A stretch of 51,159 bases of DNA, from NCBI GenBank assembly GCA_947623925.1, contig CANQID010000005.1, forward strand, positions 1 through 51,159. Direction: 5' to 3'. The notes beneath the pieces were generated by a model. That model was not told where the DNA came from, did no database searches, and was given only the letters and a program-made list of their open reading frames with translations. Positions 1-51,159 of the stretch are shown in pieces. The position numbers were made by a program, and so were the translations under genes. Each line of letters begins with the position of its first letter. Within the stretch, counting starts at the first letter, position 1. This DNA is from an uncultured Bacilli bacterium. Lineage in GTDB: Bacteria > Bacillota_I > Bacilli_A > RF39 > UBA660.

Positions 1-25
1 ATTAAATACCATTAAAAGAATAAAT

Positions 26-61
26 GCAAGTTGAAAAAAAATAATAATAAAACTTGCTTTT
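26..61 (+). terminator. Possible terminator of an upstream plus-strand gene
   Basis: GCAAGTT and AACTTGC form a 7-bp stem with an A-rich 18-nt loop, followed by TTTT. It probably ends a gene that lies left of the window. The long loop keeps confidence moderate. Nothing else is visible in bases 1-93. Confidence 0.45.
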
Positions 62-93
62 ACCTCTTGAAGTAAAATTACTTAAATAAAAAT

Positions 94-121
94 TTGATTT
101 TTTTTATAAATATGTTATAAT
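94..121 (+). promoter_or_regulatory. Promoter of the first small ORF
   Basis: TTGATT and TATAAT are 16 nt apart, and a TGT triplet directly precedes the -10 (extended -10). The start codon lies about 30 nt downstream, so the leader is short. Confidence 0.65.
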
Positions 122-152
122 AGCCACTAATTATTTAGAAAGCAGGGATAAT

Positions 153-644
153 ATGACTTTTTATGTAAGAGAAAATAAAAAAGTTAATTTATATTCAATT
201 AATATAGATACATATAAATTACTTAATTTAAAAAAAGAAATAGATTTATGGGATAATAAAGGAATCCTTAGAAATAAAAAAAACATAACTTATGTAGAAT
301 TTGAGCCACATTTTTTATCAACATTATGTAATAGATTAATATATTCTAAAACAAGTTTAGAATTTACTAAACTTATAAATGAGCTATCTGTTTATTTAGA
401 TAAAAATTTAAATGCAAATGAAATATGTTTTTGTAAAGATTTATTAGAAATATTAAATATAACTAAAATAAATGATGATGCAAATAAATTATTACATGAT
501 GATATAGATAAAGAAGTATCTTCTATAAATAATTTTTTCGACAAATTTGATAAAATAATAAATAAAAAGGAACAAAAAAGTATTCATAACAGTATATATA
601 ATAGTGTACCTGAATACTCTAATTTATATTTAATAATGGATTAA
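153..644 (+). CDS. Hypothetical protein, 163 aa
   Basis: I do not recognise this protein. It is a soluble-looking, Asn/Lys/Ile-rich 163-residue chain without a signal peptide or membrane segment; the C-terminal half (about residues 85-145) looks helical and charged. The ATG follows an AGGG ribosome-binding site by 5 nt. It has its own extended -10 promoter and its own terminator, so it is a single-gene transcription unit, which supports a real gene despite the lack of family resemblance. It converges on the TPR-protein gene. Function unknown. Confidence 0.7.
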   Translation: MTFYVRENKKVNLYSINIDTYKLLNLKKEIDLWDNKGILRNKKNITYVEFEPHFLSTLCNRLIYSKTSLEFTKLINELSVYLDKNLNANEICFCKDLLEILNITKINDDANKLLHDDIDKEVSSINNFFDKFDKIINKKEQKSIHNSIYNSVPEYSNLYLIMD

Positions 645-668
645 AAGATGTACTACATCTTTTTTTAA
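643..668 (+). terminator. Intrinsic terminator of the 163-aa ORF
   Basis: AAAAGATG and CATCTTTT pair around a TACTA loop and a T-run follows. The hairpin begins inside the TAA stop codon. Confidence 0.85.
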
Positions 669-721
669 TTATTGTAAAAACATTAATTTTTTAGATTTAT
701 TTTAATTTAAGTAATAATGTT

Positions 722-748
722 AATAAAAAACTGATTAAAAATCAGTTT
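722..748 (-). terminator. Intrinsic terminator of the TPR-protein gene
   Basis: On the minus strand AAACTGAT and ATCAGTTT form a stem followed by six T. It lies just past the stop of the TPR gene. Confidence 0.85.
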
Positions 749-755
749 AAAAATT

Positions 756-2450
756 TTAAATATCTTGTTTTTTTATTTTAATTTTATTTAGTTTTCTAAC
801 TTTATATTTACTTAATGTAGGATACATTGAAATAATGTTTTTTGTATTGCAAATGGTTACAACTTTTAAAAGCGATGTATTTAAATTATTACAAATTCCA
901 ATGTTATAATTCAAATCAATTATATATTCATCATATATTCCTAAATTATTACATTTATAATTTTCTAATTCTTTTAGTGCATATTTGTAAATATCTTCTA
1001 TATTTATGTTTGAATTAAATGATGCATTATTAATTTTACAATCTTCTTCATCAAAGTTAAAATAAATATGATCTAATGCTAAATCAGTGTTATAATCTGT
1101 TAATTGCAAATCAAAATATTTGCTAGTATAATCTTCATTTTTCAACATTCCTAGTTTATATTTTAAATAAAATTGATATTTTCTTAATTTATATTTTTGA
1201 TATTTTATTTTTGTTAAATAATTTAAATGTTCTAATGCATCATTATATAATTCATATTTAATATCCATCATTAGCATTTCCATCCTAGCCATTGGTTCAT
1301 CACTTGTTCCTAACAATTGATTAAAATATTTCATGGCTAAATCTACGTTTCCATTATTTGATTCTAATCGTCCTAGTTCTAATAAAGCACACAATCTATC
1401 TTTTTGTTTTTCATTTAATAATTGATTGTAATAATATTTTGCTTCATCTAAATTTCCTTGTGAATACTCTAAACGACCTAGTTCTAGTAAAGCATACCCT
1501 TTATTTTTAGTATTAAGTAACTCATTGAAATAATATCTAGAAATTTCAAAGTCCCCTATACTTGCATATAGTCTTCCTATTTCTAATTTTGCAAACAAAG
1601 AATAATTAATACTTTCAGATTTGATCAATTCATTAAAATAATATAATGCTTTTTTTATATTGCCCTCATTAGCTTCTAATTTACCATATTCTAATTTAAT
1701 TACATCTTTGTTTTTATATATAATCAATAATTCATCTAAAATACTTCTTGCTTCTTCAATATTACCTGACATTATATATGTTTTTGCTAATTCTAGTTTT
1801 GCATATTCTACTTTTTTATTATCGTTTATCAATTCTAATAAAAGTTTTTTTGACTTATCAATATTCCATGATTTTCTTTCTAATTTTGCTAATTCTAGTT
1901 TTGCGTTTGTATTTTTTTTAGAAATTAATTCGTTAAAAATATTTCTTGCTTCGTCTATTTTTCCAATTTCTACATCTAACTTACCAAGTTCAAGTTTTGC
2001 ATTACATATATCCATGAAAAATATATAATTTTTATTTGTTTCATTTTCAAGTGCAATTATTTCTTTATAAATTATACTTGCTTTATCAATATTATTTATT
2101 TTTCTTTCTAATCTTGCTAATTCTAATTTAACATGTGTGTTATTTGGTTGTTTTTCTAATATTGAAAGAAAATATTTTTCTGCACTTCCAAAATTACCTA
2201 ACAATACTTCTAATTTACCAAGTTCAAAAATTGAAAAAACATCATCTTCACTTGATAATTCTATAAACATTTTTCTTGCTAAAGCATAATTTTTATTTTT
2301 TATCTTCGTTAATAATTTTGCATATTCAAATTTTATAAATTTGTCATTGCTTTCATTATTATATAAAACTTGTAATTTTTTAAAAGCTAAATCATATTCG
2401 CGATTTTTTATTAAATTTTTAATTGCTAAAAATTCATTATAATTTTTCAT
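756..2450 (-). CDS. Tetratricopeptide-repeat protein
   Basis: A soluble protein of about 564 residues built from roughly ten degenerate TPR units of 33-37 residues, each resembling LELGRLE..GN.D.A..YF.QLL, across about residues 35-400. TPR arrays form right-handed superhelices that bind other proteins, so a scaffold or adaptor role is likely; the partner is unknown. The C-terminal part (about 400-564) has no visible repeat and includes a KYKxRKLNK-type basic tail. The ORF track begins at a TTG five codons upstream; I prefer the ATG at 2450 because a GGTGG ribosome-binding site lies about 6 nt before it. It follows the uvrA-HExxH pair on the same strand. A possible -10 (TATAAT at 2475-2470) suggests some independent transcription. 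Confidence 0.8.
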   Translation of the reverse strand: MKNYNEFLAIKNLIKNREYDLAFKKLQVLYNNESNDKFIKFEYAKLLTKIKNKNYALARKMFIELSSEDDVFSIFELGKLEVLLGNFGSAEKYFLSILEKQPNNTHVKLELARLERKINNIDKASIIYKEIIALENETNKNYIFFMDICNAKLELGKLDVEIGKIDEARNIFNELISKKNTNAKLELAKLERKSWNIDKSKKLLLELINDNKKVEYAKLELAKTYIMSGNIEEARSILDELLIIYKNKDVIKLEYGKLEANEGNIKKALYYFNELIKSESINYSLFAKLEIGRLYASIGDFEISRYYFNELLNTKNKGYALLELGRLEYSQGNLDEAKYYYNQLLNEKQKDRLCALLELGRLESNNGNVDLAMKYFNQLLGTSDEPMARMEMLMMDIKYELYNDALEHLNYLTKIKYQKYKLRKYQFYLKYKLGMLKNEDYTSKYFDLQLTDYNTDLALDHIYFNFDEEDCKINNASFNSNINIEDIYKYALKELENYKCNNLGIYDEYIIDLNYNIGICNNLNTSLLKVVTICNTKNIISMYPTLSKYKVRKLNKIKIKKQDI

Positions 2451-2491
2451 ATACAACCACCACAACTACATTATAATATAAGAACTTTATC

Positions 2492-2836
2492 TTATATAGT
2501 TTTTATTTTTTTTAAATATTTTTCTTCATTTGCTCTTGGTATTTTTTCTGTTTTATCTAACTCTAATCCATTATTTATATGTCTATATAAAAGCATAGCA
2601 TGTGTATATTCATGAATATTTACTAACATACTTTTTAAATCTTTAATAATAGGAACTAATAAATTAAAATCTATAACAACATTAGAATCTATTGGTTTAA
2701 TAAAACAGCCAAAAATATCTAAGTTTTTATTTGTATCAACATTTATTTTTTTCGCTCTCAAATTTATAAAAATATATTCTTCTTCTGTTAAAATTCCATC
2801 TAACATAAAATTTCTAAATGCTTTTTCATCGAACAC
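2492..2836 (-). CDS. Small HExxH-motif protein, possible metallopeptidase fold
   Basis: A 114-residue protein with HEYTH near residues 75-79 inside a helix-like stretch, the classic zincin zinc-binding signature. No signal peptide is visible, so it should be cytoplasmic. The third zinc ligand is not obvious; Glu residues about 14-25 positions downstream are candidates. The GTG start lies 2 nt past the uvrA stop codon and its AGGAG site is inside the uvrA 3' end, so the two genes are co-transcribed and probably translationally coupled. It is far shorter than characterised zinc peptidases. It could be a minimal protease, an inactive homologue, or a chance motif. A second HExxH protein occurs at 21.8-22.8 kb. 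Confidence 0.65.
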   Translation of the reverse strand: MFDEKAFRNFMLDGILTEEEYIFINLRAKKINVDTNKNLDIFGCFIKPIDSNVVIDFNLLVPIIKDLKSMLVNIHEYTHAMLLYRHINNGLELDKTEKIPRANEEKYLKKIKTI

Positions 2837-2837
2837 A

Positions 2838-5648
2838 TTAAAGAACTCCTTTTAAAAACTGTCCTGTATAACTTTCTTTTACTTTGACTACTTCCTCAGG
2901 TGTGCCTTTGGCTATTATTTTTCCACCATCATCTCCACCTTCTGGACCTAAATCTATTATGTAATCTGCTACTTTTATAACATCTAAATTATGTTCAATA
3001 ACAACTACAGTATCACCATTATCTACAATCCTATTAAGAATAACAAGTAATTTTTTAATATCATGGCTGTGCAAACCTGTTGTAGGTTCATCTAGTATAA
3101 ATAAACTTTTTCCTGTTGGTTTTTTCTGTAATTCTTTTGCAAGTTTAACACGAGCGGCTTCTCCTCCTGATAAAGTAGGTGCACTTTGACCTAACTTAAC
3201 ATAAGAAAGTCCTACATCCATTAAAATTTTTAATTTATTTTTAACTTTAGGTATATTTTCAAAAAACTCATATGCTTCTTCTACTCTCAACTCTAAAACA
3301 TCATAAATACTTTTTCCTTTATATTTTATACTTAAAGTTTCTCTATTGTACCTTGTTCCACCACAAACTTCACATGGTACATAAACATCAGGTAAAAAAT
3401 GCATTTCTATTTTTTTAACACCATCACCCCAACATGCTTCACATCTACCACCTTTTACATTAAATGAAAATCTACTTTTATCATATCCTTTCATTTTTGC
3501 TTCTTTTGTTTGTGCGAAAACATCTCTTATATCATCAAATACTCCTGTATATGTTGCAGGATTACTTCTTGGTGTTCTTCCTATAGGTGCTTGAGAAATA
3601 TCTATAACTTTATCTACATTTTCAAGTCCAACTACTGATTTATAAATACCTGGTTTTTCTTTTACTTTGTATAAATTATTCGCTACTACTTTATATAGTA
3701 TTTCATTAACTAAACTACTTTTTCCACTTCCACTTACTCCTGTTACACATATAAATTTACCTAGTGGAAATTTAACATTTATATTTTTCAAATTATTTTC
3801 TTTTGCACCTTTTATTTCAATAAATTTACCATTGCCTTTTCTTCTTTTTGTAGGAACTTCTATTTTTTCTTTTCCTGTTAAATATTTAGCAGTTATACTA
3901 TTTTCACATTTCATTACTTCTTGTGGAGTTCCTTTTGCTACTACCTCACCACCATGAAGTCCTGCACCCGGTCCAATATCAACTAGATAATCACTTGCAA
4001 GCATAGTATCAGTATCATGTTCAACTACTATTAAAGTATTTCCTAAATCTCTCATTTCTAACATTGAATTTATAAGTCTTTGATTATCTCTTTGATGTAG
4101 TCCTATACTCGGTTCATCAAGTACATATAAAACTCCTGTTAATCTTGAACCTATTTGAGTTGCAAGTCTTATTCTTTGTGATTCACCACCAGATAAAGTT
4201 CCTGCACTACGAGCAAGTGTCAAATAAGAAAGTCCAACATTTTCTAAGAATGTTAATCTAGAATCAATTTCTTTAATTATCATTTCCGCTATTTGTTTTT
4301 GTTCTTTACTTAATTTTAAATTCATAATGAATTTGTGCAAATCAGAAATACTTAATAAAGTTACTTCATATATATTTTTTTTATTTATTAGTACTGATAA
4401 TACAGAATCATCTAGTCTAGCGCCTTTACATTTTGGACAAGTTGATTCTACCATGTATTGTTCTATCCATTCTCTTATCCATGTACTTTTAGTTTCCATA
4501 TATCTTCGTTCTAAATTAGTTATAATTCCCTCATAATAATCTTTACTTGTTCTTTTATTTCCGTTTTTAGATGTATAATTAAATTCTAATAAATCTTTAG
4601 AACCATATAAAATTATATCTAATTCTTTTCTGGATAAGTCTTTTACTTTTTTATTTAAATCTATATTATAAAATTTAGCAACTGTTGATATTTGTGTACT
4701 AATTATACTAGAGTCATCTTCTAAATTTATAGCGACTATTGCTCCTTCGTTTATGCTTAAGTCTTTATTAGGTATTATTAAATCTTCATCGATTGACAAT
4801 TTAATTCCAAGCCCTTTACATTCTGTACATGCTCCATAAGGTGCATTAAATGAAAACATTCTAGGCTCTAATTCTGGAAGTGAAAAATCACATTCTGGAC
4901 ATGCATAATTTTCACTCATAACTATTTGTTCTTTACCTACTACATCAACTACTACTTTCCCATGTGATAGTTTTGCTGCTGTTTCTATAGAATCATATAG
5001 TCTACTTCTTATTCCATCTTTTACTATAAGTCTATCGATTATAACTTCAATATTATGTTTTTTATTTTTATCAAGTTCTTTTACTTCTTCTATATCAAAT
5101 TCTTCACCATCTATTTTTAATCTAACATATCCATCTTTTTTTAGTTTTTCTATTGTATTTACATGTGTACCTTTCTCACCATATATTATTGGACTTAATA
5201 TTTTTATTTTTGTATTTTCTTCTAAGTTTAATATTTGGTCAGTCATTTCCTCATAACTTTGACTTGTTATTGGTTTATTATGTACTTTACAATATGGCAC
5301 ACCAATTCTTGCATATAAAAGTCTTAAGAAGTCATATATTTCAGTTACTGTTCCTACTGTACTTCTAGGATTTTTATTCGTTGTTTTTTGGTCTATACTG
5401 ATTGCAGGACTTAAACCTTCTATAGAGTCTACATTTGGTTTTTCTGTTCCACCTAAAAATTGTCTAGCATAATTACTTAAACTTTCTACATATCTTCTTT
5501 GACCTTCTGCATATATAGTATCAAAAGCAAGACTACTTTTTCCACTTCCACTTACTCCTGTCATTACTATTAATTTATTTTTTGGTAATTCTAAGTCTAT
5601 GTTTTTTAAATTGTTTTCTTTCGCACCTTTTATTATAATTTTATCCAT
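2838..5648 (-). CDS. uvrA: Excinuclease ABC subunit A (UvrA)
   Basis: DNA-damage sensor of nucleotide excision repair; dimeric UvrA loads UvrB on lesions. At about 936 residues it is full length. Two ABC modules are visible: P-loops GVSGSGKSSLAF near the start and GVSGSGKSSLVN around residue 635, with signatures SGGESQR and SGGEAAR. The expected zinc-finger cysteines occur at CPECDFSL and CEACWGDG..CEVC. The ORF track's GTG start is three codons upstream; the ATG at 5648 sits 6 nt after AGGTG and gives the usual MDKIIIKGA N-terminus. Its promoter contains an SOS box. uvrB is not adjacent; a small HExxH gene follows in the operon. Confidence 0.97.
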   Translation of the reverse strand: MDKIIIKGAKENNLKNIDLELPKNKLIVMTGVSGSGKSSLAFDTIYAEGQRRYVESLSNYARQFLGGTEKPNVDSIEGLSPAISIDQKTTNKNPRSTVGTVTEIYDFLRLLYARIGVPYCKVHNKPITSQSYEEMTDQILNLEENTKIKILSPIIYGEKGTHVNTIEKLKKDGYVRLKIDGEEFDIEEVKELDKNKKHNIEVIIDRLIVKDGIRSRLYDSIETAAKLSHGKVVVDVVGKEQIVMSENYACPECDFSLPELEPRMFSFNAPYGACTECKGLGIKLSIDEDLIIPNKDLSINEGAIVAINLEDDSSIISTQISTVAKFYNIDLNKKVKDLSRKELDIILYGSKDLLEFNYTSKNGNKRTSKDYYEGIITNLERRYMETKSTWIREWIEQYMVESTCPKCKGARLDDSVLSVLINKKNIYEVTLLSISDLHKFIMNLKLSKEQKQIAEMIIKEIDSRLTFLENVGLSYLTLARSAGTLSGGESQRIRLATQIGSRLTGVLYVLDEPSIGLHQRDNQRLINSMLEMRDLGNTLIVVEHDTDTMLASDYLVDIGPGAGLHGGEVVAKGTPQEVMKCENSITAKYLTGKEKIEVPTKRRKGNGKFIEIKGAKENNLKNINVKFPLGKFICVTGVSGSGKSSLVNEILYKVVANNLYKVKEKPGIYKSVVGLENVDKVIDISQAPIGRTPRSNPATYTGVFDDIRDVFAQTKEAKMKGYDKSRFSFNVKGGRCEACWGDGVKKIEMHFLPDVYVPCEVCGGTRYNRETLSIKYKGKSIYDVLELRVEEAYEFFENIPKVKNKLKILMDVGLSYVKLGQSAPTLSGGEAARVKLAKELQKKPTGKSLFILDEPTTGLHSHDIKKLLVILNRIVDNGDTVVVIEHNLDVIKVADYIIDLGPEGGDDGGKIIAKGTPEEVVKVKESYTGQFLKGVL

Positions 5649-5675
5649 AATCTTCACCTACATTTTACAATACCT

Positions 5676-5704
5676 ATTATATATCACGAACAATTGTTTG
5701 TAAA
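5676..5704 (-). promoter_or_regulatory. uvrA promoter
   Basis: Minus-strand TTTACA and TATAAT hexamers are separated by exactly 17 nt. The start site should fall about 20 nt before the uvrA ATG. The LexA operator occupies the spacer and overlaps the -35. Confidence 0.85.
5687..5700. promoter_or_regulatory. LexA/DinR SOS box
   Basis: CGAACAATTGTTTG matches the Gram-positive SOS operator CGAACRNRYGTTYG at all but one position. It lies between the -35 and -10 of uvrA, so LexA bound here would block RNA polymerase until DNA damage triggers LexA cleavage. uvrA being LexA-regulated is established in Bacillus, which makes the assignment strong. Confidence 0.88.
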
Positions 5705-5794
5705 TAAATATAAGTTTATTTTAACACATTTTAGTAATATTTTAAATATTATTTTTTTAAAAATGTGATTTATTTATAATTTTTTTATTTTTTG

Positions 5795-5824
5795 TTGATT
5801 TGAATATAAAGATAATGTTATAAT
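5795..5824 (+). promoter_or_regulatory. pyrG promoter
   Basis: TTGATT and TATAAT are spaced 18 nt, with a TGT extended -10. The predicted start near 5831 lies within or just before the 5' arm of a small hairpin. Confidence 0.7.
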
Positions 5825-5827
5825 TTA

Positions 5828-5848
5828 AGAGAGCCTATAAAACTCTCT
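5828..5848 (+). promoter_or_regulatory. 5'-end hairpin of the pyrG leader
   Basis: AGAGAG pairs with CTCTCT around a 9-nt loop at the extreme 5' end of the transcript. No T-run follows, so it is not a standard terminator. It may stabilise the mRNA or take part in pyrimidine control of pyrG; the Bacillus reiterative-initiation attenuator (GGGC start plus terminator) is not visible here. Confidence 0.4.
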
Positions 5849-5869
5849 AGAAGTTTGAGGTGTTTTTTT

Positions 5870-7474
5870 ATGACAAAGTACATTTTTGTAACAGGTGGTG
5901 TTGTATCTGGTCTTGGTAAAGGTATTACTGCTGCTTCTGTTGCGCTTTTATTAAAATCAAGAGGATATAAAGTATTCATGCAAAAGTTTGACCCTTATAT
6001 AAATGTCGATCCTGGAACTATGAACCCTATACAACATGGTGAAGTGTATGTTACTTATGATGGGTGTGAGACTGACTTAGATTTAGGTCATTATGAGCGT
6101 TTTATAGATGAAGAACTTAATTATACTTCAAATATAACAAGTGGAAAAATATATTCAACTGTAATTGAAAAAGAAAGAAAAGGAGACTATTTAGGTGCTA
6201 CCGTACAAATGGTTCCTCATGTAACAAATGAAATAAAAAATAAAGTATATGAGGCTGGTATTTCTAGTGGTGCGGAATTTGTTATCACCGAAATAGGTGG
6301 TACTGTCGGTGATATTGAATCAAGTACATTTATAGAAGCTTTAAGACAAATTCAATATGAAAAAGGAGAAGAAAATACTTTCTTTATACATACTACATTA
6401 ATTCCTTATATATTTGGTTCTAATGAACTTAAAACTAAACCTACTCAAAATAGTGTTAAAGACTTAAGAAATATGGGAATAAGACCTAATGCTTTAGTTT
6501 GCAGAACTCCTTTTCCTACTAGTGATTCTATAAAAAACAAATTGTCTTTATTTTGTTCAATTCCTGTTGAAAATATAATAGATGCTATAGATGTTAAAAA
6601 TATATATCAAATTCCAATTAACTTTTATAATCAAAAAATAGATGAAGCAATTTTGAAACAATTTAAAATGCCAATTAAGAAAGCTAATATAAAATATTGG
6701 CAAGATTTAATTGATACTGTTGATAATTTAAAAGATGAAGTTGAAATTGCGCTTGTTGGTAAATATGTTGAATTGCATGATGCTTATTTATCTGTTGCAG
6801 AATCACTTAAACATGCTGGATATAAATATAAAACTAAAGTAAATATTAATTGGATAGATTCTGAATCTTTAGAAGATTCTAATGTTGATTTAAAGAAAGT
6901 ATTTAAAAACTCTAAAGGAATATTAGTTCCGGGTGGTTTTGGAAGTAGAGGTATTGAAGGTAAAATAAAAGCTATTAAATTTGCAAGGGAAAATAACATT
7001 CCATTTTTAGGAATATGTCTTGGAATGCAACTAGCTGTTATTGAGTTTGCTCGTAATGTTTGTGGAATCAAGGAAGCATCTTCAACAGAATTTAACGAAG
7101 TTTGCCCTGAACCTATAATTGATTTAATGGCTGACCAAAAAGCAATTACAAATATGGGTGGTACATTAAGATTAGGTAATTATGAATGTACTATTAAGCC
7201 TAATACTTTAGCTTTTGCAGATTACAAACAAAATAAAATATTAGAGCGTCATCGTCATAGATATGAATTTAATAATAAATATAAAGAAATATTAGAAAAA
7301 AACGGTATTATATTTTCTGGTATAAATGAACAAAGTAATTTGGTTGAAATTATAGAATATCCTAAGCATAAACATTTTATTGCATGTCAATTTCACCCAG
7401 AATTTAAAAGTAGACCTACAAGACCACATCCATTATTTGATTCATTTGTTAAAGCAAGTATAAAAGGAGATTAA
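5870..7474 (+). CDS. pyrG: CTP synthase
   Basis: Converts UTP to CTP using ATP and glutamine-derived ammonia, the last step of de novo pyrimidine nucleotide synthesis. The N-terminal amidoligase domain shows GGVVSGLGKGI with the P-loop-like nucleotide site; the C-terminal class I glutaminase domain shows the nucleophile in GICLGMQLA and the His/Glu pair in CQFHPEF. About 534 residues, full length. The ORF-track start is a TTG; the ATG at 5870 follows GAGGTG by 7 nt and begins MTKYIFVTGG as in homologues. It is transcribed alone and divergently from uvrA, and ends in a terminator overlapping the stop codon. Confidence 0.97.
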   Translation: MTKYIFVTGGVVSGLGKGITAASVALLLKSRGYKVFMQKFDPYINVDPGTMNPIQHGEVYVTYDGCETDLDLGHYERFIDEELNYTSNITSGKIYSTVIEKERKGDYLGATVQMVPHVTNEIKNKVYEAGISSGAEFVITEIGGTVGDIESSTFIEALRQIQYEKGEENTFFIHTTLIPYIFGSNELKTKPTQNSVKDLRNMGIRPNALVCRTPFPTSDSIKNKLSLFCSIPVENIIDAIDVKNIYQIPINFYNQKIDEAILKQFKMPIKKANIKYWQDLIDTVDNLKDEVEIALVGKYVELHDAYLSVAESLKHAGYKYKTKVNINWIDSESLEDSNVDLKKVFKNSKGILVPGGFGSRGIEGKIKAIKFARENNIPFLGICLGMQLAVIEFARNVCGIKEASSTEFNEVCPEPIIDLMADQKAITNMGGTLRLGNYECTIKPNTLAFADYKQNKILERHRHRYEFNNKYKEILEKNGIIFSGINEQSNLVEIIEYPKHKHFIACQFHPEFKSRPTRPHPLFDSFVKASIKGD

Positions 7475-7487
7475 ATCTCCTTTTTAT
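7462..7487 (+). terminator. pyrG terminator
   Basis: AAAAGGAGAT and ATCTCCTTTT form a 10-bp stem whose 3-nt loop is the TAA stop codon; T-rich sequence follows. Confidence 0.9.
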
Positions 7488-7588
7488 TTGCAAGTTATAT
7501 ATTCTTTAAAAATTATATGTTATTCATTATTATTATCATATATCTTAATATTAATAAACATAGAATAATTTTACATTTTTTGTAAATT

Positions 7589-7622
7589 AAAAGATAACAA
7601 TTAATCTAAATTGTTATCTTTT
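7589..7622 (-). terminator. Terminator of the VanY-like gene
   Basis: A 13-bp perfect stem, AAAAGATAACAAT with ATTGTTATCTTTT, flanks an 8-nt loop. It begins inside the last codons of the minus-strand gene and is followed by a T-rich stretch. Confidence 0.85.
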
Positions 7623-8275
7623 ATATATTCTTCAAACACTAAATTATTTTCATATATATATTTAGCTACATCATATCCTACATATCTATAATGCCATGGT
7701 TCATATTTAAAACCTGTTATATTTTCTTTTCCACTTGGATATCTTAATATAAACCCATATTTATAAGAATTTGTGCTCATCCATTCGAATTCATCACTCA
7801 TTTCGAAATCATCATAACTATTATTTGAACCCATTACATCTACAGCTAAACCTGTTTGATGTTCAGAATGACCCGCTTTAGCGCTACAAGATAAAGCATA
7901 TTCTTCACCATATTTATCTACATAATAATTAAATAAATTATCTTGATAATCATAATCCCTATACCCAGATACTGCTATTACTTTATACCCTAATTTTAAA
8001 GCATCTTCACTTAATTTTTCAAATGCTTCCTTTGCTTCTTTCCTAAGCATTTTACCTTCATTAGAATATTTTATATTTATATTTTCTAAATCCTCTGGAA
8101 CATAATTTTTAGAAAGTTTATTATTTTTATTAACTAACACTAAAATATCAGTTGGCTTTTCAACTTCTTTTACATTTTTATAAAACATATTTTTTAAATC
8201 TACCTCCTTTAAAAAGAAAAATAAAATTAATAAAATAAAAATAATAAAATATAATATTTTAAATAATTTCTTCAT
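7601..8275 (-). CDS. VanY-like D-alanyl-D-alanine carboxypeptidase (M15B)
   Basis: A membrane-anchored peptidoglycan carboxypeptidase of 224 residues that should trim the terminal D-Ala from stem peptides outside the cell. An N-terminal hydrophobic helix (about residues 7-24, very Phe/Ile/Leu rich) acts as signal anchor. The M15B catalytic set is present: SGYRDY, the zinc site around SEHQTGLAVDV, and EPWHYRYVG, the last carrying the third zinc ligand. The ATG follows GGAG by about 6 nt. Transcribed alone, with its own terminator. It is a general wall-remodelling enzyme rather than a vancomycin-resistance gene, since no vanHAX or vanRS genes are nearby. Confidence 0.88.
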   Translation of the reverse strand: MKKLFKILYFIIFILLILFFFLKEVDLKNMFYKNVKEVEKPTDILVLVNKNNKLSKNYVPEDLENINIKYSNEGKMLRKEAKEAFEKLSEDALKLGYKVIAVSGYRDYDYQDNLFNYYVDKYGEEYALSCSAKAGHSEHQTGLAVDVMGSNNSYDDFEMSDEFEWMSTNSYKYGFILRYPSGKENITGFKYEPWHYRYVGYDVAKYIYENNLVFEEYIKDNNLD

Positions 8276-8300
8276 ATAATCTCCTTTATAAAATATATGA

Positions 8301-8327
8301 AGAAAAAGAAAGTTTTTATCAACTTTC
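8301..8327 (-). terminator. Terminator of the rlmN-rpe operon
   Basis: On the minus strand GAAAGTT and AACTTTC pair around a 6-nt loop and TTTTTC follows. It lies about 20 nt after the rpe stop. Confidence 0.75.
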
Positions 8328-8346
8328 TATAAACAATATATTACAT

Positions 8347-8964
8347 TTATTTTAAATTATTAATTTGTTTTTGATAATTATTACTACTTGTTATATAACT
8401 ACCAACTACGTATATATCAGATTTAACTTTAGAAATAGTTGTATCGTTTATTCCACCATCAACTTCAATTAAATAATTATAATTTTTTTTGAGTTCATTT
8501 AATTTATCTACTTTAGGTATAACAGATTCAATAAATTTTTGACCTCCCATACCTGGTTCTACAGTCATTACTAAAACTAAATCAATTAAAGGTAAATAAG
8601 GGAAAAGTAAACTTACATCTGTATTAGGTTTTATAGAAATTCCTACTTTTATTCCTTGTTTTTTTATATAATTTATTAGATACAAAATATCTTGTTTTAC
8701 TTCTAAATGAAAAGTTATATAAGTAGGCTTTAATATTTTAAATTTATCTACATATTCTTTTACATCTTCTACCATTAAATGAACATCTTTAGGTTTACTT
8801 GTATTAAGAACTAAATCTTTTACATCATCAATATCCCAAGTTTTATTTTGTACAAATTTACCGTCCATTATATCTAAATGGATAAAATCAATATTTGTCT
8901 CATCTAATATTTTTATATTTTCTTTTAAATTTTCTTTTATTGATAGTATAGATGCAGATATCAT
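8347..8964 (-). CDS. rpe: Ribulose-phosphate 3-epimerase
   Basis: Interconverts ribulose 5-phosphate and xylulose 5-phosphate in the pentose phosphate pathway. The 205-residue TIM barrel shows MISASILS at the start, the metal-binding HLDIMDG, the HLMVE segment, VLVMTVEPGMGGQKF and the phosphate-binding VDGGI. It is slightly shorter than the usual 215-220 residues, with a short C-terminus. It is the last gene of the rlmN-prpC-prkC-rsgA-rpe operon, the usual place for rpe in Bacillota, starting 3 nt after rsgA ends. Confidence 0.93.
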   Translation of the reverse strand: MISASILSIKENLKENIKILDETNIDFIHLDIMDGKFVQNKTWDIDDVKDLVLNTSKPKDVHLMVEDVKEYVDKFKILKPTYITFHLEVKQDILYLINYIKKQGIKVGISIKPNTDVSLLFPYLPLIDLVLVMTVEPGMGGQKFIESVIPKVDKLNELKKNYNYLIEVDGGINDTTISKVKSDIYVVGSYITSSNNYQKQINNLK

Positions 8965-8967
8965 ATT

Positions 8968-9798
8968 TCACCTCTTAATAAATTTTAAATAATCCTCATA
9001 ACGACTATAAAGTATTTTCTTTGTTTTAACTGCTTCTTTTACTCCACAATTGTCTTCTTTATCATGCATACAATCTCTGTACTTACATAATTGTTTATAC
9101 TCATCAAACTCAATAAAACTATCTCTTATATCAGTGTTTTCCATACCTATAAAATCTAGGCTAGAAAAACCAGGTGTATCAGCTACCAAGCCACCACATA
9201 ACTCTATAAGTTCAACATGACGAGTTGTATGTTTTCCCCTACCTAATGCATATGAAATTTCATCTGTTTTTAAATTCAAAGTAGGTTCAAGTTTATTCAA
9301 CAAAGTAGATTTTCCTGCACCACTTTGACCTGTAAATACAGTAAGTTTATTTTTAAACAAACTTTTAATTTGCTCACAGTCATTGTTTGTTAAAACTTTA
9401 TAACCTATTTTTTTATAATAATCTATAATCTGTTCAATTTGTTTTTTTTCTATTTCATCAAGTAAATCTAATTTTGTAAAGCATATAATTGGTTCTACAT
9501 TATTAAATTCTATCGTAACAATCAATTTATCAAGCAAATTTGAACTAAAATCTGGTTCTTTTACACTTGTTACTACAAGTGCTTGATCAACATTTGAAAC
9601 AGGGGGACGTATAAGTCTATTTTGTCTATCTATCACTTTCATTATGCAATTATTTTCTGAATCAAATTCAACTATATCCCCAACTATTAAAGAAATTTTA
9701 TCATTTCTAAATTTACCTCTTGCTTTACACACATATTTTTTACCATCTGCAAGTATTGTATAATCATTACTTATTAATTTTACTATTCTGCCTGTCAT
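8968..9798 (-). CDS. rsgA: Ribosome small-subunit GTPase RsgA (YloQ)
   Basis: Late-stage 30S assembly GTPase. The 276-residue protein has an N-terminal OB fold, then a circularly permuted GTPase domain with motif order G4 (FTKLD), G1 (GQSGAGKST) and G3 (DTPGFSS), and a C-terminal zinc site with Cys and His in CKYRDCMH..NC. The permuted order is diagnostic. Its ATG shares a base with the prkC stop (TAATG), so translation is coupled to the kinase gene. Placement beside prkC and rpe is conserved across Bacillota. Confidence 0.95.
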   Translation of the reverse strand: MTGRIVKLISNDYTILADGKKYVCKARGKFRNDKISLIVGDIVEFDSENNCIMKVIDRQNRLIRPPVSNVDQALVVTSVKEPDFSSNLLDKLIVTIEFNNVEPIICFTKLDLLDEIEKKQIEQIIDYYKKIGYKVLTNNDCEQIKSLFKNKLTVFTGQSGAGKSTLLNKLEPTLNLKTDEISYALGRGKHTTRHVELIELCGGLVADTPGFSSLDFIGMENTDIRDSFIEFDEYKQLCKYRDCMHDKEDNCGVKEAVKTKKILYSRYEDYLKFIKR

Positions 9799-11561
9799 TA
9801 TTGACTGACTTCCTCATTTGTTTCTGTATCTGTTTGTTTATCGCTTGGTAATATTTCTTGTGGAGTTTCTGGTATTTCTGGTAATTTTGTTAATGTTATT
9901 GTTAATGATGCATATTTTGCAACCACAGTTCCTGCTGTTCTACTTTGAGCAACTACAATGCCCTCCGGTGAATCTGCTGTTTCCTTATATTTTACTGATA
10001 ATGTTATATTATTATCATCACACCATTGTTTTATCTGATCATAAGACCATTGTTCTTCAACAAAATCAGGGTATTCAACACTTGAATCTGCAACTACAAA
10101 TTTTATAGTGTCTCCTTTTTTTAATTCTGTTCCTGATAGAACACTTTGCTCAAGTATTACATTGTTTTCAACACTTCCATCAGTTATTTCTTTTAATTCC
10201 ATTTCTACTTTTATACCGTCTGCTTTTAATTTTCCTTCAACTTGACTATATAATTGACCTACGTAATTTTCAATTTTAATACCAGTTTCACCTGTTGAAA
10301 CAACAAGTGTAATTTTTGTATACTTAGTTACACTTCTTCCACTTTGTGGTGATGTTCTTATTACTAAATCTTTATCAACAGTAGTACTTGTTTCTTCTTT
10401 ATATTCAACATTTACTTCAAGTCCTTCTGCTTTTAGTTTAGCCTCAGCATCAACTATACTAAGTCCAGCAACATCAGGTATTTTTATTTCCTTCTCTGTT
10501 TTTCCAGCAAATAATAAAGCACATACACTTAAAATTAATAAAAAGCCTCCTATAACACTACCAAGAATTATTAAAATTTTATTTAATTTTTTATTTTTTT
10601 TCTTTTCAGTAGAATCTTCCTTTTTATTTTGTTCTGCTTTATTATTATCAACATCTTTTATAGTAGGCAAAACTTTAGTCTCTTCTAAATCTTCATGTTC
10701 TGAATATTCATATATTACTCTATGTTCATTTTGTCTTTCCTCATCTAAGGCTGTTTTTATATCATTATGCATTTCTGCAACTGAATCGTACCTGTTTTTT
10801 GGATTTTTTGCGCATGCCTTATATATTACATTTTCTATAGATTGTGGAATATTTTCAACAATACTTGAAACTCTAGGTATTTGCTCTTTCATTTGTTTTA
10901 TTGCAATTTCTACAGCATTTTCACCTTTAAACGGTAATTTACCTGTTAGTAATTCAAACATAAGTATACCAAGAGAATATATATCACTTTTTATTGTTGC
11001 TCCATTTCCGTTTGCTTGCTCAGGAGGTAAATAATGAACTGAACCCATAACTGAATTTGTTTGAGTAAGTTCTGTACTATTAAGTGCCATAGCAATACCA
11101 AAATCTGTTATTTTTACAGTACCATCTTCTTTAATCAAAACATTTTGTGGTTTTATATCTCTATGTATTATATAACTATCATGTGCACAAGTTACTGCAG
11201 AAGTAAGTTGTAACATTATATCTATTACTTCTGGTAATGTTAAAGCACCTCTTTTTTTAATTAAACTTTTAAGCGTTTTTCCTTCAACATATTCCATTAC
11301 TATATAGTAATTTCCATCATCTTCTCCAACATCATACATTTCAACAATATTAGGGTGTGATAATGAACTTGCGCTTATTGCTTCTCTTTGAAATCTTCTT
11401 ACAAATTTTTCATCATTAGCTAAATCCCCACGCAATACTTTTACAGCAACTTCCCTATTTAAAATAGTATCATAAGCTAAATAAACATTAGCCATTCCAC
11501 CTTCACCAATTGTTCTAATTATTTGATAACGATCATTTATTTTTTGACCTTTAGCTATCAT
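9798..11561 (-). CDS. prkC: PASTA-domain Ser/Thr protein kinase (PrkC/Stk1)
   Basis: Membrane sensor kinase that reads peptidoglycan fragments or lipid II and phosphorylates growth and division targets. Residues about 1-270 are a Hanks kinase domain: glycine loop IGEGGMANVYLA, VAVKVLR lysine, HRDIKPQN catalytic loop, DFGIAM. A charged linker precedes a single membrane helix (about 330-352), then three extracellular PASTA domains to about residue 565 and an acidic Thr/Glu tail. 587 residues, a common size. It overlaps prpC by ATGA and rsgA by TAATG, so kinase, its phosphatase and RsgA are made together. Confidence 0.96.
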   Translation of the reverse strand: MIAKGQKINDRYQIIRTIGEGGMANVYLAYDTILNREVAVKVLRGDLANDEKFVRRFQREAISASSLSHPNIVEMYDVGEDDGNYYIVMEYVEGKTLKSLIKKRGALTLPEVIDIMLQLTSAVTCAHDSYIIHRDIKPQNVLIKEDGTVKITDFGIAMALNSTELTQTNSVMGSVHYLPPEQANGNGATIKSDIYSLGILMFELLTGKLPFKGENAVEIAIKQMKEQIPRVSSIVENIPQSIENVIYKACAKNPKNRYDSVAEMHNDIKTALDEERQNEHRVIYEYSEHEDLEETKVLPTIKDVDNNKAEQNKKEDSTEKKKNKKLNKILIILGSVIGGFLLILSVCALLFAGKTEKEIKIPDVAGLSIVDAEAKLKAEGLEVNVEYKEETSTTVDKDLVIRTSPQSGRSVTKYTKITLVVSTGETGIKIENYVGQLYSQVEGKLKADGIKVEMELKEITDGSVENNVILEQSVLSGTELKKGDTIKFVVADSSVEYPDFVEEQWSYDQIKQWCDDNNITLSVKYKETADSPEGIVVAQSRTAGTVVAKYASLTITLTKLPEIPETPQEILPSDKQTDTETNEEVSQ

Positions 11562-12295
11562 TTAACTTCCTCCTTATCCAAAAATGCTACTGAAATATTA
11601 TCAGTTCCACCTCTATTATTACTTTTTATAATTAATTTATTTAATTTTTCTTCTATGCTTATTTTTTCTGAAAGCACCTTCGCGATTTGATTATTATCCA
11701 ACATATTTGTAAGACCATCACTACATAAAAATATACCATCAATATTAGTTTCTACATCAAATATATCCATTTCTACTTTTGTTGAAGCACCAAGTGCTCT
11801 CATAAGAACATTCTTTCTTGGATGATCTTTTGCTTCTTCAGGAGTTAATTCACCTGATTTTACTAATAAATTAACTAATGTATGATCATTTGTTATTTTA
11901 TGAATCATCTTATCTTTATAAACATACCCCGATGAATCACCGATATTTCCAAATAATAAAAATTCTTTAGTTAATACTGCAAGAACAAGTGTAGTACCCA
12001 TTCCAGCACTTTCTGGATTTTCTTCTGTATATTTATATATTAGTCTATTGGATTCACTTACTTCTGCTTTTATCCAACTAATTGCATCTTCTTTTGTACC
12101 AATACTGCTAAGTTCTTTAAATCTTTTACCAATATGTGATATAGCGATACTTGATGCAATTTCTCCACCTTTATGTCCACCCATTCCATCTGCAACGGCT
12201 AATAAATATTCTCCCATATCATTTTTTACAATTATAACACTATCTTCATTATGTGTTCTAACTTTACCAGGATCTGTTAAATAATAATAATCCAT
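11558..12295 (-). CDS. prpC: PP2C-family Ser/Thr phosphatase (PrpC/Stp)
   Basis: Metal-dependent (Mg/Mn) PPM phosphatase that reverses phosphorylation by the adjacent PrkC. The 245-residue protein shows the motif series THNEDSV, VADGMGGHKGGE, GDSSGYVY, LCSDGLTNML and GGTDNISV, which hold the metal-binding aspartates. It overlaps prkC by four bases (ATGA) and the rlmN stop by TAATG. Length and motif order are those of Bacillus PrpC. Confidence 0.95.
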   Translation of the reverse strand: MDYYYLTDPGKVRTHNEDSVIIVKNDMGEYLLAVADGMGGHKGGEIASSIAISHIGKRFKELSSIGTKEDAISWIKAEVSESNRLIYKYTEENPESAGMGTTLVLAVLTKEFLLFGNIGDSSGYVYKDKMIHKITNDHTLVNLLVKSGELTPEEAKDHPRKNVLMRALGASTKVEMDIFDVETNIDGIFLCSDGLTNMLDNNQIAKVLSEKISIEEKLNKLIIKSNNRGGTDNISVAFLDKEEVK

Positions 12296-13320
12296 TATAA
12301 TCCCTCCTCATAATTAGAGCGTAACTGTCCACATGCTGCATTTACTTTTCTACCAAATTCTCTTCTAATTGTAACATTTATTTTATTTTTTTTCAAAATA
12401 TCATAAAATCTCATTATTTTTTCTTTACTACTCTTTTTATATTCTATATGTGTAGTTTCATTGTACGGTATTAAATTTACGTAACAATTTATTCCTTTTA
12501 ATAATTTTGATAATTGTAATGCACACTCATATGTATCATTCACATTTTTAAGCATTATATATTCAAATGTTACTCTTCTATTTGTATTATATATATATTC
12601 TTTAACTGCCTTAATTAATTTATCTATATTATAAGCTTTATTTACTGGCATTATCTTACTTCTTAATTCATCATTAGGTGCATGAAGACTAATAGCCAAA
12701 TTAACTTGTTTACCATCTTTTATGAATTGTAATATTTTAGGTACCAATCCACTTGTAGAAACAGTTATATGTCTAGATCCTAACGCAATACCATATGGAT
12801 CATTTATAATATTTATAAATTTAATTACGTTATCGTAATTATCAAATGGCTCTCCTATTCCCATTAAAACAATGTGTGATATTTTTATATTTAAATTTTG
12901 TTCTATTTTTAAAACTTGTAATATCATTTCATTAGCATTTAAATTTCTTACTTTTTTTAATCTTCCACTTTCACAAAATGAACAAGCCATATTACATCCG
13001 ACTTGTGTAGATATGCACAAACTATTTCCATAATTATGATTCATTAAAACTGCTTCTATTTTATTTTTATCGTTTAATTCAAATAAATATTTTTTAACAT
13101 CAACATCTTCTTTTTTAGAAATAATTTTTATATCATCAAATTTAAAGTCTTTTTTTAATCTTTCTAATATCTCTTTTTTTATATTCGACATCAATGAAAA
13201 ATCATTAACTCTTTTTCTATATATCCACTCATAAATTTGAGTTGCTTTAAATTTTTTCTCTCCTAAATTAACAAAATAATTTTCTAAATCTTCTTTTGTC
13301 AATGAATATATACTAGTCAT
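12295..13320 (-). CDS. rlmN: Dual-specificity 23S rRNA/tRNA methyltransferase RlmN
   Basis: Radical SAM enzyme that methylates C2 of adenosine 2503 in 23S rRNA and A37 of some tRNAs. The radical SAM cluster motif appears as CNMACSFC, followed by GIGEPFDNYDN and the conserved CGQLR region near the C-terminus with the methyl-carrying Cys. The ORF track starts at a TTG; the ATG at 13320 follows a GGGTG site by 6 nt and is preferred, giving 341 residues. First gene of the rlmN-rpe operon, with an extended -10 promoter directly upstream. Confidence 0.95.
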   Translation of the reverse strand: MTSIYSLTKEDLENYFVNLGEKKFKATQIYEWIYRKRVNDFSLMSNIKKEILERLKKDFKFDDIKIISKKEDVDVKKYLFELNDKNKIEAVLMNHNYGNSLCISTQVGCNMACSFCESGRLKKVRNLNANEMILQVLKIEQNLNIKISHIVLMGIGEPFDNYDNVIKFINIINDPYGIALGSRHITVSTSGLVPKILQFIKDGKQVNLAISLHAPNDELRSKIMPVNKAYNIDKLIKAVKEYIYNTNRRVTFEYIMLKNVNDTYECALQLSKLLKGINCYVNLIPYNETTHIEYKKSSKEKIMRFYDILKKNKINVTIRREFGRKVNAACGQLRSNYEEGL

Positions 13321-13336
13321 ATAAACACCCAATATA

Positions 13337-13345
13337 ATTATACCA
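13337..13345 (-). promoter_or_regulatory. Extended -10 promoter of the rlmN operon
   Basis: TGGTATAAT on the minus strand lies about 17 nt before the rlmN ATG. No good -35 is seen; the upstream bases are the T-run of the preceding terminator. Confidence 0.65.
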
Positions 13346-13351
13346 AATATA

Positions 13352-13383
13352 TAAAAAAAATAATAGATTACTCTATTATTTTT
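13352..13383 (-). terminator. Terminator of the zinc-ribbon membrane protein gene
   Basis: AATAATAGA and TCTATTATT form a 9-bp stem with a 4-nt loop and a long T-run on the minus strand, separating the 13.4-14.4 kb gene from rlmN. Confidence 0.8.
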
Positions 13384-13412
13384 AGATTATAATTAATTTA
13401 ATAACTATATAT

Positions 13413-14387
13413 TTACATAATATTGTCACTTTGTTTATTACCACAAAAACTGCATATTTGTGATTCTCTTTTTATTATTGCGCCACAATTATTACATTTT
13501 TTATATTCTAATATGTTTTCAGGTAAATTATTTGTTTGAAAATCATTGACATTACTTGAATTTTGAGTTTGCTGTAAATGTACAGATTCATTATTTGGGT
13601 TTTCCATAACTTGCTGTTGATTATTAACATAATTTCCATCAATAATATTGTTACTATTATTTATATTTGGTTCATTAGTTTGTTGGTTTATGCTTTGATT
13701 ATTAGATTCACTAATACTTGTATTTTCTGAGTTTATATTATTTTGAAAAATATCAGTTATAGGTATTGGTCTAAATTCATTTGATGCATTACTTAAAGAA
13801 GGTTGATTAATTGGCTGTACTTGTTGTTGTGAAACTTCTACATTTACATTTTCATTAATAACATTATTATTTTTTTCTATAACATCAGGTACACTATTTT
13901 CAAAATTATCTAAATTATCATTAAATAACTCTTGTATTGGTTCTTGTAAATTTTTCTCATTTTCGTCTAATTTTACATTGTGAACATTTTTATTTAACTT
14001 TTTATTTTTTCTATAATCAATAAAACTAAGTATACTTGAAAATATAAGTAGTGCTGCTCCTACTATTATCAAATAAAATCCTATGCCATACTTGGCACTT
14101 CCCGCATTTAACTCATTTAGCGCTGTCATACTATCATTTATACCATAATAAAATATAAACAATATTAAGAGTGTTCCTATTGCAGGTATAAATGAAAAAA
14201 ATCCAACTTTAAATAAATATAATATTGCCCCTATAACTGCACAAGCTAACACAAGTTTTCCATTTTCACTTATAAAAGATTGTGAAACTCCATTTATAGT
14301 TACTATCGGAACAATTGTACCAACAATAATTATAATTGAGCTAATATATCCAATTATATCTGATTTATATTTTAATATCTTTTTCAA
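13413..14387 (-). CDS. Membrane protein with N/Q-rich linker and C-terminal zinc ribbon
   Basis: A 324-residue protein of unknown function. The first ~130 residues hold four hydrophobic segments (around 13-33, 45-60, 62-82 and 100-123). A long low-complexity linker (about 150-290) is rich in Asn and Gln. The C-terminus is a treble-clef-like zinc ribbon, CNNCGAII..CSFCG, of the zinc-ribbon type often found at the ends of Bacillota membrane proteins. An even number of helices would put both termini in the cytoplasm. The start is TTG with GAGG four bases upstream. It has its own promoter and terminator. The disordered linker is long relative to the folded parts. Confidence 0.75.
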   Translation of the reverse strand: MKKILKYKSDIIGYISSIIIIVGTIVPIVTINGVSQSFISENGKLVLACAVIGAILYLFKVGFFSFIPAIGTLLILFIFYYGINDSMTALNELNAGSAKYGIGFYLIIVGAALLIFSSILSFIDYRKNKKLNKNVHNVKLDENEKNLQEPIQELFNDNLDNFENSVPDVIEKNNNVINENVNVEVSQQQVQPINQPSLSNASNEFRPIPITDIFQNNINSENTSISESNNQSINQQTNEPNINNSNNIIDGNYVNNQQQVMENPNNESVHLQQTQNSSNVNDFQTNNLPENILEYKKCNNCGAIIKRESQICSFCGNKQSDNIM

Positions 14388-14407
14388 CTAGCCTCACCCT
14401 ATTATGT

Positions 14408-14416
14408 ATTATACCA
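14408..14416 (-). promoter_or_regulatory. Extended -10 promoter of the zinc-ribbon membrane protein gene
   Basis: TGGTATAAT on the minus strand directly after the herA terminator, about 20 nt before the TTG start. No clear -35 hexamer. Confidence 0.6.
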
Positions 14417-14430
14417 TGTTTTTTAAAAAA

Positions 14431-14458
14431 AAGAACTATTTACAATAAAATAGTTCTT
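14431..14458 (-). terminator. Terminator of the ftsY-ylxM-herA operon
   Basis: AAGAACTATT and AATAGTTCTT pair around a short loop and eight T follow on the minus strand. Confidence 0.88.
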
Positions 14459-14471
14459 AAAAAACATATTT

Positions 14472-16229
14472 TTATCTATTTACTTGCCAGTTTCCTACAA
14501 CATCACAGTTACCACTAGATGGTTCTGGATTAGGCATTTCCAATTTAACTATAAGTGGTATTTTAAATGCTGTTCCAAATCCTACACATGTACCTGCTTG
14601 TAAGCTTTTTTGTTTTTCAACTATTTCGGCACTTATATTAGGTAACATTTTTTTAATATAATCCAAATCTCTTGGGTGATTCATTTTAAATATTAAAAAG
14701 TTTGAAATTTGTGAAATAACAGTTTCAGATAATTCAACAGGTCTTTGTGAAATAAGATTTAAAATCAAACCATATTTTCTACCTTCTTTTGCGATTCTTT
14801 CAAATATATTATAACCAATCAATGCAACATCGCCATCATTTTGAACAACTCTATGTGCTTCTTCCAAAAATATATGAAATGGAATTGTTGCTCTATTTGG
14901 TAAATTTTTTGAAAAATTAAATAACATTTTACAATATATTTTAGTTGTTACTTTTGCAAACCAGTCTTCTACATCTTCAAAGTTAAAATTTATTATTTGT
15001 GCCTTTCTACCATTTGTCATTATAAGTGAAGCAATATACTGTTCCCTAGTTATATATTGTGGATAACTAAAATATTGTCCATATTCACTTATTGCAATAG
15101 AATGTAATCTAACTTTTAATGATATTGCAGCATCATATAATTTTTCGTTTCTAAGAAGTCCCTCTGAAATAAGAGTAAATTCTAATGCTTTTTCTAAATC
15201 TTCCATTGTGAAAAAGTTTATTTCTTCTTCTTCATATTTATCTAATTCATCTTTAATGAATGAGTTTATGTATTCAGTTATTAAATTACTTTCAGGGAAA
15301 TTACCATTAGTATCTATTACAAAACAGTCTCTAAAAGATCTAGTATATCCAATACCTTGTACAGGTGCATTTAAATTAAATTTATCTGTTTGGCATGAAG
15401 CAATTATTGAAAATATATCATTTCTTTTACTACTAGAAGTTTGATTTGTGTATAAAACTGTCATTATAGCCTTAGCAATAATATGATTTTTATAGTCTTC
15501 TGCAGTAGGTTTTTTACTTGAAAAAATTCTTACAAGTTTAAGCATTCTTTCTATTATTGGTAACTGAGAAGGACTAGATGCAGATAAAAGTAACGCAAAA
15601 TCATCTATATCAAGAAGCCATAATGGTATTCTTATTTTTTCACCATCTGTATCAAATTTATTAGTTGTATAATATTTAAAATTATAATTTGGATTTATTG
15701 TATTTATGTTTTTAAAAGCATTATGATATTCACCATATGCATCAAATATAAAGAAATTTGACTTATATGGTAATACATCAGTTTTTCCAAACAAATTTTG
15801 TAAAATTCTTGCAACTCCACATGATTTACCACTACCACTATTTCCAAATATAGCTAAATGATTACTACAAAGTGCATTTATATCTATTCTTATAGGATAT
15901 CCAGAATACAAAGGACTAGTTCCTAATAAAAATGTACCTTTACCTTCTGTTCCTAAAAATAATTTTACTTCATCTTCTCTAACCATTCTAATAGTAGAAG
16001 TTAATTTTGGTTTTCTTAATACACCACCAATAAATTTGTTATTTACAAATTCACCTAAAAATCTAATTTTAATAAGTGTTGCGCTTATATCTTCAACTTC
16101 ACCAAGTATTTTTTTGTCTTCATCTTCAAAAACAACATGCATATTCATTAAATCTGTTGAAAGTGGCCTATCTTGAGGTACCTCAACATGTGCCATATTA
16201 TCACTTATATATACTATTTTTCCAAACAT
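14472..16229 (-). CDS. HerA/DUF87-type ATPase
   Basis: A 585-residue FtsK/HerA-superfamily ATPase, probably a hexameric DNA translocase. An N-terminal beta-barrel-like HAS domain (about 1-110) precedes the RecA-like core: Walker A GNSGSGKS near residue 130, Walker B as FHIFLEEAHR near 455, and the sensor segment LNLISQRP. HerA enzymes often pair with the NurA nuclease in end processing; no nurA is visible here. It starts 10 nt after ylxM with a GAGGGTGAT ribosome-binding site. Plasmid VirD4-type coupling is less likely because no membrane segment or transfer genes are present. Confidence 0.82.
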   Translation of the reverse strand: MFGKIVYISDNMAHVEVPQDRPLSTDLMNMHVVFEDEDKKILGEVEDISATLIKIRFLGEFVNNKFIGGVLRKPKLTSTIRMVREDEVKLFLGTEGKGTFLLGTSPLYSGYPIRIDINALCSNHLAIFGNSGSGKSCGVARILQNLFGKTDVLPYKSNFFIFDAYGEYHNAFKNINTINPNYNFKYYTTNKFDTDGEKIRIPLWLLDIDDFALLLSASSPSQLPIIERMLKLVRIFSSKKPTAEDYKNHIIAKAIMTVLYTNQTSSSKRNDIFSIIASCQTDKFNLNAPVQGIGYTRSFRDCFVIDTNGNFPESNLITEYINSFIKDELDKYEEEEINFFTMEDLEKALEFTLISEGLLRNEKLYDAAISLKVRLHSIAISEYGQYFSYPQYITREQYIASLIMTNGRKAQIINFNFEDVEDWFAKVTTKIYCKMLFNFSKNLPNRATIPFHIFLEEAHRVVQNDGDVALIGYNIFERIAKEGRKYGLILNLISQRPVELSETVISQISNFLIFKMNHPRDLDYIKKMLPNISAEIVEKQKSLQAGTCVGFGTAFKIPLIVKLEMPNPEPSSGNCDVVGNWQVNR

Positions 16230-16239
16230 TTTATCACCC

Positions 16240-16533
16240 TCATATTAATTCTTTTATTTCTTCTTTTATTCTTTCATCTTTTATTTTTTCTAAAATATCA
16301 TTTATTTTATTGCTTTTTTCATATAGTTTTAACTTTTTTTCATATTGTATTAATTTTTCCTTTACGTCTTTTATTTGCTTATGTATAGCATTTCTACTTA
16401 TATTATTATTTAAACTTATTTCAGAAAGAGTCAAGTTATTGAAATAATAATCTTCAAAATACATTTTCTGTTTATCTGTAAGCAAGCACCCATAATAATC
16501 AAATAAAATTCCTAAATAAACTCTTTCTTCCAA
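16240..16533 (-). CDS. ylxM: YlxM-family putative DNA-binding protein
   Basis: Small helix-turn-helix protein (97 residues) of the YlxM/p13 family associated with the signal recognition particle genes. The pattern YYFNNLTLSEISLNN..ISRNAIHKQI is the expected sigma-70 region-4-like helix-turn-helix, followed by a charged coiled-coil tail. In most Bacillota ylxM sits next to ffh; here it is two genes after ftsY, the SRP receptor, which keeps the link. The start is TTG immediately after the preceding stop codon, with AGGTG about 6 nt upstream. Confidence 0.88.
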   Translation of the reverse strand: MEERVYLGILFDYYGCLLTDKQKMYFEDYYFNNLTLSEISLNNNISRNAIHKQIKDVKEKLIQYEKKLKLYEKSNKINDILEKIKDERIKEEIKELI

Positions 16534-16818
16534 TTAAAACACCTTTATTAATCCATCTATAGCATAAGCAATACATATAATACCACCTATTATATATGGT
16601 ATAGTAAATAGTTTTCGTTTAAATGTTTTTGTGTTATTATAAGCCATTGTAAAAAGAGCAAAAGCAAGAACAAATTCCAAAACAATAGCAAAACTATTTT
16701 CAAATATAGTCATTATTAAAAGCGCAATTACACAAGCCATTAATACTGCTTGAATAAATAAACCTATTTCATTTATTACAACTCTTTTTTTTGCTTCTCT
16801 TTTCTCAACTAACTTCAT
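16534..16818 (-). CDS. Small membrane protein between ftsY and ylxM
   Basis: About 94 residues with a basic N-terminus (KLVEKREAKKR) and three hydrophobic segments covering most of the remainder. Family not recognised. The ORF track begins 17 codons upstream inside ftsY; the ATG at 16818 follows a GGAGG site by 6 nt and leaves only a 14-nt overlap with ftsY. It is translationally coupled on both sides, so it is a true member of the SRP-receptor operon, but its role is unknown. Confidence 0.75.
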   Translation of the reverse strand: MKLVEKREAKKRVVINEIGLFIQAVLMACVIALLIMTIFENSFAIVLEFVLAFALFTMAYNNTKTFKRKLFTIPYIIGGIICIAYAIDGLIKVF

Positions 16819-17788
16819 TTTGATCCTCCACATCTTTAAATAATCCATATATATATTTTTCAATATCAAATGTTTTTAAATCCTCTTGTTTTTCACCTAA
16901 GCCTATTAACTTAACAGGTATTCCTACATTTTCTTTAATAGCAAGAACAATTCCACCTTTAGCAGTACCATCTAATTTCGTTAATACAATACCAGTAATA
17001 TTAGTAATTTCCTTAAAACTTTTTGCTTGACTTATTCCATTTTGACCCGTTGTTGCATCAACCACAAGTAAAGTTTCATGTGGAGCATTAGGTATTGCTT
17101 TTCCTATTACTTTATTTATCTTTTCAAGTTCTCTCATCAAATTATCTTTATTTTGTAGTCTACCTGCTGTATCTATTAAAACGATATCATAATCATTTGC
17201 TTCCATAAGTCCATCATATATAACACTAGATGGATCTGCATTTTCTTTATAAATAACAGGAGCATCTACTTTTTTACCCCATTCTTTTAATTGTTCTATT
17301 GCTCCTGCTCTAAATGTGTCGCCTGCAATGAGCAAAACTTTTTTATTTTCATTTTTAAATTTATAAGCAAGTTTTCCTATTGTAGTTGTTTTTCCAACTC
17401 CATTTACTCCTACAAATAAAATAACAGTTGGTCCATTTTGATTATAAGAAATTTTACTTGAAATTATATCATTATTTACATATATTATAAACATTTCATC
17501 TACTATTATTTCTATTAAATCAGATGAGTTGATTATATTTTCTTTTTTTACTCTTTTTTTAATTCTATCTATAAAATCCATTACAGTATTTACACCAATA
17601 TCTGCCATTATAAGTATTTCTTCAAGTTCTTCAAAATATTCTTCTGTAATTTTTTTATGTTTTTTATTTAAGTCATCTAGTTTACTAAAAAGTTCTTTTC
17701 TAGTTTTTTCTAAACCTTTGTCATAACTTTCAATTTCCTCTTTTTTTTCTTTTGTAAATATGTTCTTGAATTTATCAAAGAGTCCCAT
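16805..17788 (-). CDS. ftsY: Signal recognition particle receptor FtsY
   Basis: GTPase that docks SRP-ribosome complexes on the membrane for co-translational insertion. The 327-residue protein has a short charged N-terminal A region and the NG domain: G1 GVNGVGKTTTIGK, DTFRAGAIEQL, G3 DTAGRLQ, G4 TKLDGTAKGG. The A domain is brief (about 20 residues of Lys/Glu), as in many Bacillota, so membrane contact is likely through an amphipathic helix. It heads the ftsY-membrane protein-ylxM-herA cluster. Confidence 0.96.
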   Translation of the reverse strand: MGLFDKFKNIFTKEKKEEIESYDKGLEKTRKELFSKLDDLNKKHKKITEEYFEELEEILIMADIGVNTVMDFIDRIKKRVKKENIINSSDLIEIIVDEMFIIYVNNDIISSKISYNQNGPTVILFVGVNGVGKTTTIGKLAYKFKNENKKVLLIAGDTFRAGAIEQLKEWGKKVDAPVIYKENADPSSVIYDGLMEANDYDIVLIDTAGRLQNKDNLMRELEKINKVIGKAIPNAPHETLLVVDATTGQNGISQAKSFKEITNITGIVLTKLDGTAKGGIVLAIKENVGIPVKLIGLGEKQEDLKTFDIEKYIYGLFKDVEDQNEVS

Positions 17789-17842
17789 ATAATCACCCTA
17801 ATCTATATTTTACACTATATTCAATAAATTTTCCATATTTTT

Positions 17843-18148
17843 TTAAATTCTTCTATATTTTAAATCACTTTCAATGTTAAAATCAATACCAGAAACATTT
17901 TTTATTGCTTCTTTATAAAATTTTGTATATATTACAACTATAGGAATATTCATTTCTTTTGCAACACCAATATCAGACTCTTTTATATTATCGAAGCATA
18001 CAATATAACTTGGTTTTATTTCTTCATCTTCAATAACTAATATTTCATTATATCCTTTAGTATTGTCGATTAGTTGTTTAGGAGTAAAAATTTCATTTTT
18101 ATAATAAGTTTTGCCTTCACGTAAGCTAAATGAATCAGAATGATACAT
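17843..18148 (-). CDS. Small ORF of unknown function, probably the 3' part of a longer gene
   Basis: 101 residues, soluble-looking, with an alternating beta/alpha pattern (EILVIED..PSYIVCFDNI..VAKEMNIPIVVIYTK). The assigned ATG has no ribosome-binding site. The same frame stays open for 23 codons upstream, back to a TGA at 18220-18218, and contains coding-like residues (RLAFEFNKI) but no ATG, GTG or TTG. This suggests the reading frame originally continued from the 287-aa ORF just upstream and was broken near a hairpin at 18204-18226. Alternatively it is a leaderless or weakly translated gene. Function unknown. Confidence 0.5.
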   Translation of the reverse strand: MYHSDSFSLREGKTYYKNEIFTPKQLIDNTKGYNEILVIEDEEIKPSYIVCFDNIKESDIGVAKEMNIPIVVIYTKFYKEAIKNVSGIDFNIESDLKYRRI

Positions 18149-18203
18149 ACTAATAATTTTATTTTTATTTATTTTATTAAATTCAAAAGCAAGTCTAAAA
18201 ATA

Positions 18204-18226
18204 TTTGATTGATTTTTTCAATCAAA
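18204..18226. terminator. Bidirectional hairpin at the junction of the two unknown ORFs
   Basis: TTTGATTGA and TCAATCAAA form a perfect 9-bp stem with a 5-nt loop, with T-rich sequence on both strands. It overlaps the TGA of the 287-aa ORF. It could be that gene's terminator, or mark the site where a longer gene was broken. Confidence 0.6.
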
Positions 18227-19085
18227 ATTTTTTATCTATATTATCATTGTTAAAATAATTAAAAATACCATTTTCATCCATATTTTGTATTTTATAATCA
18301 TAATTTTTATATACACATTTATTTAATAATTCATATGCATATATATTATTTTTACTTAAATGTTCTATCATTGTTCTTAACTGATCTATATTTTTTATTT
18401 CTAAATATTTATTTTGAAATTCACTATCTAAATATATTTTTTTATCCAAAATAAGTCCATCTATTATTAATTTATCAATAGTATATATATCTAATTTCAT
18501 AAAATCAATAATATAATCTTCATCATGTATTATTTCATTTAAAGTTTTTATTGGTATATATGTTAAATAATTTTTACAATTATTAACAAGTTTATTTAAA
18601 TTTTCTCCTTTTAAAATATTATATAACTCATCTTTATTAAAATATAAAAGTATATGATATAAATTTGCATCATTTTCTTTTAAAAGGAAGTTGAAAAAAG
18701 TTTCTAAAAATGGATTTTTTGTTTCAGATAGATAATATAATAAATCATCATTTTTACTAATAAATCTAATTATTTTTATTTTATTTAGTACAATATTTTT
18801 ATATTCATTTTCAATAGTCATAATAGCATTTAATTTATCTAATACTCTTTTAGAAGATAAAATTTCATCTATTACAAAATCATCCAAAAAAGTAACTAAA
18901 TCATCATCTTTTAATGCTTGAACAAGCCAAACAAACTCATAATGATTTTCATCTTTTAAAAATATTTTTTTTACTTCTATATTATTTAATATTTCCGTTC
19001 TTATATCTTTATCATAAGTGTTTAAAATGTAATCTCTCAAATAAGAAGGACTTAAATTACTATAATTACCTAGTACTCTATTCAT
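18222..19085 (-). CDS. Hypothetical protein, 287 aa
   Basis: A soluble, Asn/Asp/Ile/Leu-rich, mostly helical protein with no signal peptide. Repeating patterns such as L.DKKIYLDSEFQNKYLEI and KNIDQL..MIEHL suggest an alpha-solenoid. No family recognised. The ATG has a weak AGTGAT site; TATAAT-like sequence lies about 40 nt upstream. It is divergent from rnjA. Its end overlaps a hairpin, and the 101-aa ORF downstream in another frame may be its lost C-terminal portion. Confidence 0.65.
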   Translation of the reverse strand: MNRVLGNYSNLSPSYLRDYILNTYDKDIRTEILNNIEVKKIFLKDENHYEFVWLVQALKDDDLVTFLDDFVIDEILSSKRVLDKLNAIMTIENEYKNIVLNKIKIIRFISKNDDLLYYLSETKNPFLETFFNFLLKENDANLYHILLYFNKDELYNILKGENLNKLVNNCKNYLTYIPIKTLNEIIHDEDYIIDFMKLDIYTIDKLIIDGLILDKKIYLDSEFQNKYLEIKNIDQLRTMIEHLSKNNIYAYELLNKCVYKNYDYKIQNMDENGIFNYFNNDNIDKKF

Positions 19086-19141
19086 ATTATCACTCTTACT
19101 ATTCTATACTATATATATTATATCATATATTTTCATTAGAC

Positions 19142-19170
19142 TAGACAAATAGTAAAAAAAAATGTATAAT
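19142..19170 (+). promoter_or_regulatory. rnjA promoter
   Basis: TAGACA and TATAAT are 17 nt apart. The start should fall about 30 nt before the RNase J ATG, which has an AAGGAG ribosome-binding site. Confidence 0.75.
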
Positions 19171-19207
19171 TATATAGTAATTTTTTATTAAAGAGAAAGG
19201 AGATAAA

Positions 19208-20896
19208 ATGAAAACAAATAATAGTGGGGATACTTTTGTATTTGCACTAGGAGGTTTAGGTGAAGTCGGAAAAAATATGTATTGCATTATGACGGGTAAT
19301 GAACTTATTATTACAGATGCAGGTATTACTTTTCCTCAAGGAGAGTTACTTGGTGTTGATTATGTTATTCCAGACTTTACATTTTTGAAGAAAAACGAAA
19401 ATAAAATTAAAGCTTTATTTATAACTCATGGTCATGAAGACCACATTGGAAGTATTCCATTTTTATTACAAACGGTTAATATTCCAGCTATATATGCTCC
19501 AAATCAAGCAGTTGGGCTTATAAAAAGAAAATTGGAAGATAGAAATATCGGATACAATAATTTATATGTTTATACTGAAGAAACAAAAGTCAAATTTAAA
19601 ACAATGGAAGTGGAATTTTTTAGGACAACACACTCTATTCCAGATTCACATGGAATTGTTGTTCACACTCCTAACGGTACTATTGTAACTACAGGAGACT
19701 TTAAATTTGATTTGACTCCGATAGGACCTATGGCAAATCTACATAAAATGGCTGAAATTGGTTCAAAAGGTGTTACCCTACTTTTAAGTGATAGTACAAA
19801 TGCACTTAATGAAGGATATAGTGCGAGTGAATCAAAAGTCGATGAAGCTTTATCTGATATATTTGATAGACATTATGGAAGAATAATAATCGCTACATTT
19901 GCTTCAAATATATATAGACTTAAGCATATTGTAGATACATGTAAAAGACATGATAGAAAGATCGCTATATTCGGTCGCAGTATGGACAATAATATTGAAA
20001 TTTCTATTGAAGGTGGATATATAAAAAATAAAGAAATATTTATATCACCCGAGGAAGCAAACCATTTAGAGCCAAATAAAGTATGTTTACTTTGTACAGG
20101 TACACAAGGTGAACCTCTTTCTGCTCTTTCTAGGATTGCAAATGGAACACATAAACAAATAAAGCTTCAAGCAAATGATTTAGTAGTTTTTTCTTCATCA
20201 GCTATTCCTGGCAATGCTTTAAGTATTTCAAGAACAATAAATAAATTATATTTAAAAGGTGTTAAAGTTTATACTAATACATTATTAAGTGATATTCATA
20301 CATCAGGTCATGGTAGTGAAGAAGAATTAAAACTTATGCTTAGATTAATAAGTCCTAAATATTTTATGCCATTTCATGGTGAATATAGAATGCTCAAAAA
20401 GCACGCTGATATTGCTGTTAATTGTGATATTCCAAGAGAAAACACTTTTGTTCTTGGAAATGGTGATGTACTTTGTATAAGAAAAGGCATTATTACTAAA
20501 GGTGAACCTGTTCAAGCAGGAGATATTTATGTTGATGGAAACAGAATAGGTGATGTTAGTAATGCTGTTATGAAAGATAGAAAAATAATGGCTAATGATG
20601 GTATAGTTGTAGTTATTGCAAATATAGATTCAACAAACAACTTATTACTTGGAAATCCTAATATCACTACAAGAGGTTTTGTACTTGTAAATGATAATTT
20701 AGCACTTTTAAAAGAGTTAGAAAATGTTGTTAAAAAATCAATAAGTTCAAAATTAGGAAATCATATAAATTATACTGAAATAAAATCAGAGATAATAAAT
20801 AATTTATCTATTTATATTGATAATAAGACAGGTAGAAGACCTATAATACTTCCTGTTATAATGGATATTAAAAAAGATGTTAAAGCTATGAATTAA
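19208..20896 (+). CDS. rnjA: Ribonuclease J
   Basis: Endo- and 5'-3' exoribonuclease central to mRNA turnover and rRNA maturation in Bacillota. The 562-residue protein shows the metallo-beta-lactamase signature THGHEDHIGS near residue 75, the beta-CASP motifs around DSTNAL and SSSAIPGN, and HTSGHG. Length matches RNase J1 (about 555). A paralogue (RNase J2) is not seen here, so J1 versus J2 cannot be settled. It is transcribed alone and converges on miaA with an 11-nt overlap of the two coding sequences. Confidence 0.95.
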   Translation: MKTNNSGDTFVFALGGLGEVGKNMYCIMTGNELIITDAGITFPQGELLGVDYVIPDFTFLKKNENKIKALFITHGHEDHIGSIPFLLQTVNIPAIYAPNQAVGLIKRKLEDRNIGYNNLYVYTEETKVKFKTMEVEFFRTTHSIPDSHGIVVHTPNGTIVTTGDFKFDLTPIGPMANLHKMAEIGSKGVTLLLSDSTNALNEGYSASESKVDEALSDIFDRHYGRIIIATFASNIYRLKHIVDTCKRHDRKIAIFGRSMDNNIEISIEGGYIKNKEIFISPEEANHLEPNKVCLLCTGTQGEPLSALSRIANGTHKQIKLQANDLVVFSSSAIPGNALSISRTINKLYLKGVKVYTNTLLSDIHTSGHGSEEELKLMLRLISPKYFMPFHGEYRMLKKHADIAVNCDIPRENTFVLGNGDVLCIRKGIITKGEPVQAGDIYVDGNRIGDVSNAVMKDRKIMANDGIVVVIANIDSTNNLLLGNPNITTRGFVLVNDNLALLKELENVVKKSISSKLGNHINYTEIKSEIINNLSIYIDNKTGRRPIILPVIMDIKKDVKAMN

Positions 20897-20905
20897 CATC
20901 TTTTT
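20871..20905. terminator. Bidirectional terminator embedded in the ends of rnjA and miaA
   Basis: AAAAAGATGTTAA and TTAACATCTTTTT form a 13-bp stem with a 9-nt loop. Each arm supplies the T-run for one direction. The hairpin lies over the last codons and stops of both convergent genes. Confidence 0.9.
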
Positions 20906-21779
20906 CTATATATTTCAAAACTTCTAAAACAGTTTTATTAAAATCATTAAAATCAACATCGAACCATTTTATATTCATTTGATTGTTAAACCAAGTATAT
21001 TGTCTTTTAGCGTAATTCCTACTATTTTTTTTAATTAGTTCTACACACTCTTCTAATGTTTTTTTACCATCAAAATAATCAAATAATTCTTTATATCCGA
21101 TAGGTGTCATTACCGCCTTTGTTCTTATATTAGAATCATATATTGTTTTAGCTTCTTTTAACAGTCCATTTTTAATCATTAAGTCTACTCTATCATTTAT
21201 TTTATTATATAAAGTATCTCTATCTGTTGTAAGTCCAATAAATATAGTATTATATAACAATTTATTTGTTTTTTCTTTAGAACTTGGAATATTTCCTGTT
21301 TTATCATAATAATTAAGTGCCCTAACTATTCTTTTTCTATTGTTTTTATGGATTTGGGTATTTGGATCGATACTAATTAGTTTTTTAAATAAATCTTCAT
21401 CTGATATATTTTCATAATAATTTGTTTCTTTTTCATTTTCAAATTTATAATCATATAAACTTGCTTTTATATAAAGTCCAGTTCCACCTACTATTATTGG
21501 TGTTTTATTTTTATTAAGTATATCTTTTATAGTTTTTCTACAATCTTTTTGATAATCATAAACTGTATATTCTTGTGTAATATCTTTAATATCAATTAAA
21601 TGATGAACTATATTTTGTTTTTCTTCTTCTGTTACTTTAGCTGTTGCAATATCCAATGTTTTATATACTTGTGTGCTATCTGCATTTATTATTTCACCAT
21701 TTAGTTTTAAAGAAAGTTCTATACTTAATTTTGTTTTACCAATTCCTGTTGGTCCAACTATAACAATAACTTTGTCCAT
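20886..21779 (-). CDS. miaA: tRNA dimethylallyltransferase
   Basis: Adds dimethylallyl to N6 of A37 in tRNAs that read UNN codons. The 297-residue protein has the P-loop GPTGIGKTKL, the substrate-recognition NADSTQVYKTLDIATAK and GGTGLYIKA. The ATG follows GGTGG by about 6 nt and lies 8 nt after the preceding HExxH gene. It ends the queA-HExxH-miaA operon, so two tRNA modification enzymes flank an unrelated-looking gene. No hfq follows, as the operon ends against rnjA. Confidence 0.95.
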   Translation of the reverse strand: MDKVIVIVGPTGIGKTKLSIELSLKLNGEIINADSTQVYKTLDIATAKVTEEEKQNIVHHLIDIKDITQEYTVYDYQKDCRKTIKDILNKNKTPIIVGGTGLYIKASLYDYKFENEKETNYYENISDEDLFKKLISIDPNTQIHKNNRKRIVRALNYYDKTGNIPSSKEKTNKLLYNTIFIGLTTDRDTLYNKINDRVDLMIKNGLLKEAKTIYDSNIRTKAVMTPIGYKELFDYFDGKKTLEECVELIKKNSRNYAKRQYTWFNNQMNIKWFDVDFNDFNKTVLEVLKYIEKDVNS

Positions 21780-21787
21780 ATAACCAC

Positions 21788-22777
21788 CTATCTTAAAGTT
21801 TTTAACTCCCTTTTATATGACTTAAATATTTTTTTATATGATTCATCTGTTAAATCATCTGTTTCTTCATCTTTAATTTCAAAGCCTAAATATTCAAACA
21901 TTTCTTCTAATTCAACATTATCAAAATTTTCATTTATATAATTTAATTTATTTAGTGAATTTGAATCATCTAATATTTTTTGATGAATATATGAAGCAAA
22001 TGATACACCAAGTATATTTCTAGCCTCCATATCTATATTTATCGTATTATTTTTTAAAATTTCATCTATTATATAATCTATATATATTTTATAATGTTTA
22101 GTTTTATTTTGTAAATAAGAAGAAATAACACTGTTATTTACTATACCATTATTATAATATTCTTCTAATATAAATCGTTCAAAGTCAATTTCAATAGATT
22201 TATAGCTTATAATTGAAAAAATTTGTCTTTTATTTTTGCCTATATCTTCTAAAAATAAACCTTTGTATTTTAAGTAATCTTCAAATAAAAACTCAACTAA
22301 TATAGTTGGTACTTCACAAAGAAAATGGAATGTATCATTGCCTTCTTCTTTTTCTTTTAAATAAAAATCATGTATAAGTTCATGAACTATTGAAAATGCA
22401 TCAACTATATTATTATTTTTATGAATTAATATTTTTCTACTATTTGTTTGTTCACAAAATAATGATGTTGCGCTATCAACTTCAATACCTAAAATAGTTT
22501 TTTTATTACTAATTATGAATTTACCATCACTCCATATTTTTTCTAAATAATAAGCATATTTATAATCTATACTACTTAAAAATTCATGCGAAATTTTATA
22601 ACTTTCATCTATATCTATTTTATTTACATAAGTTTGATCTAATTTAGGTTGTTGATAATATTTTAAAATAAAATCATTTATTTTTTTTAATACCATAAAT
22701 CCATCTATATAAAAATCATCATACTCTATAGATTTATCCAGTATACTATTAAATAATGTCAATTCTTTTTCGTTCAT
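21788..22777 (-). CDS. Putative zinc metallopeptidase with HExxH motif
   Basis: About 329 residues, cytoplasmic by appearance. IVHELIHDF near residue 137 carries HExxH, and about 25 residues on, FLCEVPTILVEFLFE places Glu where gluzincins of the M3 (oligopeptidase F/thimet) type have their third zinc ligand. The rest is helical and not clearly alignable by eye to PepF, and the chain is roughly half the M3 length. It may be a minimal M3-like peptidase or a new small gluzincin. The ATG at 22777 is chosen over the upstream TTG because a G-rich site (GGGGG) lies just before it. Co-transcribed with queA and miaA. Confidence 0.65.
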   Translation of the reverse strand: MNEKELTLFNSILDKSIEYDDFYIDGFMVLKKINDFILKYYQQPKLDQTYVNKIDIDESYKISHEFLSSIDYKYAYYLEKIWSDGKFIISNKKTILGIEVDSATSLFCEQTNSRKILIHKNNNIVDAFSIVHELIHDFYLKEKEEGNDTFHFLCEVPTILVEFLFEDYLKYKGLFLEDIGKNKRQIFSIISYKSIEIDFERFILEEYYNNGIVNNSVISSYLQNKTKHYKIYIDYIIDEILKNNTINIDMEARNILGVSFASYIHQKILDDSNSLNKLNYINENFDNVELEEMFEYLGFEIKDEETDDLTDESYKKIFKSYKRELKTLR

Positions 22778-22795
22778 AAAAACCCCCAAAATAAT

Positions 22796-23818
22796 TTATT
22801 TTATAAACATTGCATCTCCAAATGAAAAAAATCTATATTCTTTTTTTATTGCTTCACTATATGCTTTCATTATATTTTCTCTACCCGCAAGAGCACTTAC
22901 AAGCATTACAAGTGTTGATTTTGGAAGATGAAAATTCGTAATTAAATTATCAATTGCTTTAAATTCATATCCTGGATATATAAATATGTCTGTCCAGCCA
23001 CTACATTCTTTGAATGTAGAATATAAATTCATTATTGTTTCAAGTGTTCTTGTAGATGTAGTTCCAACACTTATTATTTTCTTATTATTTTCTTTTGTTT
23101 TATTTAATATATGTGCTGTTTGTTTATCCATTATATAAAATTCACTATGCATTTTATGTTCATATATATTTTCAACATTTACAGGTCTAAATGTTCCTAA
23201 ACCTACATGTAAAGTTATATACACAATATTTACTTTTTTTTCTTTTATTTTATTTAGTAAATCAATTGTAAAATGAAGCCCTGCTGTTGGAGCAGCTGCA
23301 CTACCTATATTTTTTGCATATACTGTTTGATATCTATCTTTTTCTTTTAGTTTTTCATGTATATAAGGTGGTAGTGGCATCTCACCTAATTCATCTAATA
23401 TCTCAAGTAATATTCCATCATATACTAATTTGAATACTCTTATTCCTTCTTCTTTTTCTTCTATACATTTTGCTTTTAATCTATCTGAAAATTTAATATG
23501 TTCTCCTACATGTATTCTTTTAGCAGGTTTTACTAAACATTCCCATTCATCTTTTTTTGTTTCTTTTAACATAAGTATTTCTATAACTGCATTTGTTTCT
23601 TCTTTTATTCCTGTAAGGCGAGCGGGTATTACTTTTGTATCATTCAAAACTAAAGTATCTCCTTCTTCTAAATAATCTATTATGTCAGTAAAATGTTTAT
23701 GTTCTATATTGCCTGTTTTTTTATCTAATACTAATAATCTAGATGAGTCTCTTTTTTCTAGTGGTGTTTGAGCAATTAATTTTTCTGGTAATTCAAAATT
23801 AAATTCTTCTATATTCAT
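22796..23818 (-). CDS. queA: S-adenosylmethionine:tRNA ribosyltransferase-isomerase
   Basis: Transfers and isomerises the ribose of SAM onto preQ1-tRNA to make epoxyqueuosine. The 340-residue protein shows the family signatures [40 protein letters not shown] and [11 protein letters not shown], plus NFHLPKSTL. Full length. ATG preceded by GGGAG. First gene of queA-HExxH-miaA. tgt is not adjacent, although it commonly follows queA, so queuosine completion must rely on genes elsewhere. Confidence 0.96.
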
Positions 23819-23844
23819 AATATTACTCCCTTTTTATGAAATAT

Positions 23845-23873
23845 ATTTTAACATATTAATATATATTTAACAA
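23845..23873 (-). promoter_or_regulatory. queA operon promoter
   Basis: TTGTTA and TAAAAT separated by 17 nt, with TG one base before the -10, between the eno terminator and the queA start. Confidence 0.6.
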
Positions 23874-23879
23874 TAAAAA

Positions 23880-23914
23880 AATAAAAAATACTTGGAATTA
23901 TAATCCAAATATCT
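23880..23914 (-). terminator. eno terminator
   Basis: An 8-bp stem (TATTTGGA with TCCAAGTA on the minus strand, one G-U pair) is followed by a T-rich tail. The pairing is better on the minus strand, in keeping with eno direction. Confidence 0.75.
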
Positions 23915-23934
23915 TTTATTTTTAATTTATTAAT

Positions 23935-25179
<1,245 letters not shown>

Positions 25180-25189
25180 TTATATAAAT

Positions 25190-25198
25190 ATTATATCA
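25190..25198 (-). promoter_or_regulatory. eno extended -10 promoter
   Basis: TGATATAAT on the minus strand about 26 nt before the enolase ATG. The -35 region is AT-rich without a clear hexamer. Confidence 0.6.
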
Positions 25199-25252
25199 CT
25201 TATAAATGGGTTTAAATTAAAATTTATTTTTACTTTACATTTTATAAAAAGT

Positions 25253-25299
25253 AAACTCCACATAATGTGGAGTTTGTAACGTGAATAATTTATATTCAC
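25253..25299 (-). terminator. Tandem hairpins ending the sortase gene
   Basis: Two successive inverted repeats follow the minus-strand sortase gene: GTGAATA with TATTCAC, then AAACTCCACAT with ATGTGGAGTTT, the latter followed by a CTTTTTAT tail. The second is the likely terminator; the first may protect the 3' end. Confidence 0.7.
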
Positions 25300-25357
25300 A
25301 TTATTATATTTTACAAATTAATTTTTTTTATGCATTTTTTATAAAATTTTAATATAA

Positions 25358-26938
25358 TCAATTAATTTTCTTTGCATGAACAACTAATCTTTGATCAGAA
25401 TTTATATAACAAGTTGATAATGTAAGTATTTTATCATTTTCATTAACTTGAACTCCAAAGTCATTTATACTTCTATTTTTAATTAAATTTATAAAGTCTA
25501 AAAATGAGGTGTCAGAATCGAAATTAACTTTTAAATAATCACTAGTAGTATTTATTGTATAAATTGAAAAGATTTGCCATTTTGTATCTTTCCCTTTTAT
25601 ATTTAAATTTATTATTAAATTTTCTTTATTACTATACCAATCTTTAGAAAGAACATTTTTAAGTGAACCAAACATCAATCCATCTTTACTTATACTATGT
25701 CCATATATTATATTATTTTTATCTAAATTATCTAAATTATTTCTATAGTCTGCAAAAATCCAACCTGCAATATTATAATTTTTACTATATGAATGTTGTA
25801 AATAATACTCATTATCTTTATATTGAACTACAGGGTAATTAATATTAGTATTATTAACTTTTAATAATCCAACTGTATCAGAATTTTTCTTTTTCAATTC
25901 ATTATAAACATTACTATATTCCATATAATATGGATTATTTTCTTTTTTATCAACTTCGTCTAAAACTTGTGTTTCATCTATTGTTTCAATAGTTTTATTA
26001 TTATCGTAATTGGAAACTATTTGTTCTATCTCTTCTAATTCGTTATTTATTTTTTGATTAGATTTAAATTGGGAATACTCTGAAAATATAAAAGTCGAAA
26101 TAACAAATATTATTCCTACTAAAGCAATTGTTCTAAGTAAAAATATATTTACTTCTTTTAATTTGTTTTTTTCTTTATAATCATCTGAATATTTTATTTT
26201 TATTATATTATTATATTTTTTTTGAAGTTTATCAAATTTTCTACTATCTTTTAACAATTGTTTAATTGTTTCTTCACTTTCATATATTTCAATTTTTTTA
26301 TTGATAATTTTATTTTCTTTTAATAAATTTAATAAATCAACTAACAAATCATAATTATAATTATAAATTTTTATTAATTTTAAATTTTTATTAATTTGAA
26401 AAAAATAATTTAATTCTTTAGTATCAATATTTCTAAAATTTCTTTTTATTACAATTTCCTCTTTATTGTATATTTTTGAATATGTATCTATATTATTATC
26501 ATTCATTACATCACTTATAAACAAATATTCACATCTAGTGTTTACTTTGATATTTTCAAATTTTTGAATCATTATATCTGGTAATGAATAACAATTAATT
26601 TCTTTTATATTTTTATTTTCTAATATTGAATATGAAGTTGAATAATTAATTTCTTTTTCATATTCAAAATATATAAAATTTATAGATTTTATATATTTAA
26701 TTATTTGCAATGATATATCACATATTTGAAAATTTTTAATAATTGCTTTTGTTATTTTTTTATTAGAAATAAGTGAATCAATTTTTTCTTTAAATAAAGT
26801 TTCATTTTTTAATAACTCACTATCTAGTTCTAATATTTTTTTATTTTTTACATAATTATCTAAGAATTCAAAATAATGTTCAAATTCATTTTTGCAAAAT
26901 ACAATATCATTATCTTCAATTTTTATAAAAACTTTCAT
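25358..26938 (-). CDS. Class-B-like sortase with a large N-terminal cytoplasmic extension
   Basis: Surface-protein transpeptidase. Residues about 325-526 form the sortase domain: TVGLLKVNNTNINYPVVQ, the catalytic His in YGHS, the catalytic Cys in TLSTC and the Arg in SDQRLVVHAK. A single membrane helix (about 268-290) precedes it. Unusually, about 265 residues precede the membrane helix; they should face the cytoplasm, are Ile/Asn/Lys rich and look like a repeating strand-helix fold. Ordinary class B sortases have only about 30 residues there. It lies downstream of an NPETG surface protein, separated by a terminator, so it may be expressed by read-through. Confidence 0.82.
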   Translation of the reverse strand: MKVFIKIEDNDIVFCKNEFEHYFEFLDNYVKNKKILELDSELLKNETLFKEKIDSLISNKKITKAIIKNFQICDISLQIIKYIKSINFIYFEYEKEINYSTSYSILENKNIKEINCYSLPDIMIQKFENIKVNTRCEYLFISDVMNDNNIDTYSKIYNKEEIVIKRNFRNIDTKELNYFFQINKNLKLIKIYNYNYDLLVDLLNLLKENKIINKKIEIYESEETIKQLLKDSRKFDKLQKKYNNIIKIKYSDDYKEKNKLKEVNIFLLRTIALVGIIFVISTFIFSEYSQFKSNQKINNELEEIEQIVSNYDNNKTIETIDETQVLDEVDKKENNPYYMEYSNVYNELKKKNSDTVGLLKVNNTNINYPVVQYKDNEYYLQHSYSKNYNIAGWIFADYRNNLDNLDKNNIIYGHSISKDGLMFGSLKNVLSKDWYSNKENLIINLNIKGKDTKWQIFSIYTINTTSDYLKVNFDSDTSFLDFINLIKNRSINDFGVQVNENDKILTLSTCYINSDQRLVVHAKKIN

Positions 26939-26951
26939 TATATCATCCCTT

Positions 26952-26977
26952 AAAAGAAAAGACTTCTATTGAAGTCT
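26952..26977 (-). terminator. Terminator between the NPETG surface protein and sortase genes
   Basis: AGACTTC and GAAGTCT pair around a 4-nt loop with TTTTCTTTT following on the minus strand. The sortase start is only about 15 nt further, so sortase would be made by read-through. Confidence 0.75.
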
Positions 26978-26978
26978 A

Positions 26979-28013
26979 TTATGCTTGTGGAAATTTACTA
27001 CGTTTTCTACTTACTAAATATGTTACCCCACCAACTATTCCTAATATTGCTAAAGTCGTATATGCATAATAATTTCCAGTTTCTGGGTTTTCTGTTTCTT
27101 CTTCAACTATCTCATCTTCTGAAGCATCTCCATTTAAAGAGACAAAATCAATTTTTAACCCATTTTTTATATCTAATTCAAATGTAACTAATAATTTTAT
27201 TTCTTTATCACCATCAGCAAATGTGTTTTCTTCATAATAAATTCCGTTTTCATCTAAAGTTAGATTTTTCATTTGCATTAATTCATCAATACTTAAAGAA
27301 TCATAATCAAGCGTATCAGCATATGTTTTAATAACCATATCAATTACTACATTATCTTCAACTAAAGCATCAAAATCACTATTAAGTACATACTTTACAA
27401 CACCATTTTCATATGAAAAATTCGTTAAATATGAATTACCTTCATTAATAGTTATAACTTTTAATGTATCTTCAGTACTAAATGTATAAAATTGTATATC
27501 TTTAGACTCTTCATTAAAATTATTAAAAGATTCTATAAAGTTTTTCCATTCTTCATCATAAGATGACATATCTTGGTTTAAATCTGAATCTGTTCTAATT
27601 ACTACAGTATCTTCACTTATTTTTAAATCTGATAATTGTTTATTATTCCTTACATCTACAAGTTTAATTAAATTGTATTGAATGTCTAAACTTTTTAAAT
27701 TTACATTTTTACTTAAATCTATATTTTGAATTTTATTACCATATAAATTTAAAGTTTCTAATGAAGTAAGTTTTTCTATACCTGTTGTATCTTCTATATC
27801 TTTCGCTACACAACTTAACTCCTTAATTGTTGATAATTGGTCTTCTGTCAATCCTGTTTCATATGATATTTCAGTTTCATTATCTTTATTGTATTTATCA
27901 ACCACACACTTGTTTAAATTTTCATCAACTATAATTGTTTGTTTTGCTTTTACACCATTAATGCACAACAACATTGCAAATGCAGTAACAAATAATGCTA
28001 TTTTTTTATTCAT
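26979..28013 (-). CDS. LRR surface protein with NPETG sortase signal
   Basis: A 344-residue secreted wall protein. Signal peptide at residues 1-23 (MNKKIALF then a hydrophobic core, ending GVKA). Residues about 55-135 carry a few leucine-rich-repeat-like units (LTSLETLNLYGNKIQNIDLS, then NVNLKSLDIQYN). The acidic C-terminal region leads to NPETG, a hydrophobic helix and the basic tail SRKRSK, a complete cell-wall sorting signal. NPxTG-type signals are associated with class B-like sortases, and two such sortases flank this gene. Strong TTGACA promoter. Function likely adhesion or binding; ligand unknown. Confidence 0.85.
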   Translation of the reverse strand: MNKKIALFVTAFAMLLCINGVKAKQTIIVDENLNKCVVDKYNKDNETEISYETGLTEDQLSTIKELSCVAKDIEDTTGIEKLTSLETLNLYGNKIQNIDLSKNVNLKSLDIQYNLIKLVDVRNNKQLSDLKISEDTVVIRTDSDLNQDMSSYDEEWKNFIESFNNFNEESKDIQFYTFSTEDTLKVITINEGNSYLTNFSYENGVVKYVLNSDFDALVEDNVVIDMVIKTYADTLDYDSLSIDELMQMKNLTLDENGIYYEENTFADGDKEIKLLVTFELDIKNGLKIDFVSLNGDASEDEIVEEETENPETGNYYAYTTLAILGIVGGVTYLVSRKRSKFPQA

Positions 28014-28042
28014 TCCACTACTCTCCTATCTTATACATTATT

Positions 28043-28072
28043 AGTATACATTCTTATGACTAGTTTTGTCAA
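28043..28072 (-). promoter_or_regulatory. Promoter of the NPETG surface protein gene
   Basis: Consensus TTGACA and a TATACT -10 separated by 18 nt, with TG directly before the -10. Confidence 0.7.
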
Positions 28073-28442
28073 GATTTGTCGGTAAAATTTTACAAAATAG
28101 ACAGAAATATCTTTAAAACTATTACTTTTCATTTCATATTATAACTACCTAATTTTATAGCTAAATAAAAATCATCAATGCATATCTACTTCTTTTCAGA
28201 TTAGTAATAAAATACGTCTAATAAATAATTATTCAGTTTTCAAAGAACAAAACCATAAAAAATGATGAAGGAAAATATCACTTCAATGTATATCCTTAAA
28301 TTTGCTAAGTCAAAATTTTTATTTTTTAAATTATTGAAAATAATTTAAATAAAGAGAAATAGTTTATGAAGAAAGCAATTGAAAATTATTTCAAAAGAAT
28401 AAATTATATCACAATTTCTATAAAAAATTAGAAAGAGAAGAA
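28073..28442. other. AT-rich intergenic stretch without a gene
   Basis: No ORF, tRNA or clear hairpin is visible on either strand. The only recognisable element is a motif at 28230-28249 that resembles the conserved 16S-23S spacer sequence. The two divergent promoters of the surface protein and sortase genes lie at its edges. Confidence 0.5.
28230..28249 (-). other. Orphan rRNA-spacer-like motif
   Basis: On the minus strand TGTTCTTTGAAAACTGAATA is nearly the sequence found in 16S-23S spacers of many Bacillota (TTCTTTGAAAACT plus A-rich tail). No rRNA gene lies in the window, so this is either chance or a fragment carried here by recombination. Confidence 0.35.
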
Positions 28443-28471
28443 TAGACTTTTCTATAATAATGCGTTAAAAT
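28443..28471 (+). promoter_or_regulatory. Promoter of the plus-strand sortase gene
   Basis: TAGACT and TAAAAT are 17 nt apart, about 20 nt before the ATG; a GAGGTG ribosome-binding site follows. Confidence 0.55.
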
Positions 28472-28490
28472 ATAAGCGAGGTGAAATGCT

Positions 28491-29651
28491 ATGAGTGAAA
28501 AAAATAATAATAAAAACAACAGAAAAATCAATAAAAATAATATAAATACAAAAAAAACAATAAATAAAACCTCATCTAAAAATAGCAACTATACTTCACA
28601 AATAGCAGTTCAAAAAAAGAAAGAAAAAATGATAGAAAATTCTTATAAAACAACAGCAAAATCCACTCCAACAAAACAAGAAAATCCTCATTATAAAGAA
28701 TTACATACGACTACTCATATAAAAAATGCAGAATATGAACCAAAACACACTATTAAGTCTATTAAAAACGGAAAAATAAATTCTCCTCAAGAAGAAGGAA
28801 CAGTTTACCATACTAAAAAAAGGAGAAAATTAAAAGTTAAAAACATAATTCTATTACTTATATTTTTAACTAGTTTCACCTTATTAGTTTATTCATGTAT
28901 CAATATATATAGATGGTATCAAGACTCAAAGCAAACTAAAAAAATAAATGATGAAATACAAAATATCGTCGAAATAAAAGACATAGAAGAAGATAATACT
29001 CCAACAAAACAGATAGAAGTCATCGAACAAGAAGAAGAAATTCCAAAAAGCAATCCTTATTGGGATTACATAAAAATGAATCTAATTGATGTTAATTTCA
29101 ACAATTTAAAAGCAATTAATAATGAAACAGTCGGTTGGATTCAAGTAAACGGGACAAACATCAACTACCCTTTCGTTCAAACAAGCGATAACAAATTCTA
29201 TCTAACTCATACATTTAATAAAAATTATAACACTGCAGGTTGGGTCTTCATGGATTATCGTAATAACATTCAAAATTTTGATAAAAACACCATTCTTTAT
29301 GGCCATGGAAGACGAGATAAAACAATGTTTGGTTCATTAAAAAACATTTTACAGAGTAATTGGTACAATAACAAAAACAACTACATTATCAAGCTTTCTA
29401 CAGAATATCAAAACAGTTTATGGCAGGTCTTTAGTGTTTATCATATAGCTACAACTAGTGACTATATCCAAACAGAATTTAGTAGTGACGAAGAATTTAA
29501 AAAATTTGCTGATATGCTTCAAGCAAGAAGTGCTTATACTTTCGATACAACTGTAAGTGGATCAGATAAAATATTAACTCTATCGACTTGCTATAACGAT
29601 CAAGAAAAAGTAGTAATGCACGCTAAATTAATAAAGTTTACTAATCGTTAA
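28491..29651 (+). CDS. Class-B-like sortase, Lys at the usual Arg position
   Basis: A 386-residue membrane transpeptidase. The first ~115 residues are a basic, Lys/Asn/Thr-rich disordered cytoplasmic tail; a membrane helix follows at about 118-140, then an acidic linker and the sortase domain (about 195-386) with TVGWIQVNGTNINYPFVQ, the His in YGHGR and the Cys in TLSTC. After the Cys the sequence reads YNDQEKVVMHAKL, placing Lys where the sister sortase at 25.4 kb has Arg. The gene is transcribed opposite to its neighbours, and its codons use more C than flanking housekeeping genes, hinting at separate ancestry. Own promoter and terminator. Confidence 0.85.
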   Translation: MSEKNNNKNNRKINKNNINTKKTINKTSSKNSNYTSQIAVQKKKEKMIENSYKTTAKSTPTKQENPHYKELHTTTHIKNAEYEPKHTIKSIKNGKINSPQEEGTVYHTKKRRKLKVKNIILLLIFLTSFTLLVYSCINIYRWYQDSKQTKKINDEIQNIVEIKDIEEDNTPTKQIEVIEQEEEIPKSNPYWDYIKMNLIDVNFNNLKAINNETVGWIQVNGTNINYPFVQTSDNKFYLTHTFNKNYNTAGWVFMDYRNNIQNFDKNTILYGHGRRDKTMFGSLKNILQSNWYNNKNNYIIKLSTEYQNSLWQVFSVYHIATTSDYIQTEFSSDEEFKKFADMLQARSAYTFDTTVSGSDKILTLSTCYNDQEKVVMHAKLIKFTNR

Positions 29652-29680
29652 AAAGATACTCAAAAAAAAGTATCTTTTTT
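29650..29680 (+). terminator. Terminator of the plus-strand sortase gene
   Basis: AAAAAGATAC and GTATCTTTTTT form a 10-bp stem around an A-rich loop; the T-run is part of the 3' arm. Confidence 0.88.
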
Positions 29681-29702
29681 AACATACAAATTAATCCACA
29701 AT

Positions 29703-29730
29703 AAAAGCCTATCTTAATTGATAGACTTTT
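29703..29730 (-). terminator. Terminator of the NPSTG surface protein gene
   Basis: An 11-bp stem (AAAAGTCTATC with GATAGGCTTTT on the minus strand, one G-U pair) with a 6-nt loop. Confidence 0.8.
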
Positions 29731-29739
29731 AAATTTTAA

Positions 29740-30804
29740 CTATTCATTTACTTTTTTGAAATAAATTGCAGTTCCTAATAAACATACAAGTGATACTGTT
29801 CCAATAATAGCATAAGTTACTATGTTGTCTCCAGTAGATGGATTTTCTTCCTCAGGGGCCTTGTCTCCAGTAGATGCATTATTTTCTTCAGGAGTTTTTT
29901 CTTCAGTAGATGTATTATCTTCTTCAGGAGTTTTTTCTACAAGAGTAAGCTTAATATAAATTTGATTTGTTTGTCCTAATTCACTATTAAAATCAAATTC
30001 TTTAGTCATTTCTTCATCTGTATAATATCCAGCAATAGTAAGACCATTTTCTGCAACTTTTGTTTTTAATGTAGCAAATGTATCTTCTGTAACTTTTGTT
30101 CCTTCATCTAAATAAACAATATCTGTATAAACCTTAGAATCTGCATCATTACTATAAGTAGCTGTATAAGTTAATTTAATTTGCTTAGAAGTAGTTAAAT
30201 AATTTTCTTCAGTCCATACAACAGCATTATCTTTTGCATTAGTATCTTTTAAAGTTATAACAGCTGGGTTGAAAATAATTTTAACAGTTTGATCATATTC
30301 GCCATTGCCATCCCAATCCATTCTGTATGTGTAAACAAATTTAGTTTTTAATTCACTGGCTTTAGTTAAAAATTCTGTTTTAATTGCTGCATAGAAATCA
30401 AAGTATTGCCCTTCAGGATTAGAAGCATCAAGCTCCTTTGAATCACGCTTATCCCACCAGCTAGCAGCAGGAGTCTCATCAGCATGATCATATTTTGAGT
30501 TTTTCAAAACATCGATACCAATTCCTTTAGGTGCATAAACACGAACACCTGCCCAAGCAGCAACACTATTCCTACCAATTGTTCCATCTACTTCAGTCAT
30601 TTTAAATGTTGCAGCATCGAAAGTAATAACTACATTATCTGTCCCATTACCCTCTACAGTTGGTTCACCTTCTATAAAAGAATCCCTTGGAAGTAAAACT
30701 TCTACTTCTGATAAAGAATCGAACTTTGCTTCTTCAGCATATACGGGAACTGTAACAAACATGCCTACTAAAAATGCCGTCATAAACATTATTGCCTTTT
30801 TCAT
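29740..30804 (-). CDS. Secreted surface protein with NPSTG sortase signal
   Basis: About 354 residues. The ATG at 30804 follows GGAAAGGAG and opens a signal peptide (MKKAIMFMTAF...VYA, cleavage before EEAK); the ORF-track start 22 codons upstream lies in the promoter. The central region is beta-rich with several Trp. Near residues 220-285 a segment (IAGYYTDEEMTKEFDF..IYIKL) resembles the InlB/Listeria-Bacteroides beta-grasp repeat common in surface proteins. The C-terminus has acidic near-repeats (STEEKTPEENN, STGDKAPEEEN), NPSTG, a hydrophobic helix and KKVNE. A sortase substrate next to two sortases. GC is clearly above the surroundings in the central part. Confidence 0.85.
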   Translation of the reverse strand: MKKAIMFMTAFLVGMFVTVPVYAEEAKFDSLSEVEVLLPRDSFIEGEPTVEGNGTDNVVITFDAATFKMTEVDGTIGRNSVAAWAGVRVYAPKGIGIDVLKNSKYDHADETPAASWWDKRDSKELDASNPEGQYFDFYAAIKTEFLTKASELKTKFVYTYRMDWDGNGEYDQTVKIIFNPAVITLKDTNAKDNAVVWTEENYLTTSKQIKLTYTATYSNDADSKVYTDIVYLDEGTKVTEDTFATLKTKVAENGLTIAGYYTDEEMTKEFDFNSELGQTNQIYIKLTLVEKTPEEDNTSTEEKTPEENNASTGDKAPEEENPSTGDNIVTYAIIGTVSLVCLLGTAIYFKKVNE

Positions 30805-30840
30805 AAATTTTCTCTCCTTTCCAATAATATCTATAAGTCT

Positions 30841-30870
30841 ATGATAACATACCACCATAACCATTGTCAA
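30841..30870 (-). promoter_or_regulatory. Promoter of the NPSTG surface protein gene
   Basis: TTGACA with TATCAT at 18 nt (or TTATCA at 17), followed by a leader of about 30 nt and a strong AAGGAG site. Confidence 0.65.
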
Positions 30871-30918
30871 TTAGTAACTTTTTCTATGACAAAATTTTAC
30901 ATCTAGAGAAATCAATCA

Positions 30919-31301
30919 TGTGTTACATTTTTTATAAAATTAAAGATGTTTTTATAATTAAGTTATACATAAATATTCCTCTACTATTTTGTTAAGAATC
31001 TTAAATCCTAATAATTTTTTTTGCTATATTTATATCTTGAATTATATTTTTTAACTTTTTTAAATCTCCTATCAATAAATTTGTTTATATTTAATTATTA
31101 ACAAATTCTAACCCATTATTTGTCTATATTGTATTTATTTTTAATTTCATTGTTTTTTCTAATGTTTTTATAAATCTCGTATTTGTTACACCATTTTTTA
31201 TTGTATATTCACACATTTTCTTTCTAAATTTCATTTCCTCCGTTATAATCTTGAGAGTACTACTCTTTCATATAATTATTATCTTTCAACTCAATTACAC
31301 A
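30919..31301. mobile_element. Decayed insertion sequence remnant, possibly IS481-like
   Basis: This stretch between the NPSTG gene and aspS holds the transposase relic at 31091-31234. The ends are weak inverted repeats: TGTGTTACATT on plus at 30919 and TGTGTAATTGAG on minus at 31301, each preceded by ATC plus one base. The interior has lost most of the expected 1 kb or more of a complete element. No target duplication can be established by eye. The outer boundaries are tentative; the transposase fragment is the better-supported part. Confidence 0.5.
31091..31234 (-). pseudogene. Transposase relic with internal deletion
   Basis: On the minus strand an ATG preceded by GGAGG opens MKFRKKMCEYTIKNGV, typical of the N-terminal helix-turn-helix of IS481/IS3-type transposases. 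Within 20 codons the frame jumps to a segment like the integrase core: KTLEKTMKLKINTI, an in-frame TAG, then TNNGLEFVNN, which mirrors the catalytic QTDNGxEF motif of DDE transposases (Asp replaced by Asn). The frame ends at TAA 12 codons later. The simplest reading is an ancient transposase with a large internal deletion and point decay. Too short for the ORF track. Confidence 0.6.
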
Positions 31302-31352
31302 AGATAGTATCTTTTTTTATTTTATGTTTCATATTCAAAATATCAATAAAAT

Positions 31353-31381
31353 TTCACAAAAAAAAGATAAGAATTATCTTA
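31353..31381 (-). terminator. Terminator of the gatCAB-aspS operon
   Basis: AAGATAA and TTATCTT pair around a 3-nt loop, then eight T on the minus strand; the stem overlaps the aspS stop codon. Confidence 0.85.
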
Positions 31382-33119
31382 CCTTTATATGAACCTCTCT
31401 TAATTGTTGTTCAGTAACTTCACTAGGAGAAGACATCATCATATCTTGACCTGAAGCACTCATAGGAAATGCTATAACCTCTCTTATAGATTTTTCATCT
31501 TTTAACATCATAAGCATTCTATCAATTCCTATTGCCATACCAGCATGTGGAGGTGCTCCATACTCAAAAGCAGTGTAAAGTGATTTAAATTTTGACTTCA
31601 ATTCATCTTCACTATATCCAGCAATAGAAAAAGCTTTTTTCATTATTTCAATATCATGATTTCTAACAGCTCCACTTACTAATTCAACACCATTACATAC
31701 AAAATCAAATTGATAAGCAAGAACTTCATCTGGTTTTTTATTATTTAAACTATCCATACCACCTTGTGGCATACTAAACGGATTGTGAGTAAATATCATT
31801 TTACCTTCTTCTTCACTATATTCAAACATAGGAAAATCATTTATAATACAAAATTCAAATTTATTTTCATCAAGTAAATTTAATTTTCTTCCAAGTTCAT
31901 CTCTAATAGATCCTGCTAGAGTTGCTGCATTATATTTATCAGCAATAAAGAAAAGTACACTTCCTACTTTTAAATCAGCAGTTTTTATTAAACTTTGTCT
32001 TTCTTTATCACTTAAAAACTTATCGATAGGTCCTTTAAATGTCATATCATCATTAACAGTAATATAACCAATTCCAGGCATACCTAAAGAAGAAGCATAA
32101 TCAACAAGTTCATTAAACCAAGAATTAGATTTATCTGCAATGCCATCTACTTTTATACCTCTTACTGTAGTATTAGAAAAAGGTTTAAATGTAGTTTCAC
32201 TAAATTCATCTGTTAAATCAATTATAACAAGTGGATTTCTTAAATCAGGTTTGTCCGTACCATATTTAAGCATAGCTTCTTTATAAGGTATTCTTACAAA
32301 CGGTTTAGATGAAACTTCTTTATTACTAAATTTTTTAAAAACATCAGTAAATATTTCTTCACCAAGTTTATAAATATCTTCTTCTTCTGCAAAAGACATT
32401 TCCATATCTAATTGATAAAATTCACCATAAACCCTATCTGCTCTTGCATCTTCATCTCTAAAACAAGGTGCGATTTGAAAATATTTATCAAATCCACTGA
32501 CCATTAATAATTGTTTAAATATTTGAGGTGCTTGAGGTAAAGCATAAAATTTACCATGGAATTTACGAGATGGAACTATAAAATCCCTTGCTCCTTCTGG
32601 AGATGATGAAGTAAGTATTGGAGTTTGAATTTCTGTAAATTCTAAACTATTCATTTTCTCTCTTAAATAAGAAATAACTTTTGTTCTAAATAAAATATTA
32701 TCATGTACTTTTTTATTCCTTAAGTCTAAATATCTATATTTAAGTCTTACTTCTTCGTTTACTTCTGTTGATGTCATAACTTCAAAAGGTAAAACATTTT
32801 TACATTTTCCTAAAACTTCTAATGAATCAACTAATACTTCAATAGTACCTGTACTTATTCTTGGGTTATAATCATCTTCATCTCTTTTTCTTACTTTACC
32901 TGTTAAGCAAATGGTAGATTCACGAGTAAGTCCATCAAATAATTTGCCATCATTTGTAACTGTTTGAATAGTTCCCTTTTCATCTCTAACATCTACAAAT
33001 ATTACTCCACCATGGTCTCTAATATTTTCTATCCAACCTGATAATTTAACATTTTTCCCAATATCTTCTTCTGTTAAACTACCACAATAATCATTTCTAT
33101 ATTTGTTATTTGGTTTCAT
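31374..33119 (-). CDS. aspS: Aspartyl-tRNA synthetase, probably non-discriminating
   Basis: Charges tRNA with Asp. 581 residues, bacterial type: N-terminal OB anticodon-binding domain (LSGWIENIRDHGGVIFVDVRD), class II motifs 2 (FRDEDARADR) and 3 (GMAIGIDRMLMML), and the bacterial GAD insertion. It is the last gene of an operon with gatC-gatA-gatB under a T-box whose specifier appears to be AAC (Asn). That context implies an enzyme that also makes Asp-tRNA(Asn) as substrate for GatCAB. It starts 2 nt after gatB ends on the minus strand. Specificity is inferred from context, not from residues. Confidence 0.93.
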   Translation of the reverse strand: MKPNNKYRNDYCGSLTEEDIGKNVKLSGWIENIRDHGGVIFVDVRDEKGTIQTVTNDGKLFDGLTRESTICLTGKVRKRDEDDYNPRISTGTIEVLVDSLEVLGKCKNVLPFEVMTSTEVNEEVRLKYRYLDLRNKKVHDNILFRTKVISYLREKMNSLEFTEIQTPILTSSSPEGARDFIVPSRKFHGKFYALPQAPQIFKQLLMVSGFDKYFQIAPCFRDEDARADRVYGEFYQLDMEMSFAEEEDIYKLGEEIFTDVFKKFSNKEVSSKPFVRIPYKEAMLKYGTDKPDLRNPLVIIDLTDEFSETTFKPFSNTTVRGIKVDGIADKSNSWFNELVDYASSLGMPGIGYITVNDDMTFKGPIDKFLSDKERQSLIKTADLKVGSVLFFIADKYNAATLAGSIRDELGRKLNLLDENKFEFCIINDFPMFEYSEEEGKMIFTHNPFSMPQGGMDSLNNKKPDEVLAYQFDFVCNGVELVSGAVRNHDIEIMKKAFSIAGYSEDELKSKFKSLYTAFEYGAPPHAGMAIGIDRMLMMLKDEKSIREVIAFPMSASGQDMMMSSPSEVTEQQLREVHIKVR

Positions 33120-33121
33120 AT

Positions 33122-34546
33122 TTACCTCTTTTCTATTTCCTCTTTCATTAAATTTGAAGCTAAACTTGGATTTGCTTTTCCATGTGTTTTTTTCATAACT
33201 TGACCTACTAAGAAATCAAGTATTCTATCTCTTCCATTTTTAACATCTTGTACTGCTTGTGGTTGTTCTTCTATTACTTCAAGAACTATTTTTCTTATTT
33301 CTCCATCATCTGCAATTTGACTAATTCCAAGTTCATTAACAATATCAGTTGGATCTTTTTCATCACTTAATGATTTATATAAAACTTCTTTACCTTGTTT
33401 ACTAGATATTTTATTTTCACTTACCATTTTAATTAATTCAGTTAGCATTTTTGGTGTTACATAAATATCATTAATTCCTATTTCTAGTTTATTTAAATGT
33501 CCTAATATTATACTTATAATCCAATTTGCAGCAAGTTTTGGGTCACTACCTTCTTTTATACATTTTTCAAAATAATCTGCAATTTCTTTTTCTTTTACAA
33601 GTATAGTAGAATCATATCTTGATAAAGAATATTTATCCATATACATATTTATTCTTTCATATTGTAACATTGGTATTTCTGATTTTATTTCATTTATAAA
33701 TTCATCTGTTACTTTAACAGGTGCGATATTTGGTTCTATAAAATATTTATAATCAACTGCATCTACTTTACTACGCATTGGATAAGTACAATTATCTTCA
33801 TCACTATATCTTCTTGTTTCTTGGATTACTTTACCACCACTATTAAGTACTTCAGTTTGTCTTTCTATTTCATACATAATAGCCTTTTCAACATTATTAA
33901 ATGAATTTATGTTTTTCATTTCAACCTTTGTTCCAAGTTCTGTTGCATTCTCGTCCATAAGTGATATATTAACATCACATCTCATTTGTCCTTTATCACT
34001 TCTTGCTTCACTTGTGCCACAATATAAAAACATACTTCTTAATGCTTCAAGGAAAGCAATAGCTTCTTTTGCACTATTTAAACATGGTTCCGTAACTGTT
34101 TCTAAAAGTGGAATACCTGAACGATTATAATCTATTAATGAATATGTGCCAAAATGGTCTAATGAGGCAGTATCTTCTTCTAAGTGTGTATCATGGATTA
34201 ATACTTTTTTATCTACACCATCGACATTTATCATTACATATCCATCAACACCTACTGGTTTATGCATTTGTGTTATTTGATAACCTTTTGGTAAATCTGG
34301 ATAAAAATAATTTTTTCTATCAAATATTATTTCATCAGGAGTTTTACAATTAAGCGCAATAGCCATCTTTAATGCTTTTTTTACTGCTTCTTTATTTACT
34401 ACAGGAAGTATCCCCGGAAATCCTAAATCAACAGGTGCAATATTTGAATTTGGAATACTTGAATAATCATTTTTTGAACCACTAAAGTTTTTTGAATTTG
34501 TTTTTAATTCACAGTGAACTTCTAGTCCTATTACTACTTTATACAT
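33122..34546 (-). CDS. gatB: Asp/Glu-tRNA amidotransferase subunit B
   Basis: tRNA-binding and kinase subunit of GatCAB, which amidates mischarged Asp-tRNA(Asn) and/or Glu-tRNA(Gln). The 474-residue chain starts YKVVIGLEVHCEL and contains DLPKGYQITQ, the GatB signature region around SDKGQMRCDVN, and a C-terminal YqeY-like domain ending KTHGKANPSLASNLM. The ATG lies within the 3' end of gatA (8-nt overlap) after GGAGG, giving tight coupling. Confidence 0.96.
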   Translation of the reverse strand: MYKVVIGLEVHCELKTNSKNFSGSKNDYSSIPNSNIAPVDLGFPGILPVVNKEAVKKALKMAIALNCKTPDEIIFDRKNYFYPDLPKGYQITQMHKPVGVDGYVMINVDGVDKKVLIHDTHLEEDTASLDHFGTYSLIDYNRSGIPLLETVTEPCLNSAKEAIAFLEALRSMFLYCGTSEARSDKGQMRCDVNISLMDENATELGTKVEMKNINSFNNVEKAIMYEIERQTEVLNSGGKVIQETRRYSDEDNCTYPMRSKVDAVDYKYFIEPNIAPVKVTDEFINEIKSEIPMLQYERINMYMDKYSLSRYDSTILVKEKEIADYFEKCIKEGSDPKLAANWIISIILGHLNKLEIGINDIYVTPKMLTELIKMVSENKISSKQGKEVLYKSLSDEKDPTDIVNELGISQIADDGEIRKIVLEVIEEQPQAVQDVKNGRDRILDFLVGQVMKKTHGKANPSLASNLMKEEIEKR

Positions 34547-35981
34547 CGTATTCCTCCTTTAACAATCCTTTATACCCTAATTTTTCTTCTATTTTATATG
34601 CCATATTTAATACTAAATCATCTTCCATAGCTCTACCTGTTAAATTAATACTTATAGGCATTTTATTTACTATTCCACTTGGAAGTGAAATACTTGGGAA
34701 ACCTCCAAAGTTACCAATAACTAAATGGTTTTCAAGTATTAAATATCTATCTGATAATTGGTCAGTTTTTTCTCCAAATTTAGGTGCGATTCCACCACTT
34801 GTAGGCATTATAAGTCCATCATATGTTTTAAATAATTCATTCATTCTATTTACTACAAGTCTTCTTACTCTACCTGCATTTAAAAATAGTTTTTCTTGAT
34901 TTTCTTTTTGTAATATATAACTACCTAGTATAAATCTTCTTTTTATAAGTTCTGAAAAACCTTTTGTACGAGCATCGAACATTATTTCCTCTATACTATT
35001 ACCTTCACCTCTTGGGCCAAATTGAATACCTGTCAAATTAGCATTATTACTTGTTGCTTCTGCACATGATATTGTCATGTATGTTGGATATAAAGCATCA
35101 AGTAGTTCTTTTCCAAATTCAACCTCTTCTACTATAAAGCCAATTTCTCTTAGTTTATCTATATTTTCGTGAAAAATCTTTAATGTTTCAAGTAATTCAG
35201 TATCTTTTGAATCTTTATATAAATTAATATCACATGCTTCTTTTATATAAAATAATTTTTTACCTTTAATATCGTTTTCTAATGTACTTGAATATATTTT
35301 ATTATCATCTGGAAGTGAAGTCATATCAAATTCATCTTGTCCTTTTATTATATCTGTTACATAAGCAATATCTTTAACACATCTAGCAAAACATCCAACA
35401 TGGTCTAATGATGATGCAAATCCAAAAAGTCCATATCTACTTATTCTTCCATAAGTTGGCTTAAATCCTACTACTCCACCAAATGCAGCAGGTTTTCTTA
35501 TAGAATCTCCTGTATCTGAACCTATTGAAAAAGGAACTATATTTAGAGCAACTGAGGCTGCACTACCAGCAGAAGAACCACCTATCATATGAGTTTTATC
35601 CCAAGGATTTCTTACAATTCCTGTATGTCCTGTTGTTCCTGTTCCTCCCATAGCAAGTTCATCTAATACGGTTTTTCCAACAAGTACAGCGCCACTTTCT
35701 TTTAATTTTTTATATACAGTTGAATCGTAAACAGGTACATAATCTTTTAATATATTTGATGAACCTGTTGTTAAAATACCTTTTGTTGAAAAATTATCTT
35801 TTAATCCATATGGTATTCCATCTAGTTTAGAAGTACTGTTTTCATGCATATATTCATCTAATATTGTTACAAAGCAATTATAATCTTCTTGATATTTTTT
35901 TGCTTTATTTTTTGCTTCTTCAAATAGTTGTTTACTTGTTACTTCTTTTTTATCTATTTTTTCTCTTAATTCATCTATCAT
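34539..35981 (-). CDS. gatA: Asp/Glu-tRNA amidotransferase subunit A
   Basis: Glutaminase subunit that supplies ammonia to GatB. 480 residues with the amidase-signature triad: Lys in PYGLKDNF, cis-Ser in GGSSAGSAA, nucleophile Ser in SDTGDSIRKPA. The last motif reads GDSIRKPA rather than the usual GGSIRQPA; Asp and Lys at these places occur, as I recall, in GatA of some Mollicutes and Fusobacteria, so activity is probably retained. Its ATG overlaps the gatC stop (TAATG). Confidence 0.95.
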   Translation of the reverse strand: MIDELREKIDKKEVTSKQLFEEAKNKAKKYQEDYNCFVTILDEYMHENSTSKLDGIPYGLKDNFSTKGILTTGSSNILKDYVPVYDSTVYKKLKESGAVLVGKTVLDELAMGGTGTTGHTGIVRNPWDKTHMIGGSSAGSAASVALNIVPFSIGSDTGDSIRKPAAFGGVVGFKPTYGRISRYGLFGFASSLDHVGCFARCVKDIAYVTDIIKGQDEFDMTSLPDDNKIYSSTLENDIKGKKLFYIKEACDINLYKDSKDTELLETLKIFHENIDKLREIGFIVEEVEFGKELLDALYPTYMTISCAEATSNNANLTGIQFGPRGEGNSIEEIMFDARTKGFSELIKRRFILGSYILQKENQEKLFLNAGRVRRLVVNRMNELFKTYDGLIMPTSGGIAPKFGEKTDQLSDRYLILENHLVIGNFGGFPSISLPSGIVNKMPISINLTGRAMEDDLVLNMAYKIEEKLGYKGLLKEEYDV

Positions 35982-36271
35982 TATTCCACCACCTTTGGTA
36001 CTCTTATTTGACTTCTGTCATGATGTTTTGCATTTACTAATAAGTCTTCTGTTTCTAAAGTATTTTTTACTTCATCTTCTCTTAGTTTTGCAGTGTATGT
36101 TACAAATGGAAAAGTCATCGGTTCAACATCACTTATTCCATCTATTTTTCCTATTAAATCCATTTGTTTTAAAATAACATCAAATTCTTTTTGTAATGTT
36201 TCATATTCTTCATCATTCATTTTAAATAAAAGTTTTTCTGCATAAAGTTCAAGTTTTTCTTTTTCAATCAT
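35981..36271 (-). CDS. gatC: Asp/Glu-tRNA amidotransferase subunit C
   Basis: Small 96-residue subunit that bridges GatA and GatB. It has the typical pattern LYAEKLLFKMNDEEYETLQKEF, a central helix ILKQMDLIGKID and the conserved VEPMTFPF segment, with a C-terminal DEV..TL..E.LL..A motif. First gene of gatC-gatA-gatB-aspS, directly behind the T-box leader. Confidence 0.93.
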   Translation of the reverse strand: MIEKEKLELYAEKLLFKMNDEEYETLQKEFDVILKQMDLIGKIDGISDVEPMTFPFVTYTAKLREDEVKNTLETEDLLVNAKHHDRSQIRVPKVVE

Positions 36272-36292
36272 ATATATCTTCCTTTCTAAATT

Positions 36293-36555
36293 AAAAACAC
36301 AACCAATAGTCCTATTAATCAGGACGAATAGTTGTGTTTATCCGCGGTACCACCCTCATTACCATTAAAATGGTCACTTTTAAGTTCGTTAAAACTTTTG
36401 TACATGATAACGGGTACTATACCGACTTAATTTACTATTGTTTCAAATAAGCTACTCCATGGTGTTATTCATATTAGTTTATTTATTAGTTTTCACCAAC
36501 CACTAACTCTCTTAAAATAAAATCTAATATTACTTCTCCATTTCAAAGTATTTAC
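36293..36555 (-). promoter_or_regulatory. T-box riboswitch of gatCAB-aspS (apparent Asn specifier AAC)
   Basis: The minus strand shows the T-box core AATGAGGGTGGTACCGCGG, a Stem I with the AGAGAGTTAGTGG and GGTGAAAACTAAT elements, and a terminator made of AAACACAAC with GTTGTGTTT plus an inner GTCCT/AGGAC stem and T-run. Just 3' of the CTAATA arm that closes lower Stem I lies GAATAACACC, giving AAC (Asn) as specifier in the usual GAA-n-codon-A context. Uncharged tRNA(Asn) binding would favour antitermination, fitting an operon that makes Asn-tRNA(Asn) by transamidation. Confidence 0.88.
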
Positions 36556-36561
36556 TAGTAA

Positions 36562-36570
36562 ATTATACCA
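36562..36570 (-). promoter_or_regulatory. Extended -10 promoter of the gatCAB-aspS operon
   Basis: TGGTATAAT on minus, about 10 nt upstream of the T-box Stem I; only a weak -35 (GTAACA) is seen. Confidence 0.7.
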
Positions 36571-36642
36571 TATTTTTTATATTTTGTTACACTTTTTTTA
36601 CAATTGATAAAATTTTTAAAGAAAGAATATCAAGATTTTTTA

Positions 36643-37773
36643 TTATGAACGTTTTTCTTGCGGAAAAACAACTGATGTTTTACTTGATACTGGCTTTCCA
36701 AATACTGGTATACTACCACTCCAATAAAAACTTTGAATTCTAACTTTCCTATTGCCCCAATTAGAAACATCACTAAGTTTTTCATATGCATGATATATAA
36801 TCCAATTAGTATTGTTTGGTCCCTTAACAAAACTAGCATGGCCAGGTCCATATACACCGTTTCCAGATTCGAATAGAGGTTTTGATGATTTTTTCCAAGA
36901 AGAAGGATTTAAAATGTTTCCATTATCTTTAAAAGATAACATTCCCAAACAATATGTACTTGTTCCCGCACCAGAAGCTGAATATATTATAAGCAATTGC
37001 CCGGTAGGTGATATCAAAACTTCAGGGCCTTCATTAATGTAACTTTTATTAGCTGTTTCCCAACTATAAGTTGGTGATGATATTTTTACTCTCTTTCCTG
37101 AAATTTTAGTAGGGCTACTCATAGGAGCAATATACAAATGCTGTATATATTCTCCCTTTTTTTCTAATCCAGACCATACAAAATACAATTTACCTTTCCA
37201 TTGTAATAAAGTTCCATCTATTGCATATTGATCTGTCGAATCAAACACCTTAACTGGTGCTTCATATTCTCCCATAGGATCATTTGTTTTTGATTTTAAA
37301 ACATACATTCTCCTCTTATAATCACCTGAATCACTTTTTTTATTATCAGGTGCAGCAAAATATATATACCAGTGGTTTTGATAATGATGCAATTCTGGAG
37401 CCCACAATGAAGCTTTATCTGATCTCTGATAAATCTTTTTACCACTCTTTTTCAAATTAGATAAAGTGTCAGTTTTATATATTGTTATACTATTACCAGT
37501 AGCTAAATAATAATAATAATTTCCATATCTTATTACCCATGGATCTGCTCCCTTTGTAACTGGATTTTTAAAACTTTTAACATTTTTACTTACACTGTTA
37601 CCCATTAAATTAAATAAATTGCCACCTGTAAATAACACATATGCTCCTCCACCTAAAGCAAGTACTCCTACTAAACATGCTGCTATGATTGCTATTTTTT
37701 TATTTCTTCTTTTTTTTAATGTTTCATTCGACGGGCGTCCAACTGAATTAACATTTTTTTTAAATAAACTCAT
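36643..37773 (-). CDS. Membrane-anchored GH43 family glycosidase
   Basis: Extracellular glycoside hydrolase of 376 residues, probably releasing arabinose or xylose from plant polysaccharide. Residues 1-30 are a basic cytoplasmic segment (GRPSNETLKKRRNKK), followed by a membrane helix (about 31-50) that serves as an uncleaved anchor. The five-bladed propeller domain shows the GH43 acidic triad: Asp in KGADPWVIR, Asp in YAIDGTLL and Glu in NEGPEVL. Other family marks are SLWAPELHHYQNHWYIYFA and GPGHASF. The anchor module is nearly identical to that of the next gene upstream. Substrate cannot be read from sequence. Strong TTGACA promoter. Confidence 0.88.
   Translation of the reverse strand: MSLFKKNVNSVGRPSNETLKKRRNKKIAIIAACLVGVLALGGGAYVLFTGGNLFNLMGNSVSKNVKSFKNPVTKGADPWVIRYGNYYYYLATGNSITIYKTDTLSNLKKSGKKIYQRSDKASLWAPELHHYQNHWYIYFAAPDNKKSDSGDYKRRMYVLKSKTNDPMGEYEAPVKVFDSTDQYAIDGTLLQWKGKLYFVWSGLEKKGEYIQHLYIAPMSSPTKISGKRVKISSPTYSWETANKSYINEGPEVLISPTGQLLIIYSASGAGTSTYCLGMLSFKDNGNILNPSSWKKSSKPLFESGNGVYGPGHASFVKGPNNTNWIIYHAYEKLSDVSNWGNRKVRIQSFYWSGSIPVFGKPVSSKTSVVFPQEKRS
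37592..37773. repeat. Anchor-module repeat, copy 1
   Basis: This 182-bp segment encodes the first 60 residues of the GH43 protein and matches 39282-39463 in the same orientation without gaps, with about 19 mismatches counted by eye. Similarity begins at the start codon and stops abruptly after the SV(S/T)K residues. Confidence 0.9.
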
Positions 37774-37800
37774 ATAACCACTCCTTTACCTTATATTTTT

Positions 37801-37829
37801 ATAATACATACAATTACTATTATTGTCAA
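37801..37829 (-). promoter_or_regulatory. Promoter of the GH43 gene
   Basis: Consensus TTGACA and TATTAT separated by 17 nt, with TG directly before the -10. AAGGAG ribosome-binding site downstream. Confidence 0.8.
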
Positions 37830-37999
37830 TTTAAATTTAGAAAGTGATGATTGAAAATTAAGATTTTGTAAATTCATTGTAAACTTATACATTGATTTTT
37901 TTTAACAATTACATCATACATTTTATTCTAAACAAATTTATAAATAATATAAATGTATAATCTAAAAATGATAATTATATAATTTTTATTTAAGAAAAT
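37830..37999. other. Intergenic region between the two anchored-protein genes
   Basis: AT-rich and without an ORF. It separates the GH43 promoter from the terminator of the upstream repeat-protein gene. No further element is visible. Confidence 0.5.
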
Positions 38000-38033
38000 T
38001 AAAAAAAAAAAGAGTGTACTATATCATACACTC
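38000..38033 (-). terminator. Terminator of the anchored repeat protein gene
   Basis: GAGTGTA and TACACTC form a stem with an 8-nt loop followed by ten T on the minus strand. Confidence 0.88.
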
Positions 38034-38086
38034 ATAAAAATTGAAATTTCAAAATACAAGTACTTACTTCACAATCTCAAAATTTT

Positions 38087-39463
38087 TTAGCTTTTGCTTA
38101 CATTCGTTAATACAACATACAACGTCATATTATTTTTTACAGTTATTTTTTCACCTGATTTGTAATCAACAACTGTTGAAGCAGATTTTTTTGAATAACC
38201 ACGTGCATTTTTACCTTTTGGTGCTTTTAAAATTTTTGGTAATGTTACTGTACAACCTTTGCTTTCTTCTCCTGCTGGAGTACAACTCATTCTAGTCTTA
38301 GTTCCCTCTAGTGTTGAACCTAATGCCTGAATAGTTACAGTATATGTAGAATTCTTTTTAACAATTGGATAATATGTAACATCCTTATATATTTTTATTT
38401 TATTATTTGTTAAAGCAACGTCTGCTTTTGTTGCACTCATACTTGTTGCAAATCCAACTGTTGAATAATATGTTGGTGTTTTTATAGTTGGTGCTTGAAC
38501 TTCACAAGTTAAAGCAGTATTGTAAAGAGTACAACTTTTACCACCCGTAAAACTTAATTTTACATTAGTTTTTGTGTTATTATAAAATTTTGCTGTTACG
38601 GTTTTTTTAGATATTACATAATAAGTTACATTTCTATTTATAGTTATATCTCCATTATTTACTGGTACTAAAACATTCTTATCAGTTGCATTTTTAATTT
38701 CTGAAAGTCCTAATACAGACCATCCATCACCTCTAGATATACTTGGCAATGTTACTTTACAACTTGTACCTACTGTTGTACAAGATAAAGTTGTTTTTCC
38801 TACACTTGCTCCATTTCCAACTAATGTTAATGTAAATGTATTTTTCTTATTATTTGTAACTGTAATTTCATTAGACCAACCAGTATATTCTTTTTTAGAG
38901 CCATTAACTATATATCCTCTTATTCTAACTTTCTTCGTGTTATTAAAGTCAATACTAAATGCATCTGTAACTGTCTTGCCTTTATTTCCACTTAATGGAT
39001 TAGGAACAGAAACTCCCCATTTACCATTTGAATAAATTTGATATTCAATACCTATTGTAACATCTGAAGGCAAAGTACCGTGTATAAATGTTGGTAATGA
39101 AATATTATAAGAAATTTTTCCATTAGAATCTCTTTTATGTTCACTAACATTTGCTTGATTTAATGCTGGTGTAAAATATTCTACACGCTTTGGTTTTGAT
39201 GTCTGACCATCTCCTCTTCTACAATAATCTCCCTGAAGTGTAGTATTTGATGGACATATATACATTGAAGTATATTTTGTGACACTGTTACCCATTAAAT
39301 TAAATAAATTGCCCCCTGTCAATAACACATATGCTCCTCCACCTAAAGCAAGTACACCTACTATGCATGCTGCTACGATTGCTATTTTCTTATTTCTCCT
39401 TTTTTTTAATGTTTCATTTGATGGTCTTCCTACTGGATTAACATCTTTCTGCAAAAAACTCAT
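38087..39463 (-). CDS. Membrane-anchored surface protein with three Cys-containing beta repeats
   Basis: A 458-residue extracellular protein of unknown function. The N-terminal ~60 residues (GRPSNETLKKRRNKK and a membrane helix) are nearly identical to those of the adjacent GH43 enzyme. Then comes a Cys-containing segment (CPSNTTLQGDYC), an Ig/FN3-like region (about 105-205), and three ~80-residue repeats ending ...TYY.I.KK or TLYVVL, each with two or so Cys around a SCT..G..C.VTLP core, which may form disulfides. Such all-beta repeats usually project adhesive or binding regions. No sortase signal; anchoring is by the N-terminal helix. The promoter holds a G10 run, suggesting phase-variable expression. 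Confidence 0.8.
   Translation of the reverse strand: MSFLQKDVNPVGRPSNETLKKRRNKKIAIVAACIVGVLALGGGAYVLLTGGNLFNLMGNSVTKYTSMYICPSNTTLQGDYCRRGDGQTSKPKRVEYFTPALNQANVSEHKRDSNGKISYNISLPTFIHGTLPSDVTIGIEYQIYSNGKWGVSVPNPLSGNKGKTVTDAFSIDFNNTKKVRIRGYIVNGSKKEYTGWSNEITVTNNKKNTFTLTLVGNGASVGKTTLSCTTVGTSCKVTLPSISRGDGWSVLGLSEIKNATDKNVLVPVNNGDITINRNVTYYVISKKTVTAKFYNNTKTNVKLSFTGGKSCTLYNTALTCEVQAPTIKTPTYYSTVGFATSMSATKADVALTNNKIKIYKDVTYYPIVKKNSTYTVTIQALGSTLEGTKTRMSCTPAGEESKGCTVTLPKILKAPKGKNARGYSKKSASTVVDYKSGEKITVKNNMTLYVVLTNVSKS
39282..39463. repeat. Anchor-module repeat, copy 2
   Basis: Partner of the 37592-37773 repeat: same length of 182 bp, same orientation, roughly 90% identical, encoding the N-terminal anchor of the Cys-repeat surface protein. 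Confidence 0.9.
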
Positions 39464-39492
39464 ATCTAACTCCTCCTATATTTACTATACCC

Positions 39493-39521
39493 AGTTTACA
39501 CCCCCCCCCCATAAAAGTCAA
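39493..39521 (-). promoter_or_regulatory. Promoter with G10 tract in the spacer (candidate phase-variable)
   Basis: On the minus strand TTGACT and TAAACT are 17 nt apart. The spacer is TTTAT, then ten G (39510-39501), then TG. Loss or gain of one G would change the spacing to 16 or 18. The surface-protein ATG lies 30 nt downstream with a GGAGG site. Confidence 0.75.
39501..39510. repeat. Homopolymer of ten C (G on minus)
   Basis: Ten consecutive C on plus, flanked by A on both sides. It is the longest G/C homopolymer I see in this otherwise very AT-rich window and lies entirely inside a promoter spacer. Confidence 0.95.
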
Positions 39522-39559
39522 GAAAAAAATTATCTTTTTTTTAGATTTTGTAAATATGT

Positions 39560-39601
39560 AAAAATATAAAATTAACGTCACTCCTATAACGTGACGTTAA
39601 T
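39560..39601 (-). terminator. Terminator of the PrsW-like gene
   Basis: An 11-bp perfect inverted repeat, ATTAACGTCAC with GTGACGTTAAT around a 9-nt loop, followed on minus by TTTATATTTTT. Confidence 0.75.
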
Positions 39602-39662
39602 CTTAGTAACTATATCTTTTATTAGTTCTTTTTAATTAATTTAACAAAAAATATAAAACACT

Positions 39663-40373
39663 TTATTTTGGGCTAAAAGTTAATTTATATTTTATTAATT
39701 CCCACATTTTTATTATTATAAATATAAGCATAAATAATATAAAACCTAAAAATATAATTACATTATTTTCGATTGTTGATGATAATATATAATCATATAT
39801 TCCGTGTAAAACCATTGCTATAAAAAAGCCACAATATTTATTATATAAATACCTTCCCGTATTAAAATCAATTGATTTATAATATTTTGCATATCCATAG
39901 TAATATCCCATTATTATTCCAAAACAAGCATGTGCTGGAACAGAAAATATACACCTAGTTATAAGCAAAGATAAATCTGCATCAAGTAAATAAAACCTAT
40001 TTTCTACAACCGCAAATCCTAATGAAATTAATACACCAAATAAAACACCATCATAAACTTCATTAAATTTTTTATTTTTCCAAGTAAATATATTTAAAAC
40101 TAAATATTTTGAAAATTCTTCAATAAATGCAATTGCACCAAATGCTATCAACATAACACTAAATTCATCGTAATTATATGTTAATATAAATGGTAAAAAT
40201 TTTGTAAGTATCATTGTCATAAGCTTCACAACTAAATATGATATACACCCACCTGTAAATATAACAGCTAATGTTTTAGAATTTTCCTTTTCAATTAAAT
40301 CCAATTTATATATTACAAATACAATTAGTGCAACAGGTATTAAAGATATAAGCCAAAATATTATTCCTTGCAT
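39663..40373 (-). CDS. prsW: PrsW-family intramembrane metalloprotease
   Basis: A 236-residue polytopic membrane protein with about eight hydrophobic segments. It carries the PrsW/CAAX-protease-like motifs: EEFSK in the second half of the first conserved block, FAVVEN, the HACFG histidine and HGIYDY. In Bacillus PrsW starts the cleavage of the anti-sigma factor RsiW. The ATG at 40373 follows GGTGG and is preferred over the track's GTG. No ECF sigma or anti-sigma gene is adjacent; a SigK-type factor lies 0.8 kb away on the opposite strand, so any link is speculative. Confidence 0.85.
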   Translation of the reverse strand: MQGIIFWLISLIPVALIVFVIYKLDLIEKENSKTLAVIFTGGCISYLVVKLMTMILTKFLPFILTYNYDEFSVMLIAFGAIAFIEEFSKYLVLNIFTWKNKKFNEVYDGVLFGVLISLGFAVVENRFYLLDADLSLLITRCIFSVPAHACFGIIMGYYYGYAKYYKSIDFNTGRYLYNKYCGFFIAMVLHGIYDYILSSTIENNVIIFLGFILFMLIFIIIKMWELIKYKLTFSPK

Positions 40374-40443
40374 ATATACCACCTTATTTTAATTTCTTAT
40401 TTGAGAATAATATATATTTTTTTATTTGTCAATATTTTTATAA

Positions 40444-41076
40444 TTAATAATAAAATATTTTTTTCAATAACTTATTATATTGTTGTTCTTCTATATTTGT
40501 AAATCCTAAATAATACTCTTCTAAATTAATATTTCCAGATCCAAAAATACCTTCTTTAAAATCTGAACTTATCGAATATATTTCTTTTTGCTTATTATTT
40601 TCAGTAATTATTTTATTTTTTTTAATTAAATTTTTATCGTCTATTTTTATTATAGTAGATATATCTTTAAAATAATATTTTTTTTTATTTTTAAAGTCCA
40701 TTTTTCCTTCAAAGATTGTACTCTCTTCTTTTCTAAATAAAAAGTTTCTATTTTTATCATATACAGTCATTTTATCTATACTTTTTATTAAGTCATTTTC
40801 TAAATAAATTTTTTCTTTATAATTTGATATATAATTTCTATCATTTTTATATGATTTAAATATTTCTTTTTTATCATCATATTTTATATAACCTTTTAAT
40901 GTATTTTTATCAAGTATTATTTTTATATATCCTAATTTTTCTTTATAGACAAAATTTCCTACTATTTCTTTTTCATCTATTTTCATAAAACCACGCTTTT
41001 CACATAATTCTATTATTTTATTTATATCAACGTAGTCACTAATTATTTTATATAAAAATGAACTTAAAATATCCAT
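40444..41076 (-). CDS. Hypothetical protein, 210 aa
   Basis: Soluble, very Lys/Ile-rich protein without signal peptide or membrane helix. The middle (about 45-175) is a run of short alternating strands such as YIKIILDKNTLKGYIKYD and MTVYDKNRNFLFRKEE, suggesting a beta-sheet repeat like an MORN/antitoxin-type sheet but with no clear match. ATG preceded by AGGAG. It sits between prsW and the divergent sigK; no family assignment. Confidence 0.65.
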   Translation of the reverse strand: MDILSSFLYKIISDYVDINKIIELCEKRGFMKIDEKEIVGNFVYKEKLGYIKIILDKNTLKGYIKYDDKKEIFKSYKNDRNYISNYKEKIYLENDLIKSIDKMTVYDKNRNFLFRKEESTIFEGKMDFKNKKKYYFKDISTIIKIDDKNLIKKNKIITENNKQKEIYSISSDFKEGIFGSGNINLEEYYLGFTNIEEQQYNKLLKKIFYY

Positions 41077-41189
41077 ATAATCAACTCCTAAATATATTAA
41101 ATGCCTAAATATTTATTTTGTTAATTTGTATAAATTAGTAATTTCATAATTAAATAAAATATTAATATAATTTTATTAGGAAGTGATGT

Positions 41190-41885
41190 ATGTTTAAAAA
41201 ATTATTAAAATACTTATTTAAAGATTTTTTTATTTTTACCGCTGCTTATTCAAATAATATTTTTCCAGATCCTCTTTCAAAAGAGGAAGAAGATATTTGT
41301 ATAGAAAAAGCAAAACTTGGAGATAAGGAAGCAAGAGATAAACTTATACAGCATAATCTTAGATTAGTAGCTCATATAGTTAAAAAATATGAACACAATA
41401 AAGATGATACTGATGATTTAATAAGTATAGGTACAATTGGATTAATAAAAGGTATAGATTCTTATTCATATAAACACGGAACGAGAATTACTACATATTG
41501 TGCAAGATGTATTGAAAATGAAATATTAATGTATTATAGAAATAATAAAAAAAACAATAAAAACATAAGTATAAATGAACCAATTGGTTTTGATAAAGAA
41601 GGAAATGAAATAAGTTTTTTGGATGTTTTAAAAACACCCGATCCTGATTTTGCTATGGATATACATTTACAAAATAATATTAAATTATTAAAAAAATATT
41701 TTAATGTTTTAACCGAAAGAGAAAAAGAAATAATAATTAAAAGATATGGCCTAAATGGTCAAGATGAAATAACACAAAAAGAAATAGCAGAATGTTTAGG
41801 AATTTCTAGAAGTTATGTATCTAGAATTGAAAAAAGAGCATTAACTAAAATGTTAAGAGAATTCATAAAAAATAATTCAAATTAA
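41190..41885 (+). CDS. sigK: RNA polymerase sporulation sigma factor, SigK-type
   Basis: A 231-residue sigma-70 factor closely resembling Bacillus SigK: region 2 reads HNLRLVAHIVKKYEHNKDDTDDLISIGTIGL (shown in part), then RCIENEILM, PIGFDKEGNEISFLDVL, and region 4 with the helix-turn-helix ISRSYVSRIEKRAL. A hydrophobic N-terminal stretch before FPDPLS is like the pro-sequence of pro-SigK. SigK directs late mother-cell genes of endospore formation. The gene is intact, without a skin element. This suggests sporulation ability or ancestry; no other sporulation gene is in the window, so a different role remains possible. Confidence 0.9.
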   Translation: MFKKLLKYLFKDFFIFTAAYSNNIFPDPLSKEEEDICIEKAKLGDKEARDKLIQHNLRLVAHIVKKYEHNKDDTDDLISIGTIGLIKGIDSYSYKHGTRITTYCARCIENEILMYYRNNKKNNKNISINEPIGFDKEGNEISFLDVLKTPDPDFAMDIHLQNNIKLLKKYFNVLTEREKEIIIKRYGLNGQDEITQKEIAECLGISRSYVSRIEKRALTKMLREFIKNNSN

Positions 41886-41917
41886 AATACTATTGAGAAA
41901 TCTCAATAGTGTTTTTA
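41886..41917. terminator. Bidirectional terminator between sigK and thyX-like gene
   Basis: ACTATTGAGA and TCTCAATAGT form a 10-bp stem with a 2-4 nt loop; T-rich sequence on both sides serves both convergent genes. Confidence 0.85.
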
Positions 41918-43120
41918 CTATATCTTTCTAGTTAAATTTTTACCTTCTTTAAATTTACAATCAGATGTACAAATAAAATCTTTAAAACTGCATCTTGCAC
42001 CATTACAATATTTTTGAATATCAGCAGCAAGTGGATTATTAGATTCTTCTAATGCTTTCTTATATTTTAATAAAGTTTCTTTTGTTTGTAACATAATTTC
42101 AAGTTGTGCTTCACTACATAATCTTTCTTTACACTTTAAAATAAAATCATCATATTTTCCTACTTCACTAATCTTAACAAGTTCTCCTTGAGGATTTACT
42201 CCTTTTACTATTTGCATATCACAAAGCCATTCATCAACTAGCGCTTTATCATCTAAAATAATTGGAGGTACGAAATATTCTTTTTCATCTTGCATTTCCA
42301 TTTGATAATCTAATGTTCTATGTCTATGTGCTTGAGCAAGTTCAGCAAATGAACCTTTATATGTAGTAGAATATACATCTCCAAAATGCTCTTCTTTTTT
42401 ATCTAAATCTTTACCAAATATAGATAATTTTCTATATTTTTCATTTTTCATAAGTCTTTCATCTAATACATTTAATTTATATAATTCATCTATAAATTGC
42501 CTCATATAATACGCTAATTTTAATTCAAATAAATCATTAATATTCACTTCATCTATATAGTCATTCATCCAAGAAGCAATATAATTTATTTGTCTTAATG
42601 AAGTAGAATAAATCATTTGTGTTGGCATAAATATAGTTACTAAATATCTAGCATTTTCTTGGGCTAATTTTTGAATTTTAGAATCATTGTAAATATATCC
42701 ATAATTTTCTTTAATTTTAACTTTAAATATATTAATCCACTTATTATAAAGTTTTTCTTCATCTTCTGTAATAATTGATCCTTCTTGTCTTTCTATAGGT
42801 GTATATCTTGCTGATTTTTCACTTGTTGTATATTGATGTTCATTATTAAGTACCATAGCTAAAATTTTAGGTATATTTTGTAAATTGAAATTTATTAAAA
42901 CATGATCATAAACACTATGATGACCATTATTTAATGTCATATCAACTCTACGCATAGTTTTTTCTTCTAGTTCGTTTTCAAGATGCGCGAAACCTTCTTT
43001 ATCATAACATACCCCTGCTATTTTACCACATAATTTAATTGCCTCGTCTTTATCAAAAGTTCCATCCGGTTTTAAAAATTGATTAGGCAAAATACCAATT
43101 TTAATTTTTGTTTTTTTCAT
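41918..43120 (-). CDS. Double-length ThyX-like FAD-dependent thymidylate synthase
   Basis: ThyX makes dTMP from dUMP with FAD. This 400-residue protein is almost twice the usual size. The first half shows ThyX-like blocks GHHSVYDHVLINF, then EHQYTTSEKSARYTP where canonical ThyX has RHRxxSxNExSxRY, then ENARYLV and SLRQINYIASWM. The second half contains AQAHRHRTLDYQM, an RHR core lacking the canonical Ser. It therefore looks like two ThyX-type half-domains, each with altered motif residues, ending in a Cys-rich tail (CNGARCSFKDFICTSDC) that could bind metal. Active enzyme or divergent relative cannot be decided by eye. Extended -10 promoter, GGAGG site. Confidence 0.8.
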   Translation of the reverse strand: MKKTKIKIGILPNQFLKPDGTFDKDEAIKLCGKIAGVCYDKEGFAHLENELEEKTMRRVDMTLNNGHHSVYDHVLINFNLQNIPKILAMVLNNEHQYTTSEKSARYTPIERQEGSIITEDEEKLYNKWINIFKVKIKENYGYIYNDSKIQKLAQENARYLVTIFMPTQMIYSTSLRQINYIASWMNDYIDEVNINDLFELKLAYYMRQFIDELYKLNVLDERLMKNEKYRKLSIFGKDLDKKEEHFGDVYSTTYKGSFAELAQAHRHRTLDYQMEMQDEKEYFVPPIILDDKALVDEWLCDMQIVKGVNPQGELVKISEVGKYDDFILKCKERLCSEAQLEIMLQTKETLLKYKKALEESNNPLAADIQKYCNGARCSFKDFICTSDCKFKEGKNLTRKI

Positions 43121-43164
43121 TTTTACCTCCTAAATTGATATTTCCCCGTTTTTATTCTACAAAC

Positions 43165-43173
43165 ATTATAACA
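43165..43173 (-). promoter_or_regulatory. Extended -10 promoter of the thyX-like gene
   Basis: TGTTATAAT on the minus strand about 40 nt before the ATG; no clear -35. Confidence 0.6.
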
Positions 43174-43202
43174 AAATAATAATAATTTTTAAATATATTC
43201 TA

Positions 43203-43230
43203 AAAAAAAGTCATACAAATTGTATGACTT
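43203..43230 (-). terminator. ileS terminator
   Basis: AAGTCATAC and GTATGACTT pair around a 5-nt loop with eight T on minus, overlapping the ileS stop codon. Confidence 0.88.
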
Positions 43231-46200
43231 ATGCTTTTTCTACTTTTAAATAAACATTTATATCATTTATATCATATGCTTCAGTTAAAGTTTCATCTTT
43301 AATTAATGAAAGTGTTAAAGTTTCATTTTTTATAAAGTCTGAATGATTTTGTAATGTTTTTTCTAATTTTTCATTTCCATTATAATAAACATTTATTCTA
43401 TCAGTAATTACTAAATCCATTTCTTTTCTTATGCTTTGAATTTTTCTTATTAATTCTCTTGCAATACCTTCTATAATTAAATCTTCTGTTAATTCTGTAT
43501 TTAATATTACAAATGTTTTTCCATTATTTGAAGAACAATATCCTTCTTTAACTTTTACATTTATATCAACCATATTAGGAGTTACTACAAGTTCTTGTCC
43601 ATCAAAGTTTATAGTTATTTCTTTTTCTCTTAGTGTTGAAATTTGTTCATGTGTTAATGTTTTTAAAGTTTCTGCAAACATATTAACTTTTGGTCCAAAT
43701 AACTTTCCAACTTCTCTAAAGTTTGGTTTAATTATATATTCCATATATTTATCCATTTCTTTGATAAATACTATTTTTTTAACATTTAACTCTTCTTCAA
43801 TTATAGTATATAAATTAGATATTATTTTCTCATAAGAAGAATCTAGTATTAATTCACTGATTGGTTGTCTTACTTTTATTTTAACTTCTTCACGAGCAAA
43901 TCTTCCAAGTGAACAAATATCTCTTATTAAATCCATTTGTTCTTCTACTTTTTCATCTATTAATGTATTATCATATTTAGGGAAATCTTCTAAATGAACT
44001 GATTTTTTATCTGTTAAGCATCTATATATTTCTTCTGATATATAAGGTGTTATAGGAGCGGTTAATTTAGTTAATGTAAGTAAGGTTTCATATGTTGTTA
44101 AATAAACTGCTTTTTTAGAATCTGTTAATTCACTTTCCCAAAATCTTCTTCTATTACTTCTTATATACCAATTAGATAAATCATCGTTTAAAAATGTTAT
44201 TATGTACTTAGTTATTTTATTTAAATCATATTCTTCATACGCTAATGTAACATCTTTAATTAATTTATTTAATTTAGAAATTAACCATCTATCTGTTATA
44301 TCCCTATCTTTAATATCTACGCTATATTCTCTTGGGTCTACATTATCTGCGTTAGCATACATTTCAAAGAAAGAATAAGTATTTTTAAATGTATTTATAT
44401 ATTTTGAATATATTTCTTTTAATCCTTCTTCATCAAATTTAATTGGTGTCCAAACAGGAGATGTATAAGGTAAATAAAATCTTATAGTATCTGCTCCATA
44501 TTGTTCAATTAAACTAAATGGATTAATTGCATTTCCTTTACTTTTATGCATTTTTTTACCATATTTATCTAATAATAAATCATTTACTAAAACATTTTTA
44601 TAAGGGCTTGTTCCTTTTACAAATGTAGAAATAACTAATAATACATAAAACCAACCTCTTGTTTGGTCTATACCTTCTGAAATAAAGTCTGCTGGGAATT
44701 GGTCTTCAAATAAGTTTTGATTTTCAAATGGATAATGATATTGTGCGAATGGCATTGAACCTGAATCAAACCAACAATCTATTACATCTGTTACTCTTGA
44801 CATAGAGTTTCCACATTTTTTACATTTTATATGTATTTCATCAACATAAGGCCTATGCAAATCTATAGTTTTTGCATCTATATCTTCTATTGCTTTTTCT
44901 TTTAATTCTTCTCTTGAACCAATCATTTCTTCATGACCACAACTACATCTCCATAAAGGAAGTGGTGTTCCCCAATATCTATTTCTAGATATTGCCCAAT
45001 CATTTAAGTTTTCTAACCAATTTGCGAATCTTTTTTCTCCTATATAAGAAGGATACCAATTGATTTTTTTATTATTTTCTATTATTTTATCTTTTAATTT
45101 TGTAACTTCAAGATAAAATGATGGTTTAGAATAATATAAAAGTGGTGTATCACATCTCCAACAATGTGGATAATTATGTACCATTTTAATTTTTTTAAAT
45201 AATTTATCGTTTTCTTTTAAGTATTTTATAACTTCTATATCAGCATCAAATACTAACATATCTTTCCATGGCCCAACTAAATATTTTCCATCTTCTCCTA
45301 CTGGATTAACATATGGTAAATTATAGTTTTTACCTACTTTAGCATCATCTTCTCCAAATGCAGGCGCGATATGAACTATACCTGTTCCATCTTCCATTGT
45401 TACATACTCATCATTTGTTACAAAAAATGCTTTTCCTTTTACATCTATTTCAGGTATTAATTGTTCGTATTCTACATATTCAAGTTGAGAACCTTTATAT
45501 GTTTCTAATACTTTATATTCATCCCCTAATACTTTAGAAGCTAATTTGCTCGCTAAAATAAACTTATATCCTTGACTTTCTACTTTTACATATTCTTCAT
45601 TTGGATTTACACATAAAGCAACATTTGCTATTAAAGTCCATGGTGTTGTTGTCCATACTAAAAAGTAGACATCTTCATCTTTTTTCTTCATTGGAACAAT
45701 AACAGTATTAACTGTATCTTCTTTATAACCTTGGGCTACCTCATGAGAAGCAAGTCCTGTACCACATCTTGAACAATATGGAAGTATTTTATGTCCTTCA
45801 TAAAATAATCCTTCGTCAAAGAATTTTTTAAGTATCCACCATTCTGTTTCAATGTAATTATTATCATAAGTAACATAAGGATTTTTAAGGTCTATAAATT
45901 GACCCATTTTTTTAGTTAAATCTGAAAATGCACTTTCATTTTTCCATACACTTTCTCTACATTTTTGATTAAATTCTTTTATACCATATTTTTCAATGTC
46001 TTTTTTACCTGTAAAACCTAATTCTTTTTCTACTTGTAATTCAACAGGTAAACCATGTGTATCCCAACCTACTTTTCTAAGTACTCTATATCCTTGCATT
46101 GTTTTGTATTTGCAAAAAGTATCTTTTAGAAATTTTGCCATCATATGATGTATTCCCGGCATACCATTTGCAGTAGCTGGTCCATCATAAAAAACAAAGT

Positions 46201-46321
46201 TTTTGCAACCTTTTCTATTTTCTATTGTTTCATCTAGTATATCTTCTTTTTCCCAACCTTGTAATATTTGTTGTTCTACATTGTATATATCCTCTTTACT
46301 TAAACTTTTAAATTTTCCCAT
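43229..46321 (-). CDS. ileS: Isoleucyl-tRNA synthetase, eukaryote-like (IleRS2) type
   Basis: Charges tRNA(Ile). About 1030 residues. The active-site region reads TANGMPGIHHMMAKF followed by GWDTHGLPVE, and the KMSKS loop reads GKKMHKSKGN; these and the long C-terminal domain are those of the IleRS2 form. IleRS2 enzymes are known to be poorly inhibited by mupirocin. The usual C-terminal Cys4 zinc finger of bacterial IleRS1 is absent; a zinc-like CxxC..CxxC (CSCGHEE, CKKCGN) sits mid-protein. The ORF track starts 32 codons upstream inside the T-box terminator; the ATG at 46321 has GGAGG 5 nt before it. Confidence 0.95.
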   Translation of the reverse strand: MGKFKSLSKEDIYNVEQQILQGWEKEDILDETIENRKGCKNFVFYDGPATANGMPGIHHMMAKFLKDTFCKYKTMQGYRVLRKVGWDTHGLPVELQVEKELGFTGKKDIEKYGIKEFNQKCRESVWKNESAFSDLTKKMGQFIDLKNPYVTYDNNYIETEWWILKKFFDEGLFYEGHKILPYCSRCGTGLASHEVAQGYKEDTVNTVIVPMKKKDEDVYFLVWTTTPWTLIANVALCVNPNEEYVKVESQGYKFILASKLASKVLGDEYKVLETYKGSQLEYVEYEQLIPEIDVKGKAFFVTNDEYVTMEDGTGIVHIAPAFGEDDAKVGKNYNLPYVNPVGEDGKYLVGPWKDMLVFDADIEVIKYLKENDKLFKKIKMVHNYPHCWRCDTPLLYYSKPSFYLEVTKLKDKIIENNKKINWYPSYIGEKRFANWLENLNDWAISRNRYWGTPLPLWRCSCGHEEMIGSREELKEKAIEDIDAKTIDLHRPYVDEIHIKCKKCGNSMSRVTDVIDCWFDSGSMPFAQYHYPFENQNLFEDQFPADFISEGIDQTRGWFYVLLVISTFVKGTSPYKNVLVNDLLLDKYGKKMHKSKGNAINPFSLIEQYGADTIRFYLPYTSPVWTPIKFDEEGLKEIYSKYINTFKNTYSFFEMYANADNVDPREYSVDIKDRDITDRWLISKLNKLIKDVTLAYEEYDLNKITKYIITFLNDDLSNWYIRSNRRRFWESELTDSKKAVYLTTYETLLTLTKLTAPITPYISEEIYRCLTDKKSVHLEDFPKYDNTLIDEKVEEQMDLIRDICSLGRFAREEVKIKVRQPISELILDSSYEKIISNLYTIIEEELNVKKIVFIKEMDKYMEYIIKPNFREVGKLFGPKVNMFAETLKTLTHEQISTLREKEITINFDGQELVVTPNMVDINVKVKEGYCSSNNGKTFVILNTELTEDLIIEGIARELIRKIQSIRKEMDLVITDRINVYYNGNEKLEKTLQNHSDFIKNETLTLSLIKDETLTEAYDINDINVYLKVEKA

Positions 46322-46372
46322 ATAAACCTCCATTATATAATTATTAATAACTATTAAAAATATAACTGTATT

Positions 46373-46563
46373 AAAAAAACTCAATCCAATTAAGGACGAG
46401 TTTTCCCGCGGTACCACCTTATTTTATAAATAAATATACACTTAAAACTATAACGCGTTACCGTTTTTATCTTATCCATAAAAAACATCAAGAGTGATCT
46501 ATATATTATTTAGTTATTAGTTTACACCTACCACTAACTCTCTTTAAACATCAATAATATATC
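46373..46563 (-). promoter_or_regulatory. T-box riboswitch of ileS (specifier AUC)
   Basis: Minus strand: Stem I elements AGAGAGTTAGTGGTAGG and GTAAACTAAT, specifier loop ATATAGATCACTC giving ATC (Ile), T-box core AAGGTGGTACCGCGG, and a terminator of AAAACTC with GAGTTTT enclosing TCC/GGA and followed by T. Uncharged tRNA(Ile) should allow read-through. Confidence 0.9.
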
Positions 46564-46569
46564 GTCTCT

Positions 46570-46599
46570 ATCATATGTTTTAAAAATCGACTTTTTCAA
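46570..46599 (-). promoter_or_regulatory. Candidate ileS promoter inside the end of divIVA
   Basis: TTGAAA and TATGAT separated by 18 nt, overlapping the last codons of divIVA. Transcription from the sepF promoter could also read into ileS. Confidence 0.5.
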
Positions 46600-47038
46600 T
46601 ATCATTTATAGCATCCATTTGTGTTTGTATAATATCTCTTAGTCTTCGTTTGAATACATTTATATTTTTTCTAAGCATGTTTGCTTCCATCTCTGTTTTT
46701 TCAGCTCTAAGTAATGCCTCATTTACTATTCTACTTGCATTTGATTTAGCATCTTCTATTAATGTTTCACTTTCTTTTATAGCAGAAACTTTTATTTGCT
46801 CACTTGTTCTTTGAGCCATCATTATTGCTTTATTCAAGGTATTTTCCATTCTTTCATATTGTTCAAGTTTTTCTTTCAAATGAACATTTTCTTGTTCATA
46901 ATGTTGAAGTTCTTGTATCTTTTTGTCTTTTTCTTTACCTTCAGCAATCATTTTTTCTACTTGAGTAATTACTTGATCTAAAAAAGCATTGACTTCTTCA
47001 GGATCGTAACCACGAAGTGCTCGATTAAATTTTTCCAT
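46580..47038 (-). CDS. divIVA: DivIVA-family cell division/polarity protein
   Basis: Curvature-sensing coiled-coil protein that marks division sites and poles. 152 residues: N-terminal membrane-binding motif FNRALRGYDPEEVNAFLDQV, then two long coiled-coil stretches rich in Glu/Lys. The usual N-terminus is slightly shortened. The ATG at 47038 follows AGAGGTG and is preferred over the track's GTG. Gene order sepF-divIVA-ileS is the conserved end of the division cluster in Bacillota; ylmG and ylmH, which often lie between, are missing. Confidence 0.92.
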   Translation of the reverse strand: MEKFNRALRGYDPEEVNAFLDQVITQVEKMIAEGKEKDKKIQELQHYEQENVHLKEKLEQYERMENTLNKAIMMAQRTSEQIKVSAIKESETLIEDAKSNASRIVNEALLRAEKTEMEANMLRKNINVFKRRLRDIIQTQMDAINDIEKVDF

Positions 47039-47101
47039 ATCTTTCACCTCTTGGTACTACTTGATATTGTAGCACACACAAACTTTTTTTTCAAACATTT
47101 T

Positions 47102-47518
47102 TTACCATTCGATATTTATATCATCATTATCATGGATATCTTTTCCATCCTTTTCATCAGAAATTGTACCTTGTATATCTACATTGTTCGGTGTACACAA
47201 AAATATTCCTCCACCAATTTTTTGTATATCTCCACCTATAGCATATATTGTTCCACTCAAAAAATCAACTATTCTCTTTGCTTGATCAGATGTAACTCTT
47301 TTTAAATTAACTACAACAGTATTTCTATTTTTTAAATGATCAACAATTTGTTGTGATTCAGAGTAAGCTCTAGGTTCTAGTAAAATCATTTTACTTCCAC
47401 CATTATTTTCTTTTAATGCTTCTTCTGGTTTTAGTGAATAATAAGTATCTTCAACTCCCTCAACACCAAAAACATCATTGTCTTCATCTTTAAACCATTT
47501 TTTTAAATTTAGTCCCAT
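47102..47518 (-). CDS. sepF: Cell division protein SepF
   Basis: Membrane-tethering partner of FtsZ. 138 residues with the N-terminal amphipathic helix (MGLNLKKWF), a short acidic linker and the SepF core: [51 protein letters not shown] and FLCTP. Somewhat short linker, as in small genomes. Shares an operon with divIVA, which starts about 60 nt downstream. Confidence 0.95.
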
Positions 47519-47554
47519 TTTAATTCCTCCTAATATCTGACTCTACTATACATA

Positions 47555-47563
47555 ATTATAACA
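47555..47563 (-). promoter_or_regulatory. Extended -10 promoter of sepF-divIVA
   Basis: TGTTATAAT on minus, about 37 nt before the sepF ATG; GGAGGA ribosome-binding site downstream. Confidence 0.65.
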
Positions 47564-47566
47564 TAA

Positions 47567-47608
47567 AAAAATAAAAAGAAAACACTTTTTTATTTTCTTT
47601 TTATTTTT
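47567..47608 (-). terminator. Terminator of the 21-residue-repeat protein gene
   Basis: AAAATAAAAAGAAAA and TTTTCTTTTTATTTT form a 15-bp A/T-rich stem overlapping the end of the coding region, then a T-run on minus. Confidence 0.7.
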
Positions 47609-49461
47609 TCTCGCTCTATTTCTATTTTTTCTCTATTTTCCATTCTTTTTATTAATAATTGTCTTTTTACCTCATTGCTACATATTAATTTATTTATATC
47701 AAAATTATCTGGTAACTCTAAGCCTTCTGCACTTGTCAAACTTCTTAAACTTAAATATCCACCTATATGGCTTGGTAATTTCAAACCTTTCGCATTTGTC
47801 AAACTATATAAATCTAAATCCCCACCTATATAGTTTGGTAATTCTAATCCTTTGGCACTTGTCAAACTTTTTAAACTTAACCTTCCACCTATATATCTTG
47901 GTAAATTCAAGCCTTTCGCACTTGTTAATCTTTCTAAATTTAAACTTCCATCTATACGGTTTGGTAAATTCAAGCCTTTCGCACTTGTTAAACTGAATAA
48001 AAATAAACCTTCACCTATATGGCTTGGTAATTTCAAGCCTTTCGCACTTGTTAAACTGCCTAAAAATAAATTTCCACCTATATAGCTTGGCAAGTTCAAA
48101 CCTTTTGCACTTGTTAAACTTCCTAAATTTAAATCTCCACCTATATATCTTGGTAATTTCAAGCCTTTCGCACTTGTTAAACTGCTTAAATTTAAATCTC
48201 CATAATGATATTTTATATTTCCACTTAATACTTCTTCTTTTGTAAACGATATTTCTTCTTCTTTACAATCAAATGCAATTGCTAAATCTTTTCTTATATT
48301 TCTATTATCTTTTATCTCCTGTATTCTTGGATCCTCTTCATATCCAAATCCTATTATTTTATCATCTATCTCATATAAAAATCTTAAATCTTCTTTTGTT
48401 AATTCTACTTTATTTTCAAATTTTGTATACACATATGTAAGCATTTCCATATCTTTTACTTTTTTTAAATATTCTTCTTTATCTGGAAATTCATTTAGTT
48501 TTTCTTTTACTATTTTTTCCATATTGGATTCTATATTTTGATTTTTTGCTACCCCTCTTATTTCACCTATTCTATTACCTTCCATTCTTATAGCTATTCT
48601 TGGTATTGTGAATTTTCTTTCTTTATCTTTTGTATAATATACATAGAAATCTCCTCCAATTATATGTGTTCTTGCCGTTTCTATTCCTCCTGCTGTACAC
48701 CAACCTGTTCCTTTCCCATGTATATCATTAAATAATATTTCTGGATTACTTCCTTGATTATATTTTTTCCATATGCCTTCTTCTGAATTTGCTGTTTCTT
48801 TATTTACTCTATCTAATTTCTTTGTTATATATGAATATATTTTTGTAAAACTTCCATTATTTAATAATTTTTCTAATTCTTCATCTAATATTTCTTCTTT
48901 ATTTAATACTTTTACAAGTTCTGAATATAACATAGCAATTGCTTCTCTATTTATTTCTATAAATGGTTTTGTCGTACTTGGCGTCCTTTTTGTATATTCA
49001 CTTTTTTCTTTATCATATACTCCTAATTTTAACATTCCTTGAAATGTATAATATTTAAACCATGTTGGATAATAAGATGTTTCTTCACTTGTAAAATATT
49101 CTAACCATCTATCTATTGAATCTTCTTGCTCTTTTATTATTGTTTCTATTGCTTCTTTCTTTAATTGTTCATTATATTTTATATGACCATATCCTCTTTC
49201 TAAGGCTATTCTTTCTTCTAATCTAAAATATGAATCTGGTACATTTTCTTTTTTTATTACATATTTATCATAATAGTATTTTTTTAATAGACTTAATTTA
49301 TTTTTCTCTACTGCTCTTTTTGTTACTTTTTCTATTCTATCCATATATCTTTCTACTTTTTTATTTTTATCATCACTTGGTTTTGATGTATGCATTACTT
49401 CTTCTTTTAAATGCAAATCTTTATATATTTTATTTAAAAACTCTATCCCACTATTTTTCAT
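47590..49461 (-). CDS. Large protein with WCTA motif and eight 21-residue repeats
   Basis: 623 residues, no signal peptide or membrane helix. The N-terminal ~400 residues are helical and charged and contain GKGTGWCTAGGIETARTH followed by GGDFYVYYTKD, RIAIRMEGNRIGEIRG and KNQNIE; the block resembles the WCTA-type core of PcfJ-like plasmid/phage proteins and of other gut-bacterial unknowns, but I cannot assign a function. The C-terminal region (about 420-585) is eight tandem units of SLTSAKGLxLPxYIGGxLxLx, a leucine-rich-repeat-like solenoid likely to bind another molecule. Own promoter and terminator. Placed between sepF and glyS as a single-gene insertion in a housekeeping region. Confidence 0.8.
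   Translation of the reverse strand: MKNSGIEFLNKIYKDLHLKEEVMHTSKPSDDKNKKVERYMDRIEKVTKRAVEKNKLSLLKKYYYDKYVIKKENVPDSYFRLEERIALERGYGHIKYNEQLKKEAIETIIKEQEDSIDRWLEYFTSEETSYYPTWFKYYTFQGMLKLGVYDKEKSEYTKRTPSTTKPFIEINREAIAMLYSELVKVLNKEEILDEELEKLLNNGSFTKIYSYITKKLDRVNKETANSEEGIWKKYNQGSNPEILFNDIHGKGTGWCTAGGIETARTHIIGGDFYVYYTKDKERKFTIPRIAIRMEGNRIGEIRGVAKNQNIESNMEKIVKEKLNEFPDKEEYLKKVKDMEMLTYVYTKFENKVELTKEDLRFLYEIDDKIIGFGYEEDPRIQEIKDNRNIRKDLAIAFDCKEEEISFTKEEVLSGNIKYHYGDLNLSSLTSAKGLKLPRYIGGDLNLGSLTSAKGLNLPSYIGGNLFLGSLTSAKGLKLPSHIGEGLFLFSLTSAKGLNLPNRIDGSLNLERLTSAKGLNLPRYIGGRLSLKSLTSAKGLELPNYIGGDLDLYSLTNAKGLKLPSHIGGYLSLRSLTSAEGLELPDNFDINKLICSNEVKRQLLIKRMENREKIEIEREKIKRK
47712..48207 (-). repeat. Eight in-frame 63-bp tandem repeats
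   Basis: Units of 63 bp (21 codons) repeat about eight times in the 3' third of the 623-aa gene. Recurring blocks on the plus strand include TTTCGCACTTGTTAAACT and CCACCTATAT. Variation is concentrated at codons 9, 12, 13 and 17-21 of the unit. Confidence 0.92.
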
Positions 49462-49488
49462 AAAATCACCAACACTTTTTTAGCGTTT

Positions 49489-49517
49489 ATTATAACTAGT
49501 TTTTATAAATAAATCAA
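49489..49517 (-). promoter_or_regulatory. Promoter of the 21-residue-repeat protein gene
   Basis: TTGATT and TATAAT separated by exactly 17 nt, about 27 nt before the ATG. The -35 overlaps the tail of the glyS terminator. Confidence 0.75.
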
Positions 49518-49545
49518 TAAAAAAATGTGCTTAACACATTTTTAA
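49517..49545 (-). terminator. glyS terminator
   Basis: AAAATGTG and CACATTTT form an 8-bp stem with a 5-nt loop and a T-run on minus; the stem overlaps the stop codon. Confidence 0.85.
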
Positions 49546-50897
49546 AATTTAATATTATTTGATATATAATTAACAAGTTCATCTATTTTTAATGTTACTT
49601 GCTCCATTGTATCCCTATCTCTAATAGTTACTGTATTATTATTTAATGTATCATCATCTATAGTTATACAATATGGAGTTCCAATAACATCTTGTCTTCT
49701 ATATCTTTTACCTATATTTCCACTTTCATCATATGTTACCATAAAGTTTTTACAAAGCATATTATATACTTCTAAAGCTTTTTCACTATGAATTTTTTTA
49801 ACAAGTGGTAAAACACAAGCCTTATAAGGCGCTAAAGCAGGATGAAAATGCATTATTTCTCTTGTATCTCCACTTTCTAAAGTTTGACATTCGTATGCAT
49901 CACATAATATAGCAAGTGTAAGCCTATCACATCCTACTGATGATTCTACTACATATGGTATATATTTCTCATTTGTTTCAGGGTCTAAATATTCCATTGA
50001 TTTTTTAGAATATTCTTGATGTCTTGATAAATCATAATTAGTTCTATTATGTGTACCCCAAAGTTCACCAAAACCAAAAGGAAATAAATATTCTATATCA
50101 CATGCTTCTTTAGCATAATGCGCTAATTTATCATGATCTTTAAATCTTAAATTTTCTTTTTTTATTCCTAAATCATATAAAAAATTCATTGCTTTTTCTT
50201 TATATTGTTTATAAAATTCACTGTCAGTTCCTTCTTTACAAAATAATTGATGTTCCATTTGTTCAAATTCAATTGTTCTAAATGTAAAATTACCGGGAGT
50301 TATTTCATTTCTAAAAGATTTTCCTATTTGACCTATTCCAAAAGGTATTTTTGCTCTAGCAGTTCTATACACATTTAAAAAATTTACAAATTCACCTTGT
50401 GCAGTTTCAGGTCTTAAATATACAAGACTACTTGAATCTTTAACAACTCCTCTATTAGTTTCAAACATTAAATTAAATTCCCTAATATCAGTATAATTAC
50501 TTTTGCCACATTTTGGACAAGGTATTTTATTATCTCTTATATATTTAATCATTTCTTCATCTGTCAAAGTATCAGGGTTTATTTTATCTGTAAAACCTGA
50601 AATTAAATTATCTGCTCTATGCCTAGTTTTACATTCCTTACAATCTACTAATGGATCTGTAAAACTTCCAACATGTCCACTTGCTTCCCAAACACGAGGA
50701 TTCATAAAAATTGCCGCATCTACTCCATAACTGTTCATGCTTTCTTGAACAAACCTTTTCCACCATAATTTTTTTACATTGTTTTTAAGTTCAACTCCAA
50801 CAGGACCATAATCCCATGTATTTGCAAGTCCATCATATATTTCACTTCCTTGAAATATAAATCCATATTGTTTACATAAATTAACTATTTTTTCCAT
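49542..50897 (-). CDS. glyS: Glycyl-tRNA synthetase, homodimeric (alpha2) type
   Basis: Charges tRNA(Gly). 451 residues, single-chain archaeal/eukaryotic-like type rather than the bacterial GlyQ/GlyS tetramer. N-terminal CKQYGFIFQGSEIYDGLANTWDYGPVG, class II motif 2 (FRNEITPGNFTFRTIEFEQMEHQ), motif 3 (SVGCDRLTLAIL) and the C-terminal anticodon-binding domain are clear. A Cys pair set (CKECKTRH, CPKCGKSNY) suggests a zinc site. ATG preceded by AGGAGG. Preceded by a T-box core. Confidence 0.96.
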   Translation of the reverse strand: MEKIVNLCKQYGFIFQGSEIYDGLANTWDYGPVGVELKNNVKKLWWKRFVQESMNSYGVDAAIFMNPRVWEASGHVGSFTDPLVDCKECKTRHRADNLISGFTDKINPDTLTDEEMIKYIRDNKIPCPKCGKSNYTDIREFNLMFETNRGVVKDSSSLVYLRPETAQGEFVNFLNVYRTARAKIPFGIGQIGKSFRNEITPGNFTFRTIEFEQMEHQLFCKEGTDSEFYKQYKEKAMNFLYDLGIKKENLRFKDHDKLAHYAKEACDIEYLFPFGFGELWGTHNRTNYDLSRHQEYSKKSMEYLDPETNEKYIPYVVESSVGCDRLTLAILCDAYECQTLESGDTREIMHFHPALAPYKACVLPLVKKIHSEKALEVYNMLCKNFMVTYDESGNIGKRYRRQDVIGTPYCITIDDDTLNNNTVTIRDRDTMEQVTLKIDELVNYISNNIKF

Positions 50898-50904
50898 TTT
50901 TTCC

Positions 50905-51028
50905 TCCTAAAAAATAAAATCTCCTAGAATTATAAGGACGAGTTTACCCGCGGTTCCACCTTACTTATTCTAGAAGAATCTCTCATAACATATTACTGGT
51001 AGGTTTCCAAGCCCGTCATCGTATTTAC
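50905..51028 (-). promoter_or_regulatory. Short T-box-like leader of glyS (Gly, possible GGC specifier)
   Basis: Minus strand: T-box core AAGGTGGAACCGCGG with downstream ACTCGTCCTT pairing; GGC occurs in GACGGGCTTGG upstream. The arms CTTCTAGAAT and ATTCTAGGAG (9 of 10 Watson-Crick, one G-U) bracket the core and are followed by TTTTATTTT. Only about 80 nt separate the predicted start from the core, and the AGAGAGTTAGTGG and GGTG..AACTAAT elements of Stem I seen in the other two leaders are absent. Confidence 0.7.
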
Positions 51029-51034
51029 AAATAG

Positions 51035-51063
51035 ATTATATCATTAGATTACAAATTTGTAAA
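51035..51063 (-). promoter_or_regulatory. glyS promoter
   Basis: TTTACA and TATAAT exactly 17 nt apart, with TGA before the -10 (extended). Confidence 0.8.
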
Positions 51064-51102
51064 TAATAAAATTATTTTATTATAATTTTATACAATACAT
51101 AG

Positions 51103-51154
51103 TGACCCCAGGTTATTATGTATTTTTTGATGATAGGAGTATAATAACAGGTCA
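51103..51154. other. Imperfect inverted repeat at the right edge
   Basis: TGACC pairs with GGTCA and GTTATTAT with ATAATAAC, separated by a 4-nt bulge on one side and a 21-nt loop. Comparatively G/C-rich for this window. No T-run, so not a normal terminator; the window ends 5 nt later, so its context is unseen. Confidence 0.5.
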
Positions 51155-51159
51155 GAAGG

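Follow-up and report, generated by a model that had tools for sequence, protein, structure and literature searches.

Several described systems come close to the locus reported here. In Gram-positive bacteria, YSIRK-type motifs act as N-terminal export motifs of surface proteins. In the PorA-type promoter of Neisseria, a poly-G tract lies between the -35 and -10 elements of a surface-protein gene. In the Vlp proteins the N-terminal region is conserved and the outer region varies. According to the review PMC10502178, which cites Citti and Wise (1995), the Vlp lipoproteins of Mycoplasma hyorhinis are encoded by surface genes each of which is switched by the length of a homopolymer in its promoter region. 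Multi-locus phase variation has been seen mostly in pathogens, an apparent restriction that a 2025 review (PMC11868660) raises as an unanswered question. In the window analysed here, by which we mean the whole stretch of 51,159 nucleotides, two minus-strand neighbours, P0001 and P0002, carry unrelated ectodomains behind a common 61-residue anchor. We put the probability at roughly 70% that the 182-bp segment encoding this anchor is a duplicated 5' module of surface proteins with an N-in/C-out topology, partly under slipped-strand phase variation. The features of the two genes are as follows.

37592-37773, minus strand: P0001 header module (tail, membrane helix and juxtamembrane motif; codons 1-61)
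37726-37740, minus strand: P0001 GRPSN motif, codons 12-16; 97% kept between genera g1 and g52
37624-37695, minus strand: P0001 membrane helix, codons 27-50 (read from sequence); 22% identity to g52
37594-37608, minus strand: P0001 juxtamembrane LMGNS motif, codons 56-60
39282-39463, minus strand: P0002 header module, codons 1-61
39416-39430, minus strand: P0002 GRPSN motif, codons 12-16
39314-39385, minus strand: P0002 membrane helix, codons 27-50 (read from sequence)
39284-39298, minus strand: P0002 juxtamembrane LMGNS motif, codons 56-60
36643-37773, minus strand: P0001, anchored GH43 family glycosidase, 376 aa (PF04616; PDB 9nxj, E 9.7e-50)
36718-37572, minus strand: GH43 domain of P0001, residues 68-352 (PF04616, E 6.5e-49)
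38087-39463, minus strand: P0002, anchored Cys-containing repeat protein, 458 aa
38105-38890, minus strand: P0002 repeats, related to Listeria-Bacteroides (Flg_new-like) repeats, about residues 192-453
38012-38033, minus strand: terminator-like hairpin and T run after P0002

The initial annotation had described the two segments as equal in length, ungapped and about 90% identical, and the count bears this out, with 163 of 182 bases the same (89.6%) between 37592-37773 and 39282-39463. The basic cytoplasmic tail (GRPSNETLKKRRNKK) and the single membrane helix are also as it described them. The 19 differences are spread over codon positions 1, 2 and 3 as 6/0/13, and the NG86 estimates for the pair are dN 0.067 and dS 0.30. 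The 200-250 nt upstream of the two genes score no higher than shuffles when compared, so the similarity begins at the ATG. Past codon 61 the local score is 38 against a shuffle maximum of 36 and the similarity ends there, in keeping with the claim that the proteins then diverge completely into a GH43 enzyme and a Cys-containing repeat protein; outside the 61-residue module they have no homologous region. Could the likeness of the headers be kept up by ongoing gene conversion between P0001 and P0002? The final 10 codons are the same in both genes, synonymous sites included, only two of the 19 changes fall after codon 36, and a sister arrangement occurs in genome G365 (genus g90), where two GRPSN genes are about 90% identical over 387 aligned bases that cover promoter and header only. 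However, a dS of 0.30 inside the module argues against complete conversion in recent times, and the sequence outside it offers nothing homologous for comparison. A partial event would be compatible with the concentration of changes in the first 36 codons, and we regard ongoing conversion as an unlikely explanation, albeit the one that survives best among the alternatives.

The ectodomain of P0001 is readily assigned. It matches PF04616 in Pfam over the whole domain (167.3 bits, cut-off 32.2), and residues 69-370 align over the entire domain of the nearest solved chain, PDB 9nxj. The ADPW, AIDGT and NEGP stretches of P0001 align with this chain, so that the Asp, Asp and Glu which we take to be catalytic, from knowledge of the GH43 family, are all present. 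P0001 thus resembles GH43 glycosidases such as 9nxj, 5m8b and 3akf over the full domain and, unlike them, has the GRPSN anchor fused in front. For P0002, no Pfam domain scored above cut-off, PF09479 gave no match and the PDB search returned chance matches only. Its repeats match another protein of the same genome (C7, L149; 34%, E 4.5e-15), which itself matches PF09479 Flg_new at 3.7e-21, as well as a protein of the congener G090 (L150) that scores as Listeria-Bacteroides repeats. L150 has a different N-terminus from P0002, and that of L149 is cut off by a contig end. Members of the Listeria-Bacteroides repeat proteins (PF09479, Flg_new) in this genome and in G090 are similar to P0002 in their repeats, whereas P0002 has no Pfam match of its own and has extra cysteines. 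An AlphaFold model of P0002 alone had a mean pLDDT of 40 and was discarded, and ETRAMP matches in Pfam stayed below cut-off.

A profile of the header was run against the family (386 genomes) and the order (288 genomes). The genome under study (1.23 Mb in 49 contigs, 94.6% complete) holds the copies in P0001 and P0002 only, and about 17 clear GRPSN-header genes were found in 11 genomes of five genera, g1 (our own), g52, g90, g127 and g10; the header was not found in two sampled congeners, G090 and G214. These relatives are diverged and carry unrelated ectodomains, including dockerin, Flg_new repeat and others of unrecognised type. Those of g52 include dockerin type I domains and Cys-rich CPSGY repeats, and one g52 header protein of 1756 residues has 12 Flg_new repeats and an HEFGH motif; other g52 proteins have the juxtamembrane LMGNS(V/I)T but lack the GRPSN tail. 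Identity between g1 and g52 is 97% for GRPSN, 66% for the juxtamembrane LMGNS segment and 22% for the membrane helix, and the retention of both motifs between genera while the helix diverges points to constraint on them. LMGNS is missing from the header members of g90, g127 and g10. Its pattern occurs outside g1 and g52 as singletons at a rate near that of the reversed control, which we treated as chance. Also rejected were the tail of the family search above an E of about 1e-6, consisting of a generic basic tail and helix, and a match in Candidatus Cryptoclostridium (L032), which we put down to composition since it falls in a basic-plus-helix stretch in the interior of a protein kinase. The viral contigs searched yielded no relative of the header, and the exact header string had no match in the open-access literature searched, although an earlier description elsewhere is possible.

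The initial annotation had reasoned that a header present in these two genes only, across all relatives, would indicate a simple recent local duplication. Its recurrence in 11 genomes of five genera, four of them additional to our own, takes that ground away. A related and broader explanation, which we rate somewhat lower than gene conversion, is a local tandem duplication after which the ectodomain was replaced or diverged, with a header of no special role and an incidental G tract in the promoter of P0002. The genes are adjacent on the same strand and share the header, there is no further copy in the genome or the two congeners, and a dS of 0.30 fits a moderately old event. However, the upstream regions cannot be aligned despite a 90% identical header, four other genera carry it with unrelated ectodomains, its motif-wise conservation across genera shows constraint, and all six long G tracts of the genome, described below, lie in promoters. 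The wider family that the initial annotation had envisaged does exist to the extent of the relatives in g52, g90, g127 and g10; it is patchy, with about 17 genes, two copies here and none in two congeners. The idea of an exchangeable anchor is thus supported in outline, for a patchy family of modest size.

In the duplicated-module reading that we prefer, the anchor would be made up of a basic tail that carries GRPSN on the cytoplasmic side, a single helix and the juxtamembrane LMGNS(V/I), and recombination among paralogous surface-protein genes would keep the 5' module while swapping the ectodomain. GRPSN may contact a cytoplasmic partner or steer export, and LMGNS, lying just beyond the membrane, may serve for recognition or processing. 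The suggestion that the tail is a sorting or interaction signal would fit with the cytoplasmic pentapeptide being the most conserved part. In genus g49 (L076, L085 and L086) we observed very short proteins with MAKRGRPSNKTIRKRK and one helix, in frames of about 46-55 aa, which may represent the tail motif in free-standing form. Another role for the tail would be that of an AT-hook-like DNA-binding element tethering a membrane protein to the nucleoid. Its GRP is flanked by basic residues and the short g49 proteins read KRGRPSNK, but P0001 and P0002 have VGRP, lacking the RGRP core, and the Pfam scan gave no AT-hook match at E<=1, so that we consider this role improbable.

The display route was also suggested to be independent of sortase. 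We looked in P0001 and P0002 for a C-terminal LPXTG, helix and basic tail and found none (the C-termini are FPQEKRS and TNVSKS, respectively), so both are best read as N-terminally anchored, and to this extent the proposal holds. However, the genome has seven sortase (PF04203) matches, two of them inside the window, in frames at 25358-26938 and 28491-29651, and header anchoring is therefore an extra display route that exists alongside the sortases and does not replace them. Directly upstream of P0002, at 39663-40382, lies a gene for a PrsW-family intramembrane protease. It has no match in the congeners G090 and G214; we rejected PrsW as a partner of the header on account of this absence and because it was not evident in the frames listed beside the header genes of g52, g127 and g10.

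More is raised by the promoters of the two genes, where the initial annotation had overlooked a tract of ten G.

37801-37829, minus strand: P0001 promoter, TTGACA-17-TATTAT, without a G tract
39493-39521, minus strand: predicted P0002 promoter, TTGACT, 17-nt spacer with G10, TAAACT (-10 ambiguous)
39501-39510, minus strand: G10 homopolymer in the P0002 promoter spacer

The two promoters are unrelated, so that, whether the module moved or was retained in place, the promoter did not go with it. The -10 element of P0002 is weak, as TAAACT agrees at 4/6 positions and other choices give spacers of 15 or 26. There are six tracts of at least nine G in the genome, and every one is placed between -35 and -10-like hexamers upstream of a surface, membrane or secreted protein, often one with a shared header. 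The genes behind them are those of three pilin-like proteins, of a protein of 1075 residues and of P0002, together with the leading member of a tandem set of three. The three long pilin-like (N_methyl) proteins (L097:3974-5717, L098:2147-3974 and L099:2456-4032) are alike in promoter, G11 tract and roughly the first 600-900 bp of coding sequence, and diverge thereafter. The three tandem genes (L101:1215-3956) have a different membrane header (TVKVVLITLLVVLLIGLIGFIVYDKVIKK) and diverging ectodomains; the first has TTGACA-N7-G10-TATAAT, and in the third the tract has decayed (GTGGG, 12-nt spacer). We predict from sequence that the P0002 promoter is phase-variable: slipped-strand changes in G10 would alter the spacing between -35 and -10 and thereby switch transcription, so that P0002 would be displayed by a fraction of the cells while the GH43 enzyme would be expressed from an ordinary promoter.

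P0002 is probably one case of a wider set of poly-G promoters before header-sharing surface proteins in the family. Of the 386 family genomes, 116 contain the pattern TTGAC-N3-10-G8, and these represent 64 of the 150 genera (reversed pattern, 6 genomes); it is sparser in other families of the class (26/198 genomes, the sample being one to which this family also contributes). Four further genomes have 26 distinct tracts of eight or more G, and 24 of these are flanked by -35 and -10-like hexamers. A match of at least 5/6 to TATAAT lies within the 8 nt after the tract in 40 of 50 distinct cases, compared with a mean of 12.7 and a maximum of 20 in shuffles. An N-terminal membrane segment is found in 29 of 40 downstream genes, compared with 60 of the 168 frames that served as background (Fisher p 3e-5), for tracts sampled mostly one per genome and background frames taken solely from fetched loci, some of which were chosen for header genes, so that the background is raised. 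The GRPSN pair of G365 has tracts of G9 and G6 and unrelated ectodomains, and among paralogous promoters that precede a different header in the congener G090 the tract ranges from G9 to G13; exchange of the ectodomain behind a kept 5' module and change in tract length are thus both seen among paralogues. That two-colour short-read chemistry gave rise to the G runs as errors of sequencing or assembly is very improbable since, although several lie near contig ends, the runs fall between -35 and -10-like hexamers, mostly with sequence on both sides, and recur in dozens of genera while the reversed pattern is nearly absent. A G8 tract was also noticed in a promoter-like site before a short protein that, judged by eye, resembles the ubiquitin-like YukD of type VII secretion (L126:1501). 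No report of RF39 with phase variation was found in the open-access literature searched. The poly-G promoter is a more general feature than the header, and probably a more important one.

Poly-G spacers in 64 of the 150 genera of a small-genome family, mostly before anchored surface proteins, would make the question of restriction to pathogens testable in existing metagenome reads, and in the header family two short, well-delimited motifs are available for direct tests of what they do in surface display. Only tentatively would we go further and propose that GRPSN and the juxtamembrane LMGNS(V/I) form an undescribed targeting or processing signal, in an exchangeable display header with family-wide poly-G phase-switch promoters that would make up a large phasome. 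Compared with YSIRK, the GRPSN header is likewise a conserved motif of the N-terminal region common to otherwise unrelated surface proteins, but its sequence is different, it is cytoplasmic and precedes a helix with no evident cleavage site, and in P0001 and P0002 it is not accompanied by LPXTG. As in systems of the Vlp and PorA kind, a homopolymer is present between -35 and -10 in the P0002 promoter, where the -10 assignment is weak, and tract length varies between similar promoters of paralogues in G365 and G090. P0002 is like PorA in having a poly-G promoter spacer before a surface-protein gene, whereas PorA is a single outer-membrane porin gene of a Gram-negative pathogen and has no shared anchor module. 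Several surface-protein genes here have homopolymers in the promoter region, as do those of the Vlp system; however, the latter has poly-A and lipoproteins in one species, and the former poly-G and several types of non-lipoprotein helix anchors in many genera.
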